DNA from: an uncultured Granulosicoccaceae bacterium
GTDB taxonomy: Bacteria; Pseudomonadota; Gammaproteobacteria; Granulosicoccales; Granulosicoccaceae
Direction of reading: 5' to 3'
DNA length: 64,000 bases
NCBI GenBank assembly: GCA_937920585.1
Contig: CAKZSB010000161.1
Coordinates: forward strand, 1 to 64,000
Position numbers and translations under genes: made by a program. The notes under the pieces were generated by a model. It saw nothing but the letters and a program-made list of their open reading frames with translations, was not told where the DNA came from and made no database searches. Position 1 is the stretch's first letter; each line of letters starts with the position of its first letter. Positions 1-64,000 of this stretch are shown here, one piece after another.

Positions 1-49
1 CGAATATTTGGCGTATTTCGCGGCTGGTTGGAGTTGTCTGGCGTTTCAT
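1..49 (-). CDS. Partial CDS, possible start of alanyl-tRNA synthetase
   Basis: An ATG at 49-47 on the minus strand opens a frame that stays open for 16 codons to the left edge. It encodes a peptide with the string EIRQIF near residue 11. Alanyl-tRNA synthetases usually begin with a short tail followed by a similar (E/A)(I/L)RxxFLxFF segment, so alaS is the best guess. Only 16 residues are visible and the Shine-Dalgarno match upstream is poor, so identity is tentative. The gene would lie downstream of the M20 peptidase on the same strand, with about 210 bp between them in which I see no clear promoter or terminator. Confidence 0.35.
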   Translation of the reverse strand, partial: MKRQTTPTSREIRQIF

Positions 50-260
50 CTTGGGTCTCGCTGGCCGGTAATAGGTGGCTGTGGGCTGCTTTTTAGCTTT
101 GGCGAGTACGACTTTAACGGCTAAAGCTGAACCTCAGCGGACGCAGTGGTGCAAGCCGACTCGCAGTGTGATGCAAGGGTAGTACGCTGCGGGCCGGCAT
201 TGTACAAACATTGTTAATTCGTCAGCCGGGTTTGCTCGTTATGCGGCAGTCGGCGCGTGC

Positions 261-1643
261 TCAGCCGTCCTTCGATATTGCATCCAGCACGCGTGCCCAA
301 CTGCGTATTCCCTTGTGAAAGGATGTCAGGCTGTATTTTTCGTTGGGTGAGTGAATCTGATCGTCGTCGAGGCCAAAGCCGATCATCAGGCTGTCCATGC
401 CGAGGATGTCACTGAAATGTCCAACCACCGGAATCGATCCGCCGCAGCCGGTGTAGGCCGCCGGTGTGCCCCATTCATCGCTCAGCGCCTGGCGCGCCTG
501 TTCAAAGATTGGATCTTCGATTGGCAGTGACGTGCCTGGCGAGCTGCCGTGTGGTTCGAATGTGACGCTGCAATCGCCCGGCAGGCCCTGTTCAATGTAC
601 TGGTACAGGCTTTTTCGAATCTGTTCCGGGTCCTGAGTGCCGACGAGCCTGAAGCTCACTTTGGCGCTGGCCTTCGACGGCAGTACGGTCTTGAATCCAT
701 CGCCGGTGTAGCCGCCATTAATGCCATTAAATTCGCAAGTCGGGCGGCTCCAGATTTGCTCGAGCGCGCTGTAGTCTTGCTCGCCAGCCGCTTCGCGCAG
801 ACCGACGGCACCGAGAAATTCCTCGGTTTTGAAATCCAGCCCGCGCCACTGTTCGGCGATCTCTGCCGGCAGCTCGGGCACACCGTCGTAGAAGCCGGGC
901 AAGGTGATTCTGCCGGTGTCGTCGTGCAGGCCTGCCAACAACCGGCTAAGGACCCGGATCGGGTTTTGTGCCGGGCCGCCGTACATGCCGGAGTGGAGGT
1001 CTTTATCGGGGCCGGTGATGGTGATTTCTTCACCGACCATGCCGCGCAGCATGGTGCCGATCGCGGGGGTGGAGGCGTTCCACATACCGGTGTCGCAAAC
1101 CAGTGCCATGCTGGCGCGCAACTCGTCGGCATGGCTCTCGAGGAACGGTACCAGCGACGGGGAGCCGGATTCCTCTTCGCCTTCAAATAGAAAGGTAATT
1201 CGCGCAGGCAATTGGCCGTGAACTGTTTTCCAGGCGCGACAGGCTTCGACGAAAGTCATCAGCTGCCCTTTGTCGTCGGCGGCGCCACGCGCGCGAATCA
1301 CTTTGCCGTCTGCGGTATCTTCGATGGCGGGATCGAATGGCGGGCGATGCCAGAGTTCCAGCGGATCCACGGGTTGCACGTCGTAGTGGCCGTAGAAAAG
1401 AATTTCCGGGCCCGAGTCCCCCGCGTGGCCGACGACCATTGGCAGCCCGGCGGTGTCGCGTACGGAGGCTTCGACACCCATTTCGGCCAGGCTATCGACC
1501 AGCCATTGCGCGGCATTGATGCAGGGTTGTCGATAGGCGGGATCGGTAGAGATGCTCTCGATGCGCAAAAGCGCGTATAACCGCTCCAGAGTATTGTCCA
1601 GATCCTTATCTATCTGGGTGAGCACTGCATCGACACGGGCCAT
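261..1643 (-). CDS. M20 family metallopeptidase (dipeptidase-like)
   Basis: 460-residue zinc-dependent exopeptidase of the M20 (ArgE/DapE/carnosinase-like) family, expected to be cytoplasmic as no signal peptide is seen. The di-metal site is complete: GHYDVQP gives H86 and catalytic D88, AADDKG gives the bridging D123, GEEESGS gives the general base E156 and metal ligand E157, CDTG gives D184, and the late IHSPNE supplies the final histidine. A dimerisation (lid) domain follows around residues 200-310. Full length for the family; start ATG at 1643. It probably cleaves dipeptides or short N-terminal residues, but the substrate cannot be read from sequence. The GGDEF-EAL gene lies upstream on the same strand, 96 bp away. 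Confidence 0.9.
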   Translation of the reverse strand: MARVDAVLTQIDKDLDNTLERLYALLRIESISTDPAYRQPCINAAQWLVDSLAEMGVEASVRDTAGLPMVVGHAGDSGPEILFYGHYDVQPVDPLELWHRPPFDPAIEDTADGKVIRARGAADDKGQLMTFVEACRAWKTVHGQLPARITFLFEGEEESGSPSLVPFLESHADELRASMALVCDTGMWNASTPAIGTMLRGMVGEEITITGPDKDLHSGMYGGPAQNPIRVLSRLLAGLHDDTGRITLPGFYDGVPELPAEIAEQWRGLDFKTEEFLGAVGLREAAGEQDYSALEQIWSRPTCEFNGINGGYTGDGFKTVLPSKASAKVSFRLVGTQDPEQIRKSLYQYIEQGLPGDCSVTFEPHGSSPGTSLPIEDPIFEQARQALSDEWGTPAAYTGCGGSIPVVGHFSDILGMDSLMIGFGLDDDQIHSPNEKYSLTSFHKGIRSWARVLDAISKDG

Positions 1644-1739
1644 TTGCTTTTCCGGTTAAGGTGGACAGCAAATGAGTTTAGCCCGAATGGTGTATCCGTG
1701 GGGGCGATAACCTGTAAGGCGGTACTCCCTGAATGCCGC

Positions 1740-3953
1740 TCAGGCGGCGCGATCGAGCGAGGTCTGTTCTTTCATCCATCGCTGGAACTGCTCGGCTGAC
1801 AGTGGTGTGGAGTAGAGGTAACCCTGTCCGTAGTCGCAATTCATTGCGGCCAGAACGTGGGCCTGCGCTTCATCCTCGACCCCCTCTGCCACGGTATTGA
1901 CGTGCAGTTTGGTCGCCAGCTCGATAATCGATTGCACGATGTGGCGGCTCTTCTGGTCACTTTCTATTTCACGGGTGACTTCTTTATCTATTTTAAGTGT
2001 GTCGATCTCGCAGCGGGTCAGCAGTGCCAGGCTTGAGTGCCCGGCACCGAAGTCGTCCATGGCGATCTTGATGCCCATCTTTTTCAGGCTGCGGATATTG
2101 TGTTCGACAAACTCCAGATTCTCGAATGCCGAGGTCTCGGTGATTTCGATTTCGATCAGGTGCGCCAGATGCTGGCGATCGCCGGCGATCTCTCGAACAC
2201 TGTCGACGAGATTGCGACGGCTGGCCTGAGTGGAGGAAAAGTTAAGCGCTATCGAGGCAGGCGGCAGACCCTGCTCCTCCCACTCGGCAAGGTAATCGAA
2301 CACCCGGCCAAGTACCCATTCGTCCATTTCGCAGATCTGGCCATTGGCCTCTGCCTGACTAATAAAATCCTGCGGGGTAAACACACCCAGTTCCGGGTGA
2401 TCCCAGCGCAACAGCGCCTCGGCGCCTATCGGCACACTATCGCTCAGGCGCACTTTGGGCTGGAACAGCAGGCGCAGTTCGTCGTTCGCAATCGCAAGTT
2501 TGATGGCGTTGTCCATCTTTACTTTCAGATCGGTTGCAACGCGCAGCTCGGGGTCGAAAAATCGATAGGTGTTCTTGCCGTTCTTTTTCGCTTCGTACAT
2601 CGCCATGTCGGCGAACGTGATGAGCTCATCGGCCTCGGTGGCGTTCTCTGGCGACAGGCAAATGCCGATGCTGACACCGATCGAGAATTGCATGCCGTTG
2701 ATGAAATACGGCTTGAGCAGCGCAACCCGGATTCTCTCGGCGACAAGCTCTGCCTGCTTAATCTCCTGCAGATCTGAAATGATCAGCATGAACTCATCGC
2801 CCGCCAGACGCGCAACAACCGGCTGCCCGGGTTCCGGGTCGTCGATTCGCTGCGGCGAGCGGGACACCACGTCTTCTTCGCGCACTGTGTTGATCAGACG
2901 GTCGGCGACTTCCCGAATCAGCTCATCGCCGGCATCGTGACCGAGCTGGTCATTGACCGGTTTGAAGTTATCCAGGTCCAGAAACATCACGGCGAGCTTG
3001 CTGCCGGGGATGTCGCGTTGGCGTTCGATCTCGGCGCTGAGGCAGCGCAGAAACATTCGGCGATTCGGCAGGTTGGTGAGAGTATCGGTGAAGGCCAGAC
3101 GTTTGATTTCGCGCGTAGACTCAGATGTTACCTGCTGCAGTTTTTCGATAAAGGTGTTGAACCAGAAGGCAAGCTCAGTCATTTCGTCCGAGCCGGTTAA
3201 CGGAATTCGCACATTCATGTCGCCATTGCCCACAGCGATACTTTTAAGCGACGACACCATATTGTTGATTCGTCGCAAAATGCTTCTGGTGGTGAAAAAG
3301 GCGGTGAGGAAGAGAAGAATCGCGGTAAGCAGGCCGGTGGTCAGGCCGAGGCGCAATGATTCGCGTGCGCGCACCGTGGCGGCCGAGACACCGGCTATCA
3401 TCGATTGATTTTCGCGATTGGCAAGATCTTCCAGCGCATCGGCAACCTGCTGAAATGCCTGCGCATTGAGCTGGCTCTCATCGGCGGTACTGGCGAGCGC
3501 CTTGTCGCCGGTGATAATGGCCAGCGAAAGGCCGTGTGCATCGCCGAAGTATCGATCAAAGCTGCCGAGTACTTCGTTTAGTTCCAGCGCGTGCGTTTGC
3601 TCAAGCAAAAGCGCGTTGTGCAGGTGTTTGCGAAACCGGCTGGCAATGGCCATTGCATTGTCGAGCAGGGTGGTGTCGGAGGATATAACCGCGTGTTCGA
3701 GGCTGGTTTGAATGAAATCCAGCTCGTGTGAAGCCGCTAGCAGCGACTGCTGCATCGGGTAGCGCACATCTTTTATGTCCTGCAGCAGGTCAGCGCGGTC
3801 TTTGGATTCGCTGAGCATGACAGTCAGGAATATAAAAAACCCCAACACCCCGATAATGGCGATGGATTGAATCCGCCAGCGCAGCGTCTGCCGGTGCTTT
3901 CGGCGGTCGGCGGCAGGCGTGTTTCGTCGAAATACCGATTTTGAAGATTTCAA
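1740..3953 (-). CDS. Membrane GGDEF-EAL cyclic-di-GMP protein with HAMP
   Basis: 737-residue c-di-GMP metabolising receptor. Order: cytoplasmic tail, membrane segment about 28-48, a helical periplasmic sensor about 50-198, second membrane segment about 200-222, HAMP about 222-275, GGDEF about 285-465 and EAL about 475-730. The cyclase signature reads AGDEF (384-388), an accepted active variant, but about 15 residues rich in Pro and Asp (368-380) sit just before it and no RxxD inhibitory site is visible. The EAL domain looks catalytically complete: EALLRW (512-517), ITET, DDFGAGHSS and VAEGVED. It may therefore act as phosphodiesterase, as cyclase, or as both under control of the sensor. Ligand unknown. 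Confidence 0.92.
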   Translation of the reverse strand: MKSSKSVFRRNTPAADRRKHRQTLRWRIQSIAIIGVLGFFIFLTVMLSESKDRADLLQDIKDVRYPMQQSLLAASHELDFIQTSLEHAVISSDTTLLDNAMAIASRFRKHLHNALLLEQTHALELNEVLGSFDRYFGDAHGLSLAIITGDKALASTADESQLNAQAFQQVADALEDLANRENQSMIAGVSAATVRARESLRLGLTTGLLTAILLFLTAFFTTRSILRRINNMVSSLKSIAVGNGDMNVRIPLTGSDEMTELAFWFNTFIEKLQQVTSESTREIKRLAFTDTLTNLPNRRMFLRCLSAEIERQRDIPGSKLAVMFLDLDNFKPVNDQLGHDAGDELIREVADRLINTVREEDVVSRSPQRIDDPEPGQPVVARLAGDEFMLIISDLQEIKQAELVAERIRVALLKPYFINGMQFSIGVSIGICLSPENATEADELITFADMAMYEAKKNGKNTYRFFDPELRVATDLKVKMDNAIKLAIANDELRLLFQPKVRLSDSVPIGAEALLRWDHPELGVFTPQDFISQAEANGQICEMDEWVLGRVFDYLAEWEEQGLPPASIALNFSSTQASRRNLVDSVREIAGDRQHLAHLIEIEITETSAFENLEFVEHNIRSLKKMGIKIAMDDFGAGHSSLALLTRCEIDTLKIDKEVTREIESDQKSRHIVQSIIELATKLHVNTVAEGVEDEAQAHVLAAMNCDYGQGYLYSTPLSAEQFQRWMKEQTSLDRAA

Positions 3954-4085
3954 GACGCTAACCTGGTAATCCGTCTGAGAGTCACACTCGAAGCCCGGGT
4001 GCTAGTCAGGGTAACGGCCGGTGAAAACATGGCTTGACTGCGGACAAGGCAACTAAATCGGGGCTTTGCACCATGTCGCGTTATT

Positions 4086-4104
4086 CTGGTATACAATATC
4101 CCAG
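4086..4104. promoter_or_regulatory. Candidate GntR operator upstream of the C1 cluster
   Basis: CTGGTATACAATATCCCAG forms an interrupted dyad with CTGG/CCAG outer arms and ATA/TAT inner arms. Its core TGGTATACAA (4087-4096) resembles the TGGTATACCA-type core bound by FCD-subfamily GntR regulators such as UxuR/ExuR. It ends 8 bp before the regulator's start codon, so autoregulation of the regulator and the genes behind it is a reasonable inference. No second copy was noticed in front of frc or fhs. Confidence 0.5.
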
Positions 4105-4112
4105 AATTCGCA

Positions 4113-4808
4113 ATGTTGGTTTTTCGGGTCGTGCAGATTGAATCACTGAAGATCGAATCGGGCCTCAAAGACAGGGTCTATGATGCGCTGAAGAGTGCCA
4201 TCGTGCAGATGGACATCTACGCCAGCGAGGAATTGCCCAAACTCGACGAACGCCAGATGGCCGAGCAACTCGGCGTTAGCCGAACGCCGGTCAGAGAGGC
4301 ACTTGCGCGCCTCGAACACGAGGGTCTGGTGCGCATGGTGCCGCGGCGCGGCGCGTTTGTGGTTCGCAAGTCCAAGCGCGAGATCGTCGAGATCATTCAG
4401 GTCTGGGCCGGACTTGAGGGCATGGCGGCAAGGCTAGCTACGGAACTGGCAAGCGATAAGGAGCTTGCTTCGCTGCGCAGCAGGTTTGTCACCTTCGACA
4501 GCACCGACAAAGCCAGCGCCGCCATCGATGAGTATTCCGATCAAAACATCCGCTTTCACCAGAGTATTGTGGAACTGGGTAAGTCCGAGCTGCTGAAATC
4601 CATGATGGACCGGCTGTTCATTCAAATGCAATTTATCCGGCGTCATTCGGTGCGCAATGCCGATCGAACCGCGCGATCCGTCAGTGATCACATTCTGATC
4701 ATCGATGCGCTTGAAGCTCGTTTGCCGGAACGAGTACACGAGTTGGTTGTTGGCCATGGCTTGAGTCTGGCCGAGCATGTAAACGAGCACATCGACTACT
4801 TGAAATAA
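4113..4808 (+). CDS. GntR-family regulator with FCD ligand domain
   Basis: 231-residue transcription factor of the FadR/FCD subfamily. The winged helix spans about residues 18-80, with the recognition-helix string MAEQLGVSRTPVREAL and a wing ending in RGAFV. The C-terminal all-helical FCD domain (about 95-225) carries the Asp/His set typical of metal-dependent ligand binding: FHQSIV, SDH, VVGHG and EHVNEH. Such regulators usually sense a carboxylic acid. The start at 4113 has weak ribosome-binding context; a GTG at 4131 is an alternative. The ThDP enzyme gene follows 16 bp downstream, so the two are almost certainly co-transcribed and this protein is the likely local regulator of the 4.8-10.6 kb cluster. 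Confidence 0.9.
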   Translation: MLVFRVVQIESLKIESGLKDRVYDALKSAIVQMDIYASEELPKLDERQMAEQLGVSRTPVREALARLEHEGLVRMVPRRGAFVVRKSKREIVEIIQVWAGLEGMAARLATELASDKELASLRSRFVTFDSTDKASAAIDEYSDQNIRFHQSIVELGKSELLKSMMDRLFIQMQFIRRHSVRNADRTARSVSDHILIIDALEARLPERVHELVVGHGLSLAEHVNEHIDYLK

Positions 4809-4824
4809 CGAGGGGGAAACTTTA

Positions 4825-6576
4825 ATGGCAACACCGACAGACAAGATCAAGGGCGATACCGCCACCGATACGCTGGTGCAGAAAAGTCGTGATACTGATG
4901 TTATCTCGGGTGGGCATCTGGTTGCCCGGGCACTGAAGAATGAAGGCGTGGATACGATCTTCACACTTTGCGGCGGACACATTATTGATATCTACGATGG
5001 CTGCCTGGACGAGGGCATCCGCATTGTCGATGTTCGCCACGAGCAAACCGCAGCACACGCGGCCGATGGCTATGCACGGCAAACCGGCAAGCTCGGCTGT
5101 GTGGTGACTACTGCGGGCCCTGGTTGCACGAATGCAGTGACAGGCGTCGCAACGGCGTTTCGATCAGAGAGCCCGATATTGCATATCGGTGGGCAGAGTT
5201 CGCTGTCGCAACACAAGATGGGCTCGCTGCAGGATCTGCCGCATGTCGACATGATGGCACCGATCACCAAATTTTCCTCGGGCGTGTTTTCCACCGAGCG
5301 CGTGGCGGATATGGTCAGCATGGCCGCACGCGAGTGCTTCACCGGTGCCTATGGGCCGTCTTATCTGGAAATTCCGCGTGACATTCTCGATCGCGAAATA
5401 CCCGTTGAATCTGCTGTCATTCCCGAGCCCGGTGCCTATCGTGCCTCGGTGCGATCCATCGGTGATCCGGAGAGCATTGAACAGCTGGCGGATATTCTGG
5501 TTAAGGCAAAGCGACCGGCAGTGCTTTTTGGTCAGCAGGTCTGGGCCTCGCAGTCGCATAAACATGCGATCAGTTTTGTTCGATCGCTGGATATTCCGGC
5601 ATACATGAACGGCGCGAGTCGCGGCATGATGCGCGGTGATGACCCGCATCACTTCGATCGCACCCGCTCCGATGCATTCAAGAACGCCGATGTGATCCTG
5701 ATCGTCGGTACTCCATTTGATTTCCGTATGGGCTACGGCAAGCGTATTTCTAAAGATGCCACTCTGGTACAAATAGATCAAAACTACGCCACAGTCGGCA
5801 AGAATCGCGATATCAGCCTGGGTCTGGCGGGTGATCCCGGTGCCATTCTGGCTGCCGTTGAGCAGGCCGCGAGTGGGCGCATCGACAACGGAGCAAAAGC
5901 CGAAAGGCAAAAATGGATGCAGGAACTGCGTGGTATCGAGGCTGCCAAGCTCGAAAAGCTGATGCCGATGTTTACTACCGATCAGAATCCGATTCATCCC
6001 TACCGCCTGGCCTATGAAATAAACGAATTCCTGGGTGAGGACACCATCTATATTGGTGACGGCGGCGACATTGTCACCATTTCTGCGCAAGCGGTGCGGC
6101 CGCGTAATCCTGGCCAGTGGATGGACCCTGGCGCGCTGGGCTCACTGGGTGTTGGCACCGGGTTCGCGATGGCAGCCAAGCTCGCCCACCCGGATAAAGA
6201 AGTGATGTGTCTGTATGGCGATGGTTCTTTTGGCATGACTGCATTTGATATGGAGACAGCCCAGCGATTCGGTGCGCCGTATCTTGCAGTGATTGGCAAC
6301 AACTCTCACATGAATCAGATTCGCTACGGACAAATCGCCAAGTACGGGCAGGACCGTGGCAACGTTGGCAACAAGCTGGGCGAAGTGCCGTTCAGTCAGT
6401 TTGGTGAGATGATTGGTGGCTACGGCGAAGAGGTGACCGAGGCAAGCCAGATTCAGCCAGCCATGCAGCGTGCGCGCGAGGCGATCGCAAAAACCGGCAA
6501 GTGTGCGGTGGTTAATGTGTGGGTCGATCCGAACGAGTATGCGCCTGGCACCAAAGCGCAGACGATGTATAAATAG
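4825..6576 (+). CDS. Thiamine diphosphate enzyme, oxalyl-CoA decarboxylase/HACL/ALS-like
   Basis: 583-residue ThDP-dependent enzyme with the three-domain POX fold: N-terminal PYR domain with catalytic E73 (RHEQTAAHAADGYAR), central domain about 210-350, and C-terminal PP domain with the GDG-NN cofactor motif beginning at G465. Preceded by GAGGGGG-like ribosome-binding sequence. Position beside formyl-CoA transferase suggests oxalyl-CoA decarboxylase, yet the segment around 130-140 (GSLQDLPHVD) looks more like 2-hydroxyacyl-CoA lyase or acetolactate synthase, and the NNxGIY string that carries an active-site Tyr in Oxalobacter Oxc is replaced by NNSHMNQIRYGQ. An unusual about 25-residue polar N-terminal extension precedes the fold. 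Exact substrate is therefore open; acetolactate synthase is unlikely from context. Confidence 0.75.
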   Translation: MATPTDKIKGDTATDTLVQKSRDTDVISGGHLVARALKNEGVDTIFTLCGGHIIDIYDGCLDEGIRIVDVRHEQTAAHAADGYARQTGKLGCVVTTAGPGCTNAVTGVATAFRSESPILHIGGQSSLSQHKMGSLQDLPHVDMMAPITKFSSGVFSTERVADMVSMAARECFTGAYGPSYLEIPRDILDREIPVESAVIPEPGAYRASVRSIGDPESIEQLADILVKAKRPAVLFGQQVWASQSHKHAISFVRSLDIPAYMNGASRGMMRGDDPHHFDRTRSDAFKNADVILIVGTPFDFRMGYGKRISKDATLVQIDQNYATVGKNRDISLGLAGDPGAILAAVEQAASGRIDNGAKAERQKWMQELRGIEAAKLEKLMPMFTTDQNPIHPYRLAYEINEFLGEDTIYIGDGGDIVTISAQAVRPRNPGQWMDPGALGSLGVGTGFAMAAKLAHPDKEVMCLYGDGSFGMTAFDMETAQRFGAPYLAVIGNNSHMNQIRYGQIAKYGQDRGNVGNKLGEVPFSQFGEMIGGYGEEVTEASQIQPAMQRAREAIAKTGKCAVVNVWVDPNEYAPGTKAQTMYK

Positions 6577-6602
6577 AGCGCCTGGCACTGCCTGTGATAA
6601 AT

Positions 6603-6632
6603 CGGGGTCGTGTCTGACAGGACTCGGCCCCG
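6603..6632 (+). terminator. Hairpin between ThDP gene and frc, possible attenuator
   Basis: Left arm 6603-6614 (CGGGGTCGTGTC) and right arm 6621-6632 (GACTCGGCCCCG) pair over 12 positions with one G-U and one mismatch, loop of six bases. It is followed by TTTGATTTGTC, a broken T-run, so it may be a weak terminator or mRNA-stabilising hairpin giving lower frc expression than the upstream genes. Confidence 0.45.
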
Positions 6633-6708
6633 TTTGATTTGTCACTATCGGCACAAGACGAATTCAATACCAACTTCCATTCAATCCATCTAGCGAGATT
6701 CTCTGTCC

Positions 6709-7956
6709 ATGAAAGCACTTGAAGGAGTCCGTATTCTAGACTTCACCCACGTTCAATCGGGCCCGACCTGCACGCAGCTGCTGGGCTTTTTTGGCGCGGA
6801 CGTTATCAAGGTCGAGCGACCCGGCGTGGGTGATGCCACCCGCAAGCAGCTGGTTGATGTGGAAGGCGCAGACTCGCTTTACTTTACAATGCTTAATCAC
6901 AACAAGCGTTCGCTGACGCTGAACACTAAAAACGAAACCGGTAAAGAGGTACTGGAGCGTTTGATCGGTGAGTGCGATGTGATGGTGGAAAATTTCGCAC
7001 CCGGTGCGCTCGATCGAATGGGCTTTACCTGGGAGCGAATTCAGGAATTGAACCCGCGTATGGTACTGGCATCAATCAAAGGCTTCGGCCCGGGCCCCTA
7101 TGCCGAGTGCAAGGTATATGAAAACGTTGCGCAGTGTGCGGGCGGTGCCGCATCGACCACCGGTTTTCTCGATGGCCCACCGGTAGTTACCGGCGCGCAA
7201 ATTGGCGATTCCGGCACCGGGCTGCATCTGGCGCTGGGAATCGTGACAGCACTTTACCAGCGCGAAAAATCCGGCAAGGGGCAAATGGTTTCTGCCGCCA
7301 TGCAGGATGGCGTGCTCAACCTGACACGCGTGAAACTGCGTGATCAGCAACGCCTGGCCGCAGGGCCGCTAACCGAGTACTCACAATATGGTGAGGGCAT
7401 TCCTTTCGGCGATTCAACACCGCGTGCGGGTAATGATTCCGGTGGTGGACAGCCGGGGCGAATTCTCAAATGCAAGGGCTGGGAGCAGGATAACAACGCT
7501 TATACCTATTTCATCACGCAGGCGGCGGTGTGGAAGAACATCTGCGATGTGATCGGTAAGCCCGAGTGGAAGGAAGATGAAGAATTCGCCACGCCGGTTG
7601 CCCGGCTGCCCAAACTGAACCAGATCTTCGGCACAATCGAAGAATGGACGATGACCAAAACCAAGTTCGAGGTGATGGACATCTGCAATCCGCTCAATAT
7701 TCCGGTCGGCCCGATTTTGTCGATGAAGGAAATCTCCGAAGAGCCTTCGCTGCGTGACACTGGCACCATTGTGGAGGTCGATCATCCGGAGCGAGGCAAA
7801 TACCTGACGGTAGGTTGCCCGATAAAACTTTCGGACTCCCCCGTGGACGTCGAGCGATCCCCTTTGCTCGGAGAACACACTCAGGAAGTCCTGCAGGACG
7901 TACTGGGATATTCGTCCAGTGAGATCGAGAAGATAGTCGCTTCGGGCGCGGTGTAG
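6709..7956 (+). CDS. frc: Formyl-CoA:oxalate CoA-transferase
   Basis: 415-residue class III (CaiB/BaiF) CoA-transferase that moves CoA between formyl-CoA and oxalate, giving oxalyl-CoA and formate. It follows Oxalobacter formigenes Frc closely along its length as I recall it: LDFTHVQ at the start, [10 protein letters not shown]-type string near 135-143, KLRDQQRL near 209, GKGWE-like segment and a C-terminal PLLGEHT. The catalytic Asp (Asp169 in O. formigenes) corresponds to D167 in GAQIGDSG, and the mobile glycine loop is retained as SGGGQPG (244-250). This conservation makes formyl-CoA the likely CoA donor rather than another acyl-CoA. It sits 132 bp after the ThDP enzyme and 33 bp before the formyltransferase gene. 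Confidence 0.88.
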
Positions 7957-7989
7957 AACCTGGCTCGTCGGTGACAGCGAGGGATAAGC

Positions 7990-8898
7990 TTGCGCCTCAT
8001 CGTTCATGCCCGGCAAGCCTTCGGCAAATCCTTGCTGGAGGCTTTGCTTGCCCGTGGTGATGATGTGGTTGCGGTGTATTGTCCGCCTGCCAGTGGCGCA
8101 AACGCCGATCCGCTGAGGGAATTTGCGCTCTACAAAGGGTTCGAGGTACACCAGCCGGCGTGTTGGGATGATCCCGCGGTGCTGGAGCAAATGAAGACGC
8201 ACAAGGCCGATCTGTGTGTGATGGCCGGTGTGACAACACCTGTGCCTGAGCAGGCACTGAACATTCCCCTGCACGGTACAATCGAGCTGCATCTGTCGCT
8301 GTTGCCGATGCACCGTGGGCCCAGTCCGGTCAAATGGGCGATTGTGCGCGGTGAGCGCAAAACTGGCGTAACGGTTTTCTGGCCCGACACCGGGCTCGAC
8401 ACCGGGCCGGTATTGTTGCAGAAAGAAGTAGACATAGGCCCGCACGATACCAGCGGCTCGTTATATGAAAACGGCTTGCAGCCTTTGGGGGTGCAGGCTT
8501 TGCTCGAGGCAATCGATCGAGTTTCCTCCGGCACTGCAGAAAAAACAGCGCAGGATTCAACCGGCAGCTACGAAGGCTGGTTTCGACGCGAGCAGGCAAT
8601 GATCGACTGGAGCAAACCGGCTGCAGATGTCTACAACCTGATTCGCGGCTGCGATCCGCAACCCGGGGCTTGGACGGTTTGCGACGGCAAAACGCTACAG
8701 ATTTTTGATTGCCGATTGTCTGAACACGGCAGCGGTGCGCCGGGTGAACTGATCGCAACAGATGCCAACGGGATGCTGATTGCCGCCGGAACCGGTGCAA
8801 TCGTCGTTTCAAGGGTAAGGCTGGACGGTAGCGGGAAAATGGCCGCGGGCGAGTTCCTTGAATATGCCGGTGTCAGTACTGGCAGCACATTTTGCTAG
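7990..8898 (+). CDS. Formyltransferase resembling 10-formyl-THF hydrolase domain
   Basis: 302-residue protein with the N-terminal formyltransferase Rossmann fold and a C-terminal OB-like domain about 205-300, related to methionyl-tRNA formyltransferase but closest in layout to the N-terminal hydrolase domain of 10-formyl-THF dehydrogenase (ALDH1L1): shared features are the ADPL segment near 40, HLSLLPMHRG (101-110), the DTGLDTGP loop (133-140), and YEG...IDW...IRG...PGAW further on. Catalytic His and Asp are H101 and D137; the Asn usually two residues before that His is Glu here. Start is TTG with GAGGGATAAG just upstream; no ATG fits. It may hydrolyse 10-formyl-THF or move formyl groups between carriers; it is not expected to be the housekeeping tRNA enzyme. 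Confidence 0.75.
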   Translation: MRLIVHARQAFGKSLLEALLARGDDVVAVYCPPASGANADPLREFALYKGFEVHQPACWDDPAVLEQMKTHKADLCVMAGVTTPVPEQALNIPLHGTIELHLSLLPMHRGPSPVKWAIVRGERKTGVTVFWPDTGLDTGPVLLQKEVDIGPHDTSGSLYENGLQPLGVQALLEAIDRVSSGTAEKTAQDSTGSYEGWFRREQAMIDWSKPAADVYNLIRGCDPQPGAWTVCDGKTLQIFDCRLSEHGSGAPGELIATDANGMLIAAGTGAIVVSRVRLDGSGKMAAGEFLEYAGVSTGSTFC

Positions 8899-8963
8899 CG
8901 AAAAACAATTTTGTATCCGCCGCAATTGAAAGTGGCACATCTATCAACCAAGGGCAATGAATC

Positions 8964-10631
8964 ATGAGTGACATCGAGATTGCACAAAAGGCGGCTATCA
9001 AACCAATTCAGGAGATTGCCGACAAAATCAGCATTCCACAGGATGCGTTAATCCCCTATGGCAAGACCAAGGCAAAGATAGATCTCGATTACATCAGTAC
9101 GCTCAAAGACAAGCCCGATGGCAAGCTGATTCTGGTAACCGCCATCACCCCGACGCCGGCGGGCGAAGGTAAAACCACGACATCTGTCGGCCTGACCGAT
9201 GGCCTGAATCGAATTGGCAAGAAAGCGATGGTTTGTCTGCGCGAGCCGAGTCTTGGGCCCTGCTTTGGCATGAAGGGCGGGGCAGCCGGCGGTGGTTACG
9301 CGCAGGTGATTCCGATGGAAGATATCAATCTTCACTTTACTGGTGATTTTCATGCGATCGGTGCGGCGAACAATCTGCTCTCTGCGTTGCTCGACAATCA
9401 CATTCACTGGGGCAACAAGCACGAGATAGATTCGCGCCGTATATCCTGGAAGCGCGTGGTCGACATGAATGACCGTGCGTTGCGCTCCATTGCCTGCGCA
9501 CTGGGCGGGCCAGGCAACGGTTTTCCGCGCGAGGATGGCTTCGATATTACCGTCGCCTCGGAAGTGATGGCTATTTTCTGCCTGGCCACTGACATGGACG
9601 ATTTACAGGCGCGCTTAAGCCGTATCGTGATTGGCTACACCCGCGATCGCAAGCCCATCCGTGCTGATGCGATTCTCGCACCCGGCCCGATGGCCGTGTT
9701 GCTGAAAGATGCCATCGCACCGAATCTGGTCCAGACACTCGAGCACAACCCGGCGTTTATTCACGGCGGCCCGTTTGCCAACATTGCGCATGGCTGCAAC
9801 TCCGTACTGGCGACCAAAACAGCGTTGAAGCTTGCCGATTACGTTGTCACCGAGGCAGGTTTTGGTGCTGATCTCGGGGCCGAGAAATTCTTCGATATTA
9901 AATGCCGCAGCGCTGGCCTGAAGCCTGATGCGGTCACCATCGTTGCAACCGTTCGTGCGCTCAAGATGCACGGTGGCGTTGGCAAGGACGACCTGGGTTC
10001 CGAGAATGTAGAGGCGGTCAAGGCCGGTTGCAGCAATCTGGCTCGCCACATCGAAAATGTTAAATCCTTCGGTGTGCCCGTAGTGGTTGCGATCAATCGC
10101 TTCTCGGCTGACACCGATGCAGAAATGGCGGCGGTTCGAGGTGTTTGTGCTGAAAAAGGTGTCAAAGCGATCGATGCGACGCACTGGGCGGACGGTGGTG
10201 CCGGCACTGAAGAGCTGGCGCGCGAGGTTGTCGCCGTGGCGGACAGTGGCGAGGCCAACTTCTCTCCGCTATACCCTGACGATATGCCGATCTGGGACAA
10301 GATCAAAACAGTCGCGACCAAGATTTATCGTGCCGATGATATCGCCGCCGACCAGAAGACCATCAATCAGATCAAGGATCTGCAGGACGGCGGTTTTGGT
10401 AATCTGCCAATCTGTATTGCTAAAACCCAGTACAGCTTTTCAACCAATCCCGATATGAAAGGCGCGCCGACCGGACATGTGCTCAACGTGCGCGAAGTGC
10501 GCCTGTCGGCCGGCGCCGGATTCATTGTAGTGGTCTGCGGTGACATCATGACCATGCCGGGTCTGCCTCGCGAACCGGCGGCCAACCGCATCAAGATCGG
10601 TGCATCAGGTCAGGTTGAAGGTTTGTTCTAG
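8964..10631 (+). CDS. fhs: Formate-tetrahydrofolate ligase
   Basis: 555-residue cytoplasmic enzyme joining formate to THF with ATP to give 10-formyl-THF. The ATP-binding loop TPAGEGKT is at 64-71; [20 protein letters not shown] and the [13 protein letters not shown] string are family signatures. Length matches bacterial Fhs (about 555-560). It is the last gene of the cluster, 65 bp after the formyltransferase gene, and is followed by a strong terminator. Context implies that formate released by Frc is captured into the folate C1 pool. Many gammaproteobacteria lack fhs and rely on FolD/PurU, so this is an accessory C1 route here. Confidence 0.97.
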
Positions 10632-10690
10632 GCACTTCGTTATCGCAGTTGTGGTGGGCGAGCTGCCTGCCACGGTGCATCAGGTATTCG

Positions 10691-10717
10691 GGGCCCGCTT
10701 TGCGGGCCCTTTTTTTT
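10691..10717 (+). terminator. Rho-independent terminator after fhs
   Basis: Perfect 8-bp GC stem, GGGCCCGC (10691-10698) with GCGGGCCC (10702-10709), loop TTT, followed by eight T. It ends the 4.1-10.6 kb transcription unit. Confidence 0.93.
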
Positions 10718-10809
10718 GCGGCTACATACCCGCCTGCCCGGTTGTTCCGCTCGATCGATAAACATTGCTAGTATGTTCAGCCCATTGGTGGCTGACGGCT
10801 TACCGCACC

Positions 10810-11814
10810 ATGCTGCGAATTTTAAAAACTCTGTTCTGTCTTGTGATCCTGTTAAGTGGTGCGGTTGCCATCGCTGACCAGCATAAAGGCAGTGACAATT
10901 CGCTGCTGCGATTCCACGGGATTTGCGATGGCTCGGCAGCCGTTGAATTGAGCGATGGTCAGTTGCTGGTGAGCTACGATGAATCCAATGCCTGGTATCG
11001 GTTCAACGCCACCGGCGGGCACTACCTGCAATCGATTGACTACCGCAGGCAACTGGGTTTCAAGCGCAAAGCGGAAGCTGATCTCGAAGCGGTGGCAACC
11101 GTCGGCGATGACATCTGGTGGCTGGGCTCGCATGGTCGCGATGGTGATGGCGATATAGCGATCAATCGGCGCTCACTGTTTCGCACCACGCGCAGCGAAC
11201 CCGCGAACGTTGCCAGTGATGCGATTGATGTACTGCGGCTATTCGGGCGCGACCTTTTTCCAGCCCAGGCACTGTTGCGCAAGCCCGATAAGGGCGGGGT
11301 CAATTTCGAAGGGCTTGCCGGTACCGCAGACGGTGCTTTAATGATCGGGGTTCGCTCGCCGTTGTCCAGAGGTAATAGCGGAAGGGCGATGGTCATTGAG
11401 TGGCAGCCACAAACAACAACAGCCGATGTGCACTGGCTGGATATTGATAATCGCGGAATTCGCGCGCTGGCACGTTTTCAGAAAGGCTTTTTACTGGTTG
11501 CCGGAGGTGCCAAATCGCGTGGCAAATTTTCACTCTACTACTGGGTGCCGGGAGCCGACCCGGTTGTTTTACCGATTCTCGATAAGCGCCTGCGTGCCGA
11601 GGCAATCGTAACAACCGGTGGCGGTGGTGTTTTGATCCTCAGTGATGACGGCAAAGTAAAACGCGGTGACAAGAGCGCCAAAAAGGGCAAGCGTACCTGT
11701 GACAGGATTCGCCGAAAGAATCCCGCAGCCGATCAGCATCCGAATGTCTATTTCAGGGCGCAGGCGATCAGTGCTGATGAATTGCGGGCGGCAATCAGTG
11801 CCGCAACTGACTGA
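10810..11814 (+). CDS. Exported DUF3616-like protein
   Basis: Reading from ATG 10810 gives 334 residues with a good signal peptide (MLRILKTLFCLVILLSGAVA, cleavage near ADQ); an upstream start at 10765 would add 15 residues in front of it and is less likely. The mature part has beta-propeller-like repeats with the DUF3616 pattern: DGSAAVEL, EADLEAVA, GRDGDGDI, FEGLAGTADGALMIG. Function unknown; such proteins are periplasmic or outer-membrane associated and may bind a ligand or sugar-phosphate-like compound, but I see no catalytic motif. The C-terminal 50 residues are basic (KRGDKSAKKGKR) and end in a short tail. It stands alone between the fhs terminator and a convergent PhyH gene. Confidence 0.7.
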   Translation: MLRILKTLFCLVILLSGAVAIADQHKGSDNSLLRFHGICDGSAAVELSDGQLLVSYDESNAWYRFNATGGHYLQSIDYRRQLGFKRKAEADLEAVATVGDDIWWLGSHGRDGDGDIAINRRSLFRTTRSEPANVASDAIDVLRLFGRDLFPAQALLRKPDKGGVNFEGLAGTADGALMIGVRSPLSRGNSGRAMVIEWQPQTTTADVHWLDIDNRGIRALARFQKGFLLVAGGAKSRGKFSLYYWVPGADPVVLPILDKRLRAEAIVTTGGGGVLILSDDGKVKRGDKSAKKGKRTCDRIRRKNPAADQHPNVYFRAQAISADELRAAISAATD

Positions 11815-11833
11815 GCTTTAAAAAGGGGAATCG

Positions 11834-12595
11834 CTACTGTCGCATAACAAAATCATTCGCGCCGCTGCAGTCCTGCCCACGCATCAGAAACAGGGTTCGA
11901 TCGCTCTGATCGACAAGCCCCGAAGCGCGGCTTTTTTCAGCCGCGATCTGGCGATCGTATACCGAGGTTGTCGGCATGAATCGCAATGTCATGCCACGGC
12001 GCGAGTGATCGGAGTGGTTGGCTTCCGAACCGTGCACCAGATAGACATCGTGCAGTGAGATCTGGCCGGGCTGTAGTTCGATGTAGTCGGCATCGGCGCG
12101 ATCGTACTCGGATGGGTCGAGCTCCTGATTCAGGGTGATGTTGTCGCTCGGGTTGGTGTTGTGTTTGCGCAGGCGCCGGGCTTTGTGTGAGCCGGGTATG
12201 ACTTGCAGGCAGCCGTTTTCGGCGGTGGCAGCATCGATCGCAATCCAGACGGTGCAAGTCGCCAGTGGTCGAATGGGCCAGTACTCACCGTCCTGGTGCC
12301 AGGGCGTTTCGTGGCCACCGCGCGCCGGTTTGGCGAAGAAGCTTGAATTCCACAGCGCGAAGTCCGGTCCGATCAGCTGGCTCACCATATCCAGAATTGG
12401 CGGTGTGCGGGCAAAGTTCAGGAAGCCGAGATCGTAGGCGAGCAGGGACGGGCAGTAGTTGTTGAACCGCGGGTGTTTTTTAAGTAATCGTGCGTGCAGG
12501 TCACCGATTTCGTCGACGGTTTCTGCCGGCAGACGAAAATCCGGGGTCACATAGCCTGACTCGTGGTACTGCTGCACCTCTTGTTCGCTTAGCAT
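11834..12595 (-). CDS. PhyH-family Fe(II)/2-oxoglutarate dioxygenase
   Basis: 253-residue cytoplasmic non-haem iron oxygenase of the phytanoyl-CoA dioxygenase family. The facial triad is visible: WHQDGEYW gives H100 and D102 and YLVHGS gives H188; an Arg in the RRGMTLRF segment (199-205) should bind 2-oxoglutarate. The strings ENGCLQVIPGSH and LQPGQISLHD are typical of family members acting on small hydrophilic substrates (for example ectoine- or phosphonate-related hydroxylases), but no neighbouring gene identifies the substrate. It is 133 bp behind rpiA on the same strand. A second, divergent PhyH protein lies at 32467-33354. Confidence 0.85.
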   Translation of the reverse strand: MLSEQEVQQYHESGYVTPDFRLPAETVDEIGDLHARLLKKHPRFNNYCPSLLAYDLGFLNFARTPPILDMVSQLIGPDFALWNSSFFAKPARGGHETPWHQDGEYWPIRPLATCTVWIAIDAATAENGCLQVIPGSHKARRLRKHNTNPSDNITLNQELDPSEYDRADADYIELQPGQISLHDVYLVHGSEANHSDHSRRGMTLRFMPTTSVYDRQIAAEKSRASGLVDQSDRTLFLMRGQDCSGANDFVMRQ

Positions 12596-12728
12596 GGTGG
12601 CATTTGCTCGATTGGCTCAGAGCGTCAATATAGCCAGTATCCCGGTGGTCGGCAATGCGGGGGGCGTTTGATCTGCCACTTTCCAGTGGCACATCGAAGG
12701 TACTATGGTTTTTAATGTGTTCCGGGCG

Positions 12729-13397
12729 CTAGTCCTGGCGGGTAACTGTGCGTACCTGGCCATCCGGCGTGCCCAGTAACAGAACATCGGCGGGGCGCCT
12801 GGCAAATAGTCCGCAGGTGACGACGCCCGGTATCTGGTTGATCGTCGATTCGAGCTCGACCGGGTCGATGATCGACAGACCGTGAACATCGAGAATCAGG
12901 TTGCCGTTGTCGGTTTGAAATCCGTCGCGCAGTTCGGGATCGCCGTTGAGTTTTACCATTTCGCGACCAACGAAACTTCTCGCCATTGGCAGTACTTCGA
13001 CTGGCAACGGGAATTCACCCAGCACTTTCACTTCTTTGGATTCGTCGGCGATGCAAATGAATTTCTGGCTTGCCGCAGCAACTATTTTCTCCCGCGTGAG
13101 CGCACCGCCACCGCCTTTGATCAGGTGCAGGTGATGGTTGGCTTCGTCGGCTCCGTCGACGTACACCGCCAGGGTGCCAGTGGCGTTGAGATCGAGCACA
13201 TCGATACCGACCTTTTTCAGTCGCGCGGCGGTGGCTTCGGAACTTGCGACGGCGCCGGTTACGCGGATACGACTGGCGCCCAGCGCATCGATGAAATGGT
13301 TTGCGGTTGAGCCAGTGCCGACGCCAATCGGCGTGTCATCGGGCACGTATTCGAGGGCGGCGAGTGCCACCGCTTTCTTCATATCGTCTGCGGTCAT
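12729..13397 (-). CDS. rpiA: Ribose-5-phosphate isomerase A
   Basis: 222-residue enzyme interconverting ribose-5-phosphate and ribulose-5-phosphate in the non-oxidative pentose phosphate pathway. Motifs include [11 protein letters not shown] (phosphate loop), VDGADE with the catalytic acidic residues, and [11 protein letters not shown] with the substrate-binding Lys and catalytic Glu. The open frame runs on upstream to 13946 but that part is low-complexity antisense to ilvA; start ATG at 13397 gives the family's normal length (E. coli 219). A second ATG at 13382 is possible. It diverges from ilvA across 117 bp, the same pairing seen in pseudomonads. Confidence 0.96.
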
Positions 13398-13514
13398 CGG
13401 ATTGTCGGTCTGGTATGCGGGGAGGGCGCCGGCCTGGTGGTGCGGGTGACGCTGTGTACATTCTCGGCGCGAGTGATTTGCGTTACAGTAGCAGGCTGTT
13501 TTCGCGAAATTCGT

Positions 13515-15020
13515 ATGAACCAATATATAAAAAAAATCCTGACGGCGCGAGTGTACGATGTTTCGCACGAGACACCGCTCGATCGCGCTGCCACCTTGTC
13601 GGTGAGAACCGGCAACGAGGTCTACCTCAAGCGCGAGGACCTGCAGCCGGTATTTTCGTTCAAGTGCCGCGGCGCCTACAACCGGATTTTCAATCTGGTC
13701 CAGGCGCAACCGGATCTGGCGGGTGTGGTGTGCGCGTCCGCCGGTAATCATGCCCAGGGTGTTGCACTGGCCGCGCGTGAACTGAAATTGCACTCGGTGA
13801 TTGTGATGCCGCAGACCACACCGCGCATCAAGGTCGATGCGGTGGTGGCGCTTGGCGGTGAGGCGATTCTGCACGGCGATAGCTACGACGATGCTTTCGC
13901 TCACGCCTGTGAGATCGAGTCGGAAACAGGCTACCCCTTCATTCATCCGTTCGATGACCCGGATACCATCGCCGGGCAGGGCACGGTTGGCGTTGAGCTA
14001 TGCCGACAGATGCCGGCTGAGATGGATGTGGTTTTCATGCCGGTAGGTGGTGGCGGGCTGGCGGCCGGTGTATCGGTGTTAATGAAATACCTGCGTCCTG
14101 AGGTTCGAATGATTGGTGTTGAACCGGTAGATGCGGCGTCTATGCAGCAGTCACTGGCGGCGGGCGAGCGCGTGACGCTTCCGCACGTGGGAATATTTGC
14201 GGACGGTGTGGCGGTTAAGTGCCCGGGAAAAGAGACGTTCCGGGTATGCCGCGAAACACTGGATGAAGTGATTACGGTGACCGTCGATGAAATGTGCGCT
14301 GCAATCAAGGACGTCTTTGACGACACCCGCACGCTGATGGAGCCCGCTGGTGCACTCAGTGTCGCGGGGCTCAAGAAATATGCCCAGCGCGAGGCGCTGC
14401 AGAATGCGCACCTGGTGGCTGTCACCAGCGGGGCAAACATCAATTTTGACCGCCTGCGCCATGTATCTGAAAGGGCGGAGGTGGGTGAGCAACGCGAGGC
14501 CCTGCTGGCGGTGACGATTCCGGAGCGTCCGGGCAGCTTTCGACATTTCTGCGAGGCGCTGGGGCCGCGCAATGTCACCGAATTCAATTATCGGTATGCT
14601 GATCCGGGGCGTGCCAATGTGTTTGTCGGTGTGCAATTGACCGACGGGCAGCCAGAACGCGAGGGGCTGATCAACACACTTGAGCAGGCGGATTTTGTCG
14701 TCAGGGATTTAACCGACAATGAAGTGGCCAAGCTGCATGTGCGGCACATGGTTGGCGGGCGCGCACCCGATGTGCAGAACGAACGATTGTTCCGATTTGA
14801 ATTCCCGGAACGCCCGGGCGCACTGGCCACATTTCTCAACAGCATGGGCCGCGACTGGAATATCACACTATTCCACTATCGAAACCATGGTGCGGCGTTT
14901 GGCCGGGTGCTGGTGGGTATGCAGGTTGCCGATGCCGAAGGTCTGCAGATCTTTCTGGATAAACTGGGTTACAGCTATTGGTCTGAAGACGACAACCTGG
15001 CCTATCAGGCGTTTCTGTAG
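13515..15020 (+). CDS. ilvA: Threonine ammonia-lyase, biosynthetic
   Basis: 501-residue PLP enzyme converting L-threonine to 2-oxobutanoate, the first step of isoleucine synthesis. PLP lysine is K50 in [11 protein letters not shown]; the phosphate loop GGGGLAAGV and catalytic core occupy about 1-320. Two C-terminal ACT-like regulatory domains (about 325-410 and 420-498, beginning [13 protein letters not shown] and [13 protein letters not shown]) match the allosteric, isoleucine-inhibited biosynthetic form and not the short catabolic enzyme. ATG 13515 was chosen over the upstream start at 13437, because the extra 26 residues are unlike the family. Converges on the 6S RNA gene, which ends 24 bp away. 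Confidence 0.96.
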
Positions 15021-15043
15021 GCCAGTGGCTTATCAAATTAGGT

Positions 15044-15235
15044 GGACGTTCTCCACACGTGCCGTCGTGAACCTTTTACCTTGAACCAATCGGTTCAGGT
15101 GGGACAAGCTGATGCCGAATCAGGCTTCCCGCCGTAGCGGACATGCACAACAACGACAAACAACCACATCCCGGGGTACGAAATTAGGCTCAAGGGATAT
15201 TACGGGTGCACTAACGTACACAGCAGAGAACGTCC
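15044..15235 (-). ncRNA. ssrS: 6S RNA
   Basis: About 192-nt RNA read on the minus strand downstream of zapA, the classical 6S position. Terminal helix: GGACGTTCTC at 15235-15226 pairs perfectly with GAGAACGTCC at 15053-15044. In between, segments follow E. coli 6S in order: a CCCTTGAGCC element, a TTTCGTACC then GGGATGTGG element, a GCATGTCCG ... GGGAAGCCTGA element at the right side of the central bubble, and CACCTGAACC ... GGTTCAAGG in the 3' half. 6S binds sigma-70 RNA polymerase in stationary phase as a promoter mimic and makes pRNA on exit. Exact ends are uncertain by several bases; no T-run terminator is evident. The usual downstream fau/ygfA gene is absent. Confidence 0.92.
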
Positions 15236-15474
15236 AAAACAGGGTGCTGCAGTTTTTAAGCCTTAATCAGACGCGGGCGTCTGTCAGGGCTTCAGTGTCA
15301 TGCGAGTGTCAAAAGGGTGCGAGTACGAACACAAATCAAGCGCTTGCGAGTCGGCTGACAAGATTGCTGCGACAAACGGAAGTCGGGCTGGACGCGTTTT
15401 TCCAGATCGATATTCGTTGACGATTGATTATCTTTGTCGTTCGACTCGCGGTGTTTGACGCAGCAGGATACAAA

Positions 15475-15819
15475 CTACAGCTGAACAATTTTTGAGTCAG
15501 TGCCATCACTGTCAGGCACAGACGGTTTTTCATCCAGCACTCTGTCGATGCGCGAGCTCATATCGACGATACTGTCTGAAAAGGATTCCAGCATGCTGCT
15601 ATGATCGGTCGCATCCTGCAATTCATTGGCAAGATTAAGTGCGGTCAAAACCGCTACTTTTTCGACGCTAAGCCGCGTGCTGGATTGCTTGATTGATCGC
15701 ATCTGGTTGTCAACCGCAACGGCCGCTTTCATCAGGCGTTGCTTTTGCTCGGGATCACATGCGATCTGGTATTCCTTGTCCATGATGTGAACTTTCACAG
15801 ACAATTTATCTGTAGCCAT
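15475..15819 (-). CDS. zapA: Cell division protein ZapA
   Basis: 114-residue FtsZ-ring stabiliser. N-terminal KLSVKVHIMDKEYQIACDPEQ is the globular dimer-forming head (about 1-45), followed by a long helix about 50-100 containing VAVLTALNLANEL, which forms the tetramer coiled coil. The acidic tail ends at 114. Its ATG overlaps the stop of the zapB-like gene (TGATG), so translation is coupled. 6S RNA lies downstream on the same strand after 239 bp. Confidence 0.95.
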   Translation of the reverse strand: MATDKLSVKVHIMDKEYQIACDPEQKQRLMKAAVAVDNQMRSIKQSSTRLSVEKVAVLTALNLANELQDATDHSSMLESFSDSIVDMSSRIDRVLDEKPSVPDSDGTDSKIVQL

Positions 15820-16043
15820 CAGGATGTTTCCAAAGATTTCAAGCGGGTTATGATAGCCTCGACTTTCGCCTTGGCCACGTCATTTTTTTCGATCAGTCGC
15901 GAGCGCTCCTCGGCCATGCCGGTCTGTTGCGCGCGCAACGATTCGTTTTCGACTTTAAGGCGATCGGCAAGGTCAATCAGGTCGGCCAGTTTGTCTTCCA
16001 GACTCGCCAGTTGTTCCTTGTATATATTCGGGTTTTCATCCAT
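15819..16043 (-). CDS. ZapB-like coiled-coil protein (TIGR02449-like)
   Basis: 74-residue, almost wholly helical protein with heptads through LEDKLADLIDLADRLKVENESLRAQ, resembling short ZapB/TIGR02449 proteins encoded directly upstream of zapA in many gammaproteobacteria. Likely cytoplasmic and a partner of ZapA in Z-ring organisation, linking the ring to the nucleoid terminus as ZapB does in E. coli; this is inferred from position and coiled-coil form. Stop and zapA start overlap by one base. Diverges from the UPF0149 gene over 157 bp. Confidence 0.82.
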   Translation of the reverse strand: MDENPNIYKEQLASLEDKLADLIDLADRLKVENESLRAQQTGMAEERSRLIEKNDVAKAKVEAIITRLKSLETS

Positions 16044-16200
16044 CAGCAGGTCTGTATATTGGGCTCAGGACCGCAGCCATGGTAACGCCGGGCTCTGCGA
16101 TCGAACATGAACGTTAATTAACTTTACAATCTGCTATCGGTAACTTCCACAAAAATATGAAGAAAACATACTGGCAGAGGCCAGGTAGAAGGGGTGGCTT

Positions 16201-16764
16201 GTGGTAGCGGCACTCCCTGATTATACGCTTGTAGACCGCGTTCTGCGCGAGAGCGGGTGCACCGTGGACGCGGCAGAATGCCATGGGGTTCTGTGTGGCA
16301 TTCTGTGTGCCTCCGGCGCCTCGGACATGCAGGGCTGGGTCAGGTATCTGTTCGAGGGTCGCGTCGGTGACAACGAAGTGTCGGCCGAGACGCTCGGGGT
16401 ATTGCACAGTGTGCACGAGGCCACGCTTGCCGAAATCAACCACGAAACGCTGGAATTCACGCTGTTGTTGCCGAACGCTGCCGAGTTGATTGAGCATCGT
16501 GCGCGGGGCTTGTCGGAGTGGTGTGCCGGCTTCAGTTTTGGGCTGACGCTTGGCGGCCTTAACGATCAAATGCTCGCCACCGGCGATTCGCGCGAATTTG
16601 TCGAAGATCTGCAGGCAATCTCCTCGGCCGGATTCGCTGACGATGCCGAAGACGACGAGCAGGATGAGGAATCGCTGGTGCAGATCGAGGAGTACGTGCG
16701 CATGGGCGTGCTGCTGCTGAACGATGAATTGCAGCCCGTAAGGCAAACGCCAACCATTCACTGA
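16201..16764 (+). CDS. UPF0149 (YgfB/YecA-type) family protein
   Basis: 187-residue cytoplasmic protein of the UPF0149 family (E. coli YgfB). Typical strings are AECHGVLCG near 25-33 and WCAGFSFGL near 110, then an acidic stretch ADDAEDDEQDEES and a closing helix EEYVRMGVLLL. It lacks the C-terminal SEC-C zinc motif found in YecA itself. Start is GTG with AGAAGGGG upstream. In pseudomonads a YgfB homologue affects ampDh3 expression and beta-lactam resistance, but a general role is not settled. First gene of a UPF0149-pepP-ubiH operon diverging from zapB-zapA, a conserved arrangement. Confidence 0.9.
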   Translation: MVAALPDYTLVDRVLRESGCTVDAAECHGVLCGILCASGASDMQGWVRYLFEGRVGDNEVSAETLGVLHSVHEATLAEINHETLEFTLLLPNAAELIEHRARGLSEWCAGFSFGLTLGGLNDQMLATGDSREFVEDLQAISSAGFADDAEDDEQDEESLVQIEEYVRMGVLLLNDELQPVRQTPTIH

Positions 16765-16810
16765 TCGCATCGGGTGGTGTCATCCGGTGCCTGTCAGGAC
16801 TGAGAATAAA

Positions 16811-18139
16811 ATGCAGGAATCAACCACAATGCGTCGCGAGCGCGCTCGGCGACGAAAAAACCTGATGCGCCAGATCGGCCGGGACTCGATTGCGATTATT
16901 CCGGCTGCGCCGCACAAGGTGCGCAGCCGAGATACCGAGTACCGATACCGCCAGGACAGCGACTTCTACTATCTCACGGGTTTTGATGAGCCTGAATCCG
17001 TCGCCGTGCTGATTTCCGGGCGCAAGCAGGCCGAATACATCATATTTTGCCGCGAGCGCGATGAGACCCTCGAGACCTGGAACGGCCGGCGACTGGGCGT
17101 GGAGCGAGCGCCCGAGGCGCTCGATGCCGATGACGCCTTTCCGATCGACGATATCGACGAGATCCTGCCCGGGTTGCTGGAGGGGCGCGAGCGCGTCTTT
17201 TACTCGATGGGCAGAGAGACCCAGTTCGATAATCGCGTGATTGGCTGGATCAACCAGTTGAAGGCCAAGATCGGCTCGGGCGGCAGTATTCCGAGTGAGT
17301 TTGTCTCGCTCGACTATCACCTGCACGAGATGCGGTTGTTCAAGAGTCGCTCTGAGATTGCGCAGTTGAAAAAGGCCGCGCGCATCAGTGCTGACGGCCA
17401 TATCGCGGCAATGAAGCGGTGTGTTCCCGGTTGTATGGAGTATCAACTTGAGGCGGCGTTGATTGCGGTGTATCGCGATGCCGGTGCCGAACACTCGTTC
17501 CTGCCCATCGTAGGCGGTGGTGCCAACGGCTGTATTCTCCACTACACCGAAAATCAGTGCGAACTGACCGACGGTCAGCTGGTGCTGATTGATTCGGGTG
17601 CCGAATGGGCTTGCTACGCGGGTGATATCACTCGAACTTTCCCGGTGAATGGCCGGTTTAGCGATGTGCAGCGCGAGGTCTACGAGATAGTTCTCGAGGC
17701 GAATATCGCAGCGATTGAAAAGGCTGTCGTGGGCAATCACTGGAATGATCCCCACACCGCAGCGGTAAAAGTGCTAACCAAGGGGCTGGTCAGTATTGGC
17801 TTACTGAAGGGCGACCTTAAAAAGCTGATTCGCGATGAAGCCTACCGACCCTGGTACATGCATCGAACCGGGCACTGGCTGGGGCTGGATGTGCACGATG
17901 TGGGTAGTTACAAGGTGGACGACAAATGGCGATTGCTGGAGCCCGGCATGGTGCTGACCATCGAACCCGGGCTCTATCTGCCCGCTGGCCCGGGTGTGCC
18001 GAAACCCTATCGGAACATCGGAATTCGGGTTGAGGACGATGTGCTCATCGCCGAGAACGGCCCGGACATTCTAACCGGCAGCGTGCCAAAGGGCGTCGAT
18101 GAAATCGAAGCATTGATGCAGGCGGCCCAAGCGCATTGA
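16811..18139 (+). CDS. pepP: Xaa-Pro aminopeptidase
   Basis: 442-residue M24B aminopeptidase P releasing N-terminal residues next to proline. An N-terminal AMP_N domain (about 1-150, YRQDSDFYYLTGFDEPE) precedes the pita-bread catalytic domain. The two-metal site is complete: D261 and D272 (IDSGAEW, AGDITRTF), H355 (HRTGHWLG), E385 (TIEPGLY) and E408 (GIRVEDD), each within two positions of the E. coli PepP residues. ATG 16811 preferred; GTG 16787 and ATG 16829 are alternatives. Its TGA overlaps the TTG start of ubiH. Confidence 0.96.
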   Translation: MQESTTMRRERARRRKNLMRQIGRDSIAIIPAAPHKVRSRDTEYRYRQDSDFYYLTGFDEPESVAVLISGRKQAEYIIFCRERDETLETWNGRRLGVERAPEALDADDAFPIDDIDEILPGLLEGRERVFYSMGRETQFDNRVIGWINQLKAKIGSGGSIPSEFVSLDYHLHEMRLFKSRSEIAQLKKAARISADGHIAAMKRCVPGCMEYQLEAALIAVYRDAGAEHSFLPIVGGGANGCILHYTENQCELTDGQLVLIDSGAEWACYAGDITRTFPVNGRFSDVQREVYEIVLEANIAAIEKAVVGNHWNDPHTAAVKVLTKGLVSIGLLKGDLKKLIRDEAYRPWYMHRTGHWLGLDVHDVGSYKVDDKWRLLEPGMVLTIEPGLYLPAGPGVPKPYRNIGIRVEDDVLIAENGPDILTGSVPKGVDEIEALMQAAQAH

Positions 18140-19362
18140 GCGTTGATCGCACTGACGTTCTGATTGTGGGTGCCGGCCTGGTCGGCACCACTGCAGCGCT
18201 GCTGTACGCGAATGCCGGCTATCAGGTGCTGCTGGCCGACAAACGGCCAGCGGTTCGAGCCATGGCCGATTCATCGGATGGGCTCAATCTGCGTACGGTT
18301 GCGCTGGCGCACCGCTCCGTGCAACTGTTACAAGAAGCAGGTATCTGGCAACTCGATGAGTGTTGCCCGATCAGCGCAATTCATGTATCCGAGCGCGGAA
18401 GTTTTGGTTCAGTGCGCATGCGTGCAGCGGAGTTCAGTTTGCCGGCGCTGGGTTATGTAGTTGGCAATCAGGTGCTCGAACAACAACTGTTGGCGGCGGC
18501 GAGCCGCCACGAGCGGATCAGGCTCGATTACTCATGGACGCTGGACAGCCTGACACAACATGCCGAGGCCATAGAGGTGAGGAGCCGACGCGATCAATTG
18601 CCGGCAACAACCTTGTGCCGTTTGCTGATTGCAGCCGATGGCACTGAATCGTCCATCCGCAGTGCAATGGGTATGGAAACCAGGCGCTACGCTTATGGTC
18701 AGTCGGCAATCGTTGGCAATTTGCAGTGCGCGCGGCCACATAATAACGAGGCATTTGAACGGTTTACCGAGTCGGGTCCGCTGGCTTTTCTGCCGATTGG
18801 CGAAGATCAGGTGGCAATGGTGCTAACCCTGCCCGAGGCCGACACCAGCGCGACAATGGCGCTGACAGACCACGAATTTCTGGCATTTGTACAGTCGCAG
18901 TTTGGTGGACGGCTTGGGCGCTTGTCGCAGGTCGGGCGTCGACATGCTTTTAGCCTCGAGCTGGTCGAAAGCCGGCAACAGGTGTCCGGGCGCTGCGTGC
19001 TGCTGGGCAATGCGGCCCGTACTGTCCACCCGGTGGCCGGACAAGGGCTCAATCTGGCGTTGCGCGATGTTTTTCAACTGGCGGGTAGTTGCCAGCGCAG
19101 TGACGATCCGGGCGCTGCGGCGGTTTTGCAGCATTTTACTGCCCGTCGCCTCAGCGATCAGCGTCGCGTCGTGCGGCAAACCGACGCACTGGCGCGAGTA
19201 TTTCGGCGCCAGCCAGCGGGGCTCAACGCGATCATGGGATTGCTGAAATCGTCGTCACTGCTCACACTCGATTTAATTCCCGGCCTGCGGCGTGGATTTG
19301 GCGCAATGAACGCCGGCCTGGGTGTGCCCCTCGATCTGCCTGCAGCCAGGCAACATGACTAG
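18136..19362 (+). CDS. ubiH: UbiH-type FAD monooxygenase of ubiquinone synthesis
   Basis: 408-residue flavin hydroxylase of the UbiH/COQ6 family. FAD fingerprint GAGLVG near 11-16, the DG motif AADGTESSIRSAMG about 170-183, and the ribityl-binding GNAARTVHPVAGQGLNLALRD about 285-305 are all present. It hydroxylates the ring of a polyprenylated ubiquinone precursor at the membrane, probably C4 by synteny with E. coli pepP-ubiH; UbiI or UbiF activity cannot be excluded by eye. Start is TTG, overlapping the pepP stop as TTGA, implying coupled translation. No second paralogue (ubiI/visC) follows, unlike in E. coli. Confidence 0.9.
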   Translation: MSVDRTDVLIVGAGLVGTTAALLYANAGYQVLLADKRPAVRAMADSSDGLNLRTVALAHRSVQLLQEAGIWQLDECCPISAIHVSERGSFGSVRMRAAEFSLPALGYVVGNQVLEQQLLAAASRHERIRLDYSWTLDSLTQHAEAIEVRSRRDQLPATTLCRLLIAADGTESSIRSAMGMETRRYAYGQSAIVGNLQCARPHNNEAFERFTESGPLAFLPIGEDQVAMVLTLPEADTSATMALTDHEFLAFVQSQFGGRLGRLSQVGRRHAFSLELVESRQQVSGRCVLLGNAARTVHPVAGQGLNLALRDVFQLAGSCQRSDDPGAAAVLQHFTARRLSDQRRVVRQTDALARVFRRQPAGLNAIMGLLKSSSLLTLDLIPGLRRGFGAMNAGLGVPLDLPAARQHD

Positions 19363-19419
19363 GCGTTCACAATTAACGGTCACAAGCGAGTGCATATCGT
19401 GACTGCGTGAACTGTGTTC

Positions 19420-19449
19420 TTGATTCCTCCTTTTTTGACCTGACATAAT
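19420..19449 (+). promoter_or_regulatory. Candidate sigma-70 promoter for the PPTase gene
   Basis: TTGATT (19420-19425) and CATAAT (19444-19449) are separated by 18 bp, about 105 bp before the PPTase start. It would give this gene its own transcript apart from the pepP-ubiH operon. Confidence 0.4.
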
Positions 19450-19553
19450 AGGCGGTTTTGGGCAGTTCAGGTCATCCGTGTGGCATGGAATGGATTGACG
19501 AATGGAAGCGGGCGGTAGCCTGCACGGCGGCTGAAACGGGGTGGAAAGAGTAG

Positions 19554-20276
19554 ATGGCACAAGGTCTGGCTAGTATCGCAACCGTGGGTGAGGGAATGTT
19601 TTTACCTGCCAACAGTATTATCGCAAGCGCACCGGATATCTCCGGGCTATTCCCCGACGGTGTGCTCACAGCCTGTGAAGTGCGCGAGAACTGGTCGGAA
19701 GAATTACTGCCGCTGGAAGAAAAGCAACTGGGCGATGTGTGCGACAAGCGGCGCGCTGAATTCAGTGCCGGCCGCAACTGCGCAAGGCGCCTGATGGTTG
19801 CGTTGCACGGCGATCCGGTGCCATTGCTGACCGGCGATTACCGCCAGCCTATGTGGCCACAGGGTATGGTCGGCAGCATTTCACACGCCGATGAAATCTG
19901 CGCGGTGGCGCTGGCCAGAACCGATGACGTCGCCAGTCTGGGCGTTGACGTTGAAGTGCTGGAAAGCCTTGACGATGCAGTCACCGATCTGGTCCTGACC
20001 CCGGCAGAACAAGTCGCCACCCGCAATGCCGACGGCTGGGTTCGAAAGCTGATTTTCTCGATCAAAGAGAGCAACTACAAGTGCTGTTACCATCAGGTGC
20101 GCTCGTTTATCGACTTTCAGCAATGTGAGGTTCGGTTGAACATGCGCGAGCAATCCTTCACGTCGCTGATTGGCTGCACCAGCCATCTCGGAGAGCAGTT
20201 GCAAATCCGGACTGAGGGCCGTTGGATGGTGGAGGCAGGGCATATCTTCACTTCTGCCGTGTACAGCAAAGACTAG
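19554..20276 (+). CDS. 4'-phosphopantetheinyl transferase, EntD type
   Basis: 240-residue Sfp/EntD-like transferase that loads the phosphopantetheine arm of CoA on carrier proteins. Signature strings: KRRAEFSAGRNCAR about 64-77, GSISHADEICAVAL, GVDVE with the Mg-binding acidic pair about 139-143, and FSIKES (E. coli type WxxKEA) about 167-172. It is the long EntD form used for secondary metabolism carriers and not AcpS of fatty acid synthesis. No NRPS or PKS gene lies in the window, so the partner protein is elsewhere; it could also serve as the only broad PPTase. Stands alone after ubiH. Confidence 0.88.
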   Translation: MAQGLASIATVGEGMFLPANSIIASAPDISGLFPDGVLTACEVRENWSEELLPLEEKQLGDVCDKRRAEFSAGRNCARRLMVALHGDPVPLLTGDYRQPMWPQGMVGSISHADEICAVALARTDDVASLGVDVEVLESLDDAVTDLVLTPAEQVATRNADGWVRKLIFSIKESNYKCCYHQVRSFIDFQQCEVRLNMREQSFTSLIGCTSHLGEQLQIRTEGRWMVEAGHIFTSAVYSKD

Positions 20277-20487
20277 CGACCTCCCATGCGTGGCGGTAAT
20301 GCCGCCAGCGCAATCGGTACCAGCCCGCATCGCATCCTGCATGAGCTGCTCCTGCCCGGAGCGTATGTTGTCGTGTGCGTAAAATTCACATCGTGTCATC
20401 AAGGTTTGCGCGCTACTCGCCGCTGAGACTCTAAGGCGAACGGAGCCCCTGTGTCGCCTGTTTTTACGGTATCAATGAGCGACGCGC

Positions 20488-22605
20488 ATGACCGACGTGG
20501 TGTCAACAGCGCCTTACTGTTCAGAGGATATTCGCAAGCTGCTGCGCGCCTACAATTTACTGGTAGTCACTCGTGATCACGAGCGCACCATTGTAGGGCA
20601 GGTCTCCAGGGAGTGGCTGCAGAGCGAGAGCGAAGACTGGCTGAGGCTATCATCCCTATCAGCAGGAACCCTGCGAAGTGTGCGCGGGCGAGAAGTAATG
20701 GTCGATGCGCTGATGCCCGACCTCGACGCTGATCCCGACGCCATCGATGTCGATTCGCTGCTTGCGCAGGTCGCTTCAAGCGATAAATTTGTCAACAGCA
20801 ACAGCCTGCCCAAACTGGAACCCGCCATTGCCGCGGAGGTGCTGCTCGGCAATCTTTTGCTTGGGGTGCAGAAATATGGCAATCGCCGGCGCGGATCCCC
20901 TTCGCTAACCAATGATCTGATCATCGCCGCGATGGTGCGCGATGCTGTCGGCCGGCCGGACCGCTACTCTGCCGGTCTTCCGGGTGATTGCGAAAACATC
21001 AACATGGATCGAATCGAGGAGCTGTTCGGCTCTGCAGTGGTGCAGCATCTGTATCAGCTGCGCGGATTCATTGATCAGTTTGAGGTCTCGCTTGCCAGTG
21101 GAAATTGCGCCAAGCTGAAATTGCCACGGCCCTTCGCTTCGGTGGTAATGGCTATTGAGGCTGCCAGCCTGCGCTTGATCGCGCGCGCGGCGGGTGATGA
21201 AATTCTCGCCAATCTCGATTCGGCCAGAAAGGCCGAGGTTTCAGCACTCGGTATAAACTGCGACTGCGAGTTCCCCGAATTGCCGCTGCTGCGTGCCCAG
21301 TACGAGCGCACGCGTCATGCGATGCAGCTACCCGGCGTGGACTACGGCGCATTGGCTGAACCGATTGGGCAAACGCTGATGCTTGCCGTGCAGGATGTAC
21401 TGGAGGACCCTGGCAAGCGCCGGCGGCTTGTCGGTCGGCGTGGCAAAGCCGTGCGGGATGTGCATATGAACCTGCCATTGATTGAATCCTACAACGCGAG
21501 CGAGAATTTAAATTCGCTGGCCACCATACATATTGCGGCACTTGAAATGATGCAGTTTCTGGAGAAAGGGCGTCGCAAATCCTCTTCGACGATGCTGGGT
21601 CATTCGCTGCGGCTTGCCGCCACGGCCGAACGCTTGCTCGGTGCCGAGCTGGAACCCTGTATTGCCACTGCGGCAATACTGCACGATGTGGTTGAGGATG
21701 GCTCCCGGCTGGTGGCCGGATACGACCAGTCGCTGAGTAATATCAAGCTGCGCTTTGGCGGGCCATTGGCGGCAATGGTGTCGGAGCTCACAGACGCCGA
21801 TACCGCGAGCGCGGGGGTGCAAAAGGCGCACGCAACGCTGCAGCAGCATAATCTGGCGCTACCCGAAGAACAGTACAATGTAGATCGATTCACCGAGATG
21901 CCGCTCGAGCCAACTGCGACTCATGAGCCCTATACGCTGGGCGGTGTGGTGATCAAGCTGATCGATACCGCGATGAGCGAGGAGGAGGGCATACGCGATC
22001 CGGATGTGATGTCGGCGTGGTGGAAGCATAGCGGGATCAGAATTTTCTGGTCGCACAATGTTCGCGGCCGTATCGTGCGCCCGCTGCTGCTTAAACTGAG
22101 CCACGAAATCAGTCACTATGAGGTGAGCCCCGGCGACTACAAAAACAAGCGCTGGAATGCCGAGCTGATCGAAGGCCTGCGCCGGGTGCTGATGTTTTCA
22201 ATTGTCAGCGCTGACCAGTACGCCGTGCAAAATCTGGCCATCCTGGCTGATGAGCATCAGCTGACGGTACTGGAGCGTGATTGCCTTATTCGGCAGTTTT
22301 TCGATCCCGAATGTGACGCCGACAGCTTCGCCAGTGATGTCGTTGAGTCGCTTTTGACCGAGGAGCGGCTGAATAGCAGCATTGCTGCCGGCAATGTTCC
22401 GGAATCAGGTTACGTGACCCTTTATGCCCGCAACGGCAAACATGATGCGATCAGAGACTGCAGCACATTTATGCAGTACCGCGCTGCGGCCCAGCAGCGC
22501 GGTGACATCGCCAGCCGGCTGGATCTGCGTCGCAGCCGGCCCGAGGACTTTGTAAAAACTGTGCATGAAGTCGTGTGGTTGTACGACTATCGCAAAGTTG
22601 CCTAA
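20488..22605 (+). CDS. Large SpoT-like HD-domain protein without synthetase
   Basis: 705-residue cytoplasmic protein. The middle (about 340-500) looks like the HD hydrolase domain of RelA/SpoT enzymes: H372 (LGHSLRLA), H399-D400 and E403-D404 (ILHDVVEDG), then a TDAD segment where RSH proteins have the VTKL region, and D493 (VIKLIDTA). So the four-part HD metal and catalytic set is intact, but the (p)ppGpp synthetase, TGS and ACT domains are missing. Residues 1-330 and 510-705 are helical and match nothing I recognise. It could hydrolyse (p)ppGpp or another nucleotide; this is inference. Monocistronic, between the PPTase and leuS. Confidence 0.6.
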   Translation: MTDVVSTAPYCSEDIRKLLRAYNLLVVTRDHERTIVGQVSREWLQSESEDWLRLSSLSAGTLRSVRGREVMVDALMPDLDADPDAIDVDSLLAQVASSDKFVNSNSLPKLEPAIAAEVLLGNLLLGVQKYGNRRRGSPSLTNDLIIAAMVRDAVGRPDRYSAGLPGDCENINMDRIEELFGSAVVQHLYQLRGFIDQFEVSLASGNCAKLKLPRPFASVVMAIEAASLRLIARAAGDEILANLDSARKAEVSALGINCDCEFPELPLLRAQYERTRHAMQLPGVDYGALAEPIGQTLMLAVQDVLEDPGKRRRLVGRRGKAVRDVHMNLPLIESYNASENLNSLATIHIAALEMMQFLEKGRRKSSSTMLGHSLRLAATAERLLGAELEPCIATAAILHDVVEDGSRLVAGYDQSLSNIKLRFGGPLAAMVSELTDADTASAGVQKAHATLQQHNLALPEEQYNVDRFTEMPLEPTATHEPYTLGGVVIKLIDTAMSEEEGIRDPDVMSAWWKHSGIRIFWSHNVRGRIVRPLLLKLSHEISHYEVSPGDYKNKRWNAELIEGLRRVLMFSIVSADQYAVQNLAILADEHQLTVLERDCLIRQFFDPECDADSFASDVVESLLTEERLNSSIAAGNVPESGYVTLYARNGKHDAIRDCSTFMQYRAAAQQRGDIASRLDLRRSRPEDFVKTVHEVVWLYDYRKVA

Positions 22606-22853
22606 TCCGCTGTAACAGGTGTTGCGCTCAGCCTTTGAGCTCTCAATTTTGACTCGGCTGCGACAAGCTGTGCGCTCAGGGCTGACCTGGCCGGGAGGAT
22701 TTTTCATCTCTGCTTTCGCGCGAGACGATTTGCAACCCACTCTCCTGACACAATATTGCTGAGCTGACGGCGCGCTTTTTGTCTATTACGGTTTGTGCAC
22801 TGGTCGCCAGTGATATTCCTACTGGCGGATATTCGATGCCAACTGCGGTATGA

Positions 22854-25471
<2,618 letters not shown>

Positions 25472-25472
<1 letters not shown>

Positions 25473-26023
25473 TGAAGGGTCGGCTGCATACATTTGCAAC
25501 ACTGCTGTTAGTGGCTGCGTTGGTCAGTGCCTGCGGATTCAATATTCGCGGTAGCGGCCGACAATCCGGTGATCAGATAGTCGGCGATGTTTTTCTGGTT
25601 GAATCCGGTTCAATCAGTGTTTCCGTTGAGCTGCGCAATGCCCTGACAGCGCAGCAGGTTAGATTCGTACCTCGCGCCGATCAGGCCGATACCATTATCA
25701 TTCTCGATAACGAAAATCTCTCGCGTCGTGTGGCGTCGGTGAGTGCTTCCGGCAGGGTGAGCGAGTACGAGTTGCTGCATGCGATAGATCTTCGCGTGCT
25801 GCGATCCGATGATGGTTTTGATATCGACGAAGTCGAACCGGCCAAACTTGCTGAAATACTGATGGAAGACTCGCAGGCGCAAACCGTATCGGTTATTCGC
25901 GATTACACCTACAACGAAACCGATGTGCTGGCGAAGGACGATGAAGAACAAATTCTGCGCGAGGAAATGCAGCAGGAATTGCTGCGGCATCTGGTGCTGA
26001 GAATATTTGCCGGTGCGATTTGA
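25472..26023 (+). CDS. lptE: LPS-assembly lipoprotein LptE
   Basis: 183-residue outer-membrane lipoprotein that plugs the LptD barrel for LPS transport. Signal peptide followed by lipobox LVSAC with the lipidated Cys at 21, then the family start CGFNIRGSG. The rest is a small mixed alpha/beta domain with the characteristic NENLSRRVASVSASGRVSEYEL segment. The tail QQELLRHLVLRI is typical. Order leuS-lptE (often followed by holA) is a standard gammaproteobacterial arrangement; holA is not next here. Confidence 0.94.
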
Positions 26024-26103
26024 CCTCGTCGGCGGGTTTGAAAATCACATGTTCCACGCTTGCCAGTCAGTGCTCATTGCGGTGATTGCCGGCGCGTGAT
26101 GCC

Positions 26104-27387
26104 ATGACTAACAACTTCGACCAGCGCATTGTGGCGATCGCCGGGCGCCTTAGTGATGCCGCTCGCGATGTGCGTATTCTGCGCCACGTGAGTTGGGACG
26201 CGTCCGTGCGCGAAGCATTTTTTTCGTCGGGCGCCAGGGAACTGCCACGCCCGGAATATCCACACTACGATGCCTCGCCGGTGCTGGAGAAAATTACCTA
26301 CGCGCGAGCGCTGATGCAAACCTCGGACGCCGATCAATGGCTGGCACGACAGGCCTTGGCGCTGGAGCACAGTGCACGGATGCTCGCAAGTGCAGGAACC
26401 GCGGATTTCTATCTGCACTCCCGTGAACTCTACGGTGCACCGGGTGATGTGTTGCTGGACCAGTCCACCACATCACTGGCGCTGGCTGCTGATTTTGACA
26501 CAGCGCTGTCCAGCCTCGATGGCTTCAGCAGTGATTTGCTGCCCAGTGAGTCTGTCGGTGCCGAGCAACTGGCGGAGGAGATTTCGCTGGCGGTAGGGCA
26601 GATGTTTGGCAGTGACGCGCCGGAAGTCAGTGTGGTGGATGAGTTGTCAGCCAATGCGCTTGCCGGTGCTCAGCGCATACGCGTGCGCCGGGACGCAATA
26701 TTCAACGATAAGGATGTTTCGCAGCTGATACATCACGAAGCTGGCATTCATGTCGCTACGTCATTAAACGGCCTTGCCCAGATGCGCTTGCCGATTCTTG
26801 CAGCCAGCCATCCGGGGACTACTCGCACGCAGGAAGGGCTGGCGGTTTTCGCCGAGTTTATAACAGGCTCGATGGATCCTGAGCGGCTGCGGCGTTTGTC
26901 GGATCGCATCATCGCCATTCAAATGGCGGTCGATGGTGCGGATTTTCTGCAGGTGTACGAATATTTTCTGGAACGTACCAGAGGCGATGAGCGACAGGCC
27001 TTTGAAAATGCCCGACGGGTGTTTCGAGGTGGTGATCTTCGAGGTGGCGCGCCGTTTACCAAGGATATTGTGTATCTCGACGGTTTGTTGAGGGTACACA
27101 ATTTCCTGCGTTCAGTTGTGTCCAGCGGCCGGGCAGACTGCCTGCCATTGTTATTTTGCGGAAAACTTGATCTGGAGGATATTCCGGTGTTGTGTGATTT
27201 GCATGCCAGAGGCCTTTGTTTTCCGCCACGTTTTCTACCGTCCTGGGTATCGGATATGCGTTTTTTATTGAGCTATCTGGCCTATTCGGCTTTTTTAAAT
27301 ACGATCGACCTGAAGCGGGTGACGCAGCACTACGACGAGTTGCTGCAAAGTGCACCGCTGGTTGAATTGTCGATCGATAATGCTTAG
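26104..27387 (+). CDS. DUF1704/QEGLA-motif metalloprotease-like protein
   Basis: 427-residue protein of the DUF1704 family, called flavohaemoglobin-expression-modulating QEGLA proteins. It contains HHEAGIH (210-216), so H211-E212-xxx-H216 fits the HExxxH metal motif, and TQEGLA with E244 as likely third ligand; the same layout defines the eukaryotic tubulin tyrosine carboxypeptidase MATCAP. A zinc carboxypeptidase function is therefore likely but the substrate is unknown. ATG 26104 is preferred over a TTG at 26086. Its stop is 9 bp before the SNF2 helicase start, in the same reading frame, so these form an operon. Confidence 0.8.
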   Translation: MTNNFDQRIVAIAGRLSDAARDVRILRHVSWDASVREAFFSSGARELPRPEYPHYDASPVLEKITYARALMQTSDADQWLARQALALEHSARMLASAGTADFYLHSRELYGAPGDVLLDQSTTSLALAADFDTALSSLDGFSSDLLPSESVGAEQLAEEISLAVGQMFGSDAPEVSVVDELSANALAGAQRIRVRRDAIFNDKDVSQLIHHEAGIHVATSLNGLAQMRLPILAASHPGTTRTQEGLAVFAEFITGSMDPERLRRLSDRIIAIQMAVDGADFLQVYEYFLERTRGDERQAFENARRVFRGGDLRGGAPFTKDIVYLDGLLRVHNFLRSVVSSGRADCLPLLFCGKLDLEDIPVLCDLHARGLCFPPRFLPSWVSDMRFLLSYLAYSAFLNTIDLKRVTQHYDELLQSAPLVELSIDNA

Positions 27388-27396
27388 CGAACTAAA

Positions 27397-30300
27397 TTGA
27401 AGACAGCAGATCTAGCGACATCGAGCGCAGAGCCGCGGCCCGAGAACCCGTATGGCAAGACGGCGCTACTCACTGCCTGCAGCATTGAGTTCGACGAGGA
27501 AACCATGGCGGTGGCTGAAGCTATTGTCGAGTCCGGTCGAGTCGGCCAACTGGAGTGGAACGGCAGCAATACGTTAACAGCGGCTTGCCTGCCTGAGACT
27601 GCATTAGCCGATAGCAGTGAAACAGACAATGCGGATACCGAGTCCTGCACACTTGAGCCTTACTCTGCCGAGCAACTGGTTGTTCAGCCATCCCGCATTC
27701 TGGATCAGAGTGCCGATCTGTCTTCCTTCTATACCCGCAGCGACGAATCGCAACCGCCCGAAACATCGACAGAGGATTCTGTTGCCCGGAGCGATGAGCA
27801 GACAGATGAACCTGCTGATAGCGAGAGCGTCGAGCGGCAGCAGATTGTTATCACCCGAGGTCGTGAGAACTTAAGCCTGCGTGGCTCGTGCAGTTGTGAA
27901 GAAAGACGTAATTGCTGTCATGTTGCGGCTGCGATTCTGAGCTGGGTGCAAACCGAAGAGCAAACACCGGTCGACCACGATGCAGTGGAGATGTGGCGTG
28001 ACGCTCTGATTCGTGCCAACGCTGCTGATGAAACGCTGTATAGCGATCAGCCCGTTGTGTTGTTGTACCGTATTCGCCAGATTCAAACCCAGCACGATAC
28101 GCGCTTTGAAGTTGCAGTGTATTCAGCGCGCAAGCTGCGCAGCGGAGACCTTGGCAAGTCGTCGCCGCTGTCGCTCAATCGCCGCAGCTTTGATTCATCT
28201 GATCTCAGCAGCCACGATGCGCGTATTTGCAATGCACTGATCGGACTCAAGGATGGTCCTGATGGCATGCACCTGCACGGCGAAAATGGCTATATGATTT
28301 TTCGCTGGATGGTTGAATCGCGCAATTGTTTTTACGAAGCCTTCGATCGCGACCCCTTAACACTCGATGAAAATCGAACCATTGAGGCCGAGTGGCATGA
28401 TGTGCAGGATGGCCGGCGCGAATTGATAATGAATTTGCTTGGGTCAAAAGAGGCTTTTGTCAGCTTGCCTACCGATCCGCCCTGGTACGTGCTGCCTGCC
28501 ACGGCCAAGGCCGGTGTCATCGACACCGATGTGCCTGCGGCATTACTGGCGCGCCTGCCTTCGCTGCCACCGGTGGCCGAGTCATTGGCCATGCAATTGT
28601 CGGAGTTAATGGTGCAATCACTGGATTCAGTTGATTTGCCGCTACCGGCTGCAGTGGATGTTCGACAAATTGCGGGCGTTCTTCCACGCGGAGTGGTAAT
28701 TCTTACTGCGCGCAAGGATGTCGATGGAACGCATCGCTATGCAGAAGTGATGGTTGAATACGATGGTGCCCGCTTGCCGCACATGATGGCACTCAAGGAT
28801 GGACGCGAGATACTCCATCGCCGCGAGGATGGCGGATTCGTGCGCGTGGTGCGCTCTACCGATCATGAACTGGGGTTGATGAATGAATTAACTGGTCCCG
28901 GTTTACCCAAATGGGTGAGCACGCATCACTTGCGTGGTGCCATTCAGTTGCATGTCGATGCCGCTGGTACCAGAGATACTATCCTGTGGCAGGAATTTAT
29001 CGATGGACGTTTGGCCGATCTGCGGCGCAATGGCTGGGTTATTGAAAAAACACCTGCCTTCGAATACCGGATTGTGACTTCCAGTCAGTGGCAGATGCAT
29101 ATCGATCACTCTGCCGAAAATAAATGGTTCGATCTGGATCTGAATTTTATTATCGACGGAAAACCGTTTGCGTTGATTCCCGTACTTGCAGCTTTTCTGG
29201 AACGCGTGGGTTCCAATCTGCAGGCTATTCTTGCAGACCCCGAAGCGACGGCTAACGTCTGGCTCGACGAAGAGACACTGGTTGAGTTTCCGGTCGCGCA
29301 CATCAAGCCGGTGCTTGAAGTGCTGGTAGAGTTGCAGGATCATGAAGAGGGCAAGTTGCGCTTTTCCGAGTTGCAGGCAACGGTAATCAGTGACATCGCC
29401 AGTGGTATCGAGGCTGTATCCGGTGTCACGCTGGATTGGGATATTCCGGCAAGGCTTGCCGCGGTCGTGGATAAACTCAAGTCGTTCAAGGGTATTGAGA
29501 CAGTCGAGGTGCCAACCGCCCTGACGGCCGACTTACGTGACTATCAATGTGAAGGCTTGAACTGGCTCCAGTTCCTGCGTGAATTCGGATTCAGCGGCAT
29601 ACTTGCCGATGACATGGGTTTGGGTAAAACCGTGCAGGCGCTGGCAACTATTTTGCTCGAGAAACAAGCGGGTCGAATGACGGGGCCATCGCTTGTGGTG
29701 GCGCCAACCAGCCTGATGGGTAACTGGCGCAGAGAAGCTGAAAAGTTTGCGCCCAATCTTAAAGTGTTATTGCTGCACGGCACCGATCGGCTGGAACAAT
29801 TTGAATCACTGACCGACTACGATATCGTGCTCACGACCTACGCACTGGTCACGCGCGATAGCGAATTGCATCTCGCAACGGAGTATCACTATCTTATTCT
29901 CGATGAGGCACAGGCGATCAAGAATCCTGCGACCAAGCAGGCAAAGATCGTGTGTGAGTTGCGCGCCAGCCACAAGCTTTGTCTCACCGGTACACCGGTT
30001 GAAAACCATCTTGGTGAAGTGTGGTCGCAATTTCGGTTTCTGATGCCCGGCTTTTTTGGTGATCAAAAAAAGTTCAATCGAATTTTTCGCAATCCGATTG
30101 AGAAATCGTCGGAGACGCTGCCGTCTGTAGCCTTACAGAAACGACTCCGGCCCTTTATTTTGCGCCGTAGTAAGGATGCCGTAGCGTCTGAGTTACCTGC
30201 CAAAACCGAGATTATTCAGCGCGTGTCTCTGCACCCTGATCAAGCGGTTTTATACGAAGGCATTCGCGCTTCAATGGAAGTTCGCGTTCGACGCGCATTG

Positions 30301-30930
30301 GCGGAAAGTGGACTTGGTCAAAGCCATATCACGGTGCTCGATGCGCTGTTGCGTCTGCGCCAGACCTGCCTCGACCCACGCCTGGTAAAAATGAGCCAGG
30401 CGCGCAGTGTGCACGGCTCGGCCAAACTCGATGCCCTGATGGAAATGTTGCCCAACTTTGTGGAGGAGGGGCGAAGGGTATTGCTGTTTTCCCAGTTTAC
30501 CGAGATGTTAGGTCATATCGAACAAGCCGTAAAAGATGCCGGTATCAGCTACACAATGCTAACCGGCAAGACGCGCAAGCGAGACGAGGCGATCGATGAA
30601 TTTCAGTCGGGCTCGGCCTCGGTCTTTCTGATTTCGCTGAAAGCCGGTGGCACCGGACTCAACCTCACCACAGCTGATACGGTTATTCTCTATGATCCCT
30701 GGTGGAATCCGGCGGTGGAGAATCAGGCGATTGACCGTGCTCATCGTATCGGCCAGGACAAACCCGTGTTTGTCTATCGAATTATCACCGAGCAAACCGT
30801 CGAGGAAAAAATACTCGAGCTGCAACGGCGCAAGAAAGCTCTGGCTGATCTGGTGACAGAAAACGCCGAGCTGAGTTTTAAGTCGCTCGAGGCTGATGAC
30901 ATTCTGGATCTGTTTTCGCTGAGTGAGTAA
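27397..30930 (+). CDS. SWIM zinc-finger SNF2-family DNA translocase
   Basis: 1177-residue helicase-like ATPase of the bacterial SNF2 (RapA/HepA-like) group. SWIM zinc finger: C165-x-C167 and C173-x-H175 (SCSCEERRNCCH). Middle region about 200-680 is the family-specific SNF2-associated domain. SNF2_N: motif I DDMGLGKT at 738-745, motif II DEAQ at 836-839, LTGTPVENHLGE. Helicase C: LLFSQFTEML, LKAGGTGLNLT, DRAHRIGQ. It probably moves along double-stranded DNA to remodel protein-DNA complexes; target unknown. Start is TTG at 27397 with no good ribosome-binding site; coupling to the upstream DUF1704 gene is likely. Confidence 0.9.
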   Translation: MKTADLATSSAEPRPENPYGKTALLTACSIEFDEETMAVAEAIVESGRVGQLEWNGSNTLTAACLPETALADSSETDNADTESCTLEPYSAEQLVVQPSRILDQSADLSSFYTRSDESQPPETSTEDSVARSDEQTDEPADSESVERQQIVITRGRENLSLRGSCSCEERRNCCHVAAAILSWVQTEEQTPVDHDAVEMWRDALIRANAADETLYSDQPVVLLYRIRQIQTQHDTRFEVAVYSARKLRSGDLGKSSPLSLNRRSFDSSDLSSHDARICNALIGLKDGPDGMHLHGENGYMIFRWMVESRNCFYEAFDRDPLTLDENRTIEAEWHDVQDGRRELIMNLLGSKEAFVSLPTDPPWYVLPATAKAGVIDTDVPAALLARLPSLPPVAESLAMQLSELMVQSLDSVDLPLPAAVDVRQIAGVLPRGVVILTARKDVDGTHRYAEVMVEYDGARLPHMMALKDGREILHRREDGGFVRVVRSTDHELGLMNELTGPGLPKWVSTHHLRGAIQLHVDAAGTRDTILWQEFIDGRLADLRRNGWVIEKTPAFEYRIVTSSQWQMHIDHSAENKWFDLDLNFIIDGKPFALIPVLAAFLERVGSNLQAILADPEATANVWLDEETLVEFPVAHIKPVLEVLVELQDHEEGKLRFSELQATVISDIASGIEAVSGVTLDWDIPARLAAVVDKLKSFKGIETVEVPTALTADLRDYQCEGLNWLQFLREFGFSGILADDMGLGKTVQALATILLEKQAGRMTGPSLVVAPTSLMGNWRREAEKFAPNLKVLLLHGTDRLEQFESLTDYDIVLTTYALVTRDSELHLATEYHYLILDEAQAIKNPATKQAKIVCELRASHKLCLTGTPVENHLGEVWSQFRFLMPGFFGDQKKFNRIFRNPIEKSSETLPSVALQKRLRPFILRRSKDAVASELPAKTEIIQRVSLHPDQAVLYEGIRASMEVRVRRALAESGLGQSHITVLDALLRLRQTCLDPRLVKMSQARSVHGSAKLDALMEMLPNFVEEGRRVLLFSQFTEMLGHIEQAVKDAGISYTMLTGKTRKRDEAIDEFQSGSASVFLISLKAGGTGLNLTTADTVILYDPWWNPAVENQAIDRAHRIGQDKPVFVYRIITEQTVEEKILELQRRKKALADLVTENAELSFKSLEADDILDLFSLSE

Positions 30931-30956
30931 GTCGCAGCACGCGTGGTGAGTAGAAG

Positions 30957-30989
30957 TTTTGCGAAAGCGCTATGATGGCGCTTTGCAAA
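30957..30989 (+). promoter_or_regulatory. Hairpin covering the nnr start
   Basis: TTTGC-g-AAAGCGC (about 30958-30970) can pair with GCGCTTTGCAAA (30978-30989), a stem of 12 pairs with one bulged G and a seven-base loop. The right arm ends on the A of the nnr ATG and no Shine-Dalgarno is visible, so translation may depend on opening of this stem. Confidence 0.4.
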
Positions 30990-32488
30990 TGTTGGAACCC
31001 GTGGAATTACTCACCAACAGCCAGATGGCGCTAGCCGATACCTCTACCATCGCCTCCGGCATCGATGAATTCGATCTGGTGTGCAGCGCAGCCGCTCGTG
31101 TCGTCAATTGCATTCGCAAGCGTTTCGCATCGCATCGGCAGGTGGTTGTGCTGTGCGGGCCGGGTAACAACGGTGCCGATGGCTATGTAACTGCGCGACT
31201 GTTACGCGATGCGGGTATCGCAGTATCGGTAGTTTCGGTTGTGGATGCCGGTAAGTCCGGCCCGGTTTGTACCCGTGCACGCACACATTGGGGCGGGCAG
31301 GTCACGCAACACCAGCATTGGCAACCCGATGCCTCGACGCTGGTCGTCGATGCAATGTTTGGCGCTGGTTTGTCTCGCGCTCTGAGCGGCGATGCGGCGC
31401 GATGGGCCGAGAACCTTCGCGGGGCGAATTGTCCTGTTTTGTCGATTGATGTGCCGTCCGGTCTGGACGGCGACACTGGTGTGGCCGAGGGCGTCGTGGT
31501 TCGGGCCGATGTAACCGTTACTTTCTTTCGTAAAAAGCCCGGTCATTTGTTGTATCCCGGCAGAGCGCTGTGTGGCGAGCTCATGCTCGAGGATATCGGG
31601 ATCGCAGCAGATGTGCTGACTCAGATAACGCCGCAGTATTTTGAAAACACACCGCGACTATGGGCTCACGTCTGGCCCGCCGCCCACATTGAACAACACA
31701 AATACCAGCGCGGTCATGCGCTCGTCTTCAGTGGTCCGATTCACGCGACAGGGGCTGCGCGACTGTCGGCCTGTGCCGCATTGCGCGCCGGCGCGGGTCT
31801 TGTCACGCTCGCCTGTCCTGTAGACGCGCTGACCGTGGTGGCATCACATCTCACGGCGGTGTTGATCGCACCCTGGGCGGATCGAACCGACTTCGACGCC
31901 ATACTCGACGATACTCGCAAGAATGCCGCTGTGATTGGGCCGGGTTTTGGGCTCGACGCGGATACCCGGGATCGGGTAGCGCAAGTGTTGCAACGCGCGG
32001 CCAGCGTGGTGCTGGATGCCGATGCGTTGACCACCTTTGAATCGCACAGCACGCAGTTCGTTGAGTTGCTGCCACAGGCTGCCGGGCAAGTGGTGCTGAC
32101 GCCGCATGACGGAGAGTATCGTCGTCTGTTTGACTGCAATGGAAACCGGCTGGAACGCGCCCGCTACGCGGCCAGGCAAACCGGTGCCATCGTCGTGTTG
32201 AAGGGGCCCGATACCGTTATTGCCGAGCCTTCGGGGCGCGCCGCTGTTAACGCCAATGCGCCACCGACACTCGCCACTGCCGGTTCTGGCGATGTGCTGG
32301 CCGGTATCATCTGTGGGCTGATGGCGCAGGGAATGCTTGCCTTTGAGGCGGCGTGCTGTGCGGTCTGGATGCATGGCGAGTGCGCCAATGCGTTCGGCGA
32401 CGGCCTGATCGCTGAGGATTTGGCCGATCAACTGCCCGTTGTGATTACCCGGTTAAAGCGCCAGCTTCAGGTGGATGCCTCGTCGTAA
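30989..32488 (+). CDS. nnr: Bifunctional NAD(P)H-hydrate epimerase/dehydratase
   Basis: 499-residue repair enzyme. The N-terminal YjeF_N epimerase (about 1-205, CGPGNNGADGYV) interconverts R- and S-NAD(P)HX; the C-terminal ribokinase-fold ADP/ATP-dependent dehydratase (about 215-490) has IGPGFGLD, LTPHDGEYRRLF, LKGPDTVIA and the catalytic-loop AGSGDVLAGII. ATG 30989 is chosen over an in-frame TTG at 30959 since it fits the family start (ELLTNSQM). Unlike in E. coli, tsaE does not follow. The 3' end overlaps the opposing PhyH gene by 22 bp. Confidence 0.95.
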   Translation: MLEPVELLTNSQMALADTSTIASGIDEFDLVCSAAARVVNCIRKRFASHRQVVVLCGPGNNGADGYVTARLLRDAGIAVSVVSVVDAGKSGPVCTRARTHWGGQVTQHQHWQPDASTLVVDAMFGAGLSRALSGDAARWAENLRGANCPVLSIDVPSGLDGDTGVAEGVVVRADVTVTFFRKKPGHLLYPGRALCGELMLEDIGIAADVLTQITPQYFENTPRLWAHVWPAAHIEQHKYQRGHALVFSGPIHATGAARLSACAALRAGAGLVTLACPVDALTVVASHLTAVLIAPWADRTDFDAILDDTRKNAAVIGPGFGLDADTRDRVAQVLQRAASVVLDADALTTFESHSTQFVELLPQAAGQVVLTPHDGEYRRLFDCNGNRLERARYAARQTGAIVVLKGPDTVIAEPSGRAAVNANAPPTLATAGSGDVLAGIICGLMAQGMLAFEAACCAVWMHGECANAFGDGLIAEDLADQLPVVITRLKRQLQVDASS

Positions 32489-33354
32489 ACGTCGAAAAAC
32501 CGGTTTTCGAGTGTACTCTGATTTTCGTAAATCGATCCCTGTTGCGGAGCCGGAGGCAGTGGCAGACGCACTGGCGCTGCGGCCATTCTGGGATGCAGGG
32601 TTGGCTCTCCGGCGACAATCCAGGAATTGTATTCGTTCCAGTCGTCGATAGTTTCAACCAATGGCCAGGCATCGTTCGCGGTGAATTGATACAACAGGAA
32701 GTTTCTTGATCGATCGGAGCGGTTGAGCGCTGAACCGTGTATTGATCTGACGTGATGAAATGTCATCGAGCCAGCGGGGCCTTTTAGCGGAACCGCGGCC
32801 TGCAAATCCATTTCACTTTTCACCGGATCTATCGCACCGCAGAAAAAGCCGCCCGCGTGGTGATCGAGTGTCGGTCCTTTGTGGCTGCCCGGGATAACCA
32901 TCATCGGGCCGTTGATGTCATCGACGTCGTCGAGCATTACGCCAACCGCCAGCAGATCGTCGTTAGTGTGCGGGTAGAACGCCCAGTCCTGATGCCACTC
33001 TACCGCGGCACCGTAACCCGCGGCCTTCATATTCAGCTTGCTGGTCTGGAAGCGAACTCCGGGGCCGATGAGCCTTGTCAGTATCGACAACAGTTTTGGG
33101 TGGCGCATGAGTTCCAGGGCGCTTGGCATCACGGTGTGTGGGTGCTTGATGCGTCTTACCCTGGGCGCATCGGGGCTGTGTGTTGGCTCAAGGTCGTAGG
33201 TATCGTTGTTCGAGGTAACTTTGGCCGCGGCGGCAACGACCTGCGCCAGATCGCTGCGCAAGTGATTCAGCTCGGTGGTGTCCAGCACGTTTTCAACGAC
33301 AAGATAACCCTGATCGCGATAGAACTGGACATCGGTTTGGTTGATCATTGTCAC
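32467..33354 (-). CDS. PhyH-family dioxygenase, second copy
   Basis: 295-residue Fe(II)/2-oxoglutarate oxygenase of the phytanoyl-CoA dioxygenase family. Facial triad H121 and D123 (EWHQDWAFYP) and H206 (SIHGS); R217 is placed to bind 2-oxoglutarate. It shares the fold but little sequence outside motifs with the other PhyH protein in this window, so it is not a recent duplicate. Family members of this length hydroxylate diverse small molecules; no neighbour identifies the substrate. Convergent and overlapping with nnr by 22 bp; diverges from the cyclase gene across 233 bp holding no other gene. Confidence 0.86.
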   Translation of the reverse strand: MTMINQTDVQFYRDQGYLVVENVLDTTELNHLRSDLAQVVAAAAKVTSNNDTYDLEPTHSPDAPRVRRIKHPHTVMPSALELMRHPKLLSILTRLIGPGVRFQTSKLNMKAAGYGAAVEWHQDWAFYPHTNDDLLAVGVMLDDVDDINGPMMVIPGSHKGPTLDHHAGGFFCGAIDPVKSEMDLQAAVPLKGPAGSMTFHHVRSIHGSALNRSDRSRNFLLYQFTANDAWPLVETIDDWNEYNSWIVAGEPTLHPRMAAAPVRLPLPPAPQQGSIYENQSTLENRFFDVYDEAST

Positions 33355-33587
33355 TCACCTGAGGAAACGAACAATAAAGTGTAATACACGACCACTGCGG
33401 CAACAAACTGCCGTCGGGATTGAGATTTTTCTGGAGCTAACCGGAGGCTAGAGGTAAGGTAACGGTTCTACGGTCAGTTTGCACTGTCGACGATCGTGCG
33501 TTTGCGCATTGCCGATAGTGGAAGGTAGAGTCGGGTCGCCGCGGAGCAGAAATCCGCTGCGCAACCACTATATAGCGAGGAAAAATC

Positions 33588-34658
33588 ATGAAAATCAGTA
33601 AGGCGTTACCAGCTCGTACATTGCTTGGCAGTCTGGTTGTTGGCGGCCTGATGGCCATTGGGGCAAGTTCGGCAAGTCTTGCGCAAAACTCTGCACCTAT
33701 CGATGAAAACTGGGCACCGTCGATCTGGGGGGCCGATGATCGCCTCGGCATGATGAATGTGCTGTCGCCAGAGATGGTCATGAAAAACGTCGGTCTGATC
33801 AAAACCGGCCGCTGGGCCACGCTCGGCAAGATCTATCAGAGCGACGCTCCGTTTTTCGGCGCTCGCGGCTTCAACATGACGATACCCGGACTGCCCACTG
33901 GCGGACCCTTTGGCGAACATCAACTGGTCTACAACGACGAAATGCTGACTGCAGAGATCGGCCAGGTCGGTACTCAGTTTGATGGTCCCGGCCACATTGG
34001 TGTGATTTCCCCGAAAGGCGACTGGTTCTACAACGGTCAGCTGCTGGCAGGCAACGCAGGCTCGCACGGTATGGGCTCGCTCGGTGTCGAGACGGTGGCT
34101 CACAAGGGCTATGTGTGCCGAGGCGTGCTGCTGGATGCGGCAGCCTACAAAGGGGTTGACCAGATGCCGATTCCGAAAGGCGGTGATGCAAACGATGTCG
34201 GCAACGTCAATGGCGACGATCTGGACAAGATGGCCGAAAAGCAGGGCATCGCGCCGATTGGCGAGGGCGATTGCGTGTTTCTCTACACCGGCCACGGCAA
34301 TCTATGGCATCCGCGTGACTGGGACAGCTTTGATGCGGCTGAAAAGCAAGAGCGCATCGCCACGTTTAACTCGGGCACGCCCGGTTTTGGTATGTCCGCC
34401 TGCCAGGTCATGATTGATCGCAAGATCGCACTGACCGGCAGCGATACCTGGCCGACTGAAGCAGTGCCCGGTGAAAACGTGAAAAATCCCTTCGAGTGTC
34501 ACGTACAGATGCAGACCCGCAATGGTATCTGGAATCTGGAGAACATGGACTTCACGCAGTTGCTGGAAGACAAAGTGTATGAGTTCCTGTTTGTCTGGGC
34601 ACCGTTGAAGATTAAAGGTGGTACAGGCTCACCCGGCAACCCGATCGCACTCTACTGA
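33588..34658 (+). CDS. Exported cyclase-family (kynurenine formamidase-like) hydrolase
   Basis: 356-residue protein of the metal-dependent cyclase/amidohydrolase family (PF04199). A Sec signal peptide covers about 1-32 (LLGSLVVGGLMAIGASSASLAQ), so it should act in the periplasm, unlike KynB. The metal motif HxGTHxDxPxH appears altered: VGTQFDGPGH has Gln for the second His. DCVFLYTGHG and a later His-rich loop fit the family. Preceded by GCGAGGAAAAATC, a good ribosome-binding site. Substrate unknown; amide, ester or lactone hydrolysis is likely. Followed directly by a strong terminator, so it is monocistronic. Confidence 0.8.
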   Translation: MKISKALPARTLLGSLVVGGLMAIGASSASLAQNSAPIDENWAPSIWGADDRLGMMNVLSPEMVMKNVGLIKTGRWATLGKIYQSDAPFFGARGFNMTIPGLPTGGPFGEHQLVYNDEMLTAEIGQVGTQFDGPGHIGVISPKGDWFYNGQLLAGNAGSHGMGSLGVETVAHKGYVCRGVLLDAAAYKGVDQMPIPKGGDANDVGNVNGDDLDKMAEKQGIAPIGEGDCVFLYTGHGNLWHPRDWDSFDAAEKQERIATFNSGTPGFGMSACQVMIDRKIALTGSDTWPTEAVPGENVKNPFECHVQMQTRNGIWNLENMDFTQLLEDKVYEFLFVWAPLKIKGGTGSPGNPIALY

Positions 34659-34680
34659 TTTGTCAGCATAGTTTGATCGG

Positions 34681-34712
34681 AAATTCGGCCCGCATGCGGG
34701 CCGAATTTTTTT
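34681..34712. terminator. Rho-independent terminator after the cyclase gene
   Basis: AAATTCGGCCCG (34681-34692) pairs perfectly with CGGGCCGAATTT (34697-34708) around a CATG loop, followed by further T. An A-run on the left is short, so it acts mainly on the plus strand. Confidence 0.92.
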
Positions 34713-34742
34713 ATGCTGATGCAGCGCTGAACAACTAATCCT

Positions 34743-35369
34743 GTGCTCGACGCCAGCTGGTCAATTTTCCTGATCGCCTCGGTGGCCATTATCGCAACGC
34801 CGGGTCAGGACATGCTGCTGGTAATGTCTCGCTCGGTCGCACAGGGTTCTGTGGCCGGTGTCGTGACAGCCGCGGGGGTCAGTTGTGGTCTGCTGATGCA
34901 CACTCTGTTGGCGACGATCGGTGTCGGTGCGATCGTGCAAACATCTGACTGGTTGTTTCTGTCGATGAAAATTGTCGGCGCGTTGTATTTGATCTATCTG
35001 GGCGTGTTGTTGTTGCGCAGCTCCAGTGCCGAGCTGGCACTAACCGGTTCAAATGTTCGCAGTGTCGGGCGGCTCTTTGTCGACGGCACCCTGTCCAATA
35101 TCGCCAATCCCAAGATAGCGATTTTCTATTTTGCGTTTCTACCCCAGTTTGTGTTGCCGCAGGCGCAAAGTCCGACACTCACCATTTTCGCCCTGGGTGC
35201 AGCGTTTGCCCTGTTGACGTTTCTGATGAAGGGGCCGGTTGGCTATTTTGCTGGCCGATTATCGCGCTGGCTGAGAGATAACCCCGATTATCTGCTGGGC
35301 GTACACAAGGTCAGCGGTGTCGTGTTGATTTTGCTCGGTGTGCGGCTGTGGTTTAGCGAGCGACCGTGA
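34743..35369 (+). CDS. LysE/RhtB-family amino acid exporter
   Basis: 208-residue inner-membrane exporter with six predicted membrane segments. Family hallmarks: the N-terminal ATPGQDMLLVMSRS (PGP-like) motif near 17-30, IYLGVLLLRSS, and FVDGTLSNIANPKIAIFYFAFLPQF near 110-137. It likely exports an amino acid or homoserine-lactone-like compound; specificity cannot be predicted. Start is GTG. Its TGA abuts the stop of the convergent P450 gene, forming TGATCA. Confidence 0.92.
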   Translation: MLDASWSIFLIASVAIIATPGQDMLLVMSRSVAQGSVAGVVTAAGVSCGLLMHTLLATIGVGAIVQTSDWLFLSMKIVGALYLIYLGVLLLRSSSAELALTGSNVRSVGRLFVDGTLSNIANPKIAIFYFAFLPQFVLPQAQSPTLTIFALGAAFALLTFLMKGPVGYFAGRLSRWLRDNPDYLLGVHKVSGVVLILLGVRLWFSERP

Positions 35370-36593
35370 TCACTCCAAATGCAGGGGTAATCGTTCCAGG
35401 CCATGAATTGCATTGCCCGGCCGCCAGACCGGTTCGCCGGCCAGTGCCAGTGAGCTGACTTTTTCTGCAATGGCGGTAAGTACTGCGGTGCCCTCGGCGC
35501 GGGCAACGTTCTGTCCAACACAGGCGTGAATGCCGGCGCCCAGCGCCATGTGGCCACTGCTGTTGCGTTCGATATCGAACTTGTCGGCATCCGGCCAGTG
35601 TCGTTCATCCAGGTTGGCTGATCCGAGTACACAGAGAATTTTACTTCCCTCCTTTATGTTGATGTCGCTGACAGTGGTGTCGGTGTGTGCGGTTCGGCAA
35701 AACGCATGTACCGGTGAGGTGTAGCGCAAAGTCTCCTCCAGCGCAGACTTCGCAAGCTGCGGATTGGCTCTGAGCTTTTTATATTGTTCGGGGTGAGTTG
35801 CCAGGCACCACAGCGCGTTGCCGATCAGGGTAACGGTTGTGTCTACACCGGCCGACAACAACGAGCGCACCAGCATGGCCGCCTCGTCCTCGGTGATTTC
35901 ACCTGTGTCGGCAGCCGCGTAAATAGTTGCGCCAAAACCGTCTGGTGTCAGATTTTCACGCATACATTGTTCGGTGATCCACGGCACGATGTCCGGACCC
36001 ATTGCCATTGCCTGGCGGCGCAGGGCATTGTCCGGCCCCAACGCGTTAAATACCATTGAGCCGTAGTCCACCAGTTTGCGTCGATCTGCCTGTTGCAGCC
36101 CGACCGCTTTTGGAAAGACCCGGGTAGGGAAGGTTTCCGCCAGTTCACCGACGGCTTCGATCTGCCGCTTTTCGAACAGGCTGTCGATCAGCAGTTCTGC
36201 TTCGACTTTGAAGGTGTCTCGCAGATTGGCCACCGCGCGCGGCGACATCGCGCGCAGGATGACGCTGCGGGTTTTATCGTGATAGGGCGGATCGACTTCC
36301 AGCACGATACTGGCTGGCCGCCAGGGTTTTTCGAGGCTGAAATCCTGCAATCCCACACCGCGCGAGGATACGAAACGCTGCCAGTCAGAAAATACTTCCC
36401 GTGTTTCCTCGTAGCGGCCGCAGGCGAGCATCGAGTAGCGTGACAGGTAGACAAAAGGTCCCAGGTCGCGCAGTTGATTGTAGAATCCTGCGGGATTGAT
36501 CAGGATGTCGGTCGCATAGGGATCGATGTCCCAGACGGGTACATTTTCAGGCGGCTGTATTGCCCTGTGACCTTCGATCATTTGCATCGCCAT
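35370..36593 (-). CDS. Cytochrome P450
   Basis: 407-residue soluble bacterial P450. I-helix AGVDTT (248-253), ExxR E287-R290, and the haem loop LGAGIHACVG with thiolate C358; the usual Phe seven residues before Cys is Leu here. No membrane anchor, so it needs separate ferredoxin and reductase partners, none of which is in the window. Similar proteins oxidise aromatic or terpenoid carboxylates; substrate unknown. Located between convergent LysE and the emrA-like gene, 20 bp after the latter's stop. Confidence 0.95.
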   Translation of the reverse strand: MAMQMIEGHRAIQPPENVPVWDIDPYATDILINPAGFYNQLRDLGPFVYLSRYSMLACGRYEETREVFSDWQRFVSSRGVGLQDFSLEKPWRPASIVLEVDPPYHDKTRSVILRAMSPRAVANLRDTFKVEAELLIDSLFEKRQIEAVGELAETFPTRVFPKAVGLQQADRRKLVDYGSMVFNALGPDNALRRQAMAMGPDIVPWITEQCMRENLTPDGFGATIYAAADTGEITEDEAAMLVRSLLSAGVDTTVTLIGNALWCLATHPEQYKKLRANPQLAKSALEETLRYTSPVHAFCRTAHTDTTVSDINIKEGSKILCVLGSANLDERHWPDADKFDIERNSSGHMALGAGIHACVGQNVARAEGTAVLTAIAEKVSSLALAGEPVWRPGNAIHGLERLPLHLE

Positions 36594-36613
36594 CTCTCCC
36601 CCGATCGCGAAAT

Positions 36614-38269
36614 CTACCTTGTCGTTTTATCGAGCGCGGTTATTTCGCTTTGTATTGTACCGATACGACGCACCCACGGGCCGTAGCGTTTGCTGGTTTC
36701 TGGCAGAGCTTGCATGGCCGTTTGTGCGTCGGCACGCGACGCGTAGAGGCCACTGGCAAGTCCATACTCAGCCAAATTCTGTGCGTTCGTTTTATAGTGG
36801 TAGGTGATGATTGGCCGGTCTTCCGGCAAATGGCGGGCAAAATTTTCCAGAAATGCAAGATTCGAGCTCGAGCCAATTTGAATGGTGTAGCTGTCGGTGC
36901 GCTGATTGAGTAACCAGTAGTTGTTGTGTTCGGTCTCGTTGCCGGTGTGATGGGTCGCAGGCGTACTGTCTGTTTGTACCGGGTTGGTTTCTTTTTGCAA
37001 TGCCAGGCTGTCTGCCAGATCAAACAACGAGGATCGTTCAGGTTGCTTTGTCGAGAGCGGCAAAGTGCCGAGCGGTGTCACTGCTGCCACCCGTTGTTGT
37101 GGTGTAGCCGTGGCGAATGTCTCATCGGCCGGTGCGCTGATTGCCAGGCCCTTGTGCAGTAATGCCCGTGCAAATGATGGCACCAGTGGACTGTAGGCCA
37201 GTCGCTCCAGAAATTCGGGCAAAGCACGTTTTTGCTCGCTGTCTATGGTTACCTTCGCCGTCATGCCTGCTCTGAGTGGTGGTGCATCCGCAGGTTTTTC
37301 AACGGCCAGTTTCACCGGTACGCGCTGCACGACCTTGACCCAGTTGCCAGTCGCATTCTGGGCTGGCAGCAGCGAGAATTCGGCGCCGGTTGCGGGTGCG
37401 ATTGTCGATACGGCGGCGGGCCATTCGATATCCGGGTATGCATCGACTTCGATGGTTGCCGATTGCCCGGGGCGCAGATTGGTTAAGCGAGTTTCTTTGA
37501 GATTCGCCTCCACCCACACATCATCGGTGTCGATCAGTGTGAACACAGCGTTACCGGCCTGCACGAATTCACCGGGTTGCAACCGCACATTGCTGACGAT
37601 GCCACTGGCCGGCGCCAGTACTGTGGTTTTATCCAGCAGTGTCCGGGTTTGCTTGTAGCGGGCCTCAGCCTGCAGGTAGGCTGGATGAGCCTCTGAAGGC
37701 TGCCTGGCAGATCCGCCAAGATTAGCCAGTACGCGTCGTGCGCGCTGAGTCAGAACTGCAACGCTTTGCTCTGCGGCTTGCAGGTTGTGGTACGCCTCAT
37801 CGTGTGACTCTGTGACGCCCAGGCCCCTGGCTTTCAGGGCGCTTTGTCGCTCATATTGTCCGGCGAGAAAGCGCACGCGCTCGCGTGCGGCCTCTATTGC
37901 CACGCCTGCCTCGCGGTAGTCGACGCGCATCGATTCGATCTCTGCTTTGGCGACAGCCATCTCGGCACGCGCCTCGGCGACCTGCAGTTCAAGCGGCGCC
38001 GGATCCAGCTTGAAAAGCACGCTGCCAGCGGACACCAGGCTGTTGTCGGTAACGGCCACGTCGACCACGCGGCCGCTGGTGTCTGCGCTGATCGCGATGA
38101 TATTGGCCTTCACATAGGCGTTTTCGCTGACCACATAGCGACCGCCGGCGAAATAGTAGTGCGAGGCTGTGATGATGGCCAGGAAGGGTACGACGATCAG
38201 CAGTACCGCGCGCATTGCCATTCGGCGCAGTCGGGTCAGCACGGGAACGTGAGCAGGTTCATCCGTCAT
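36614..38269 (-). CDS. EmrA-like membrane fusion protein with C-terminal SPOR-like domain
   Basis: 551-residue periplasmic adaptor of a tripartite efflux pump. Membrane segment about 20-40; lipoyl and barrel-sandwich halves about 45-110 and 215-330; a helical hairpin about 95-190. EmrA is normally near 390 residues. After a linker (about 340-450) comes a domain, about 455-545, with SYTIQIGSSSN, YGLASGLY and YGPWVRRI that matches the C-terminal SPOR region of the DamX-like protein in this window. A peptidoglycan-binding extension on an adaptor is unusual. Start overlaps the marR gene, and emrB diverges. Confidence 0.88.
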   Translation of the reverse strand: MTDEPAHVPVLTRLRRMAMRAVLLIVVPFLAIITASHYYFAGGRYVVSENAYVKANIIAISADTSGRVVDVAVTDNSLVSAGSVLFKLDPAPLELQVAEARAEMAVAKAEIESMRVDYREAGVAIEAARERVRFLAGQYERQSALKARGLGVTESHDEAYHNLQAAEQSVAVLTQRARRVLANLGGSARQPSEAHPAYLQAEARYKQTRTLLDKTTVLAPASGIVSNVRLQPGEFVQAGNAVFTLIDTDDVWVEANLKETRLTNLRPGQSATIEVDAYPDIEWPAAVSTIAPATGAEFSLLPAQNATGNWVKVVQRVPVKLAVEKPADAPPLRAGMTAKVTIDSEQKRALPEFLERLAYSPLVPSFARALLHKGLAISAPADETFATATPQQRVAAVTPLGTLPLSTKQPERSSLFDLADSLALQKETNPVQTDSTPATHHTGNETEHNNYWLLNQRTDSYTIQIGSSSNLAFLENFARHLPEDRPIITYHYKTNAQNLAEYGLASGLYASRADAQTAMQALPETSKRYGPWVRRIGTIQSEITALDKTTR

Positions 38270-38711
38270 TGCAGGCTGCCGGCGATGTGAGATTGTCTTT
38301 TATCTGCAGCAATGCATCGACGAGTTGCTGGTGTTCCGGCTCGGTCAGGCCGGCCAGTGCCTGACGGCGGACTTCAGCGGCATGTTGGCGCATCTCTCGA
38401 ATCATGGGCTCGACGTCGACGGTGAGGTAAACGCGGTTGGCGCGCCGATCATTGGGGTCGCACTCGCGTCGAATCCATTTTTTTGCCTCCAGTCTGTCCA
38501 GCAATCGCCCCAGGCTGGGTTTCTCGATTTCCATCAGATCGGCCAGTGTTGTCTGGGTCAGACCGTCCTCTCGATACAAATGGGTGAGTACCCACCATTG
38601 CGAGCGGGTTAGCCCGATGGCCTTAACCCGGCGATCAAAATTGGTTCTTAACAACCGTGCGACATCATGCAGAATGAGGCCGAAGTTGCGATCGAGGCTC
38701 TCTTGTAACAT
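38259..38711 (-). CDS. MarR-family repressor
   Basis: 150-residue winged-helix dimer. Recognition region LTQTTLADLMEIEKPSLGRLLDRLEAKKWIRR (split across about 55-86) and wing DPNDRRANRVYLT. Probably controls the emrA/emrB pair, as EmrR does in E. coli, releasing DNA on binding hydrophobic drugs; ligand not known. Its 3' end overlaps the emrA-like start by 11 bp, so regulator and adaptor are co-transcribed and diverge from emrB. Confidence 0.92.
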   Translation of the reverse strand: MLQESLDRNFGLILHDVARLLRTNFDRRVKAIGLTRSQWWVLTHLYREDGLTQTTLADLMEIEKPSLGRLLDRLEAKKWIRRECDPNDRRANRVYLTVDVEPMIREMRQHAAEVRRQALAGLTEPEHQQLVDALLQIKDNLTSPAACNDG

Positions 38712-38742
38712 TCGTGAATATTAGTAAGCTGCGCAATAATAA

Positions 38743-38758
38743 GCAACGATATAATTGC
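38743..38758. promoter_or_regulatory. Candidate MarR operator between marR and emrB
   Basis: GCAACGATATAATTGC is a 16-bp dyad with 12 matching positions (GCAA/TTGC arms, ATAT centre) in the 90-bp divergent region. Its size fits MarR-type operators. Only one such site was noticed; binding is inferred. Confidence 0.35.
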
Positions 38759-38801
38759 CTGGGTTGTTAAATATTTTGATCCGAAGGATGGATAAAATCG
38801 A

Positions 38802-40313
38802 TTGAGTAGTGATCCGAACAGTCAGACCAGCGCGCCCAACCCCTATTGGGTGCTGTTGACCGTCTCGCTATGCACAATGCTTTATTCGATGACGGTGACG
38901 GTCGTCAACGTGACGCTGCCGCAGTTGCAAGGCTCACTGTCTGCCAGTCCTGACCAGATCGCCTGGGTCGTGACACTGAATGTAGTGGGTACGGCGATTG
39001 TCACGCCGATGACAGGCTGGCTGACCAGCAAGCTTGGACAGCGCTATCTGATGCTGGGCAGTGTCGGTGGTTTTGCGGTCGCCTCTTTTTTGTGTGCGAC
39101 CGCAGAATCACTCGGGCCGATGCTGTTGTATCGCGTCGCTCAGGGTGTTTTTGGTGCGCCGATTGTGCCCGTATCGCAAGCGCTGGTACTGGCGTCATTT
39201 TCGTCGGACAAGCGTGCGATGGCACAGGGTTTTTTCGGCATGGCAGTGGTCGCTGGGATGGGGCTCGCGCCAGTGATTGGCGGCTATGTCGCGGAGCACT
39301 ATAACTGGCGCGCGATCTTTCTGTTGTTGCTGCCCGTCTGTGGCGCAGCAATTCTGATGACCCTGGTGTTCATTCGCCAGGCGGGCAGGGCGGAAGGCCA
39401 CCGGCTGGACTGGACCGGCTTTTTGTCTTTGTCTGTTGGCATCGCCTGCCTGCAACTGTTGCTGGATCGCGGCGAGAGTCTTGGCTGGTTTAGCTCGGGC
39501 GAGGTGTTGTTGTATCTGGCCGGGCTGATTCTCGCCAGTTACCTGTTTGTGGTTCACACTGCGACCTGCGATCAGCCGTTTTTTAATCGCGAACTGCTGC
39601 GCGATCGCAACTTCAGCGTTGGTCTTATGCTGGTGTGTTTCTACGGCATGTTGAATTTTACGCCGATTACGCTGCTGCCTCCGATGCTGCAGAATCAGCT
39701 GGGGTATCCGGATTCACTGGTAGGCTGGTTGCTGGCCATGCGCGGGCTGGGCATGATCGGCGGTTTTTATGTGGCCGGACGAATGGGTCGTGTTGATCCG
39801 CGCATCAGCATGGGTATTGGTTTTGCGATGATCGGCGTCAGTGGTCTGGCGTTGGCGACGGTGCAGCCGGACTATGCCGCAAACTGGGTTGCCTGGGCCG
39901 GGCTGTTGCAGGGCATTGGCAGCGGCATTTTGTGGGTGCCGGTTACCACCGCCGCGTTTTCAACGCTGCCGGACAGATTGCTGCCAGACGGTGCGGCAAT
40001 ATTTCATTTACTGCGTAATGTCGGGCAGAGTGTTTATATCGCGCTGAGCTTTCTGGTCGTGGTGCGCAGCAGCCAGATCAACTACGGCGAGCTGGTACAG
40101 AATCTCAGTCCGTTGAACGATCGACTGACGCTGCCATGGGTAACGGGGTTGTGGGGTATAGATAACGTGGCCGCGTTGCGCGCAGCCAGTAGCGAGAGCT
40201 TCCGGCAAGCACAACTGATTGCCTTTAATAATGCGTTTTTGCTCTATAGCTGGACTTGCTTCGCCGTGATACCGATTGTATTTTTATGGCGCAAGCCTGC
40301 GGCGGCGACATAG
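38802..40313 (+). CDS. DHA2-family multidrug transporter, EmrB-like
   Basis: 503-residue major facilitator with about 14 membrane segments. Motifs: LCTMLYSMTVTVVNVTLPQL in the first helix, GWLTSKLGQRY (motif A) and motif C-like GMGLAPVIGGYVAEHYNWR. It would pump drugs or fatty-acid-like compounds by proton antiport together with the divergent EmrA-like adaptor and an outer-membrane channel not present here. Start is TTG at 38802, with AAGGATGG about 12 bp upstream. In E. coli emrA and emrB are co-directional; here they diverge. Confidence 0.92.
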   Translation: MSSDPNSQTSAPNPYWVLLTVSLCTMLYSMTVTVVNVTLPQLQGSLSASPDQIAWVVTLNVVGTAIVTPMTGWLTSKLGQRYLMLGSVGGFAVASFLCATAESLGPMLLYRVAQGVFGAPIVPVSQALVLASFSSDKRAMAQGFFGMAVVAGMGLAPVIGGYVAEHYNWRAIFLLLLPVCGAAILMTLVFIRQAGRAEGHRLDWTGFLSLSVGIACLQLLLDRGESLGWFSSGEVLLYLAGLILASYLFVVHTATCDQPFFNRELLRDRNFSVGLMLVCFYGMLNFTPITLLPPMLQNQLGYPDSLVGWLLAMRGLGMIGGFYVAGRMGRVDPRISMGIGFAMIGVSGLALATVQPDYAANWVAWAGLLQGIGSGILWVPVTTAAFSTLPDRLLPDGAAIFHLLRNVGQSVYIALSFLVVVRSSQINYGELVQNLSPLNDRLTLPWVTGLWGIDNVAALRAASSESFRQAQLIAFNNAFLLYSWTCFAVIPIVFLWRKPAAAT

Positions 40314-40369
40314 CGAGATGAACCCAATCGTCGGCTCTGTGCGTCAGAGCCGACGTTGATACCAGTTAG

Positions 40370-41608
40370 TTACTTCGATTTTTTACCCGCGCCCGCGTGG
40401 ACCAGGGCGGTGGCTTGATCCAGTCGAGGGTGGCCCGCTTTGAAAGCGGCATGCAGATCGTCTTCGGAATCCATTGAGCGCAAAGCCTCGACGATGACAT
40501 GGATCGCGGCCAGCACATCCTGCGTGTTACCGCTTTCGGAAATCGTGTGCATGTTGCGAATCGGGAAGCCGATTGAGGTCGCAGCGCAATCGATACTGGC
40601 GAGCACGCCTGCCATGCCGTCGGTGCCGGTGTCGTTACCGCAAACGTCAATTTGAATCGGGATATCGTGTTCGAGGGCCGTGCGCTTGATGCGCGCATTG
40701 AGCTGCTCGCTGACGATGGCGCCGGTCGACAGAGTAAATCCCTTGCCCATCTCAAGTGGTGACATGTTTCGATCGCCGATATTGGGGGCGGCGACGTAAT
40801 CGTGATTTACATCAACTGCAATAATGGCATCGGGTTTCAGTTCACCAGCCGCAACTCGGCTGCCGAAGCGGCCGATTTCCTCGTGCGAGGCACAGGCGAA
40901 CATGCAGCGTACGTTTTCAGTGCCGCCCGCTTCTGCGATTAGTCGTGCAGCCTCGGCGGCGACAAAACAACCCAGACCATTATCCAGGTAGGCGCCATAA
41001 AAAGTGTTGGGGCTGAAACCCTTCTTGATCGGGCGATTCAGCAATAGTGTGTCGCCGGGGCGAATGCCCAGTTTTTCAATCTGGCCTGCTTTGTCAGCGC
41101 CGTGAATTTGCAGCTCGAGGTAGAGTTGTTTGGGCTTGATGCCCTTGTCGCCCGTGCGTTGTGCCGGTTCTGAAAAGTGAATAGCTCCCAGAGCCTCGAC
41201 GGTGCCGCCACTGAGTGTGCGATAGCTACCGGGATTTTCAGGATCTTCGCTGTAGAGGGTAACTTCGTGGCCAATCAGTGTGGCTGGCAAAAACGCATCG
41301 CTGTTAATCCAGATCTTGCCATCCGATGCGATCTTTCGGACCTGCATGCGAATTTTGTCGGCGTGGCCAATGATCATTACCGAGAACATATCGTCCTGGC
41401 CCGGGTGGCTATCCCAGACAACACCCGCATTGCCCTGGAACTGATGCAGATGCCAGCTATCGGGCAGTACCTTGTCGAGTGCCGGTTTGATTACACCCAT
41501 TGTCATCGCACTTTCGAGCCCGACCGGACTGGGCGCGGCTATGATGTCGCGCATCAGGTCGAATTGCTTTGCCGGCATCGGGCTGTTCCAGGGTGCTTTC
41601 TTGCTCAT
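40370..41608 (-). CDS. M42-family metallopeptidase
   Basis: 412-residue di-zinc aminopeptidase of the M42 (glutamyl aminopeptidase/cellulase-like) family. Expected ligands are in GHADKIRM (His), AYLDNG (Asp), SHEEIG (catalytic and metal Glu), AVDVNHD (Asp) and NMHTISE (His). Cytoplasmic, forming tetrahedral dodecamers in known members. It resembles the M42 peptidase of NAGGN osmoprotectant clusters, but no such cluster is present, so a general peptidase is the safer call. It is 35 bp downstream of yceH. Confidence 0.88.
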   Translation of the reverse strand: MSKKAPWNSPMPAKQFDLMRDIIAAPSPVGLESAMTMGVIKPALDKVLPDSWHLHQFQGNAGVVWDSHPGQDDMFSVMIIGHADKIRMQVRKIASDGKIWINSDAFLPATLIGHEVTLYSEDPENPGSYRTLSGGTVEALGAIHFSEPAQRTGDKGIKPKQLYLELQIHGADKAGQIEKLGIRPGDTLLLNRPIKKGFSPNTFYGAYLDNGLGCFVAAEAARLIAEAGGTENVRCMFACASHEEIGRFGSRVAAGELKPDAIIAVDVNHDYVAAPNIGDRNMSPLEMGKGFTLSTGAIVSEQLNARIKRTALEHDIPIQIDVCGNDTGTDGMAGVLASIDCAATSIGFPIRNMHTISESGNTQDVLAAIHVIVEALRSMDSEDDLHAAFKAGHPRLDQATALVHAGAGKKSK

Positions 41609-41643
41609 GTATTCTCGAATGTTGTTAGCGGTTGGTGTTGTTG

Positions 41644-42348
41644 TTAGTCGTCAGCGATTGTGTCTGTGGGGGCACTTGATTTGCCATGGCCGGTCAGCTC
41701 ATATAGCTGATCGAGTTCCATACGCAATTGTGACACTTCTTGTTGCAGCGCTGCGATTTCTGCGTTGTTGCCACGGCTGCTGGCAGTTTGTGCCGGCGAG
41801 TGTGCTGGCATCTCGGGGGTGCCGCACAGCAAGTGCCCGTAGCGGTCCTCGCGTTGCCCTGCACCGCGAGGAATCAGCAATGCCAGCGGCTCATCGCCCT
41901 GCGTCATTCTCTCCAGGCTGATGTTCAGATCATCGCGATCCTGAAATTCGAACATACGCTGCGTTCGCGTGTGCAGTTCGTTGATGGTTTGCGGGCCGCG
42001 CAGCATCATCACGGTCAGCAGCGCCTGTTGTTTTTTACTGATGCTCAGTTCGTGAGTCAGGCGTTGCTCATAGCGTTCACTTCTGGCGCCCATCTCGTAG
42101 CGAACGAATTTGCGGGTTTCGAGCTGGCGCAGTGTGCGAACCGTATCGCCCTGCTGGTAATCGGTTACCGGCTCCCGATTGGACTTCTGGTTACAGGCGC
42201 TCAACAGGCTTTTTACGGTCAGCGGGTAGGCATCTGGTGTGGTCAGTTGCTTTTCCATCAGTGCTGCCAGAATCCGTGCTTCAACCTCGCTGAGCATAGG
42301 GGCATCATCCGCCTCGCTATCACTTTCAGTTGTAATTTCTTCGCTCAC
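41644..42348 (-). CDS. yceH: YceH family (DUF480) protein
   Basis: 234-residue cytoplasmic protein with two winged-helix-like repeats (about 20-100 and 105-180). Family strings: LSEVEARILAALMEKQ, TPDAYPLTVKSLLSACNQK and LRGPQTINELHTRTQRM. C-terminal coiled coil about 195-220. Function is not known; DNA binding is possible from the fold. Acidic N-terminus (residues 1-17). Lies between the M42 peptidase and PfkB kinase on the same strand. Confidence 0.9.
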   Translation of the reverse strand: MSEEITTESDSEADDAPMLSEVEARILAALMEKQLTTPDAYPLTVKSLLSACNQKSNREPVTDYQQGDTVRTLRQLETRKFVRYEMGARSERYEQRLTHELSISKKQQALLTVMMLRGPQTINELHTRTQRMFEFQDRDDLNISLERMTQGDEPLALLIPRGAGQREDRYGHLLCGTPEMPAHSPAQTASSRGNNAEIAALQQEVSQLRMELDQLYELTGHGKSSAPTDTIADD

Positions 42349-42399
42349 GTTTTTCCTGTCGAATGGGGCGGCTGCATTGACCGTTTGAGTTATATACCA

Positions 42400-43323
42400 T
42401 CACCGTCGTTTGACAAGGCGTTCGGCAACCGAATGTGTCGCCAGCCAGTGATCGACTTCTGCTCTGCAGGGTATGCCATCGCGCCCGCCAAACCGCGAGC
42501 ACTTAATGGCCGCGGCTGCATTAGAAAAGAGTATAGCCTGTGATTCCGATCTGCATTCGGCCAGTGCCAGTGCGAACGCACCATGCCAGGTATCGCCTGC
42601 ACCCAGTGTGTCCTTTGCCTCGATTGTGAAAGCTGCGGTGTGCCGGCAACTCTGCCCGTCGCTCCAGTACACGCCCTGGTTGCCATCGGTCACAGCGACC
42701 CAGTTCCGGTGTTGTCGAGCGATGGTGGTAATGGCGTCGGTCGGTTCAGTGTTTGGCCGGTAACTTTGCAGTCCCTGCATCGAAAATATGCAGTGGCTGG
42801 CCATCGCGATAGCCGACTCACATTCATCCAGCGGCTGTTCGGCATCGAGCACGCCGGGGATTTGCAGATCAGCTGCCAACTGCATCGCGCGCGTGGCACC
42901 GGCGGGCCATTTGGTATCGGCGACAATCGCCTTGGCAGCGCAATGAGTGGTGTTGAGCCAATCCGCCGACTGTGGCAATCCGGCATCGCGATAGTTGGCG
43001 ATCAGCCGCTCGCCGTCACCGTCTATGAACACCGCTGACTGGGATGAGCGACATCCTTCAAAGCGACGCACCAGGCTGCAATCGACACCGTCGCGCACCA
43101 GATCAGCGACGATGCTCGACGCCGTGGCGTCATCGCCTAATCGAGCCGCCAGGCTCGCCTGGCCGCCCAGTCGAGACACGGCTACCGCTGCGTTGGCGGC
43201 ACCGCCGCCACCGGTTATGGTCAACGCATTGGCGCGATATTTTTGTGCTTTTGTCGGCAGCTTGTCGAAGCCGTAGACCCGGTCCTCGACTGCGACTCCC
43301 ACACACATCACGAGGGGTTTCAT
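42400..43323 (-). CDS. PfkB-family sugar kinase
   Basis: 307-residue ribokinase-fold kinase. Signature 1 GGGGAANAAVAVSRLGG is at about 38-54 and signature 2 AKDTLGAGDTWHGAF at 236-250, with D244 as catalytic base. Similar to sulfofructose or ketohexokinase-like members, but the sugar cannot be assigned. Diverges from the nitrile hydratase genes over 161 bp, so a shared regulatory region is possible. Confidence 0.88.
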   Translation of the reverse strand: MKPLVMCVGVAVEDRVYGFDKLPTKAQKYRANALTITGGGGAANAAVAVSRLGGQASLAARLGDDATASSIVADLVRDGVDCSLVRRFEGCRSSQSAVFIDGDGERLIANYRDAGLPQSADWLNTTHCAAKAIVADTKWPAGATRAMQLAADLQIPGVLDAEQPLDECESAIAMASHCIFSMQGLQSYRPNTEPTDAITTIARQHRNWVAVTDGNQGVYWSDGQSCRHTAAFTIEAKDTLGAGDTWHGAFALALAECRSESQAILFSNAAAAIKCSRFGGRDGIPCRAEVDHWLATHSVAERLVKRR

Positions 43324-43484
43324 AGGCTTATTGGCTGCACTCGATGCAGGTATCGTTGGTCAATGTGGTGGTGCTGTGGCGAATTGGCTGGATCATGCCA
43401 TGCTTTATCGTGATAATCCCGGTTGGGCTTTGAGCATTGCGCCCCAACCGCCCTATCGTTATCTAATCGCCCGGGAGAATTGCC

Positions 43485-44102
43485 ATGTCCGACACGCCAC
43501 TGCCGCATCACTCTGCGCCGCTGAGCGACCTCGAACAGCGCGTAAAAAGCCTCGAATCTCTGCTGATCGAGAAAGGTCTGGTTGACCCTGCCGCACTGGA
43601 TCTGCTGGTCGATACCTACGAAACCCGGGTGGGCCCGCGCAACGGCGCCAGCGTAGTGGCGCGCGCATGGACCGACGATGATTATCGTCAAAGGCTGCTG
43701 GATGACGCCACGTCGGCCATTCTCGAGCAGGGCTATCGGGGACGCCAGGGTGAGCACATGGTTTGTGTGGAGAACACCCCGCAGGTACACAACATGGTGG
43801 TGTGCACGTTATGTTCATGTTACCCGTGGCCGGTGCTCGGCTTGCCGCCCAATTGGTACAAGTCGTCCGAATATCGGGCCAGAGCGGTGAGCGAGCCGCG
43901 CGCGGTACTGGCAGAGTTTGGCGTTGAGCTCGCGCCGGAAGTTGAAGTTCGCGTTTGGGATTCAACGGCGGAGATACGCTATATGGTGTTACCGATGAGA
44001 CCCGCTGGCACCGATCATCTCGATGCCGGGCAACTGGCCGAATTGGTGAGCCGTGACTCGATGATAGGCGTGGCTCTGGCACAAGAGAGTAGTGCAGCGT
44101 GA
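43485..44102 (+). CDS. nthA: Nitrile hydratase alpha subunit, cobalt type
   Basis: 205-residue catalytic subunit of the alpha-beta nitrile hydratase that hydrates nitriles to amides. The metal claw is C107-T108-L109-C110-S111-C112; Thr at the second position marks the non-corrin Co(III) type, where Fe enzymes have Ser. The second and third cysteines are normally oxidised to sulfinic and sulfenic acids. [18 protein letters not shown] and VCVENTP are typical. Stop overlaps the beta-subunit start (GTGA). No downstream activator or amidase gene is seen. Confidence 0.96.
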
Positions 44103-44761
44103 ACGGTGCCCACGATCTTGGTGGAAAACACGGCTTTGGCCCGATAGATACCAGCCAGCAGGTAAATTTCGCCCATGAATGGGAAGAGCAGGTATTCAAG
44201 CTAACGCTCGCCTGTGGCATGTTGGGCCAATGGAATATCGACGAATCCCGTTTTGCCAGAGAAGACACTGACCCTGCCCACTATCTGACCAGTAGCTATT
44301 ATGAGCACTGGCTCGATGGGCTCGAGCGGTTGTTGCTGGAAAAGGGGCTGGTGTCGGAACAGGAGCTGACAGAGCGCAAGGCAGACGGAAAATCAACGTT
44401 GTCAGCGGTTGCTGCCGGGCAGGTGCCAGCGATACTGGCAGCGGGCGGCCCAACGTTGCTCGACACCGACAGGCGCGCAATGTTCGAGTCGGGTCAGCGT
44501 GTTGTTGTGATCGACGATAATCCGCGCACGCATACCCGCGCACCGGGCTATGTCAAAGGCAAGACCGGAACAATAATTCAACATTACGGCGCGCATATCT
44601 TTGCCGACGAACACGCCCGCTCGGCCAAAAAAGAGCCACAGTACCTGTATTCAGTTGAATTTGATGCGATTGATCTCTGGGGCCGAGTTACGGCGCAGGC
44701 GCCCAGTGTGGTTCGGGTAGATTTATTCGAACCCTATCTGCGTGCCGAGCCAGTTACCTGA
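44099..44761 (+). CDS. nthB: Nitrile hydratase beta subunit
   Basis: 220-residue structural partner of Nth[17 protein letters not shown] at the N-terminus is diagnostic. The C-terminal SH3-like barrel (about 125-220) contains [16 protein letters not shown] and the final WGRV...DLFEPYL. Start is GTG overlapping the alpha stop. The alpha-beta order is common in Fe enzymes, while many Co enzymes have beta-alpha, so the arrangement is somewhat unusual. Confidence 0.96.
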
Positions 44762-44786
44762 TCCCGTTTATTTCGGCTGCCCATCT

Positions 44787-45680
44787 ATGCGAATAGTTTC
44801 CCTGTTGCCCGGTGCAACCGAAATCCTCTGCGCACTGGGATTGCGCGGGCAATTGGTCGCCATCAGTCATGAGTGCGACTATCCGGCCGATGTTCTGAAA
44901 TTGCCGCGTGTGTCGTCAACGCTGCTGTCGTCTGAGCAGGAGTCGGCAACGATCGACAAGCTTGTCAGTGATGCCAACAAAAATGGCGAGCCGCTGAATT
45001 TACTCGATTTGCCGCTGCTGCAGACGCTCGATGCCGATCTTGTGGTGAGTCAGAGCCTGTGTGATGTCTGTGCAATTGACGCCAATGCGATCGAGCAGGT
45101 GATACCTTCAAGTGGTAACGGGCCGTCCATTGTCAGCCTGAGTGGCGCTGATTTCGCCGGCTTGCTGAACGATATTCGAGCAATCGGGCAGATCACGCAA
45201 ACTTCGCAATTAGCGGAGCAATTATGCACAGACCTTTCGACACGCTGGCACGATGAGCCATGTGATTCTGCCATTGGAACGCCGAGCGTATTATTTGTTG
45301 AGTGGTCAGACCCCGGGTACTACGCAGGGCACTGGGTGCCACAAATGATTTCACGCGCCGGAGGGTGTGATATTTTTGGCGTGGCAGGCGAACGTTCGGG
45401 TGTGTTTAATTGGCCGCACGCGCAGGAAAAAGCGCCCGATGTTATTGTTTTTGGCTGCTGTGGATTCGACTTACAGCGCAATGTTCAAATAGCAGAGGAT
45501 TTCGCGGCAACACCGATGGGCAGTGTGATGGCTGCGGGCGCGGGTGGCGGGCTTTGGGCGGTGGATTCGAACAGTTACTTCAGTCGCCCGGGACCCCGGG
45601 TGGTTGACGGAATGCTGGCGCTGGCAAGCCTGTTTCGCGGACGAGAAACTAAAGGGGTCAGTGCGCGAGTGCTCGCCTGA
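44787..45680 (+). CDS. BtuF-fold cobalamin-binding-like protein without signal peptide
   Basis: 297-residue periplasmic-binding-protein fold (type III) related to BtuF: RIVSLLPGATEILCALG, ISHECDYP, LDADLVVSQSLCDVCA and a long C-terminal PDVIVFGCCGFDL segment. The chosen ATG 44787 gives no signal peptide, so it appears cytoplasmic, unlike true BtuF; the upstream frame (from 44742) does not add one. Such cytosolic forms are found alone in many genomes. Being 25 bp behind nthB, it may handle cobalt or a corrinoid for the nitrile hydratase; this is inference. No btuC/btuD genes are nearby. Confidence 0.7.
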   Translation: MRIVSLLPGATEILCALGLRGQLVAISHECDYPADVLKLPRVSSTLLSSEQESATIDKLVSDANKNGEPLNLLDLPLLQTLDADLVVSQSLCDVCAIDANAIEQVIPSSGNGPSIVSLSGADFAGLLNDIRAIGQITQTSQLAEQLCTDLSTRWHDEPCDSAIGTPSVLFVEWSDPGYYAGHWVPQMISRAGGCDIFGVAGERSGVFNWPHAQEKAPDVIVFGCCGFDLQRNVQIAEDFAATPMGSVMAAGAGGGLWAVDSNSYFSRPGPRVVDGMLALASLFRGRETKGVSARVLA

Positions 45681-45751
45681 TCTGCCTTAAAGTTGATGGA
45701 GAAATGGCCAGGCCGCTCGCAATGAACGGCCCGGATGCCAAATGCTTTTCT

Positions 45752-46159
45752 CTACGCAGCAGCGTATTGACGCGTTTGTAGTTCGCGTCTGGCTTGCGCT
45801 TCTGCGGTGTAGCGTGATGTAGGCCTGATCAGTAACCGCTTGATGCCGATCTCGTCGCCGGTATCTTCGCAAAAACCGTATTCGCCGATGCGGATGCGAT
45901 GCAGGGATTTATCGATGTCCCGGATTAGATGTGTTTCACGCTCCTTCATCCGGACCTGAATCCAGTACTGCTCTTCCTGAGTCGCGCGATCCGACTCATC
46001 AGCAGCACGCTCGGCATCGAGCTGAATTTCGTCATCGCTTTCGTTTCCGTGCTCAAGCGACTGACGCATTTCAAGCAAGTGCTGACGAAAAAAGGCCAGT
46101 TGTTCGTCATTCATGTAATCCTCTTCTGGCGCAGCAAGGATTTCTTCTTCCGTTAACAT
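45752..46159 (-). CDS. dksA: DksA-type RNA polymerase-binding factor, zinc-less
   Basis: 135-residue secondary-channel factor that works with ppGpp on rRNA and amino acid promoters. Coiled-coil hairpin about 20-95 with the DxxDxA-type tip in DAERAADESDRA, then a globular end. The zinc-finger cysteines are changed: one Cys remains (YGFCEDTG) and the other three positions are Thr, Thr and Ala (RYTAEAQ). This C-T-T-A pattern is like P. aeruginosa DksA2, which works without zinc. Shorter than E. coli DksA (151). Transcribed alone; a long region without genes lies upstream. Confidence 0.9.
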   Translation of the reverse strand: MLTEEEILAAPEEDYMNDEQLAFFRQHLLEMRQSLEHGNESDDEIQLDAERAADESDRATQEEQYWIQVRMKERETHLIRDIDKSLHRIRIGEYGFCEDTGDEIGIKRLLIRPTSRYTAEAQARRELQTRQYAAA

Positions 46160-46661
46160 GTTTAGTGAAGACCTCTGGAAGGAATTTTATTGGTTATAAT
46201 TCCGTGGCTTGAAATCGAATGTTGCCAAATTACATTGACAAACACGTGAAAGGAGTAGCGTCTGGAATACAGAAAACCTTAACAAAATCCTGAACACTGT
46301 GACCTGCGCACTCTAACTGGCAGAGCTTTACAAAACGCAGGCATAACCCGGCCGTCCCGATGGACTTAACCGTCGGAGATTTGTCAGCCTGGAGCGACTC
46401 AAGGACTCTGTCTTGATTGTTTGTGCACAAGTTCGATCATCTCGATTTGTGCGCAGTGCCAAGCGTTGCCAGACCATAGATTTGGTCAGTGTGGCCGGGC
46501 TCGGACTCGGCTACTGTGTATTCCAGAGAGAGCACATTTCGCGCCCGCACCGCAGTTGCGGGCAAATAATATCGATCGTAATTTTATTCTGTTCACGGTT
46601 CAGTAGATCTGCTGCATAGAACCTGCGCAGCAGGACCCTGCGGTTGTCTGCGGTGCAAACC
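46160..46661. other. 502-bp region without a recognisable gene
   Basis: Lies between the start of dksA and the stop of rsmE, both on the minus strand, so it should hold the dksA promoter and an rsmE end. A 7-bp perfect hairpin, GCCCGCA/TGCGGGC at 46543-46563, lacks a T-run. Short frames (about 60-75 codons) have no family resemblance. I see no tRNA-like or known riboswitch pattern. Confidence 0.6.
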
Positions 46662-47402
46662 TTACTGAATAGTGCACAAGTCGCCGTATAGCGCCTGCAT
46701 CACAGCGATCGCCGCCAGCCCGGCAGTCTCGGTGCGCAGCACTCGCGGGCCGAACTGTACGGGCAGTAGTTGATGTGTGGCTGCAGTGGCGAGTTCAGTC
46801 GGGCTGAATCCGCCTTCCGGTCCAATCACGATCGTGCAGGACGTGAGTCCAGGCTGGCATGCCTGGCTGAAGCTCTGCCCGGCTGCCGGATCGAGTAGCA
46901 GAGTTGTGTTTTTTTCGCGTGCGTTTAGCCATTGCTCGAATGACCGGGGCGGTTCGATTCGAGGCAATGTGCTGCGATTGCTTTGCGCACAGGCACTCAC
47001 TGCAATTTTCTGCCAGTGTTCCAGCTTGCGCGATTGCTTGTCTTTAGAAATCTGCAGTATTGATCGGTCGTTACTGACCGGCTCTATCGCATGTACACCC
47101 AGCTCGGTGGCCTTCTGTACAACCAGATCGAGCTTGGCCCCTTTAGCCAGCGATTGAACCAGCGTGATCTTCAGGGGCGACTCGGTGGTATTGGGTTGCA
47201 TTGATTCAATCAGCACGCGCGTCGCACCGGCAACTGAGACAATCGATGCCAGATAATCGTTGCCATCGCCAGAAAACAGCGTGACCGGGTCACCAATCTG
47301 GCGCCTCAGTACCCGGGCCAAATAGCGGCTGTTGTCAGCATCAAGGGTGATTTCGTGGCCCACCGGGAGCGATGAGTCGACAAATACTCGTGGTCTTCGC
47401 AC
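46662..47402 (-). CDS. rsmE: 16S rRNA m3U1498 methyltransferase
   Basis: 246-residue SPOUT methyltransferase that methylates N3 of U1498 in 16S rRNA. An N-terminal PUA-like domain (about 1-70, RVFVDSSLPVGHEITLDADNSRYLARVLR) precedes the trefoil-knot domain with IGPEGGFSPTEL and the final LGxRVLRTETA-type knot (FGPRVLRTETAGLAAIAVM). Six bp after the dnaG stop, suggesting one transcript with dnaG. Confidence 0.97.
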   Translation of the reverse strand: MRRPRVFVDSSLPVGHEITLDADNSRYLARVLRRQIGDPVTLFSGDGNDYLASIVSVAGATRVLIESMQPNTTESPLKITLVQSLAKGAKLDLVVQKATELGVHAIEPVSNDRSILQISKDKQSRKLEHWQKIAVSACAQSNRSTLPRIEPPRSFEQWLNAREKNTTLLLDPAAGQSFSQACQPGLTSCTIVIGPEGGFSPTELATAATHQLLPVQFGPRVLRTETAGLAAIAVMQALYGDLCTIQ

Positions 47403-47408
47403 TGGTCG

Positions 47409-49154
47409 CTAGCCGGATTTGTCTTGAAGTTTGCTAAAACGGCGACGCAGCTCGGCTTTTTCGTCGTCAGTCATTTGTGACGGGGCTTTGTCGAGTGGGA
47501 GTTCACGAAACTGCAGTCGCTCGGACTCGCGGTTGAGTTGAGTAATGGCCTGGCTGAGCAATTCTATGGGGGCGTCTATCGCGCTGGTGGCTGATTCCAG
47601 CATGCCGTCGCTGGCAATCTGGCGCAGCTTGTCGGCTTCAGGGGTGTCGCGAAAATGCTCTAGCAAATGGCTGACGGTTGTGTCCGGGTTGCACTCGACG
47701 TGGGTGATGACTTCCATCAGCAGTTTGGCGCCCGGAATGCTATCGGCAAAGTTGTAGAGCTCCGGGTCGATTTCGAGCACGATGCCCGGTTTTTCGAAGA
47801 TTGCTGCCAGGGCTTTTCTCACCGGCGATGGCGCGCCTAAGTTCGCCGTTGAACGGCGTGCGCGAGCGGGCGCGGCAGGCGATGTTTTTTGCTCGAAGAT
47901 CTGTGTGCCTACAAGTTCAGATAGTTGTTGTTCTACCAGCGATCGATACACACCGGGTGGCAACGCCTGTACCAGCGGTTTGCCCAGCTCTGCAAGCCTT
48001 GCGCGGTGACTCGCCCCGGGCGTACCGGATTCCATACCGGATTGTTCACGCAACTGCGCGAATAGGAAGTCTGCAGCCTCGATGGCATCGGTGGCGAGGG
48101 CCTCGAAGCCGGACTGGCCCTGTTGATTGACGATACTGTCCGGGTCTTCGCCATCGGGCAGAAACAGAAAACGCGCAATACGGCCCGATTTCAGGCAGGG
48201 CAGGGCTGCATTGAGCGCCCTCCATGCCGCCTGCCGACCTGCGTTGTCGCCGTCGAAGCAAAAAATTATCTCGTCGGTCTCGCGAAACAGTGTGTGAACC
48301 TGGTCGGTGTTGGTGGCAGTGCCGAGTGTGGCGACGGCATTGCGCAGGCCATGTTCGGCCAGTGCGATTACGTCCATATAGCCCTCGACCACCACGATAT
48401 GCCCTGACTTGCTCTTTCTTGCACGGCGCAATTCGTATAAGCCGTATAGCTCCCGGCCTTTCTGGAATAGTATGGTTTCCGGGGAGTTGAGGTACTTGGG
48501 CTCGCCACTGCCGATGATGCGTCCACCAAATCCGATTGCGCGGCCGCGGCGATCGCGTATCGGATACATGATGCGCTCTCGGAATCGATCATGGGTGCGC
48601 CCGCTGTCGTTGCGTACCAGCATGCCTGCGTCGTGCAAGGTGCTGGCGCTCGCTTCAAGCGATTCTTCCAGATTGTGCCAGCCAGCCGGCGCGTAGCCGA
48701 GTTTGAATTCGCGCGCTGTCTCGCCGCTGATTCCGCGCTGTTGCAGGTAACTTATGGCATCCGGAGCATTCTTCAGCTGGGCGGTGTAGTAGCTGGTGCA
48801 GGCAGATAATGTATCGTAGAGCGCTTGCTGGGATTGCGTGATCGGAGCTATAGCCTCTCGGGGCACTTGCATACCAGCACGATTCGCGAGGTATTCGACC
48901 GCATCGACGAAATGCATGTGATCGAAGTCAATCAGAAAGCCGATCGCGGAGCCGTTCGCGCCGCAGCCAAAGCAATGATAGAACTGCTTGGTCTGGCTGA
49001 CGTTGAAAGACGGGGACTTCTCGTCGTGAAAAGGGCAGCAAGCCTTATGGTTGGCGCCGGCTTTTTTTAGCGGTACGTACTGATCGATAATCTCAACGAT
49101 ATCGACCCTGGCGAGCAGATCATCAATGAACTGTTTTGGAATTCTGCCAGACAT
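47409..49154 (-). CDS. dnaG: DNA primase
   Basis: 581 residues, identical in length to E. coli DnaG. The zinc-binding domain has C40, H43, C61 and C64 at the same positions as in E. coli. TOPRIM domain about 255-345 has VVEGYMDV and FDGDNAGR. The C-terminal helicase-binding domain follows a variable linker. ATG 49154 is used; the frame upstream to 49223 adds 23 non-family residues. It is not in the rpsU-dnaG-rpoD order; rsmE follows and damX-like precedes. Confidence 0.97.
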   Translation of the reverse strand: MSGRIPKQFIDDLLARVDIVEIIDQYVPLKKAGANHKACCPFHDEKSPSFNVSQTKQFYHCFGCGANGSAIGFLIDFDHMHFVDAVEYLANRAGMQVPREAIAPITQSQQALYDTLSACTSYYTAQLKNAPDAISYLQQRGISGETAREFKLGYAPAGWHNLEESLEASASTLHDAGMLVRNDSGRTHDRFRERIMYPIRDRRGRAIGFGGRIIGSGEPKYLNSPETILFQKGRELYGLYELRRARKSKSGHIVVVEGYMDVIALAEHGLRNAVATLGTATNTDQVHTLFRETDEIIFCFDGDNAGRQAAWRALNAALPCLKSGRIARFLFLPDGEDPDSIVNQQGQSGFEALATDAIEAADFLFAQLREQSGMESGTPGASHRARLAELGKPLVQALPPGVYRSLVEQQLSELVGTQIFEQKTSPAAPARARRSTANLGAPSPVRKALAAIFEKPGIVLEIDPELYNFADSIPGAKLLMEVITHVECNPDTTVSHLLEHFRDTPEADKLRQIASDGMLESATSAIDAPIELLSQAITQLNRESERLQFRELPLDKAPSQMTDDEKAELRRRFSKLQDKSG

Positions 49155-49266
49155 AGCTGCGGTCGCCGAGCGGCTGAGTATTATATCACTGCGGTGCGAC
49201 AAGCCTTGCAAGTGTGCCGGCAAATGCGGATTCGGTTCGAATCCGCTCTGCGCGCTGATTCAGCCA

Positions 49267-51201
49267 TTACTGGCCGTTTTTGATTTCGTCCTGCAATTGC
49301 TTGATCGGGCGAATCCATGGCTTGAACTTGCGTACCTCGGCGGGCATGGCGTCAATCGCGGCCAGTGCCTCGTCGGTGGTGTCGAAAATGCCGTTCAAAA
49401 GACCGTAGACCTGGCGGCCGTTGCTCTTGATTACAAACGGATATACCGCCAGCGGACCGTCAAGTGGCAGTGTTTGAGCAAATTCCATGATATAGCCGCG
49501 TTCGCGAGAGGTCGCCAGTTGCAGCGTGAACTTGGTATTCGGCTGAAACAGCACCCAGCGTTCGTTCTCGACAGCTCGCAGTACACGTGGCTCCTCCGGC
49601 TCTGGCACTGGCTGTGGTTCTGGCTGTGTTACCGGGACCGGAACGCCGTCGTCTGACGTGCCATCGGAGACCACCGGGACGGACGCAGCATCGGTATCGT
49701 CGACTTGCGCGGGAACCGGCACGATGGAAGACTCGGCTGCTGCGCTGGTGCTTGCCGGCGGGGTCACAGGTGCTGTGTCAGCTACTGTGGCTTCCGGTGC
49801 TGCGATGGCGGTTTCGGTGGATGCAGTAGTTGAGTCCGCCAGGGTGCTCGACGCATTCGCGACCACGTCGCCTGTGGTGTTTGTGGTATCGCTTTCCGAT
49901 GCTACTTCGGTGTCTGTTGCGGCAGGGGCTGCGGGCACTGGTTGTGCCTGTGCCTGCAAGTCGGTGTCGGCATCGTTCGACGCTGCAGTCCCGGCATCGC
50001 CTGTTGCGACAGATCCATCGCTCGGTTCTTCGCTTTGCAGCAGCCCCGTCGTTTGCGCGGTACTGCCATCGGCAATCGTGCCGGTGGATGGCGTCTGTTC
50101 AGTGCTGCTTTGCGCCGGGCTGTCGCTGTCCGTCACATCCCGGTGTTCCGGACGCAGCAAATCGTCATTGCCAGCGGCGACTCCCGCAGAGCCTGCGGCG
50201 GGCGTTGCCGTGAGCGCAGGGCTGGATGAGGCTACCGGAGTCAACGCGTTGTTGTCCTCGACTGTGGCCAGGGTGTTATCGGGCGAGGAGCCGCCTGCAC
50301 CGAACATGGATAAGCCCCAGACAATCAGTGCCAGCGCCGCAGCGCCGAGCCCGATCACGGGCCAGCCAAGCGCACCAATCAGGCCGCCTTCGACGCCTGT
50401 CGCCGCTGCGACACCAGTTCCGGTATAAACCTTATTGAGGTAGGTCGCTGCATGATGGTTGATTGCAGCCGGTATGCCGTCGGCGTTTTGGTGAATGCGG
50501 GTAATAGCATTGTCTGTGAATGGGAATTCACCGACGAAGCCCGCCTGATTAAACCGAAATGACAGATACTCCCGGGTGCGATCAGCCGTCAGCGCCGGCA
50601 TTGCCGAGACGCTATAGGGCAGCATTTCAAATTCCTCGCCGATAGCATCGAGCTCGTCCTGAAAGGCGGCGACACCGGTCAGCAGCAAGCGTGCGAGGGG
50701 CTTGCCATCCAGCTGAAGTGAGGGCATCAGCCCGATCAGTTCGGAAATTTCTTCGATCGGCGCCAGATGGGCGTTGTCGATGATCAGGGCGGGTGTGGTT
50801 TGATTGCTGTTCAGTTTGTCGAAGTGCGGTAGCAGGCCTTCGACGTGTTCATCAATCGAATCGGCTTGCTCTCCATCGAACTGCCCGAGCACAGCGGCCA
50901 GGAAACCGCGCGCTTCGAAGTTGGCGTCGCCGCGTGCGATATAGGGCTTGAGGTAGTCTTTGTTGTGGCGGACCAACTGCGATAGCAATACTGACTTGCC
51001 GGAGCCACTTGGGCCCACCAGCAGATGCAGCAACTCGCCGTGTTTTAGCTGTTGTTCAATTTCCGAGCGAATAGACTGGGAATTGGAATCGTTCATGTGA
51101 TCGCGATTGCGATCGTCCTCGAACGGTTGAACGGACAATCCGAGATCCGAAAGCGCTGCATCGGATAGCCGACTGGGAGTCTGGTTGTCGTTGCCTGTCA
51201 T
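49267..51201 (-). CDS. damX: DamX-like AAA/SPOR cell-division protein
   Basis: 644-residue inner-membrane protein. N-terminal ExeA/AAA-type ATPase about 20-265 with Walker A VGPSGSGKS (62-70) and a Walker B-like LIIDNAH. One membrane segment about 285-305. A long Ser/Thr/Ala/Asp-rich linker (about 315-545) of low complexity. C-terminal SPOR domain, 547-644, with FTLQLATS and YGLLNGIF, should bind denuded peptidoglycan at the septum. Position after aroB fits DamX of gammaproteobacteria, though E. coli DamX lacks an intact ATPase. Confidence 0.9.
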   Translation of the reverse strand: MTGNDNQTPSRLSDAALSDLGLSVQPFEDDRNRDHMNDSNSQSIRSEIEQQLKHGELLHLLVGPSGSGKSVLLSQLVRHNKDYLKPYIARGDANFEARGFLAAVLGQFDGEQADSIDEHVEGLLPHFDKLNSNQTTPALIIDNAHLAPIEEISELIGLMPSLQLDGKPLARLLLTGVAAFQDELDAIGEEFEMLPYSVSAMPALTADRTREYLSFRFNQAGFVGEFPFTDNAITRIHQNADGIPAAINHHAATYLNKVYTGTGVAAATGVEGGLIGALGWPVIGLGAAALALIVWGLSMFGAGGSSPDNTLATVEDNNALTPVASSSPALTATPAAGSAGVAAGNDDLLRPEHRDVTDSDSPAQSSTEQTPSTGTIADGSTAQTTGLLQSEEPSDGSVATGDAGTAASNDADTDLQAQAQPVPAAPAATDTEVASESDTTNTTGDVVANASSTLADSTTASTETAIAAPEATVADTAPVTPPASTSAAAESSIVPVPAQVDDTDAASVPVVSDGTSDDGVPVPVTQPEPQPVPEPEEPRVLRAVENERWVLFQPNTKFTLQLATSRERGYIMEFAQTLPLDGPLAVYPFVIKSNGRQVYGLLNGIFDTTDEALAAIDAMPAEVRKFKPWIRPIKQLQDEIKNGQ

Positions 51202-51348
51202 ATCTGCACCCGGTCGTCAAATTTTTAATAGAATTCGTGATTCTATGCGACGTGCGAGGTTACGGCAACGTTAGCAAGTTACCGTGTCGCGCCGCCCCGG
51301 CGTTTATGGGCGAAATTGACCAAAGTTTGCAGTGCTGCATCTTTCTAC

Positions 51349-52440
51349 CTAAGTCGCGGCTTTAGCTGGTTGCTCGGCCAACATTTGGTGCAGCGCCTCG
51401 CGATCGTAGCTGCTGGTGAGGAACGCCTTGCCTATCCCGCGCATAAGCACCAGAGTTAATACCTGATCACGAACCTTCTTGTCGCGCGACATCAGCTCAA
51501 GAAATTGTGCTGCGGTCATTTCTGCAGGCGGGTGAATTGGCAGATTGGCTCTGTGCAGCAGTTTCTCGATCGTAGTGACTTGTGCGTGCGGCATGAATCC
51601 GCTCAAGGCAGAAAACCGGGCCGCCAGACAAATGCCTGCGGCTACTGCCTCGCCATGCAACCAGACACCGTAGCCGACGGCATTTTCGATCGCGTGCCCA
51701 AAAGTGTGGCCAAGATTGAGCAGGGCACGCTGGCCGGACTCACGTTCATCGGCGGCAACAATTTCGGCTTTGAATCGACAGCAGGACAATACGGCCTCGG
51801 CGACGGTATCCGGGTCGAGTTGCAAAAGGGATTCGAGGTTGTCGCTGAGCCAGTCAAAAAAAGCGGGCTGGTTGATCAGCCCGTATTTGGTCACCTCTGC
51901 CAGGCCCGCGGAGTATTCTCTGGCCGGCAGCGTTTGCAGGGTATCGATATCGGCGATGACTGCGGTCGGCTGGTGGAAAGCGCCAATCATGTTCTTGCCC
52001 CGGGGATGATTGACGCCGGTTTTACCACCGACGGATGAATCGACCTGGGCGAGCAGTGTGGTGGGCACTTGCAGAAACTGGATACCGCGTTGAAATGAGG
52101 CCGCCGCAAATCCGGCGATATCGCCCGTCACCCCTCCACCCAGCGCAATGATGGTGCTGCTGCGATCGAATTTTTGCGCCATCAGCTCGTCGTACACGGT
52201 CGAGACCGCGTCGAGCGTTTTGAATTCTTCGCCTGCCTGCAACACCACCTGGCTGACATTATGGTTGCCGAGGGACTCGATAAGCGCCTGCAGATAGAGA
52301 GGCGCTACGTTGCTGTCGGTCACGACCAGTACATTCCTGCCGGACAGATGTCTGGCGTACAGTGATGGGTCAGTCAGCAAGGCCTTGCCGGCATAGATCG
52401 GGTAGCTGCGCTCTCCCAGCTCCACATCTTGTGTTTTCAT
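51349..52440 (-). CDS. aroB: 3-dehydroquinate synthase
   Basis: 363-residue NAD- and zinc-dependent enzyme, second step of the shikimate pathway. NAD and substrate strings: ALGGGVTGDIAGFAAAS, PTTLLAQVDSSVGGKTG and the metal site LLNLGHTFGHAIE. Standard length. It follows aroK by 73 bp on the same strand, a normal gammaproteobacterial order with damX next. Confidence 0.98.
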   Translation of the reverse strand: MKTQDVELGERSYPIYAGKALLTDPSLYARHLSGRNVLVVTDSNVAPLYLQALIESLGNHNVSQVVLQAGEEFKTLDAVSTVYDELMAQKFDRSSTIIALGGGVTGDIAGFAAASFQRGIQFLQVPTTLLAQVDSSVGGKTGVNHPRGKNMIGAFHQPTAVIADIDTLQTLPAREYSAGLAEVTKYGLINQPAFFDWLSDNLESLLQLDPDTVAEAVLSCCRFKAEIVAADERESGQRALLNLGHTFGHAIENAVGYGVWLHGEAVAAGICLAARFSALSGFMPHAQVTTIEKLLHRANLPIHPPAEMTAAQFLELMSRDKKVRDQVLTLVLMRGIGKAFLTSSYDREALHQMLAEQPAKAAT

Positions 52441-52513
52441 TTTCGGCGAATGGTTGAGGTCGGCTGGACAGTTTACGACATAGCAGCCACGATCCGCTGC
52501 CCACGGTCCGCTG

Positions 52514-53047
52514 CTAGACGCAACCGCCGGGTTGCTTTTCTGTGCTTTCCAGCATTTTGCAAATGCGGTCGACGACGCGGCGGTGTTTTTGTCGGCTGGT
52601 GCTAACGCGAAGATCTGCTATCGACAGATAGATGGGTGTGCGGTACCGGCTCATTTCCGTTAAAAAGCTGCGCACGTCTTTTTGCGCCAGAAGGGGGCGG
52701 GATTTGTCGCGGGTGGTGCGTTCGATCTGAACATCGAGTTGTACGTCGAGGTATACGACGACGCCGCGGTCGGACAGGCGGGTGCGGTTTTCCTCACGCA
52801 ACACGGCGCCTCCGCCAGTGGCCATGACGATATTGTGCTTGCGACTCAGCGCGTCGATCATTCTGGCTTCGCGGCGGCGAAAACCCGTTTCGCCTTCGAA
52901 GTCGAAGATGGTCGGAATATCGACGCCACAACTGGCCTCGATCTCTTTGTCGCTATCGTAAAAGGGTCTGCACAGTCGGCGAGCCAGTTGTCTGCCAATG
53001 GTGGTTTTGCCGGCACCCATCGGACCGATCAGGAATATATTTGCCAT
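52514..53047 (-). CDS. aroK: Shikimate kinase
   Basis: 177-residue P-loop kinase phosphorylating shikimate. Walker A GPMGAGKTTIG is at 8-18; shikimate contacts DSDKEIE, FRRREARM and TGGGAVLREENR follow, with the LID sequence RTTRDKSRPLL near 110. Separated from pilQ by a strong bidirectional terminator, so aroK-aroB start from their own promoter or by read-through. Confidence 0.98.
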   Translation of the reverse strand: MANIFLIGPMGAGKTTIGRQLARRLCRPFYDSDKEIEASCGVDIPTIFDFEGETGFRRREARMIDALSRKHNIVMATGGGAVLREENRTRLSDRGVVVYLDVQLDVQIERTTRDKSRPLLAQKDVRSFLTEMSRYRTPIYLSIADLRVSTSRQKHRRVVDRICKMLESTEKQPGGCV

Positions 53048-53114
53048 GCCTGGTGAAATTGAATCTTCATCCGGCTGACCTTACCCTAAGCGAGTTAAAA
53101 TTGCAGGGCAAAAA

Positions 53115-53141
53115 AAAACCGCGGCGAGCCGCGGTTTTTTT
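53115..53141. terminator. Bidirectional terminator between pilQ and aroK
   Basis: AAAACCGCGGC (53115-53125) pairs with GCCGCGGTTTT (53128-53138) around a GA loop, with A- and T-runs on both sides. It should end the minus-strand pilMNOPQ transcript. Confidence 0.93.
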
Positions 53142-53158
53142 GTGGCTGATCGAGCGGA

Positions 53159-55273
53159 TCAGTTATCCAGAGCAGAGCCACCGTCGTTGACAATTTTCGG
53201 TGTTACGAAAACCAGTAACTCAGTCTTGTCATCTTCAGCTGTGTTGTGCTGGAAGAGTTTTCCAATCAGAGGCAGATCGCCAAAGAAGGGAACCTGCGTG
53301 CGAGCCTGAATGGTCTCTTGCTCGTAGATGCCACCCAGAACAACGGTTTCTCCGTTAGCCACCAGGACTTGCGTCTTGACTTCGCGAGTGTCAATACTGG
53401 GCACTCGTGACTGACCTTCACCGGAGAAGATTTCACCGACAGTGTCTTTATTAACGGTCAGATCCATGATGATCCGCTCATCGGGTGTGATCTGTGGCTT
53501 GACTCGAAGTGCCAGCACGGCCTTGCGGAAAGCGATTGAAGATGCGCCGCTGGATGATGCCTCGAGGTAGGGAATTTCGACACCCTGTTCAATATAGGCT
53601 TCATGTTGGTTAGCAGTGATCACCCGAGGGCTGGAGATCACTTCACCACGTCCCTCTGCCTGCATGGCCGAGAGTTCAAGCTCAAGCAACGTACCAAAGG
53701 GGAGTTTGGCGAGTGCCAGTGCGATACTACCAGCCTGGTTGGTGGCGGGCAGGTTGACGTTGAAACGATTGAGCCCTGGATCTGAGCCTGACAGCAAAGC
53801 GCTGGTGCCGGTGGCGTTGCCGCTCAGTGCCAGACCTTCGTTGTCGTTGGTTGTAGTGTTGCGATTGACTCCGAAACGCGAGCCCAGTTCGCGATTGAAA
53901 TCGTCTGTAGCGATAACAATTCGCGACTCGATCAACACCTGGCGTACCGGTATGTCGAGACGTGTCACCAGCGCGCGGACCTTGCCCAGTACACCGGGAG
54001 TGTCGTTGATCAGGATGGTGTTGGTTCGATCGTCGATGGTGACACTGCCGCGATCGGACAGGACACCGCCGGTGTCAGAGCGGAGTATCGCAGCAACCTC
54101 TGCGGCCTTTGCATAGTTCACCTGAACGAACTCTGTGCGCAGTGGCTCCAGTTCAATTGCCTTCTGGTTCGCTTCGCGTTCGGAAGCTTCGCGAGCGGCG
54201 ATTTCCTGGCTCGGTGCAACCATGATCACGTTGCCTGACTTACGTTTGTCCAGCCCTTTGGTGCGAAGAATGATATCCAGCGCCTGATCCCATGGAACGT
54301 TCTTGAGGCGAAGTGTGACTTTGCCCGATACGCTGTCGCTGACGACAATATTCAGATCGGTGAAGTCTGCCAGCAGCTGCAGCACCGAGCGCACTTCAAT
54401 GTCCTGAAAGTTGAGGGATAACTCTTCGCCGCTGTAGGCAGGTTCCTGTGATCCGAAATTGGTGGTTTCGTATGATTGCTGACCGGCTTCGACAAATTCC
54501 TCGACCGGTGCTGCCTGTTTAACCGGGATGACCGCTTGCTTGACAGCCGGCTTCGGCGCCTCTGCAACCGGGGCAGGGGCTTGTTCCTCAACTTCGTTTA
54601 CTGACACTTCCGGTTCTTGTGCAACTTCCTGCAGCGGCAGGCTGGTGGGAAGTTCGACAACAACACCACCGGGCTCGTCTGCCTCGACGGGTGCAGCTGT
54701 CTCGTTTGCCTGAGCCACATCAAGGAGTGGTTCGGCTGGCTCGGCTGATTCAACTTCGCCATCATCGAGTAGCCCTTCTGCGTCGGACTCCAGTGTGATC
54801 AGAATGCGATCGCCCTCGATGCGAGTGTCATATTCGGTCATCTCATCGAGATTAAGTACTACTCGCGTGCGATCGTTGGCTTCAACGATATTGACGCTGT
54901 CGACGTTGCCTACACCGACTGGAACGACGCGGCCGTCCAGTGCATTGGTGGTGCCGAGCAAATCGATTGCGATTCGAGCCGGAGCATTGATGGCGAAAGT
55001 TTGTGGCTCTTCGATTGGATCGCTGAGCTTGATGGATATCTGCTGCTGGTTACCGGGTAACGTGGTGTAGCTGACGTTATCCAGTGTTGCGGCGATTGCT
55101 GATCCACCGAGTGCAAACTGCGCACCCATCGCAATCACCAGTGCGCTTAGGGGGCCAGTAGCCATGTTTCTTGCGCGGCCAAGCGGTGTGCCGCAAACTG
55201 TTGGTGTTTTCACCGTTTTTCTCCGTCGCATAATTTTTTTGCTACCTGTTGCCCGGTTTACGTGCATGCTCAT
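53159..55273 (-). CDS. pilQ: Type IV pilus secretin PilQ
   Basis: 704-residue outer-membrane secretin through which the pilus fibre passes. A basic leader precedes the signal peptide (LSALVIAMGAQFALGGSAIA, about 42-61). AMIN domain about 65-160 binds peptidoglycan; a Pro/Glu/Val-rich linker about 170-275; STN and N-domains about 285-460; secretin channel about 500-690 with VPSIDTREVKTQVLVANGETVVLGGIY-type motif. The start overlaps the pilP stop (ATGA). Only one AMIN domain is seen. Confidence 0.97.
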   Translation of the reverse strand: MSMHVNRATGSKKIMRRRKTVKTPTVCGTPLGRARNMATGPLSALVIAMGAQFALGGSAIAATLDNVSYTTLPGNQQQISIKLSDPIEEPQTFAINAPARIAIDLLGTTNALDGRVVPVGVGNVDSVNIVEANDRTRVVLNLDEMTEYDTRIEGDRILITLESDAEGLLDDGEVESAEPAEPLLDVAQANETAAPVEADEPGGVVVELPTSLPLQEVAQEPEVSVNEVEEQAPAPVAEAPKPAVKQAVIPVKQAAPVEEFVEAGQQSYETTNFGSQEPAYSGEELSLNFQDIEVRSVLQLLADFTDLNIVVSDSVSGKVTLRLKNVPWDQALDIILRTKGLDKRKSGNVIMVAPSQEIAAREASEREANQKAIELEPLRTEFVQVNYAKAAEVAAILRSDTGGVLSDRGSVTIDDRTNTILINDTPGVLGKVRALVTRLDIPVRQVLIESRIVIATDDFNRELGSRFGVNRNTTTNDNEGLALSGNATGTSALLSGSDPGLNRFNVNLPATNQAGSIALALAKLPFGTLLELELSAMQAEGRGEVISSPRVITANQHEAYIEQGVEIPYLEASSSGASSIAFRKAVLALRVKPQITPDERIIMDLTVNKDTVGEIFSGEGQSRVPSIDTREVKTQVLVANGETVVLGGIYEQETIQARTQVPFFGDLPLIGKLFQHNTAEDDKTELLVFVTPKIVNDGGSALDN

Positions 55274-55848
55274 TCGCCGTCTCCCAGGGCCAACTGCGCG
55301 TCCCGCTGTATCCAGCCACTGATGCCATCGGGTATAAGTTCAACCAGTTTGATCTGGTTTTCTGAAATCTGTGAGATCTTGCCGTGGTTCTGGCCTGCAT
55401 AGTTGCCAGGCTGAACCCGATGAATGGTGCCCTCGGGATCCTGAACCAGCGCCCAGCTCGATGTGTTCTGTTTTAAAATTCCGACCATCTTCAGAGCATC
55501 CAGCGGATAGTTCTCGAGCATTTCGCGGCGCCGATCGTCTGCTGGCCTTGGGCCATTCGGATTGGCGCGATTGCCCGACAACTGGGTTTGAGCCCGGAAG
55601 GGGTCTCGCAAGCCTGCCTCTACATAAGAGAAGGATTCGTACGGAGCAAAACTGGGTAGCGGGTCGACCCGGCCCTGATGCTTGAGCCGCGTCTGCGCAA
55701 CAAACTGTTCCAGGTCAGACATATCGTCGTCACAGGCAACCAGGCCCAGTGAAGCCACCGCAAGGATTCCTGCGCGTAACCATTGCCGGTTCGATCCGGC
55801 CGATACAGATCTCAAGTGTTTCACGCGTCTATCCTTCGTCTTCTTCAA
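55270..55848 (-). CDS. pilP: Type IV pilus lipoprotein PilP
   Basis: 192-residue inner-membrane lipoprotein bridging PilNO and PilQ. Long N-terminus then lipobox LVAC with Cys about 39. C-terminal beta domain (about 95-185) has the LDALKMVGIL and VQPGNYAGQNHGKI motifs. Overlaps pilO by 20 bp and pilQ by 4 bp. Confidence 0.96.
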   Translation of the reverse strand: MKKTKDRRVKHLRSVSAGSNRQWLRAGILAVASLGLVACDDDMSDLEQFVAQTRLKHQGRVDPLPSFAPYESFSYVEAGLRDPFRAQTQLSGNRANPNGPRPADDRRREMLENYPLDALKMVGILKQNTSSWALVQDPEGTIHRVQPGNYAGQNHGKISQISENQIKLVELIPDGISGWIQRDAQLALGDGE

Positions 55849-56464
55849 GATAACGGTAAGTGGTGGCAGTAAGATCCATCTTCAGCTTTTGGGGCTTGGA
55901 CTGATTGTTCTCGGTGCTCCTGCCCGCAATAGGTACGATTGCGATGTTGTTCAGTGTGACAATTCGCGGCAGTGCTGCCAGGCCGCTGATGAATGTGCCG
56001 AACTGGTGATAGTTCCCGGTGACGCGAATCTTGATCGGATACTCCATATAGAATTCCCGAGCGACTTCTTTATCGGGTTTGAAGTACTCCACTTCCAGGC
56101 CGGCGGCAACGCTGGTCTGCGAAAGATCGATCAACAGGCTTTCGATGTCTGTCTGGTTCGGTAGCTGTCGAAGCATGACGTTAAAGGTCTTCTTCATTTC
56201 GCCCAGCTGTTCGAGGTAGGCATCGCGGTTGGCGGCCTTGGCCTGCTCGGTATCGAATACCTGGCGCAGGCCATTTTCCTTAAGTTCAACCCGTTTCAGG
56301 TCATTAAACTTAGGCTGGATGAGAAGCCAGATTCCGGCACCGATGATGGCGGCCAGCACCAGCGTCAGGACCAGTACTCTGGCAGCTATGGGCGCGCTGC
56401 CAATTCTTTTCAGATCGCTGGCGTCAAGGGTTTGCAGGTCGCTAAATGCCTGTCCGATATTCAC
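55829..56464 (-). CDS. pilO: Type IV pilus assembly protein PilO
   Basis: 211-residue bitopic inner-membrane protein: membrane helix about 28-50, periplasmic coiled coil to about 100, and a ferredoxin-like domain ending with EYFKPDKEV...FISGLAALPRIV. Heterodimerises with PilN. Starts 12 bp after pilN. Confidence 0.95.
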   Translation of the reverse strand: MNIGQAFSDLQTLDASDLKRIGSAPIAARVLVLTLVLAAIIGAGIWLLIQPKFNDLKRVELKENGLRQVFDTEQAKAANRDAYLEQLGEMKKTFNVMLRQLPNQTDIESLLIDLSQTSVAAGLEVEYFKPDKEVAREFYMEYPIKIRVTGNYHQFGTFISGLAALPRIVTLNNIAIVPIAGRSTENNQSKPQKLKMDLTATTYRYLEEDEG

Positions 56465-56476
56465 GATTCTGGCTCC

Positions 56477-57046
56477 TTATTCGTCGCTGGAAGCGAGCTG
56501 GCTTGCTGTGGGTGCCACGGTCTGTGACAAATACAGCTTGAAAGAGCTGATTCCGCTGTCCTTGGCGGATTCGATAACGTCGAGCGCTGGATTCTTGAAC
56601 CACTCGGAAGAGTCGAGGTTGCGCATCAATGTTGATACCCGTGCATTTGAATCGGCGCGGCCCTCGAGCACGATGCGATCCTGTTCCTGCTTCATGGCGT
56701 GAAAGAAAACACCATCCGGTACACGTTCGGCCAATTGCTGGAATGTGTGCACCACCTGCGGACGCTTTGCCTGCAGCTGTTGAATGATGTCCATGCGCGC
56801 CAGTAGATTGGCTTTGGTGGACTCAAGCTCTTTGATCTCCCTGAGCTCTTTCTGGAGCTGGTTGATCTCTTTTTGCAGGTACTGATTCCGCGCTTCCTGG
56901 TAATCGATTTTTTGCTGTGCGAACTGCATGCCGGCAAAGACGACGCCGGCGCCGAGTACTGCAACCAGGCCGAGTGTCAAGCCAAATTCGCGTGTCTTCT
57001 GGCGGCGCTCTTCCTCACGCCAGGGAAGCAGATTAATCTTTGCCAT
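56477..57046 (-). CDS. pilN: Type IV pilus assembly protein PilN
   Basis: 189-residue inner-membrane protein. The cytoplasmic INLLPWREE at 4-12 is the conserved PilM-binding peptide. Membrane helix about 22-44, then coiled coil about 45-95, and a periplasmic ferredoxin-like domain. Its ATG overlaps the pilM stop (TGATG). Confidence 0.96.
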   Translation of the reverse strand: MAKINLLPWREEERRQKTREFGLTLGLVAVLGAGVVFAGMQFAQQKIDYQEARNQYLQKEINQLQKELREIKELESTKANLLARMDIIQQLQAKRPQVVHTFQQLAERVPDGVFFHAMKQEQDRIVLEGRADSNARVSTLMRNLDSSEWFKNPALDVIESAKDSGISSFKLYLSQTVAPTASQLASSDE

Positions 57047-58110
57047 CAGTCAAAACCTCGTGTAGCCAGGCCACAGGCAATCAGCATGGCGGGACCGTCT
57101 GATAGCAGTCGCTGCTGGGCGACGCCCGATGCTGTTTCAATGTTCTCGAAGGGGTTGGCGATGCTGGTGGGCGTGCCAATGTGATCTTCGATCAGTTCGG
57201 CGATACCGGGTATGCCCGCACAGCCACCTGCCAGCAGAATCTGATCGACATAGTCGTTGTTATCTGCCGAGAAGAAGAACTGCAGGAAGCGGTTCGCCTG
57301 CTGCACCATCTGATCCTTAAATGGCGTCAGGATTTCGGGCTCGTAGTTGTCGGGCAGGCCGCCCACTCTTTTTACCCGTCCGGCGTCTTCATAAGAGAGG
57401 CCGAAGCGGCGCATGATCTCTTCAGTCAGTTGCTTGCCACCAAATGGCTGTTCGCGTGTGTAGACCAGCGCGTTGTTGCGAAACACGCACAGGCTGGTCA
57501 TGGTCGCACCCATGTCGAGTACGGCAATGGTCTTGCCCTGCCAGTCGACGTTGTTCTGCTCCTGCAACAGCTTGCAGGTGTGCTCGATGGTGTAGGGCTC
57601 GATATCCACAACCTTGGCAGACAGCCCGCCAATCTCGCAGGCGGCCGTTCGCTCTTCGACGTTCTCGCTGCGCGAGGCGACCAGCAGGATGTCGTTGGCA
57701 CCTGGTTGATGCTCGCACGGGCCAATGATCTGGTGGTCCAGATTCACTTCATCGAGTGAGTAGGGGATGTACTGGTCGGCCTCGAGCTGAATCTGCGCTT
57801 CGAGTTCCGAGGGCTTCAAGCTGTCAGGCATCTGGATCACTTTGGTGATCACCATTGCACTCGGCACCGCGACAGCAGCAAACTTGCGCTTCGAGCCCGA
57901 TCGCTTCAATGCACGCTTGACAGCTTCACCGACAGCCTCTACATCTTGAAGACTCTTTTCGTTGACAGCGTTCGCGGGCAGCGGCTCGACAGCATAGCTC
58001 TCGATGCGGTAACCCGACTTCGTGCGGCTCAGTTCCAGCAGCTTTACAGAGGTAGAGCTGATGTCTACTCCGACCAGGCTGGATTGTTTGTTTCCGATTG
58101 TAAAATTCAT
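57046..58110 (-). CDS. pilM: Type IV pilus assembly ATPase-like PilM
   Basis: 354-residue actin-like cytoplasmic protein. LVGVDISSTSVKLLEL begins the nucleotide-binding fold; AVLDMGATMTSL and LLAGGCAGIPG are the other phosphate motifs. Binds the N-terminus of PilN. ATG 58110 is used and not the upstream ATG 58188. Promoter expected in the 272-bp divergent region with ponA; no clear -35/-10 pair seen. Confidence 0.96.
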   Translation of the reverse strand: MNFTIGNKQSSLVGVDISSTSVKLLELSRTKSGYRIESYAVEPLPANAVNEKSLQDVEAVGEAVKRALKRSGSKRKFAAVAVPSAMVITKVIQMPDSLKPSELEAQIQLEADQYIPYSLDEVNLDHQIIGPCEHQPGANDILLVASRSENVEERTAACEIGGLSAKVVDIEPYTIEHTCKLLQEQNNVDWQGKTIAVLDMGATMTSLCVFRNNALVYTREQPFGGKQLTEEIMRRFGLSYEDAGRVKRVGGLPDNYEPEILTPFKDQMVQQANRFLQFFFSADNNDYVDQILLAGGCAGIPGIAELIEDHIGTPTSIANPFENIETASGVAQQRLLSDGPAMLIACGLATRGFD

Positions 58111-58382
58111 GGTAGGGGTTGGCGCCCGCGCAAGTTGTCTTTGACTGAATCGATCTGAAGGTTGCGAGGAAATCCGAAGAGCTTGCAATGTGTAACTGCC
58201 AAGACTCCGCGCAACTGGAATAATCGATTTGCAAAAGACACTCCAAGTTCATGCTGGCGAGAATGGGAAAAAAGGTTTCAGAGAGGAAAAGGTGAGACAA
58301 TTCACCAATCGAAGGGGGGTCAAGTGATTTTCCGCAACTTAAATCAGCCAACAGGTCACTGCGGGCAACCGGAACAGATAAA

Positions 58383-61040
58383 TTGCTAGGTCGTATAATC
58401 AAATTACTGCTGGGTCTTTTTGTACTCGCTGGTGTAGTTTTGGCCGTAGCGGGTTACTACACCTATAAACGTCTGGAAACCAACCTTCCCGATGTCGCCT
58501 CGATCAGCGAGGTTGATTTGCATGTGCCGCTGCTCGTCTATACCGGCGACAGCAAACTAATGGCGGAATACGGAGAGAAGCGTCGAGAGCGCCTGCGCAT
58601 CGAAAATACGCCGCAGATACTGATTGATGCAGTGTTGTCTTCTGAGGACGACCGTTTCTACGAGCATCCGGGGTTTGACTATCAGGGGCTCTTACGGGCT
58701 GGCATCAATCTGATCAAGACCGGGCGCAAGGGCCAGGGCGGTAGCACGATAACCATGCAGGTTGCACGCAACGTGTACCTGTCGCCCGAAAAAACCTATC
58801 TGCGCAAGATCAATGAGATCCTGCTCGCGCTGAAGATTGAGCAACAGACCAGTAAAGCGCAGATTCTCGAGCTTTACATGAACATCATCTACCTTGGCAA
58901 CCGCGCCTACGGGTTCGCGTCGGCCGCCAAGGTGTATTACGGCAAATCTGTCGAGGATTTGACGTTGCCGGAGGCGGCAATGATTGCGGGACTGCCCAAA
59001 GCGCCGTCCGCGTACAACCCGATTGTTAATCCAAGCCGGGCGCTGTTGCGGCGAAACTATGTGCTCAGGCGCATGCTGGAGTTGTCCAAAATTACCGGAG
59101 AGCAATATCGCGAGGCGCTGGAAACCCCGGTGACGGCCACCCTTCACCGAACCAAGGCTGAGGCTGATGCGGGTTATGTCAGTGAAATGGCGCGAGCGCA
59201 GATGCTGAAATGGTTCGGCAGAGAGGCATACACCGGCGGCTACAAGATCTACACAACGATCGATAGCAGGCATCAGGAGGCGGCCAACCGGGCACTGCGC
59301 GACGCTTTGCAGGCCTACGAGATGCGCCATGGTTTCAGATTACCGGGCAGCATTGACCCGCAGTTGCTCGAGACGCCGGAAGGCATTGAAGAGGCGCTCG
59401 CCTCAGTGCCGGTGTACGGCGGGATTCAGAACGCAATTGTACAGGCGCTTGGAGAAACCTCGGCAACCGTGCTTCTGGCAGGTGGTGTCAGTGGAGAAAT
59501 CCTCTGGGAGGACATGCAATGGGCCTCACCGCGCAGCGAGGAAGACGATGAGCTACCGGTTTACTCGCGTCCCGATGAATTGCTGGCGGTGAACGATCTT
59601 GTGCATGTTCGTCCCAAACCGGGTGTAGACGGTGCACTGCAACTGACTCAGTTGCCCCGAGTTGAGGGCGCCTTGGTATCGCTTGATCCCGGTACCGGCA
59701 AGGTTATGGCGCTGGTAGGAGGCTTTGATTTTCAGCGCAGCAAATTCAATCGTATCACCCAGGCCTACCGCCAGCCAGGCTCCAATTTCAAGCCTTTCAT
59801 ATACTCGGCCGCGCTTGAAAACGGTGACACCGCAGCCTCGATCTACAACGATACGCCAGTGGTGTTGAAGGATTCGGTGCTGGAGAGCGAGTGGCGTCCG
59901 GAAAACTACTCTGGTCGGTTTTTCGGGCCGACGCGATTGCGCGAGGCGCTGGTGAAGTCCCGTAATCTGGTATCCATTCGCGTGCTGCGCGAGATGGGTA
60001 TAGGCAGGGCGATTCGCTACGCCAAGCGATTCAATTTCGAAGACCGCAGTTTGCCGAACAATTTGTCGCTGGCCCTCGGTAGCGGCGACCTGACGCCACT
60101 GCAGCTGGCGTCGGCGTACACCATCTTCGCCAACGGCGGTTATTCAATTAACCCGTATTTCATCGAGCGTGTCGAGGATAGCGTCGGTGAAGTGCTGTAC
60201 CAGGCGCCACCCATCGAGTTCTGCGAAACCGAGGAAGCCTGTGAAGCGCTGGTCCGGCAGGGCGCTGCGGCAGCCGGTTCGGTAGAGGAGGTTATTCAGC
60301 CGATCGAAGATACGGAATTACCGGCTGACCAATTGGCTAGTCCGGTTGCCGATTCTGCCGATTCTGCCGATGTTGACGAACCGGCCGTGGAGGCTGTGGA
60401 CGAGGCGCCGGGTGTGCCGAAAACGCCACCGCTGCGAATTGCCAAACGTGTGATTGATGAGCGTAACGCGTTCATTATGCGCTCGATAATGCGTGAAGTT
60501 GTGCAACGCGGCACTGCGACCAAAGCACGCGCGCTGGAGCGCAACGATATTGGCGGCAAAACCGGCACCACAAACGACTTGTACGACGCCTGGTTTACCG
60601 GCTTCAACAGTCACCTGGTCAGCACAGCCTGGGTGGGCTACGATGATCAGAAATCGCTGGGGCCGAAGGAGACTGGCGGGGTAGCCGCGTTGCCGATGTG
60701 GATCGACTACATGCGCGTCGGGCTCGAGAATGTCCCGGAAGACCGTGAGTATCAGCCGGAAGGCGTAGAGACCGTGCGAATCGATCGCAAGACCGGAGAA
60801 ATGGCGACTCCTGGTGCCGAAAACTCGTTTTTTGAGTTCTTTCGCGAAGAGCATCGCCCGGCTATTCCGGCGGTTCGCACGTTGCCGCCAAAGCCAGCAG
60901 CACCGCAGCGTGAGGTGGTGCTGGTTGAAAGCCCGACGCAGAATTCATCCACTGATAATGCAGGGCAAACTGCTGTGTCGAGGCAGCCCGCGCGGCCACG
61001 CGTGCAGCAAAGCAGCGATGATGATGAGCAGTTGTTTTAG
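58383..61040 (+). CDS. mrcA: Penicillin-binding protein 1A
   Basis: 885-residue bifunctional peptidoglycan synthase. Membrane anchor about 6-28; glycosyltransferase GT51 with catalytic E88 (SSEDDRFYEHPG) and GGSTITMQ; OB-like insert about 310-420; transpeptidase with S467-x-x-K470 (PGSNFKPF), S526-R-N528 and K726-T-G728. A Pro/Asp/Ala-rich insertion about 630-690 separates the SxN and KTG motifs and is likely family-typical but enlarged. Start TTG. Diverges from pilM, the usual position of mrcA/ponA. Confidence 0.96.
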   Translation: MLGRIIKLLLGLFVLAGVVLAVAGYYTYKRLETNLPDVASISEVDLHVPLLVYTGDSKLMAEYGEKRRERLRIENTPQILIDAVLSSEDDRFYEHPGFDYQGLLRAGINLIKTGRKGQGGSTITMQVARNVYLSPEKTYLRKINEILLALKIEQQTSKAQILELYMNIIYLGNRAYGFASAAKVYYGKSVEDLTLPEAAMIAGLPKAPSAYNPIVNPSRALLRRNYVLRRMLELSKITGEQYREALETPVTATLHRTKAEADAGYVSEMARAQMLKWFGREAYTGGYKIYTTIDSRHQEAANRALRDALQAYEMRHGFRLPGSIDPQLLETPEGIEEALASVPVYGGIQNAIVQALGETSATVLLAGGVSGEILWEDMQWASPRSEEDDELPVYSRPDELLAVNDLVHVRPKPGVDGALQLTQLPRVEGALVSLDPGTGKVMALVGGFDFQRSKFNRITQAYRQPGSNFKPFIYSAALENGDTAASIYNDTPVVLKDSVLESEWRPENYSGRFFGPTRLREALVKSRNLVSIRVLREMGIGRAIRYAKRFNFEDRSLPNNLSLALGSGDLTPLQLASAYTIFANGGYSINPYFIERVEDSVGEVLYQAPPIEFCETEEACEALVRQGAAAAGSVEEVIQPIEDTELPADQLASPVADSADSADVDEPAVEAVDEAPGVPKTPPLRIAKRVIDERNAFIMRSIMREVVQRGTATKARALERNDIGGKTGTTNDLYDAWFTGFNSHLVSTAWVGYDDQKSLGPKETGGVAALPMWIDYMRVGLENVPEDREYQPEGVETVRIDRKTGEMATPGAENSFFEFFREEHRPAIPAVRTLPPKPAAPQREVVLVESPTQNSSTDNAGQTAVSRQPARPRVQQSSDDDEQLF
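60348..60368 (+). repeat. 9-bp in-frame tandem repeat in mrcA
   Basis: GCCGATTCT occurs twice in tandem and a third partial unit follows (GCCGATGTT), encoding ADS-ADS-ADV at residues 656-664 in the low-complexity insert. Slippage would change length by three residues without frameshift. Confidence 0.8.
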
Positions 61041-61083
61041 CATCTGACTGACGCTAAACGGCCCCCGGCTTTGTGTCGGGGGA

Positions 61084-62154
61084 TTAGATTGTGGCGGGCT
61101 GATGAAAGGCGGGGCTGAGTTCGTGGACTGCCTCTACCATGATCTGTACGTTGTCGGGATCAATGTGTTGATGGATGCCGTGGCCCAGATTGAAGATGTG
61201 GCGCTGTCCGTTGCCGTAACTTTCCAGAACCTGCTTTACCTCGTGGCGAATAGTAGCTTCGGTTCCGTATAGAACGCCCGGGTCAAGGTTGCCCTGCAGT
61301 GCAGTCTGCTCGCCAACCCGGGTTCGCGCCTCGGCCAGATCTATCGTCCAGTCGACGCCAACGCAGGCGCATCCGGTTGCAGCGATGTCTCCCAGCCACA
61401 TTCCGCCGTTTTTGGTAAACAGCGTGACCGGTGTGTCGGCGTGACTACTGCCGATCGCATCGATGATCGATTGCATGTACGCCAGAGAATATTGGCGGTA
61501 ATTCGCCGGTGACAGGATGCCACCCCAGGTATCGAAAACCATTAGCGCCTGCGCACCCGCATCGATTTGAGCGCGCAGGTAGGCGATGGTGGTTGCGGTT
61601 ATTTTATCCAGCAGCTGATGTAGAGCAGGCGTGCCATCGTGCATAAGTCGTTTAATGTGCGAGTACTCTTTGCTGCCACGACCCTCGACCATGTAGGTGG
61701 CGACCGTCCACGGACTGCCGGCAAATCCGATCAGCGGAACACTGCCGTCCAGCTCCTGGCGAATCAGCCGGATCGCGTCCATCACGTAGCGCAGTTCGGT
61801 TTCGGGGTCGGGGGTTGCCAGTTGTTCGACCTGTTCCGGAGTGCGGACCGGGCGCGCGAAAACCGGACCTTCGCCTTGTTCGAAGTGCAAACCCAGGCCC
61901 ATGGCATCAGGCACGGTGAGGATGTCAGAGAACACAATTGCCGCGTCGAGCTGATAGCGTCGCAGCGGTTGCAGGGTGACTTCGCAGGCAAGCTCGGGCG
62001 TGCTGCACAGCGTCATGAAATCGCCCGCTTCGGCGCGTGTCTTCAGGTATTCAGGCAGATACCGACCTGCCTGGCGCATAATCCACAGCGGCGTGCGGTC
62101 GACAGGCTGATTGTTCAATACCCGCAGAAAACGGTCGTTTTTCATCTGTTGCAT
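61084..62154 (-). CDS. hemE: Uroporphyrinogen decarboxylase
   Basis: 356-residue haem-pathway enzyme converting uroporphyrinogen III to coproporphyrinogen III. Signature [15 protein letters not shown] about 22-36, catalytic Asp in [15 protein letters not shown], and [16 protein letters not shown] near the end. Same strand as rpsU-yqeY, 70 bp after yqeY, so possibly in that operon. Confidence 0.98.
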
Positions 62155-62224
62155 GTGTTCGCCGTGGAAGCGAGGCCCGTGGAGAACTCGGGCAATAGAG
62201 GAATCCGCGCACTCCGGCTGCGGT

Positions 62225-62674
62225 TCAAGCGTTCAATCGGTCCTTGATTTTCGCGCTGACAGCGGCCATGTCAGCACGGCCCTGCAGCTTGGGCTTGAGT
62301 TGGCCCATCACTTTGCCCATGTCGCGAATGCCGGTAGCGCCAGTGTCCGAGATTGCTGCATTGATCAGCGTGTCGATCTCGGATTCGGACAGTGCTTTGG
62401 GCAAATAGTGCCCGATGATTTCGAGTTCATCGCGCTCGACAGCAGCGAGGTCCTCACGTTCAGCGCTTTCGTATTGAGTGATTGACTCTCGGCGTTGCTT
62501 GGACATTTTGTCCAGCACAGCGATGACGTCAGCATCGGTGAGTTCAATCCGCTCATCGACCTCGCGCTGTTTGATGGCTGCCGAAATGAGTCTGAGCACG
62601 CCAAGGCGCGTCTTGTCACTGGCTTTCATTGCCGTTTTTATATCGGCCTGCAGGCTGGATTTGAGGTCGGACAT
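62225..62674 (-). CDS. yqeY: GatB/YqeY domain protein
   Basis: 149-residue cytoplasmic protein. YqeY helical domain with [16 protein letters not shown] and the C-terminal tail domain shared with GatB ([21 protein letters not shown]). It may bind tRNA or support amidation, but the function is not settled. ATG 62674 is used; the frame reaching 62728 runs into rpsU. Follows rpsU by 53 bp. Confidence 0.93.
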
Positions 62675-62727
62675 GATGCTCGGGTTTGGTTCGCGGTTAT
62701 CGTAGAGCTTTCGCTCCAGAGGACTCA

Positions 62728-62943
62728 CTAGTACATTCGGACCCGGCGCGCGGTTTCCTTGGCGAGTTTCTTTTGATGGCGCTTGACGGCAGCTGCAGCC
62801 TTACGCTTTCGCTCGGAGGTGGGTTTTTCGTAGAATTCACGGCGTCGGGTTTCGGTTAAAACACCGGCTTTTTCGCAGGAGCGCTTGAAGCGACGCAGGG
62901 CAATTTCAAACGGCTCGTTTTCTTTTACACGTACAGATGGCAT
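62728..62943 (-). CDS. rpsU: 30S ribosomal protein S21
   Basis: 71-residue basic small-subunit protein near the anti-Shine-Dalgarno site. [26 protein letters not shown] and [15 protein letters not shown] are invariant family strings. Full length. Diverges from tsaD over 168 bp, as in many gammaproteobacteria, though dnaG does not follow. Confidence 0.98.
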
Positions 62944-63111
62944 GGACGGGTTGTCTCAGTTCTTTCCATTTGGGCCCCGAGGGGGCTGTTCCGAGCGAGA
63001 AACCGCTCAGGTAAGCCGACTAATTATAAGCACTTATGTGTGGTAAGCAAGTTATCGACCGCTATGATCGCAAATTCGGTCAAAATAGGCGCTTTGCGCA
63101 CAGGAATCGCG

Positions 63112-64000
63112 ATGTTAGTGCTGGGAATCGAGTCGTCATGCGACGAAACCGGGATAGCAGTTTACGATACGGATGCGGGGCTGGTCGCTCACACGCTGTT
63201 TAGCCAGGTTGATACGCATGCGCTCTACGGTGGCGTGGTACCCGAGATCGCGTCGAGAGATCACATCAAGCGCTGGATTCCGTTGACTCGGGAATGTCTC
63301 GAGCAGGCGCAACTGAAGCTTGAGGATCTCGATGCCGTCGCTTACACCAGCGGGCCGGGACTGGCCGGTGCTCTGTTTACCGGCGCTATTGCCGGGCGAA
63401 TGCTGGCCTGGTCTCTCGGCATACCGGCACTGGCGGTACACCATATGGAAGGTCACTTGCTTGCGCCTATGCTTGAGGCGCACTCGCCATCGTTCCCCTT
63501 TATCTGCCTGCTAGTGTCAGGCGGACACACGCAGCTCGTTCGAGTGGATGGTCTGGGGCAATACAAATTGCTCGGCGATACGCTTGACGATGCGGCCGGC
63601 GAAGCTTTCGACAAGACCGCCAAGTTGCTGGGATTGGGCTACCCGGGCGGCCCGAAGGTGGCCAATGCGGCGCTCGACGGTGACCCGGAGCGCTTTAAAT
63701 TTGCCCGACCGATGACCAACCGTGCGGGGCTGGAATTCAGTTTCAGTGGTTTGAAAACCGCGGCGATGACAGCCTGGCGCCAAAGCGAGCAAAGTGCCCG
63801 TGACGTCGCTGATATCGCTGCCGGCTTTCAGGCTGCGGTGGTTGATACGCTGGCCATCAAATGCTTGCGGGCGTTAAAGCAGGAGCATCTGACTACGCTT
63901 GTGGCCTCGGGTGGTGTGGCGGCCAATGCGCAGTTGCGCAACTTGCTGGCGAAACGGGTTGCGCGCATTGGTGGCGAAGTCTTTTATCCGCGGCTGGAAT
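63112..64000 (+). CDS. tsaD: tRNA t6A threonylcarbamoyltransferase TsaD, 5' part
   Basis: Starts at ATG 63112 and runs open to the right edge, 296 codons of about 340. Forms t6A37 in ANN-decoding tRNAs with TsaB, TsaE and TsaC. N-terminal [11 protein letters not shown], metal histidines in [19 protein letters not shown], and late [14 protein letters not shown]-terminal residues are missing only because of the window end. Confidence 0.97.

Follow-up and report, generated by a model that had tools for sequence, protein, structure and literature searches.

In the EmrAB-TolC system of Escherichia coli, the periplasmic adaptor EmrA forms a hexamer that is anchored in the inner membrane by its N-terminal helix, its homologues share a conserved beta-barrel loop, at residues 294-317 of the E. 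coli protein, and the coil and helix at the C-terminus of EmrA turn back to lie alongside the lipoyl domain and lower hairpin (PMC13139468). SPOR domains recognize glycan without stem peptides, which amidases enrich at the septum, and the DamX residues Q351, S354, and W416 are needed for septal targeting; division or morphogenesis is the described role of every known SPOR protein (PMC6895207). A trans-envelope machine that bears a domain for septal peptidoglycan has a precedent in the PilQ secretin. The type IVa pilus machine depends on the peptidoglycan-binding AMIN domains of PilQ for its placement at midcell and poles, and AMIN, SPOR, and LysM domains are named as targeting peptidoglycan with few stem peptides (PMC5285504).

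We provide evidence for a protein in which an efflux adaptor and a SPOR domain are joined. The window, a 64,000-nucleotide stretch of DNA from an uncultured Granulosicoccaceae bacterium (positions 1 to 64,000 of contig CAKZSB010000161.1), encodes emrA-SPOR at 36614..38269 on the minus strand, a single unbroken frame of 551 amino acids and a stop. Its product is an EmrA-type periplasmic adaptor with a genuine DamX-type SPOR domain at its C-terminus. When the whole protein was compared with solved structures, residues 19-368 aligned with E. coli EmrA (8zar; E 1.4e-42) and residues 439-543 with the SPOR domain of DamX (2lfv; E 1.6e-8). Pfam likewise places HlyD/CusB adaptor families across residues 55-343 (HlyD_D23, 4.9e-22; HlyD_3, 1.2e-21) and SPOR (PF05036) at residues 460-535, where the score of 30.8 bits exceeds the cut-off of 21 (E 3.8e-7).

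The features of the gene, all on the minus strand, follow one another in a clear order. A transmembrane helix at about residues 10-41 (38147..38242), a helix in the AF2 model and present likewise in EmrA (PMC13139468), is the inner-membrane anchor; the remainder of the protein should therefore be periplasmic and, given EmrA topology, the SPOR tail should lie on the periplasmic side. The adaptor body (residues 45-345; 37235..38137) comprises beta-barrel, lipoyl, and alpha-hairpin domains by the Pfam HlyD_D23/HlyD_3 matches and the 8zar alignment, and within it the barrel loop at residues 293-319 (37313..37393), ATGAEFSLLPAQNATGNWVKVVQRVPV, is the counterpart of the beta-CL region in E. coli EmrA (8zar alignment; PMC13139468). 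A post-barrel segment of two predicted helices (37154..37234; alignment and AF2) ends at about window residue 372, where unfused relatives stop. Beyond it lie a low-complexity, fast-evolving linker (residues 373-447; 36929..37153), predicted to be disordered (pLDDT below 50 over residues 373-459), and the SPOR domain itself (residues 448-545; 36635..36928), which reads WLLNQ..YTIQI....YGLASGLY....PWVRRIG. The full-length AF2 model is of low confidence (mean pLDDT 58.7, pTM 0.31) and served for the limits of the helix and the linker only.

Among NCBIfam families, TIGR00998 (EmrA/EmrK) scores highest for the adaptor, yet its 243.9 bits fall under the cut-off of 390.8, and we therefore call the adaptor EmrA-like rather than EmrA proper. 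It has the HlyD-type barrel, lipoyl, and hairpin domains and the N-terminal membrane helix and lacks an MP domain, as judged from the 8zar alignment rather than from a solved structure, and its barrel loop, SLLPAQNATGNW[VI]KVVQR, aligns with that of 8zar. With E. coli EmrA (8zar; PMC13139468) it shares the membrane helix, the hairpin-lipoyl-barrel order, the loop SLLPAQNATGNW.KVVQR, and adjoining genes for an EmrB-type MFS partner and a MarR-type regulator. E. coli EmrA, however, has a helix at its C-terminus and is complete at residue 390, whereas the window adaptor adds a linker of about 75 residues and the SPOR domain.

The MarR/SlyA-like gene (38259..38711, minus strand) overlaps the start of emrA-SPOR by 11 bases and is likely its local regulator; a MarR neighbor is found in genomes G003, G005, and G012 too. 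The divergent gene at 38802..40313 (plus strand) encodes an EmrB-type DHA2 MFS transporter, the presumed pump partner (TIGR00711, 289.6 bits over a cut-off of 230.2; MFS_1, 3e-51), and the whole order, with the regulator and the fused adaptor on one strand and EmrB divergent from them, is conserved in the same three genomes. The window's genome also encodes OEP-family (TolC-like) channels at other loci. Directly downstream of emrA-SPOR, on the same strand, lies a cytochrome P450 gene (35370-36593, minus strand); in G005 and G012, other ORFs stand behind the fusion.

The window also contains an ordinary SPOR protein of the genome, which offers a comparison copy: DamX (49267..51201, minus strand), an AAA protein that adjoins aroB and aroK and ends in a SPOR domain (49282..49569, minus strand; Pfam E 2.1e-5). 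BLASTP aligns the C-termini of emrA-SPOR and this DamX over 96 ungapped residues at 30% identity, and the E value of 5e-16 puts the match well beyond chance. Fold comparison gives the same answer. A SPOR-domain AF2 model built from two sequences (the best of five, pLDDT 83.7 and pTM 0.77; the other four lay under 50) found 2lfv as its best Foldseek match (E 1.1e-5, probability 1.00), with the SPOR domains of DedD (6ztg) and RlpA (6i09) ranking after it, and AF2 and Foldseek together give the tail the RNP-like fold of an antiparallel sheet and two helices. A profile made from 19 SPOR domains of the family, in turn, recovers 2lfv at E 1.6e-17. The carrier itself is none of the division proteins FtsN, DamX, DedD, or RlpA, as the remainder of emrA-SPOR is an efflux adaptor and the genome has a separate DamX.

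An earlier note on this DNA, written from the letters alone, had proposed that the adaptor's C-terminus is related to SPOR, and the Pfam match over cut-off and the recovery of 2lfv by both sequence and fold bear this out. Five of the motifs that it listed as common to the tail and DamX are in register (T[IL]Q[IL], FA..LP, YGL..G[LI][YF], A[LM]P, and PW[VI]R.I), but K[TS]N is two residues off. Its figure of about 100 extra residues fits the SPOR domain alone; the whole added segment is nearer 180 residues (about 373-551), of which the linker takes about 75.

The residues on which DamX depends are largely retained. Alignment places Q464 (36878..36880), S467 (36869..36871), W532 (36674..36676), and R534 (36668..36670), all on the minus strand, opposite DamX Q351, S354, W416, and K418, the last a member of the basic patch (roles from PMC6895207). 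The three septal-targeting residues are present in the window, G005, and G012, and position 418 is arginine in all three, so that the Q/S/W/R set stands in 3 of the 4 known fusions; R380, another basic-patch residue of DamX, has no counterpart, the position being nonbasic in the same three proteins. With the SPOR domain of DamX (2lfv; Williams 2013, as cited in PMC6895207) the window domain shares the SPOR subtype, the fold, Q351/S354/W416, and the basic residue at 418, but in DamX the SPOR belongs to an AAA membrane protein that is part of the division apparatus, and in the window protein to a transporter adaptor. The fourth fusion (L007:1054-2604, minus strand; contig G003:C13) has E, R, V, and Y at positions 351, 354, 416, and 418. 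All four ligand positions are lost there and its SPOR sits on a very long branch in the tree. Judged by these substitutions, the G003 domain is degenerate at its ligand face, and it would therefore serve another role or be decaying.

Rates of substitution between G005 and G012 separate the parts of the protein. The adaptor body (83% identity) has dN 0.09 and dS 1.38; the linker (32% identity), dN 0.72 and dS 1.47; and the SPOR part (72% identity), dN 0.18 and dS 1.59. The resulting dN/dS is about 0.49 in the linker against 0.07-0.11 in the flanking domains (about 0.11 in SPOR), ratios that are rough because dS is near saturation and the Nei-Gojobori method is a simple one. The low ratio of the SPOR part relative to the linker indicates that SPOR is being kept as a domain by purifying selection.

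The fusion occurs in four species of three genera, all in one family. The order consists of this single family, for which we had 48 genomes, and membership in the adaptor clade was set at E under 1e-60. A SPOR-like tail was present in 4/4 family genomes that carry an adaptor of this clade: the window's own (G000, genus g1), G005 and G012 (both g4), and G003 (g3). The possibility that assembly, a frameshift, or annotation joined two genes is vanishingly small. The genome is a draft of 489 contigs, yet the gene is one open frame inside a contig of 79,875 bases, and the same type of fusion recurs, at 45-49% identity, in three other assemblies, on which ground we reject an artefact or fused annotation. 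The earlier note had named two outcomes that would overturn its reading, a profile that finds no SPOR relation and absence of the region from homologues through annotation error; since the SPOR domain is a true one and conserved in relatives, neither holds.

Beyond the family, an adaptor at E under 1e-60 was found in 51 of 369 genomes of the class and 79 of 398 genomes of the phylum, both sets evenly drawn. Among the best 3 candidates per genome, the window's own excepted, no match extended past position 379 of the 549-position profile, and no SPOR-tailed EmrA beyond the window's own was found in these Gammaproteobacteria and Pseudomonadota sets, a sampling that could miss SPOR-tailed adaptors of other kinds. 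In the plasmid search, 0 of 864 matching records covered 80% of the query. A fusion widespread in Gammaproteobacteria or Pseudomonadota is rejected on the strength of these class, phylum, and plasmid searches. In 53 loci checked individually, 52 ORFs match the adaptor profile, with tails of 0-34 residues past it, and the sole SPOR match belongs to a second kind of adaptor (L123, described below). The unfused relatives L034, L035, and L037 (Betaproteobacteria) and L036 (Desertibaculum) are 46-50% identical to emrA-SPOR over the adaptor, yet have no SPOR and stop near window residue 372; for L034, whose locus was examined in full, the neighbors are of MarR type and DHA2 MFS type, as at the window locus. 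The end point of these relatives indicates that the native C-terminus was extended by the linker and SPOR.

The clade holds an abundance of SPOR domains from which such a tail could have come. With a family-specific profile, we counted six DamX-type SPOR domains in the window's genome and three to nine matches in each of 14 g4 genomes, against a single match in most genomes of other genera in the family. Most of the extra copies form the C-terminus of small proteins that have a single predicted membrane helix plus a linker; many of these proteins carry a YRRYR..N.Y..P-like motif at the N-terminus. This small single-helix SPOR family is lineage-specific, with several members per genome (L106 and L107 in the window's genome; L110-L163 in sister genera). 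Another single-helix family (L108:2952-3998, minus strand; L128, L151, L164, and L165) has an N-terminal LYR..P...SP..LD and a weak, divergent SPOR-like C-terminus (22-52 bits). In our trees the EmrA SPOR domains group, with weak support, with those of the small proteins and not with DamX (55/79 and 56/88), and a single EmrA-SPOR clade is likewise weakly supported (55/79). Direct derivation of the tail from the window's DamX is not favored, as the tail groups, at that weak support, with the small membrane SPOR paralogues.

SPOR has reached other carriers in this clade as well. L123:847-2709 (minus strand; G008:C307, a sister genus) is a second HlyD-family adaptor with a C-terminal SPOR, and its orthologue in the window's genome, L185:1480-2748 (plus strand; G000:C232; 55% identity), ends at residue 422 without one. 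The two loci have a common gene order, the genes around them being what we take to be a VTC-like/DUF4956-like set. The L123 tail is thus a second, independent addition, to an unrelated adaptor; in the tree its SPOR is nested in a group of small membrane proteins (99/94). L111:1883-5884 (plus strand; G005:C160), of 1334 residues, ends in three near-identical SPOR copies; its other Pfam matches are weak, and in our reading it looks like an outer-membrane, usher-like protein. Its relative L149 (G016:C213) has one SPOR copy and is cut by the contig end.

Given the observed domain identity, fold, conservation of the fusion and of its gene cluster, ligand residues, and selection, the explanation that we lean toward, at slightly better than even confidence, is that the linker-borne SPOR of this EmrAB-type pump adaptor binds glycan and so enriches or anchors the pump at division sites and new poles. 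The protein would be the adaptor of an EmrAB-type tripartite drug pump in which a DamX-type SPOR follows the native C-terminus via a flexible linker. By analogy with E. coli EmrA, an adaptor hexamer would sit on one EmrB and dock to a TolC-like channel, and a hexamer would present up to six SPOR domains per pump, in the periplasm and at the level of the wall. These tails would bind the peptide-free glycan strands that amidases leave, strands that form at the septum and persist at the poles, and multivalent binding may keep pumps at sites of envelope remodeling (septum and young poles), much as AMIN does for the pilus machine of PilQ; efflux would presumably benefit from the tethering. PilQ differs in its domain family and in serving a type IVa pilus, and its recruitment was tested (PMC5285504), whereas for emrA-SPOR we infer it. 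The wall or septal anchoring first suggested for this gene is a sound inference from the conserved ligand residues and the PilQ-AMIN precedent.

Placement at division sites must be weighed against other roles for the tail. SPOR tails might instead attach the pump to peptidoglycan around the entire cell and stabilize the trans-envelope assembly without septal or polar enrichment, an arrangement consistent with the kept ligand residues and with a linker long enough to allow wall contact anywhere, and one in which the avidity of an EmrA hexamer could exploit rare denuded strands in the side wall. Known SPOR proteins serve division or morphogenesis, however (PMC6895207), and the septum and poles are where denuded glycan is concentrated; we consider such general anchoring unlikely.

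The degenerate domain of G003 bears on two further accounts. Its retention of fold-type sequence without ligand residues would suit a module that contacts a cell wall synthase, in the way that DamX and DedD contact class A penicillin-binding proteins, or that senses wall damage, and thereby gates or stabilizes the pump; we judge this rather improbable, as 3 of 4 fusions keep the glycan ligand residues and the gene neighborhood points to no partner. The same degeneracy, together with the many SPOR copies available for recombination in the clade, could also be expected of a duplicated SPOR that recombined onto the adaptor and is tolerated with no role in efflux. Such a neutral passenger is distinctly improbable, however, in the face of a SPOR dN of 0.18 against dS of 1.59 between G005 and G012, compared with 0.72 against 1.47 in the linker, and of SPOR retention in 4/4 family members with this adaptor. 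Placement at division sites or poles remains our preferred reading: the conserved wall-binding SPOR on its adaptor probably tethers the pump to the cell wall, with those sites the likeliest.

A broader proposal, which we advance tentatively and at somewhat less than even confidence, is that this clade uses DamX-type SPOR as a portable wall-address tag carried on linkers by an EmrA-type pump, a second adaptor in a VTC-like/DUF4956-like operon, a three-copy outer-membrane-like protein, and small single-helix proteins, so that a common address may collect export at division sites and poles. In the open-access literature searched, which takes in few subscription papers, no account turned up of a SPOR domain on a tripartite drug pump, an HlyD protein, or an efflux adaptor, HlyD/EmrA-SPOR fusions included, which agrees with the initial impression that no EmrA of this kind had been described. 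As the EmrA-type adaptor and SPOR are both known families, the novelty lies in their combination. A pump with its own glycan-binding tail would offer a direct test of whether trans-envelope pumps take up set positions with respect to the wall, and by what means, and the SPOR tail may be a natural module for the septal placement of a periplasmic complex.
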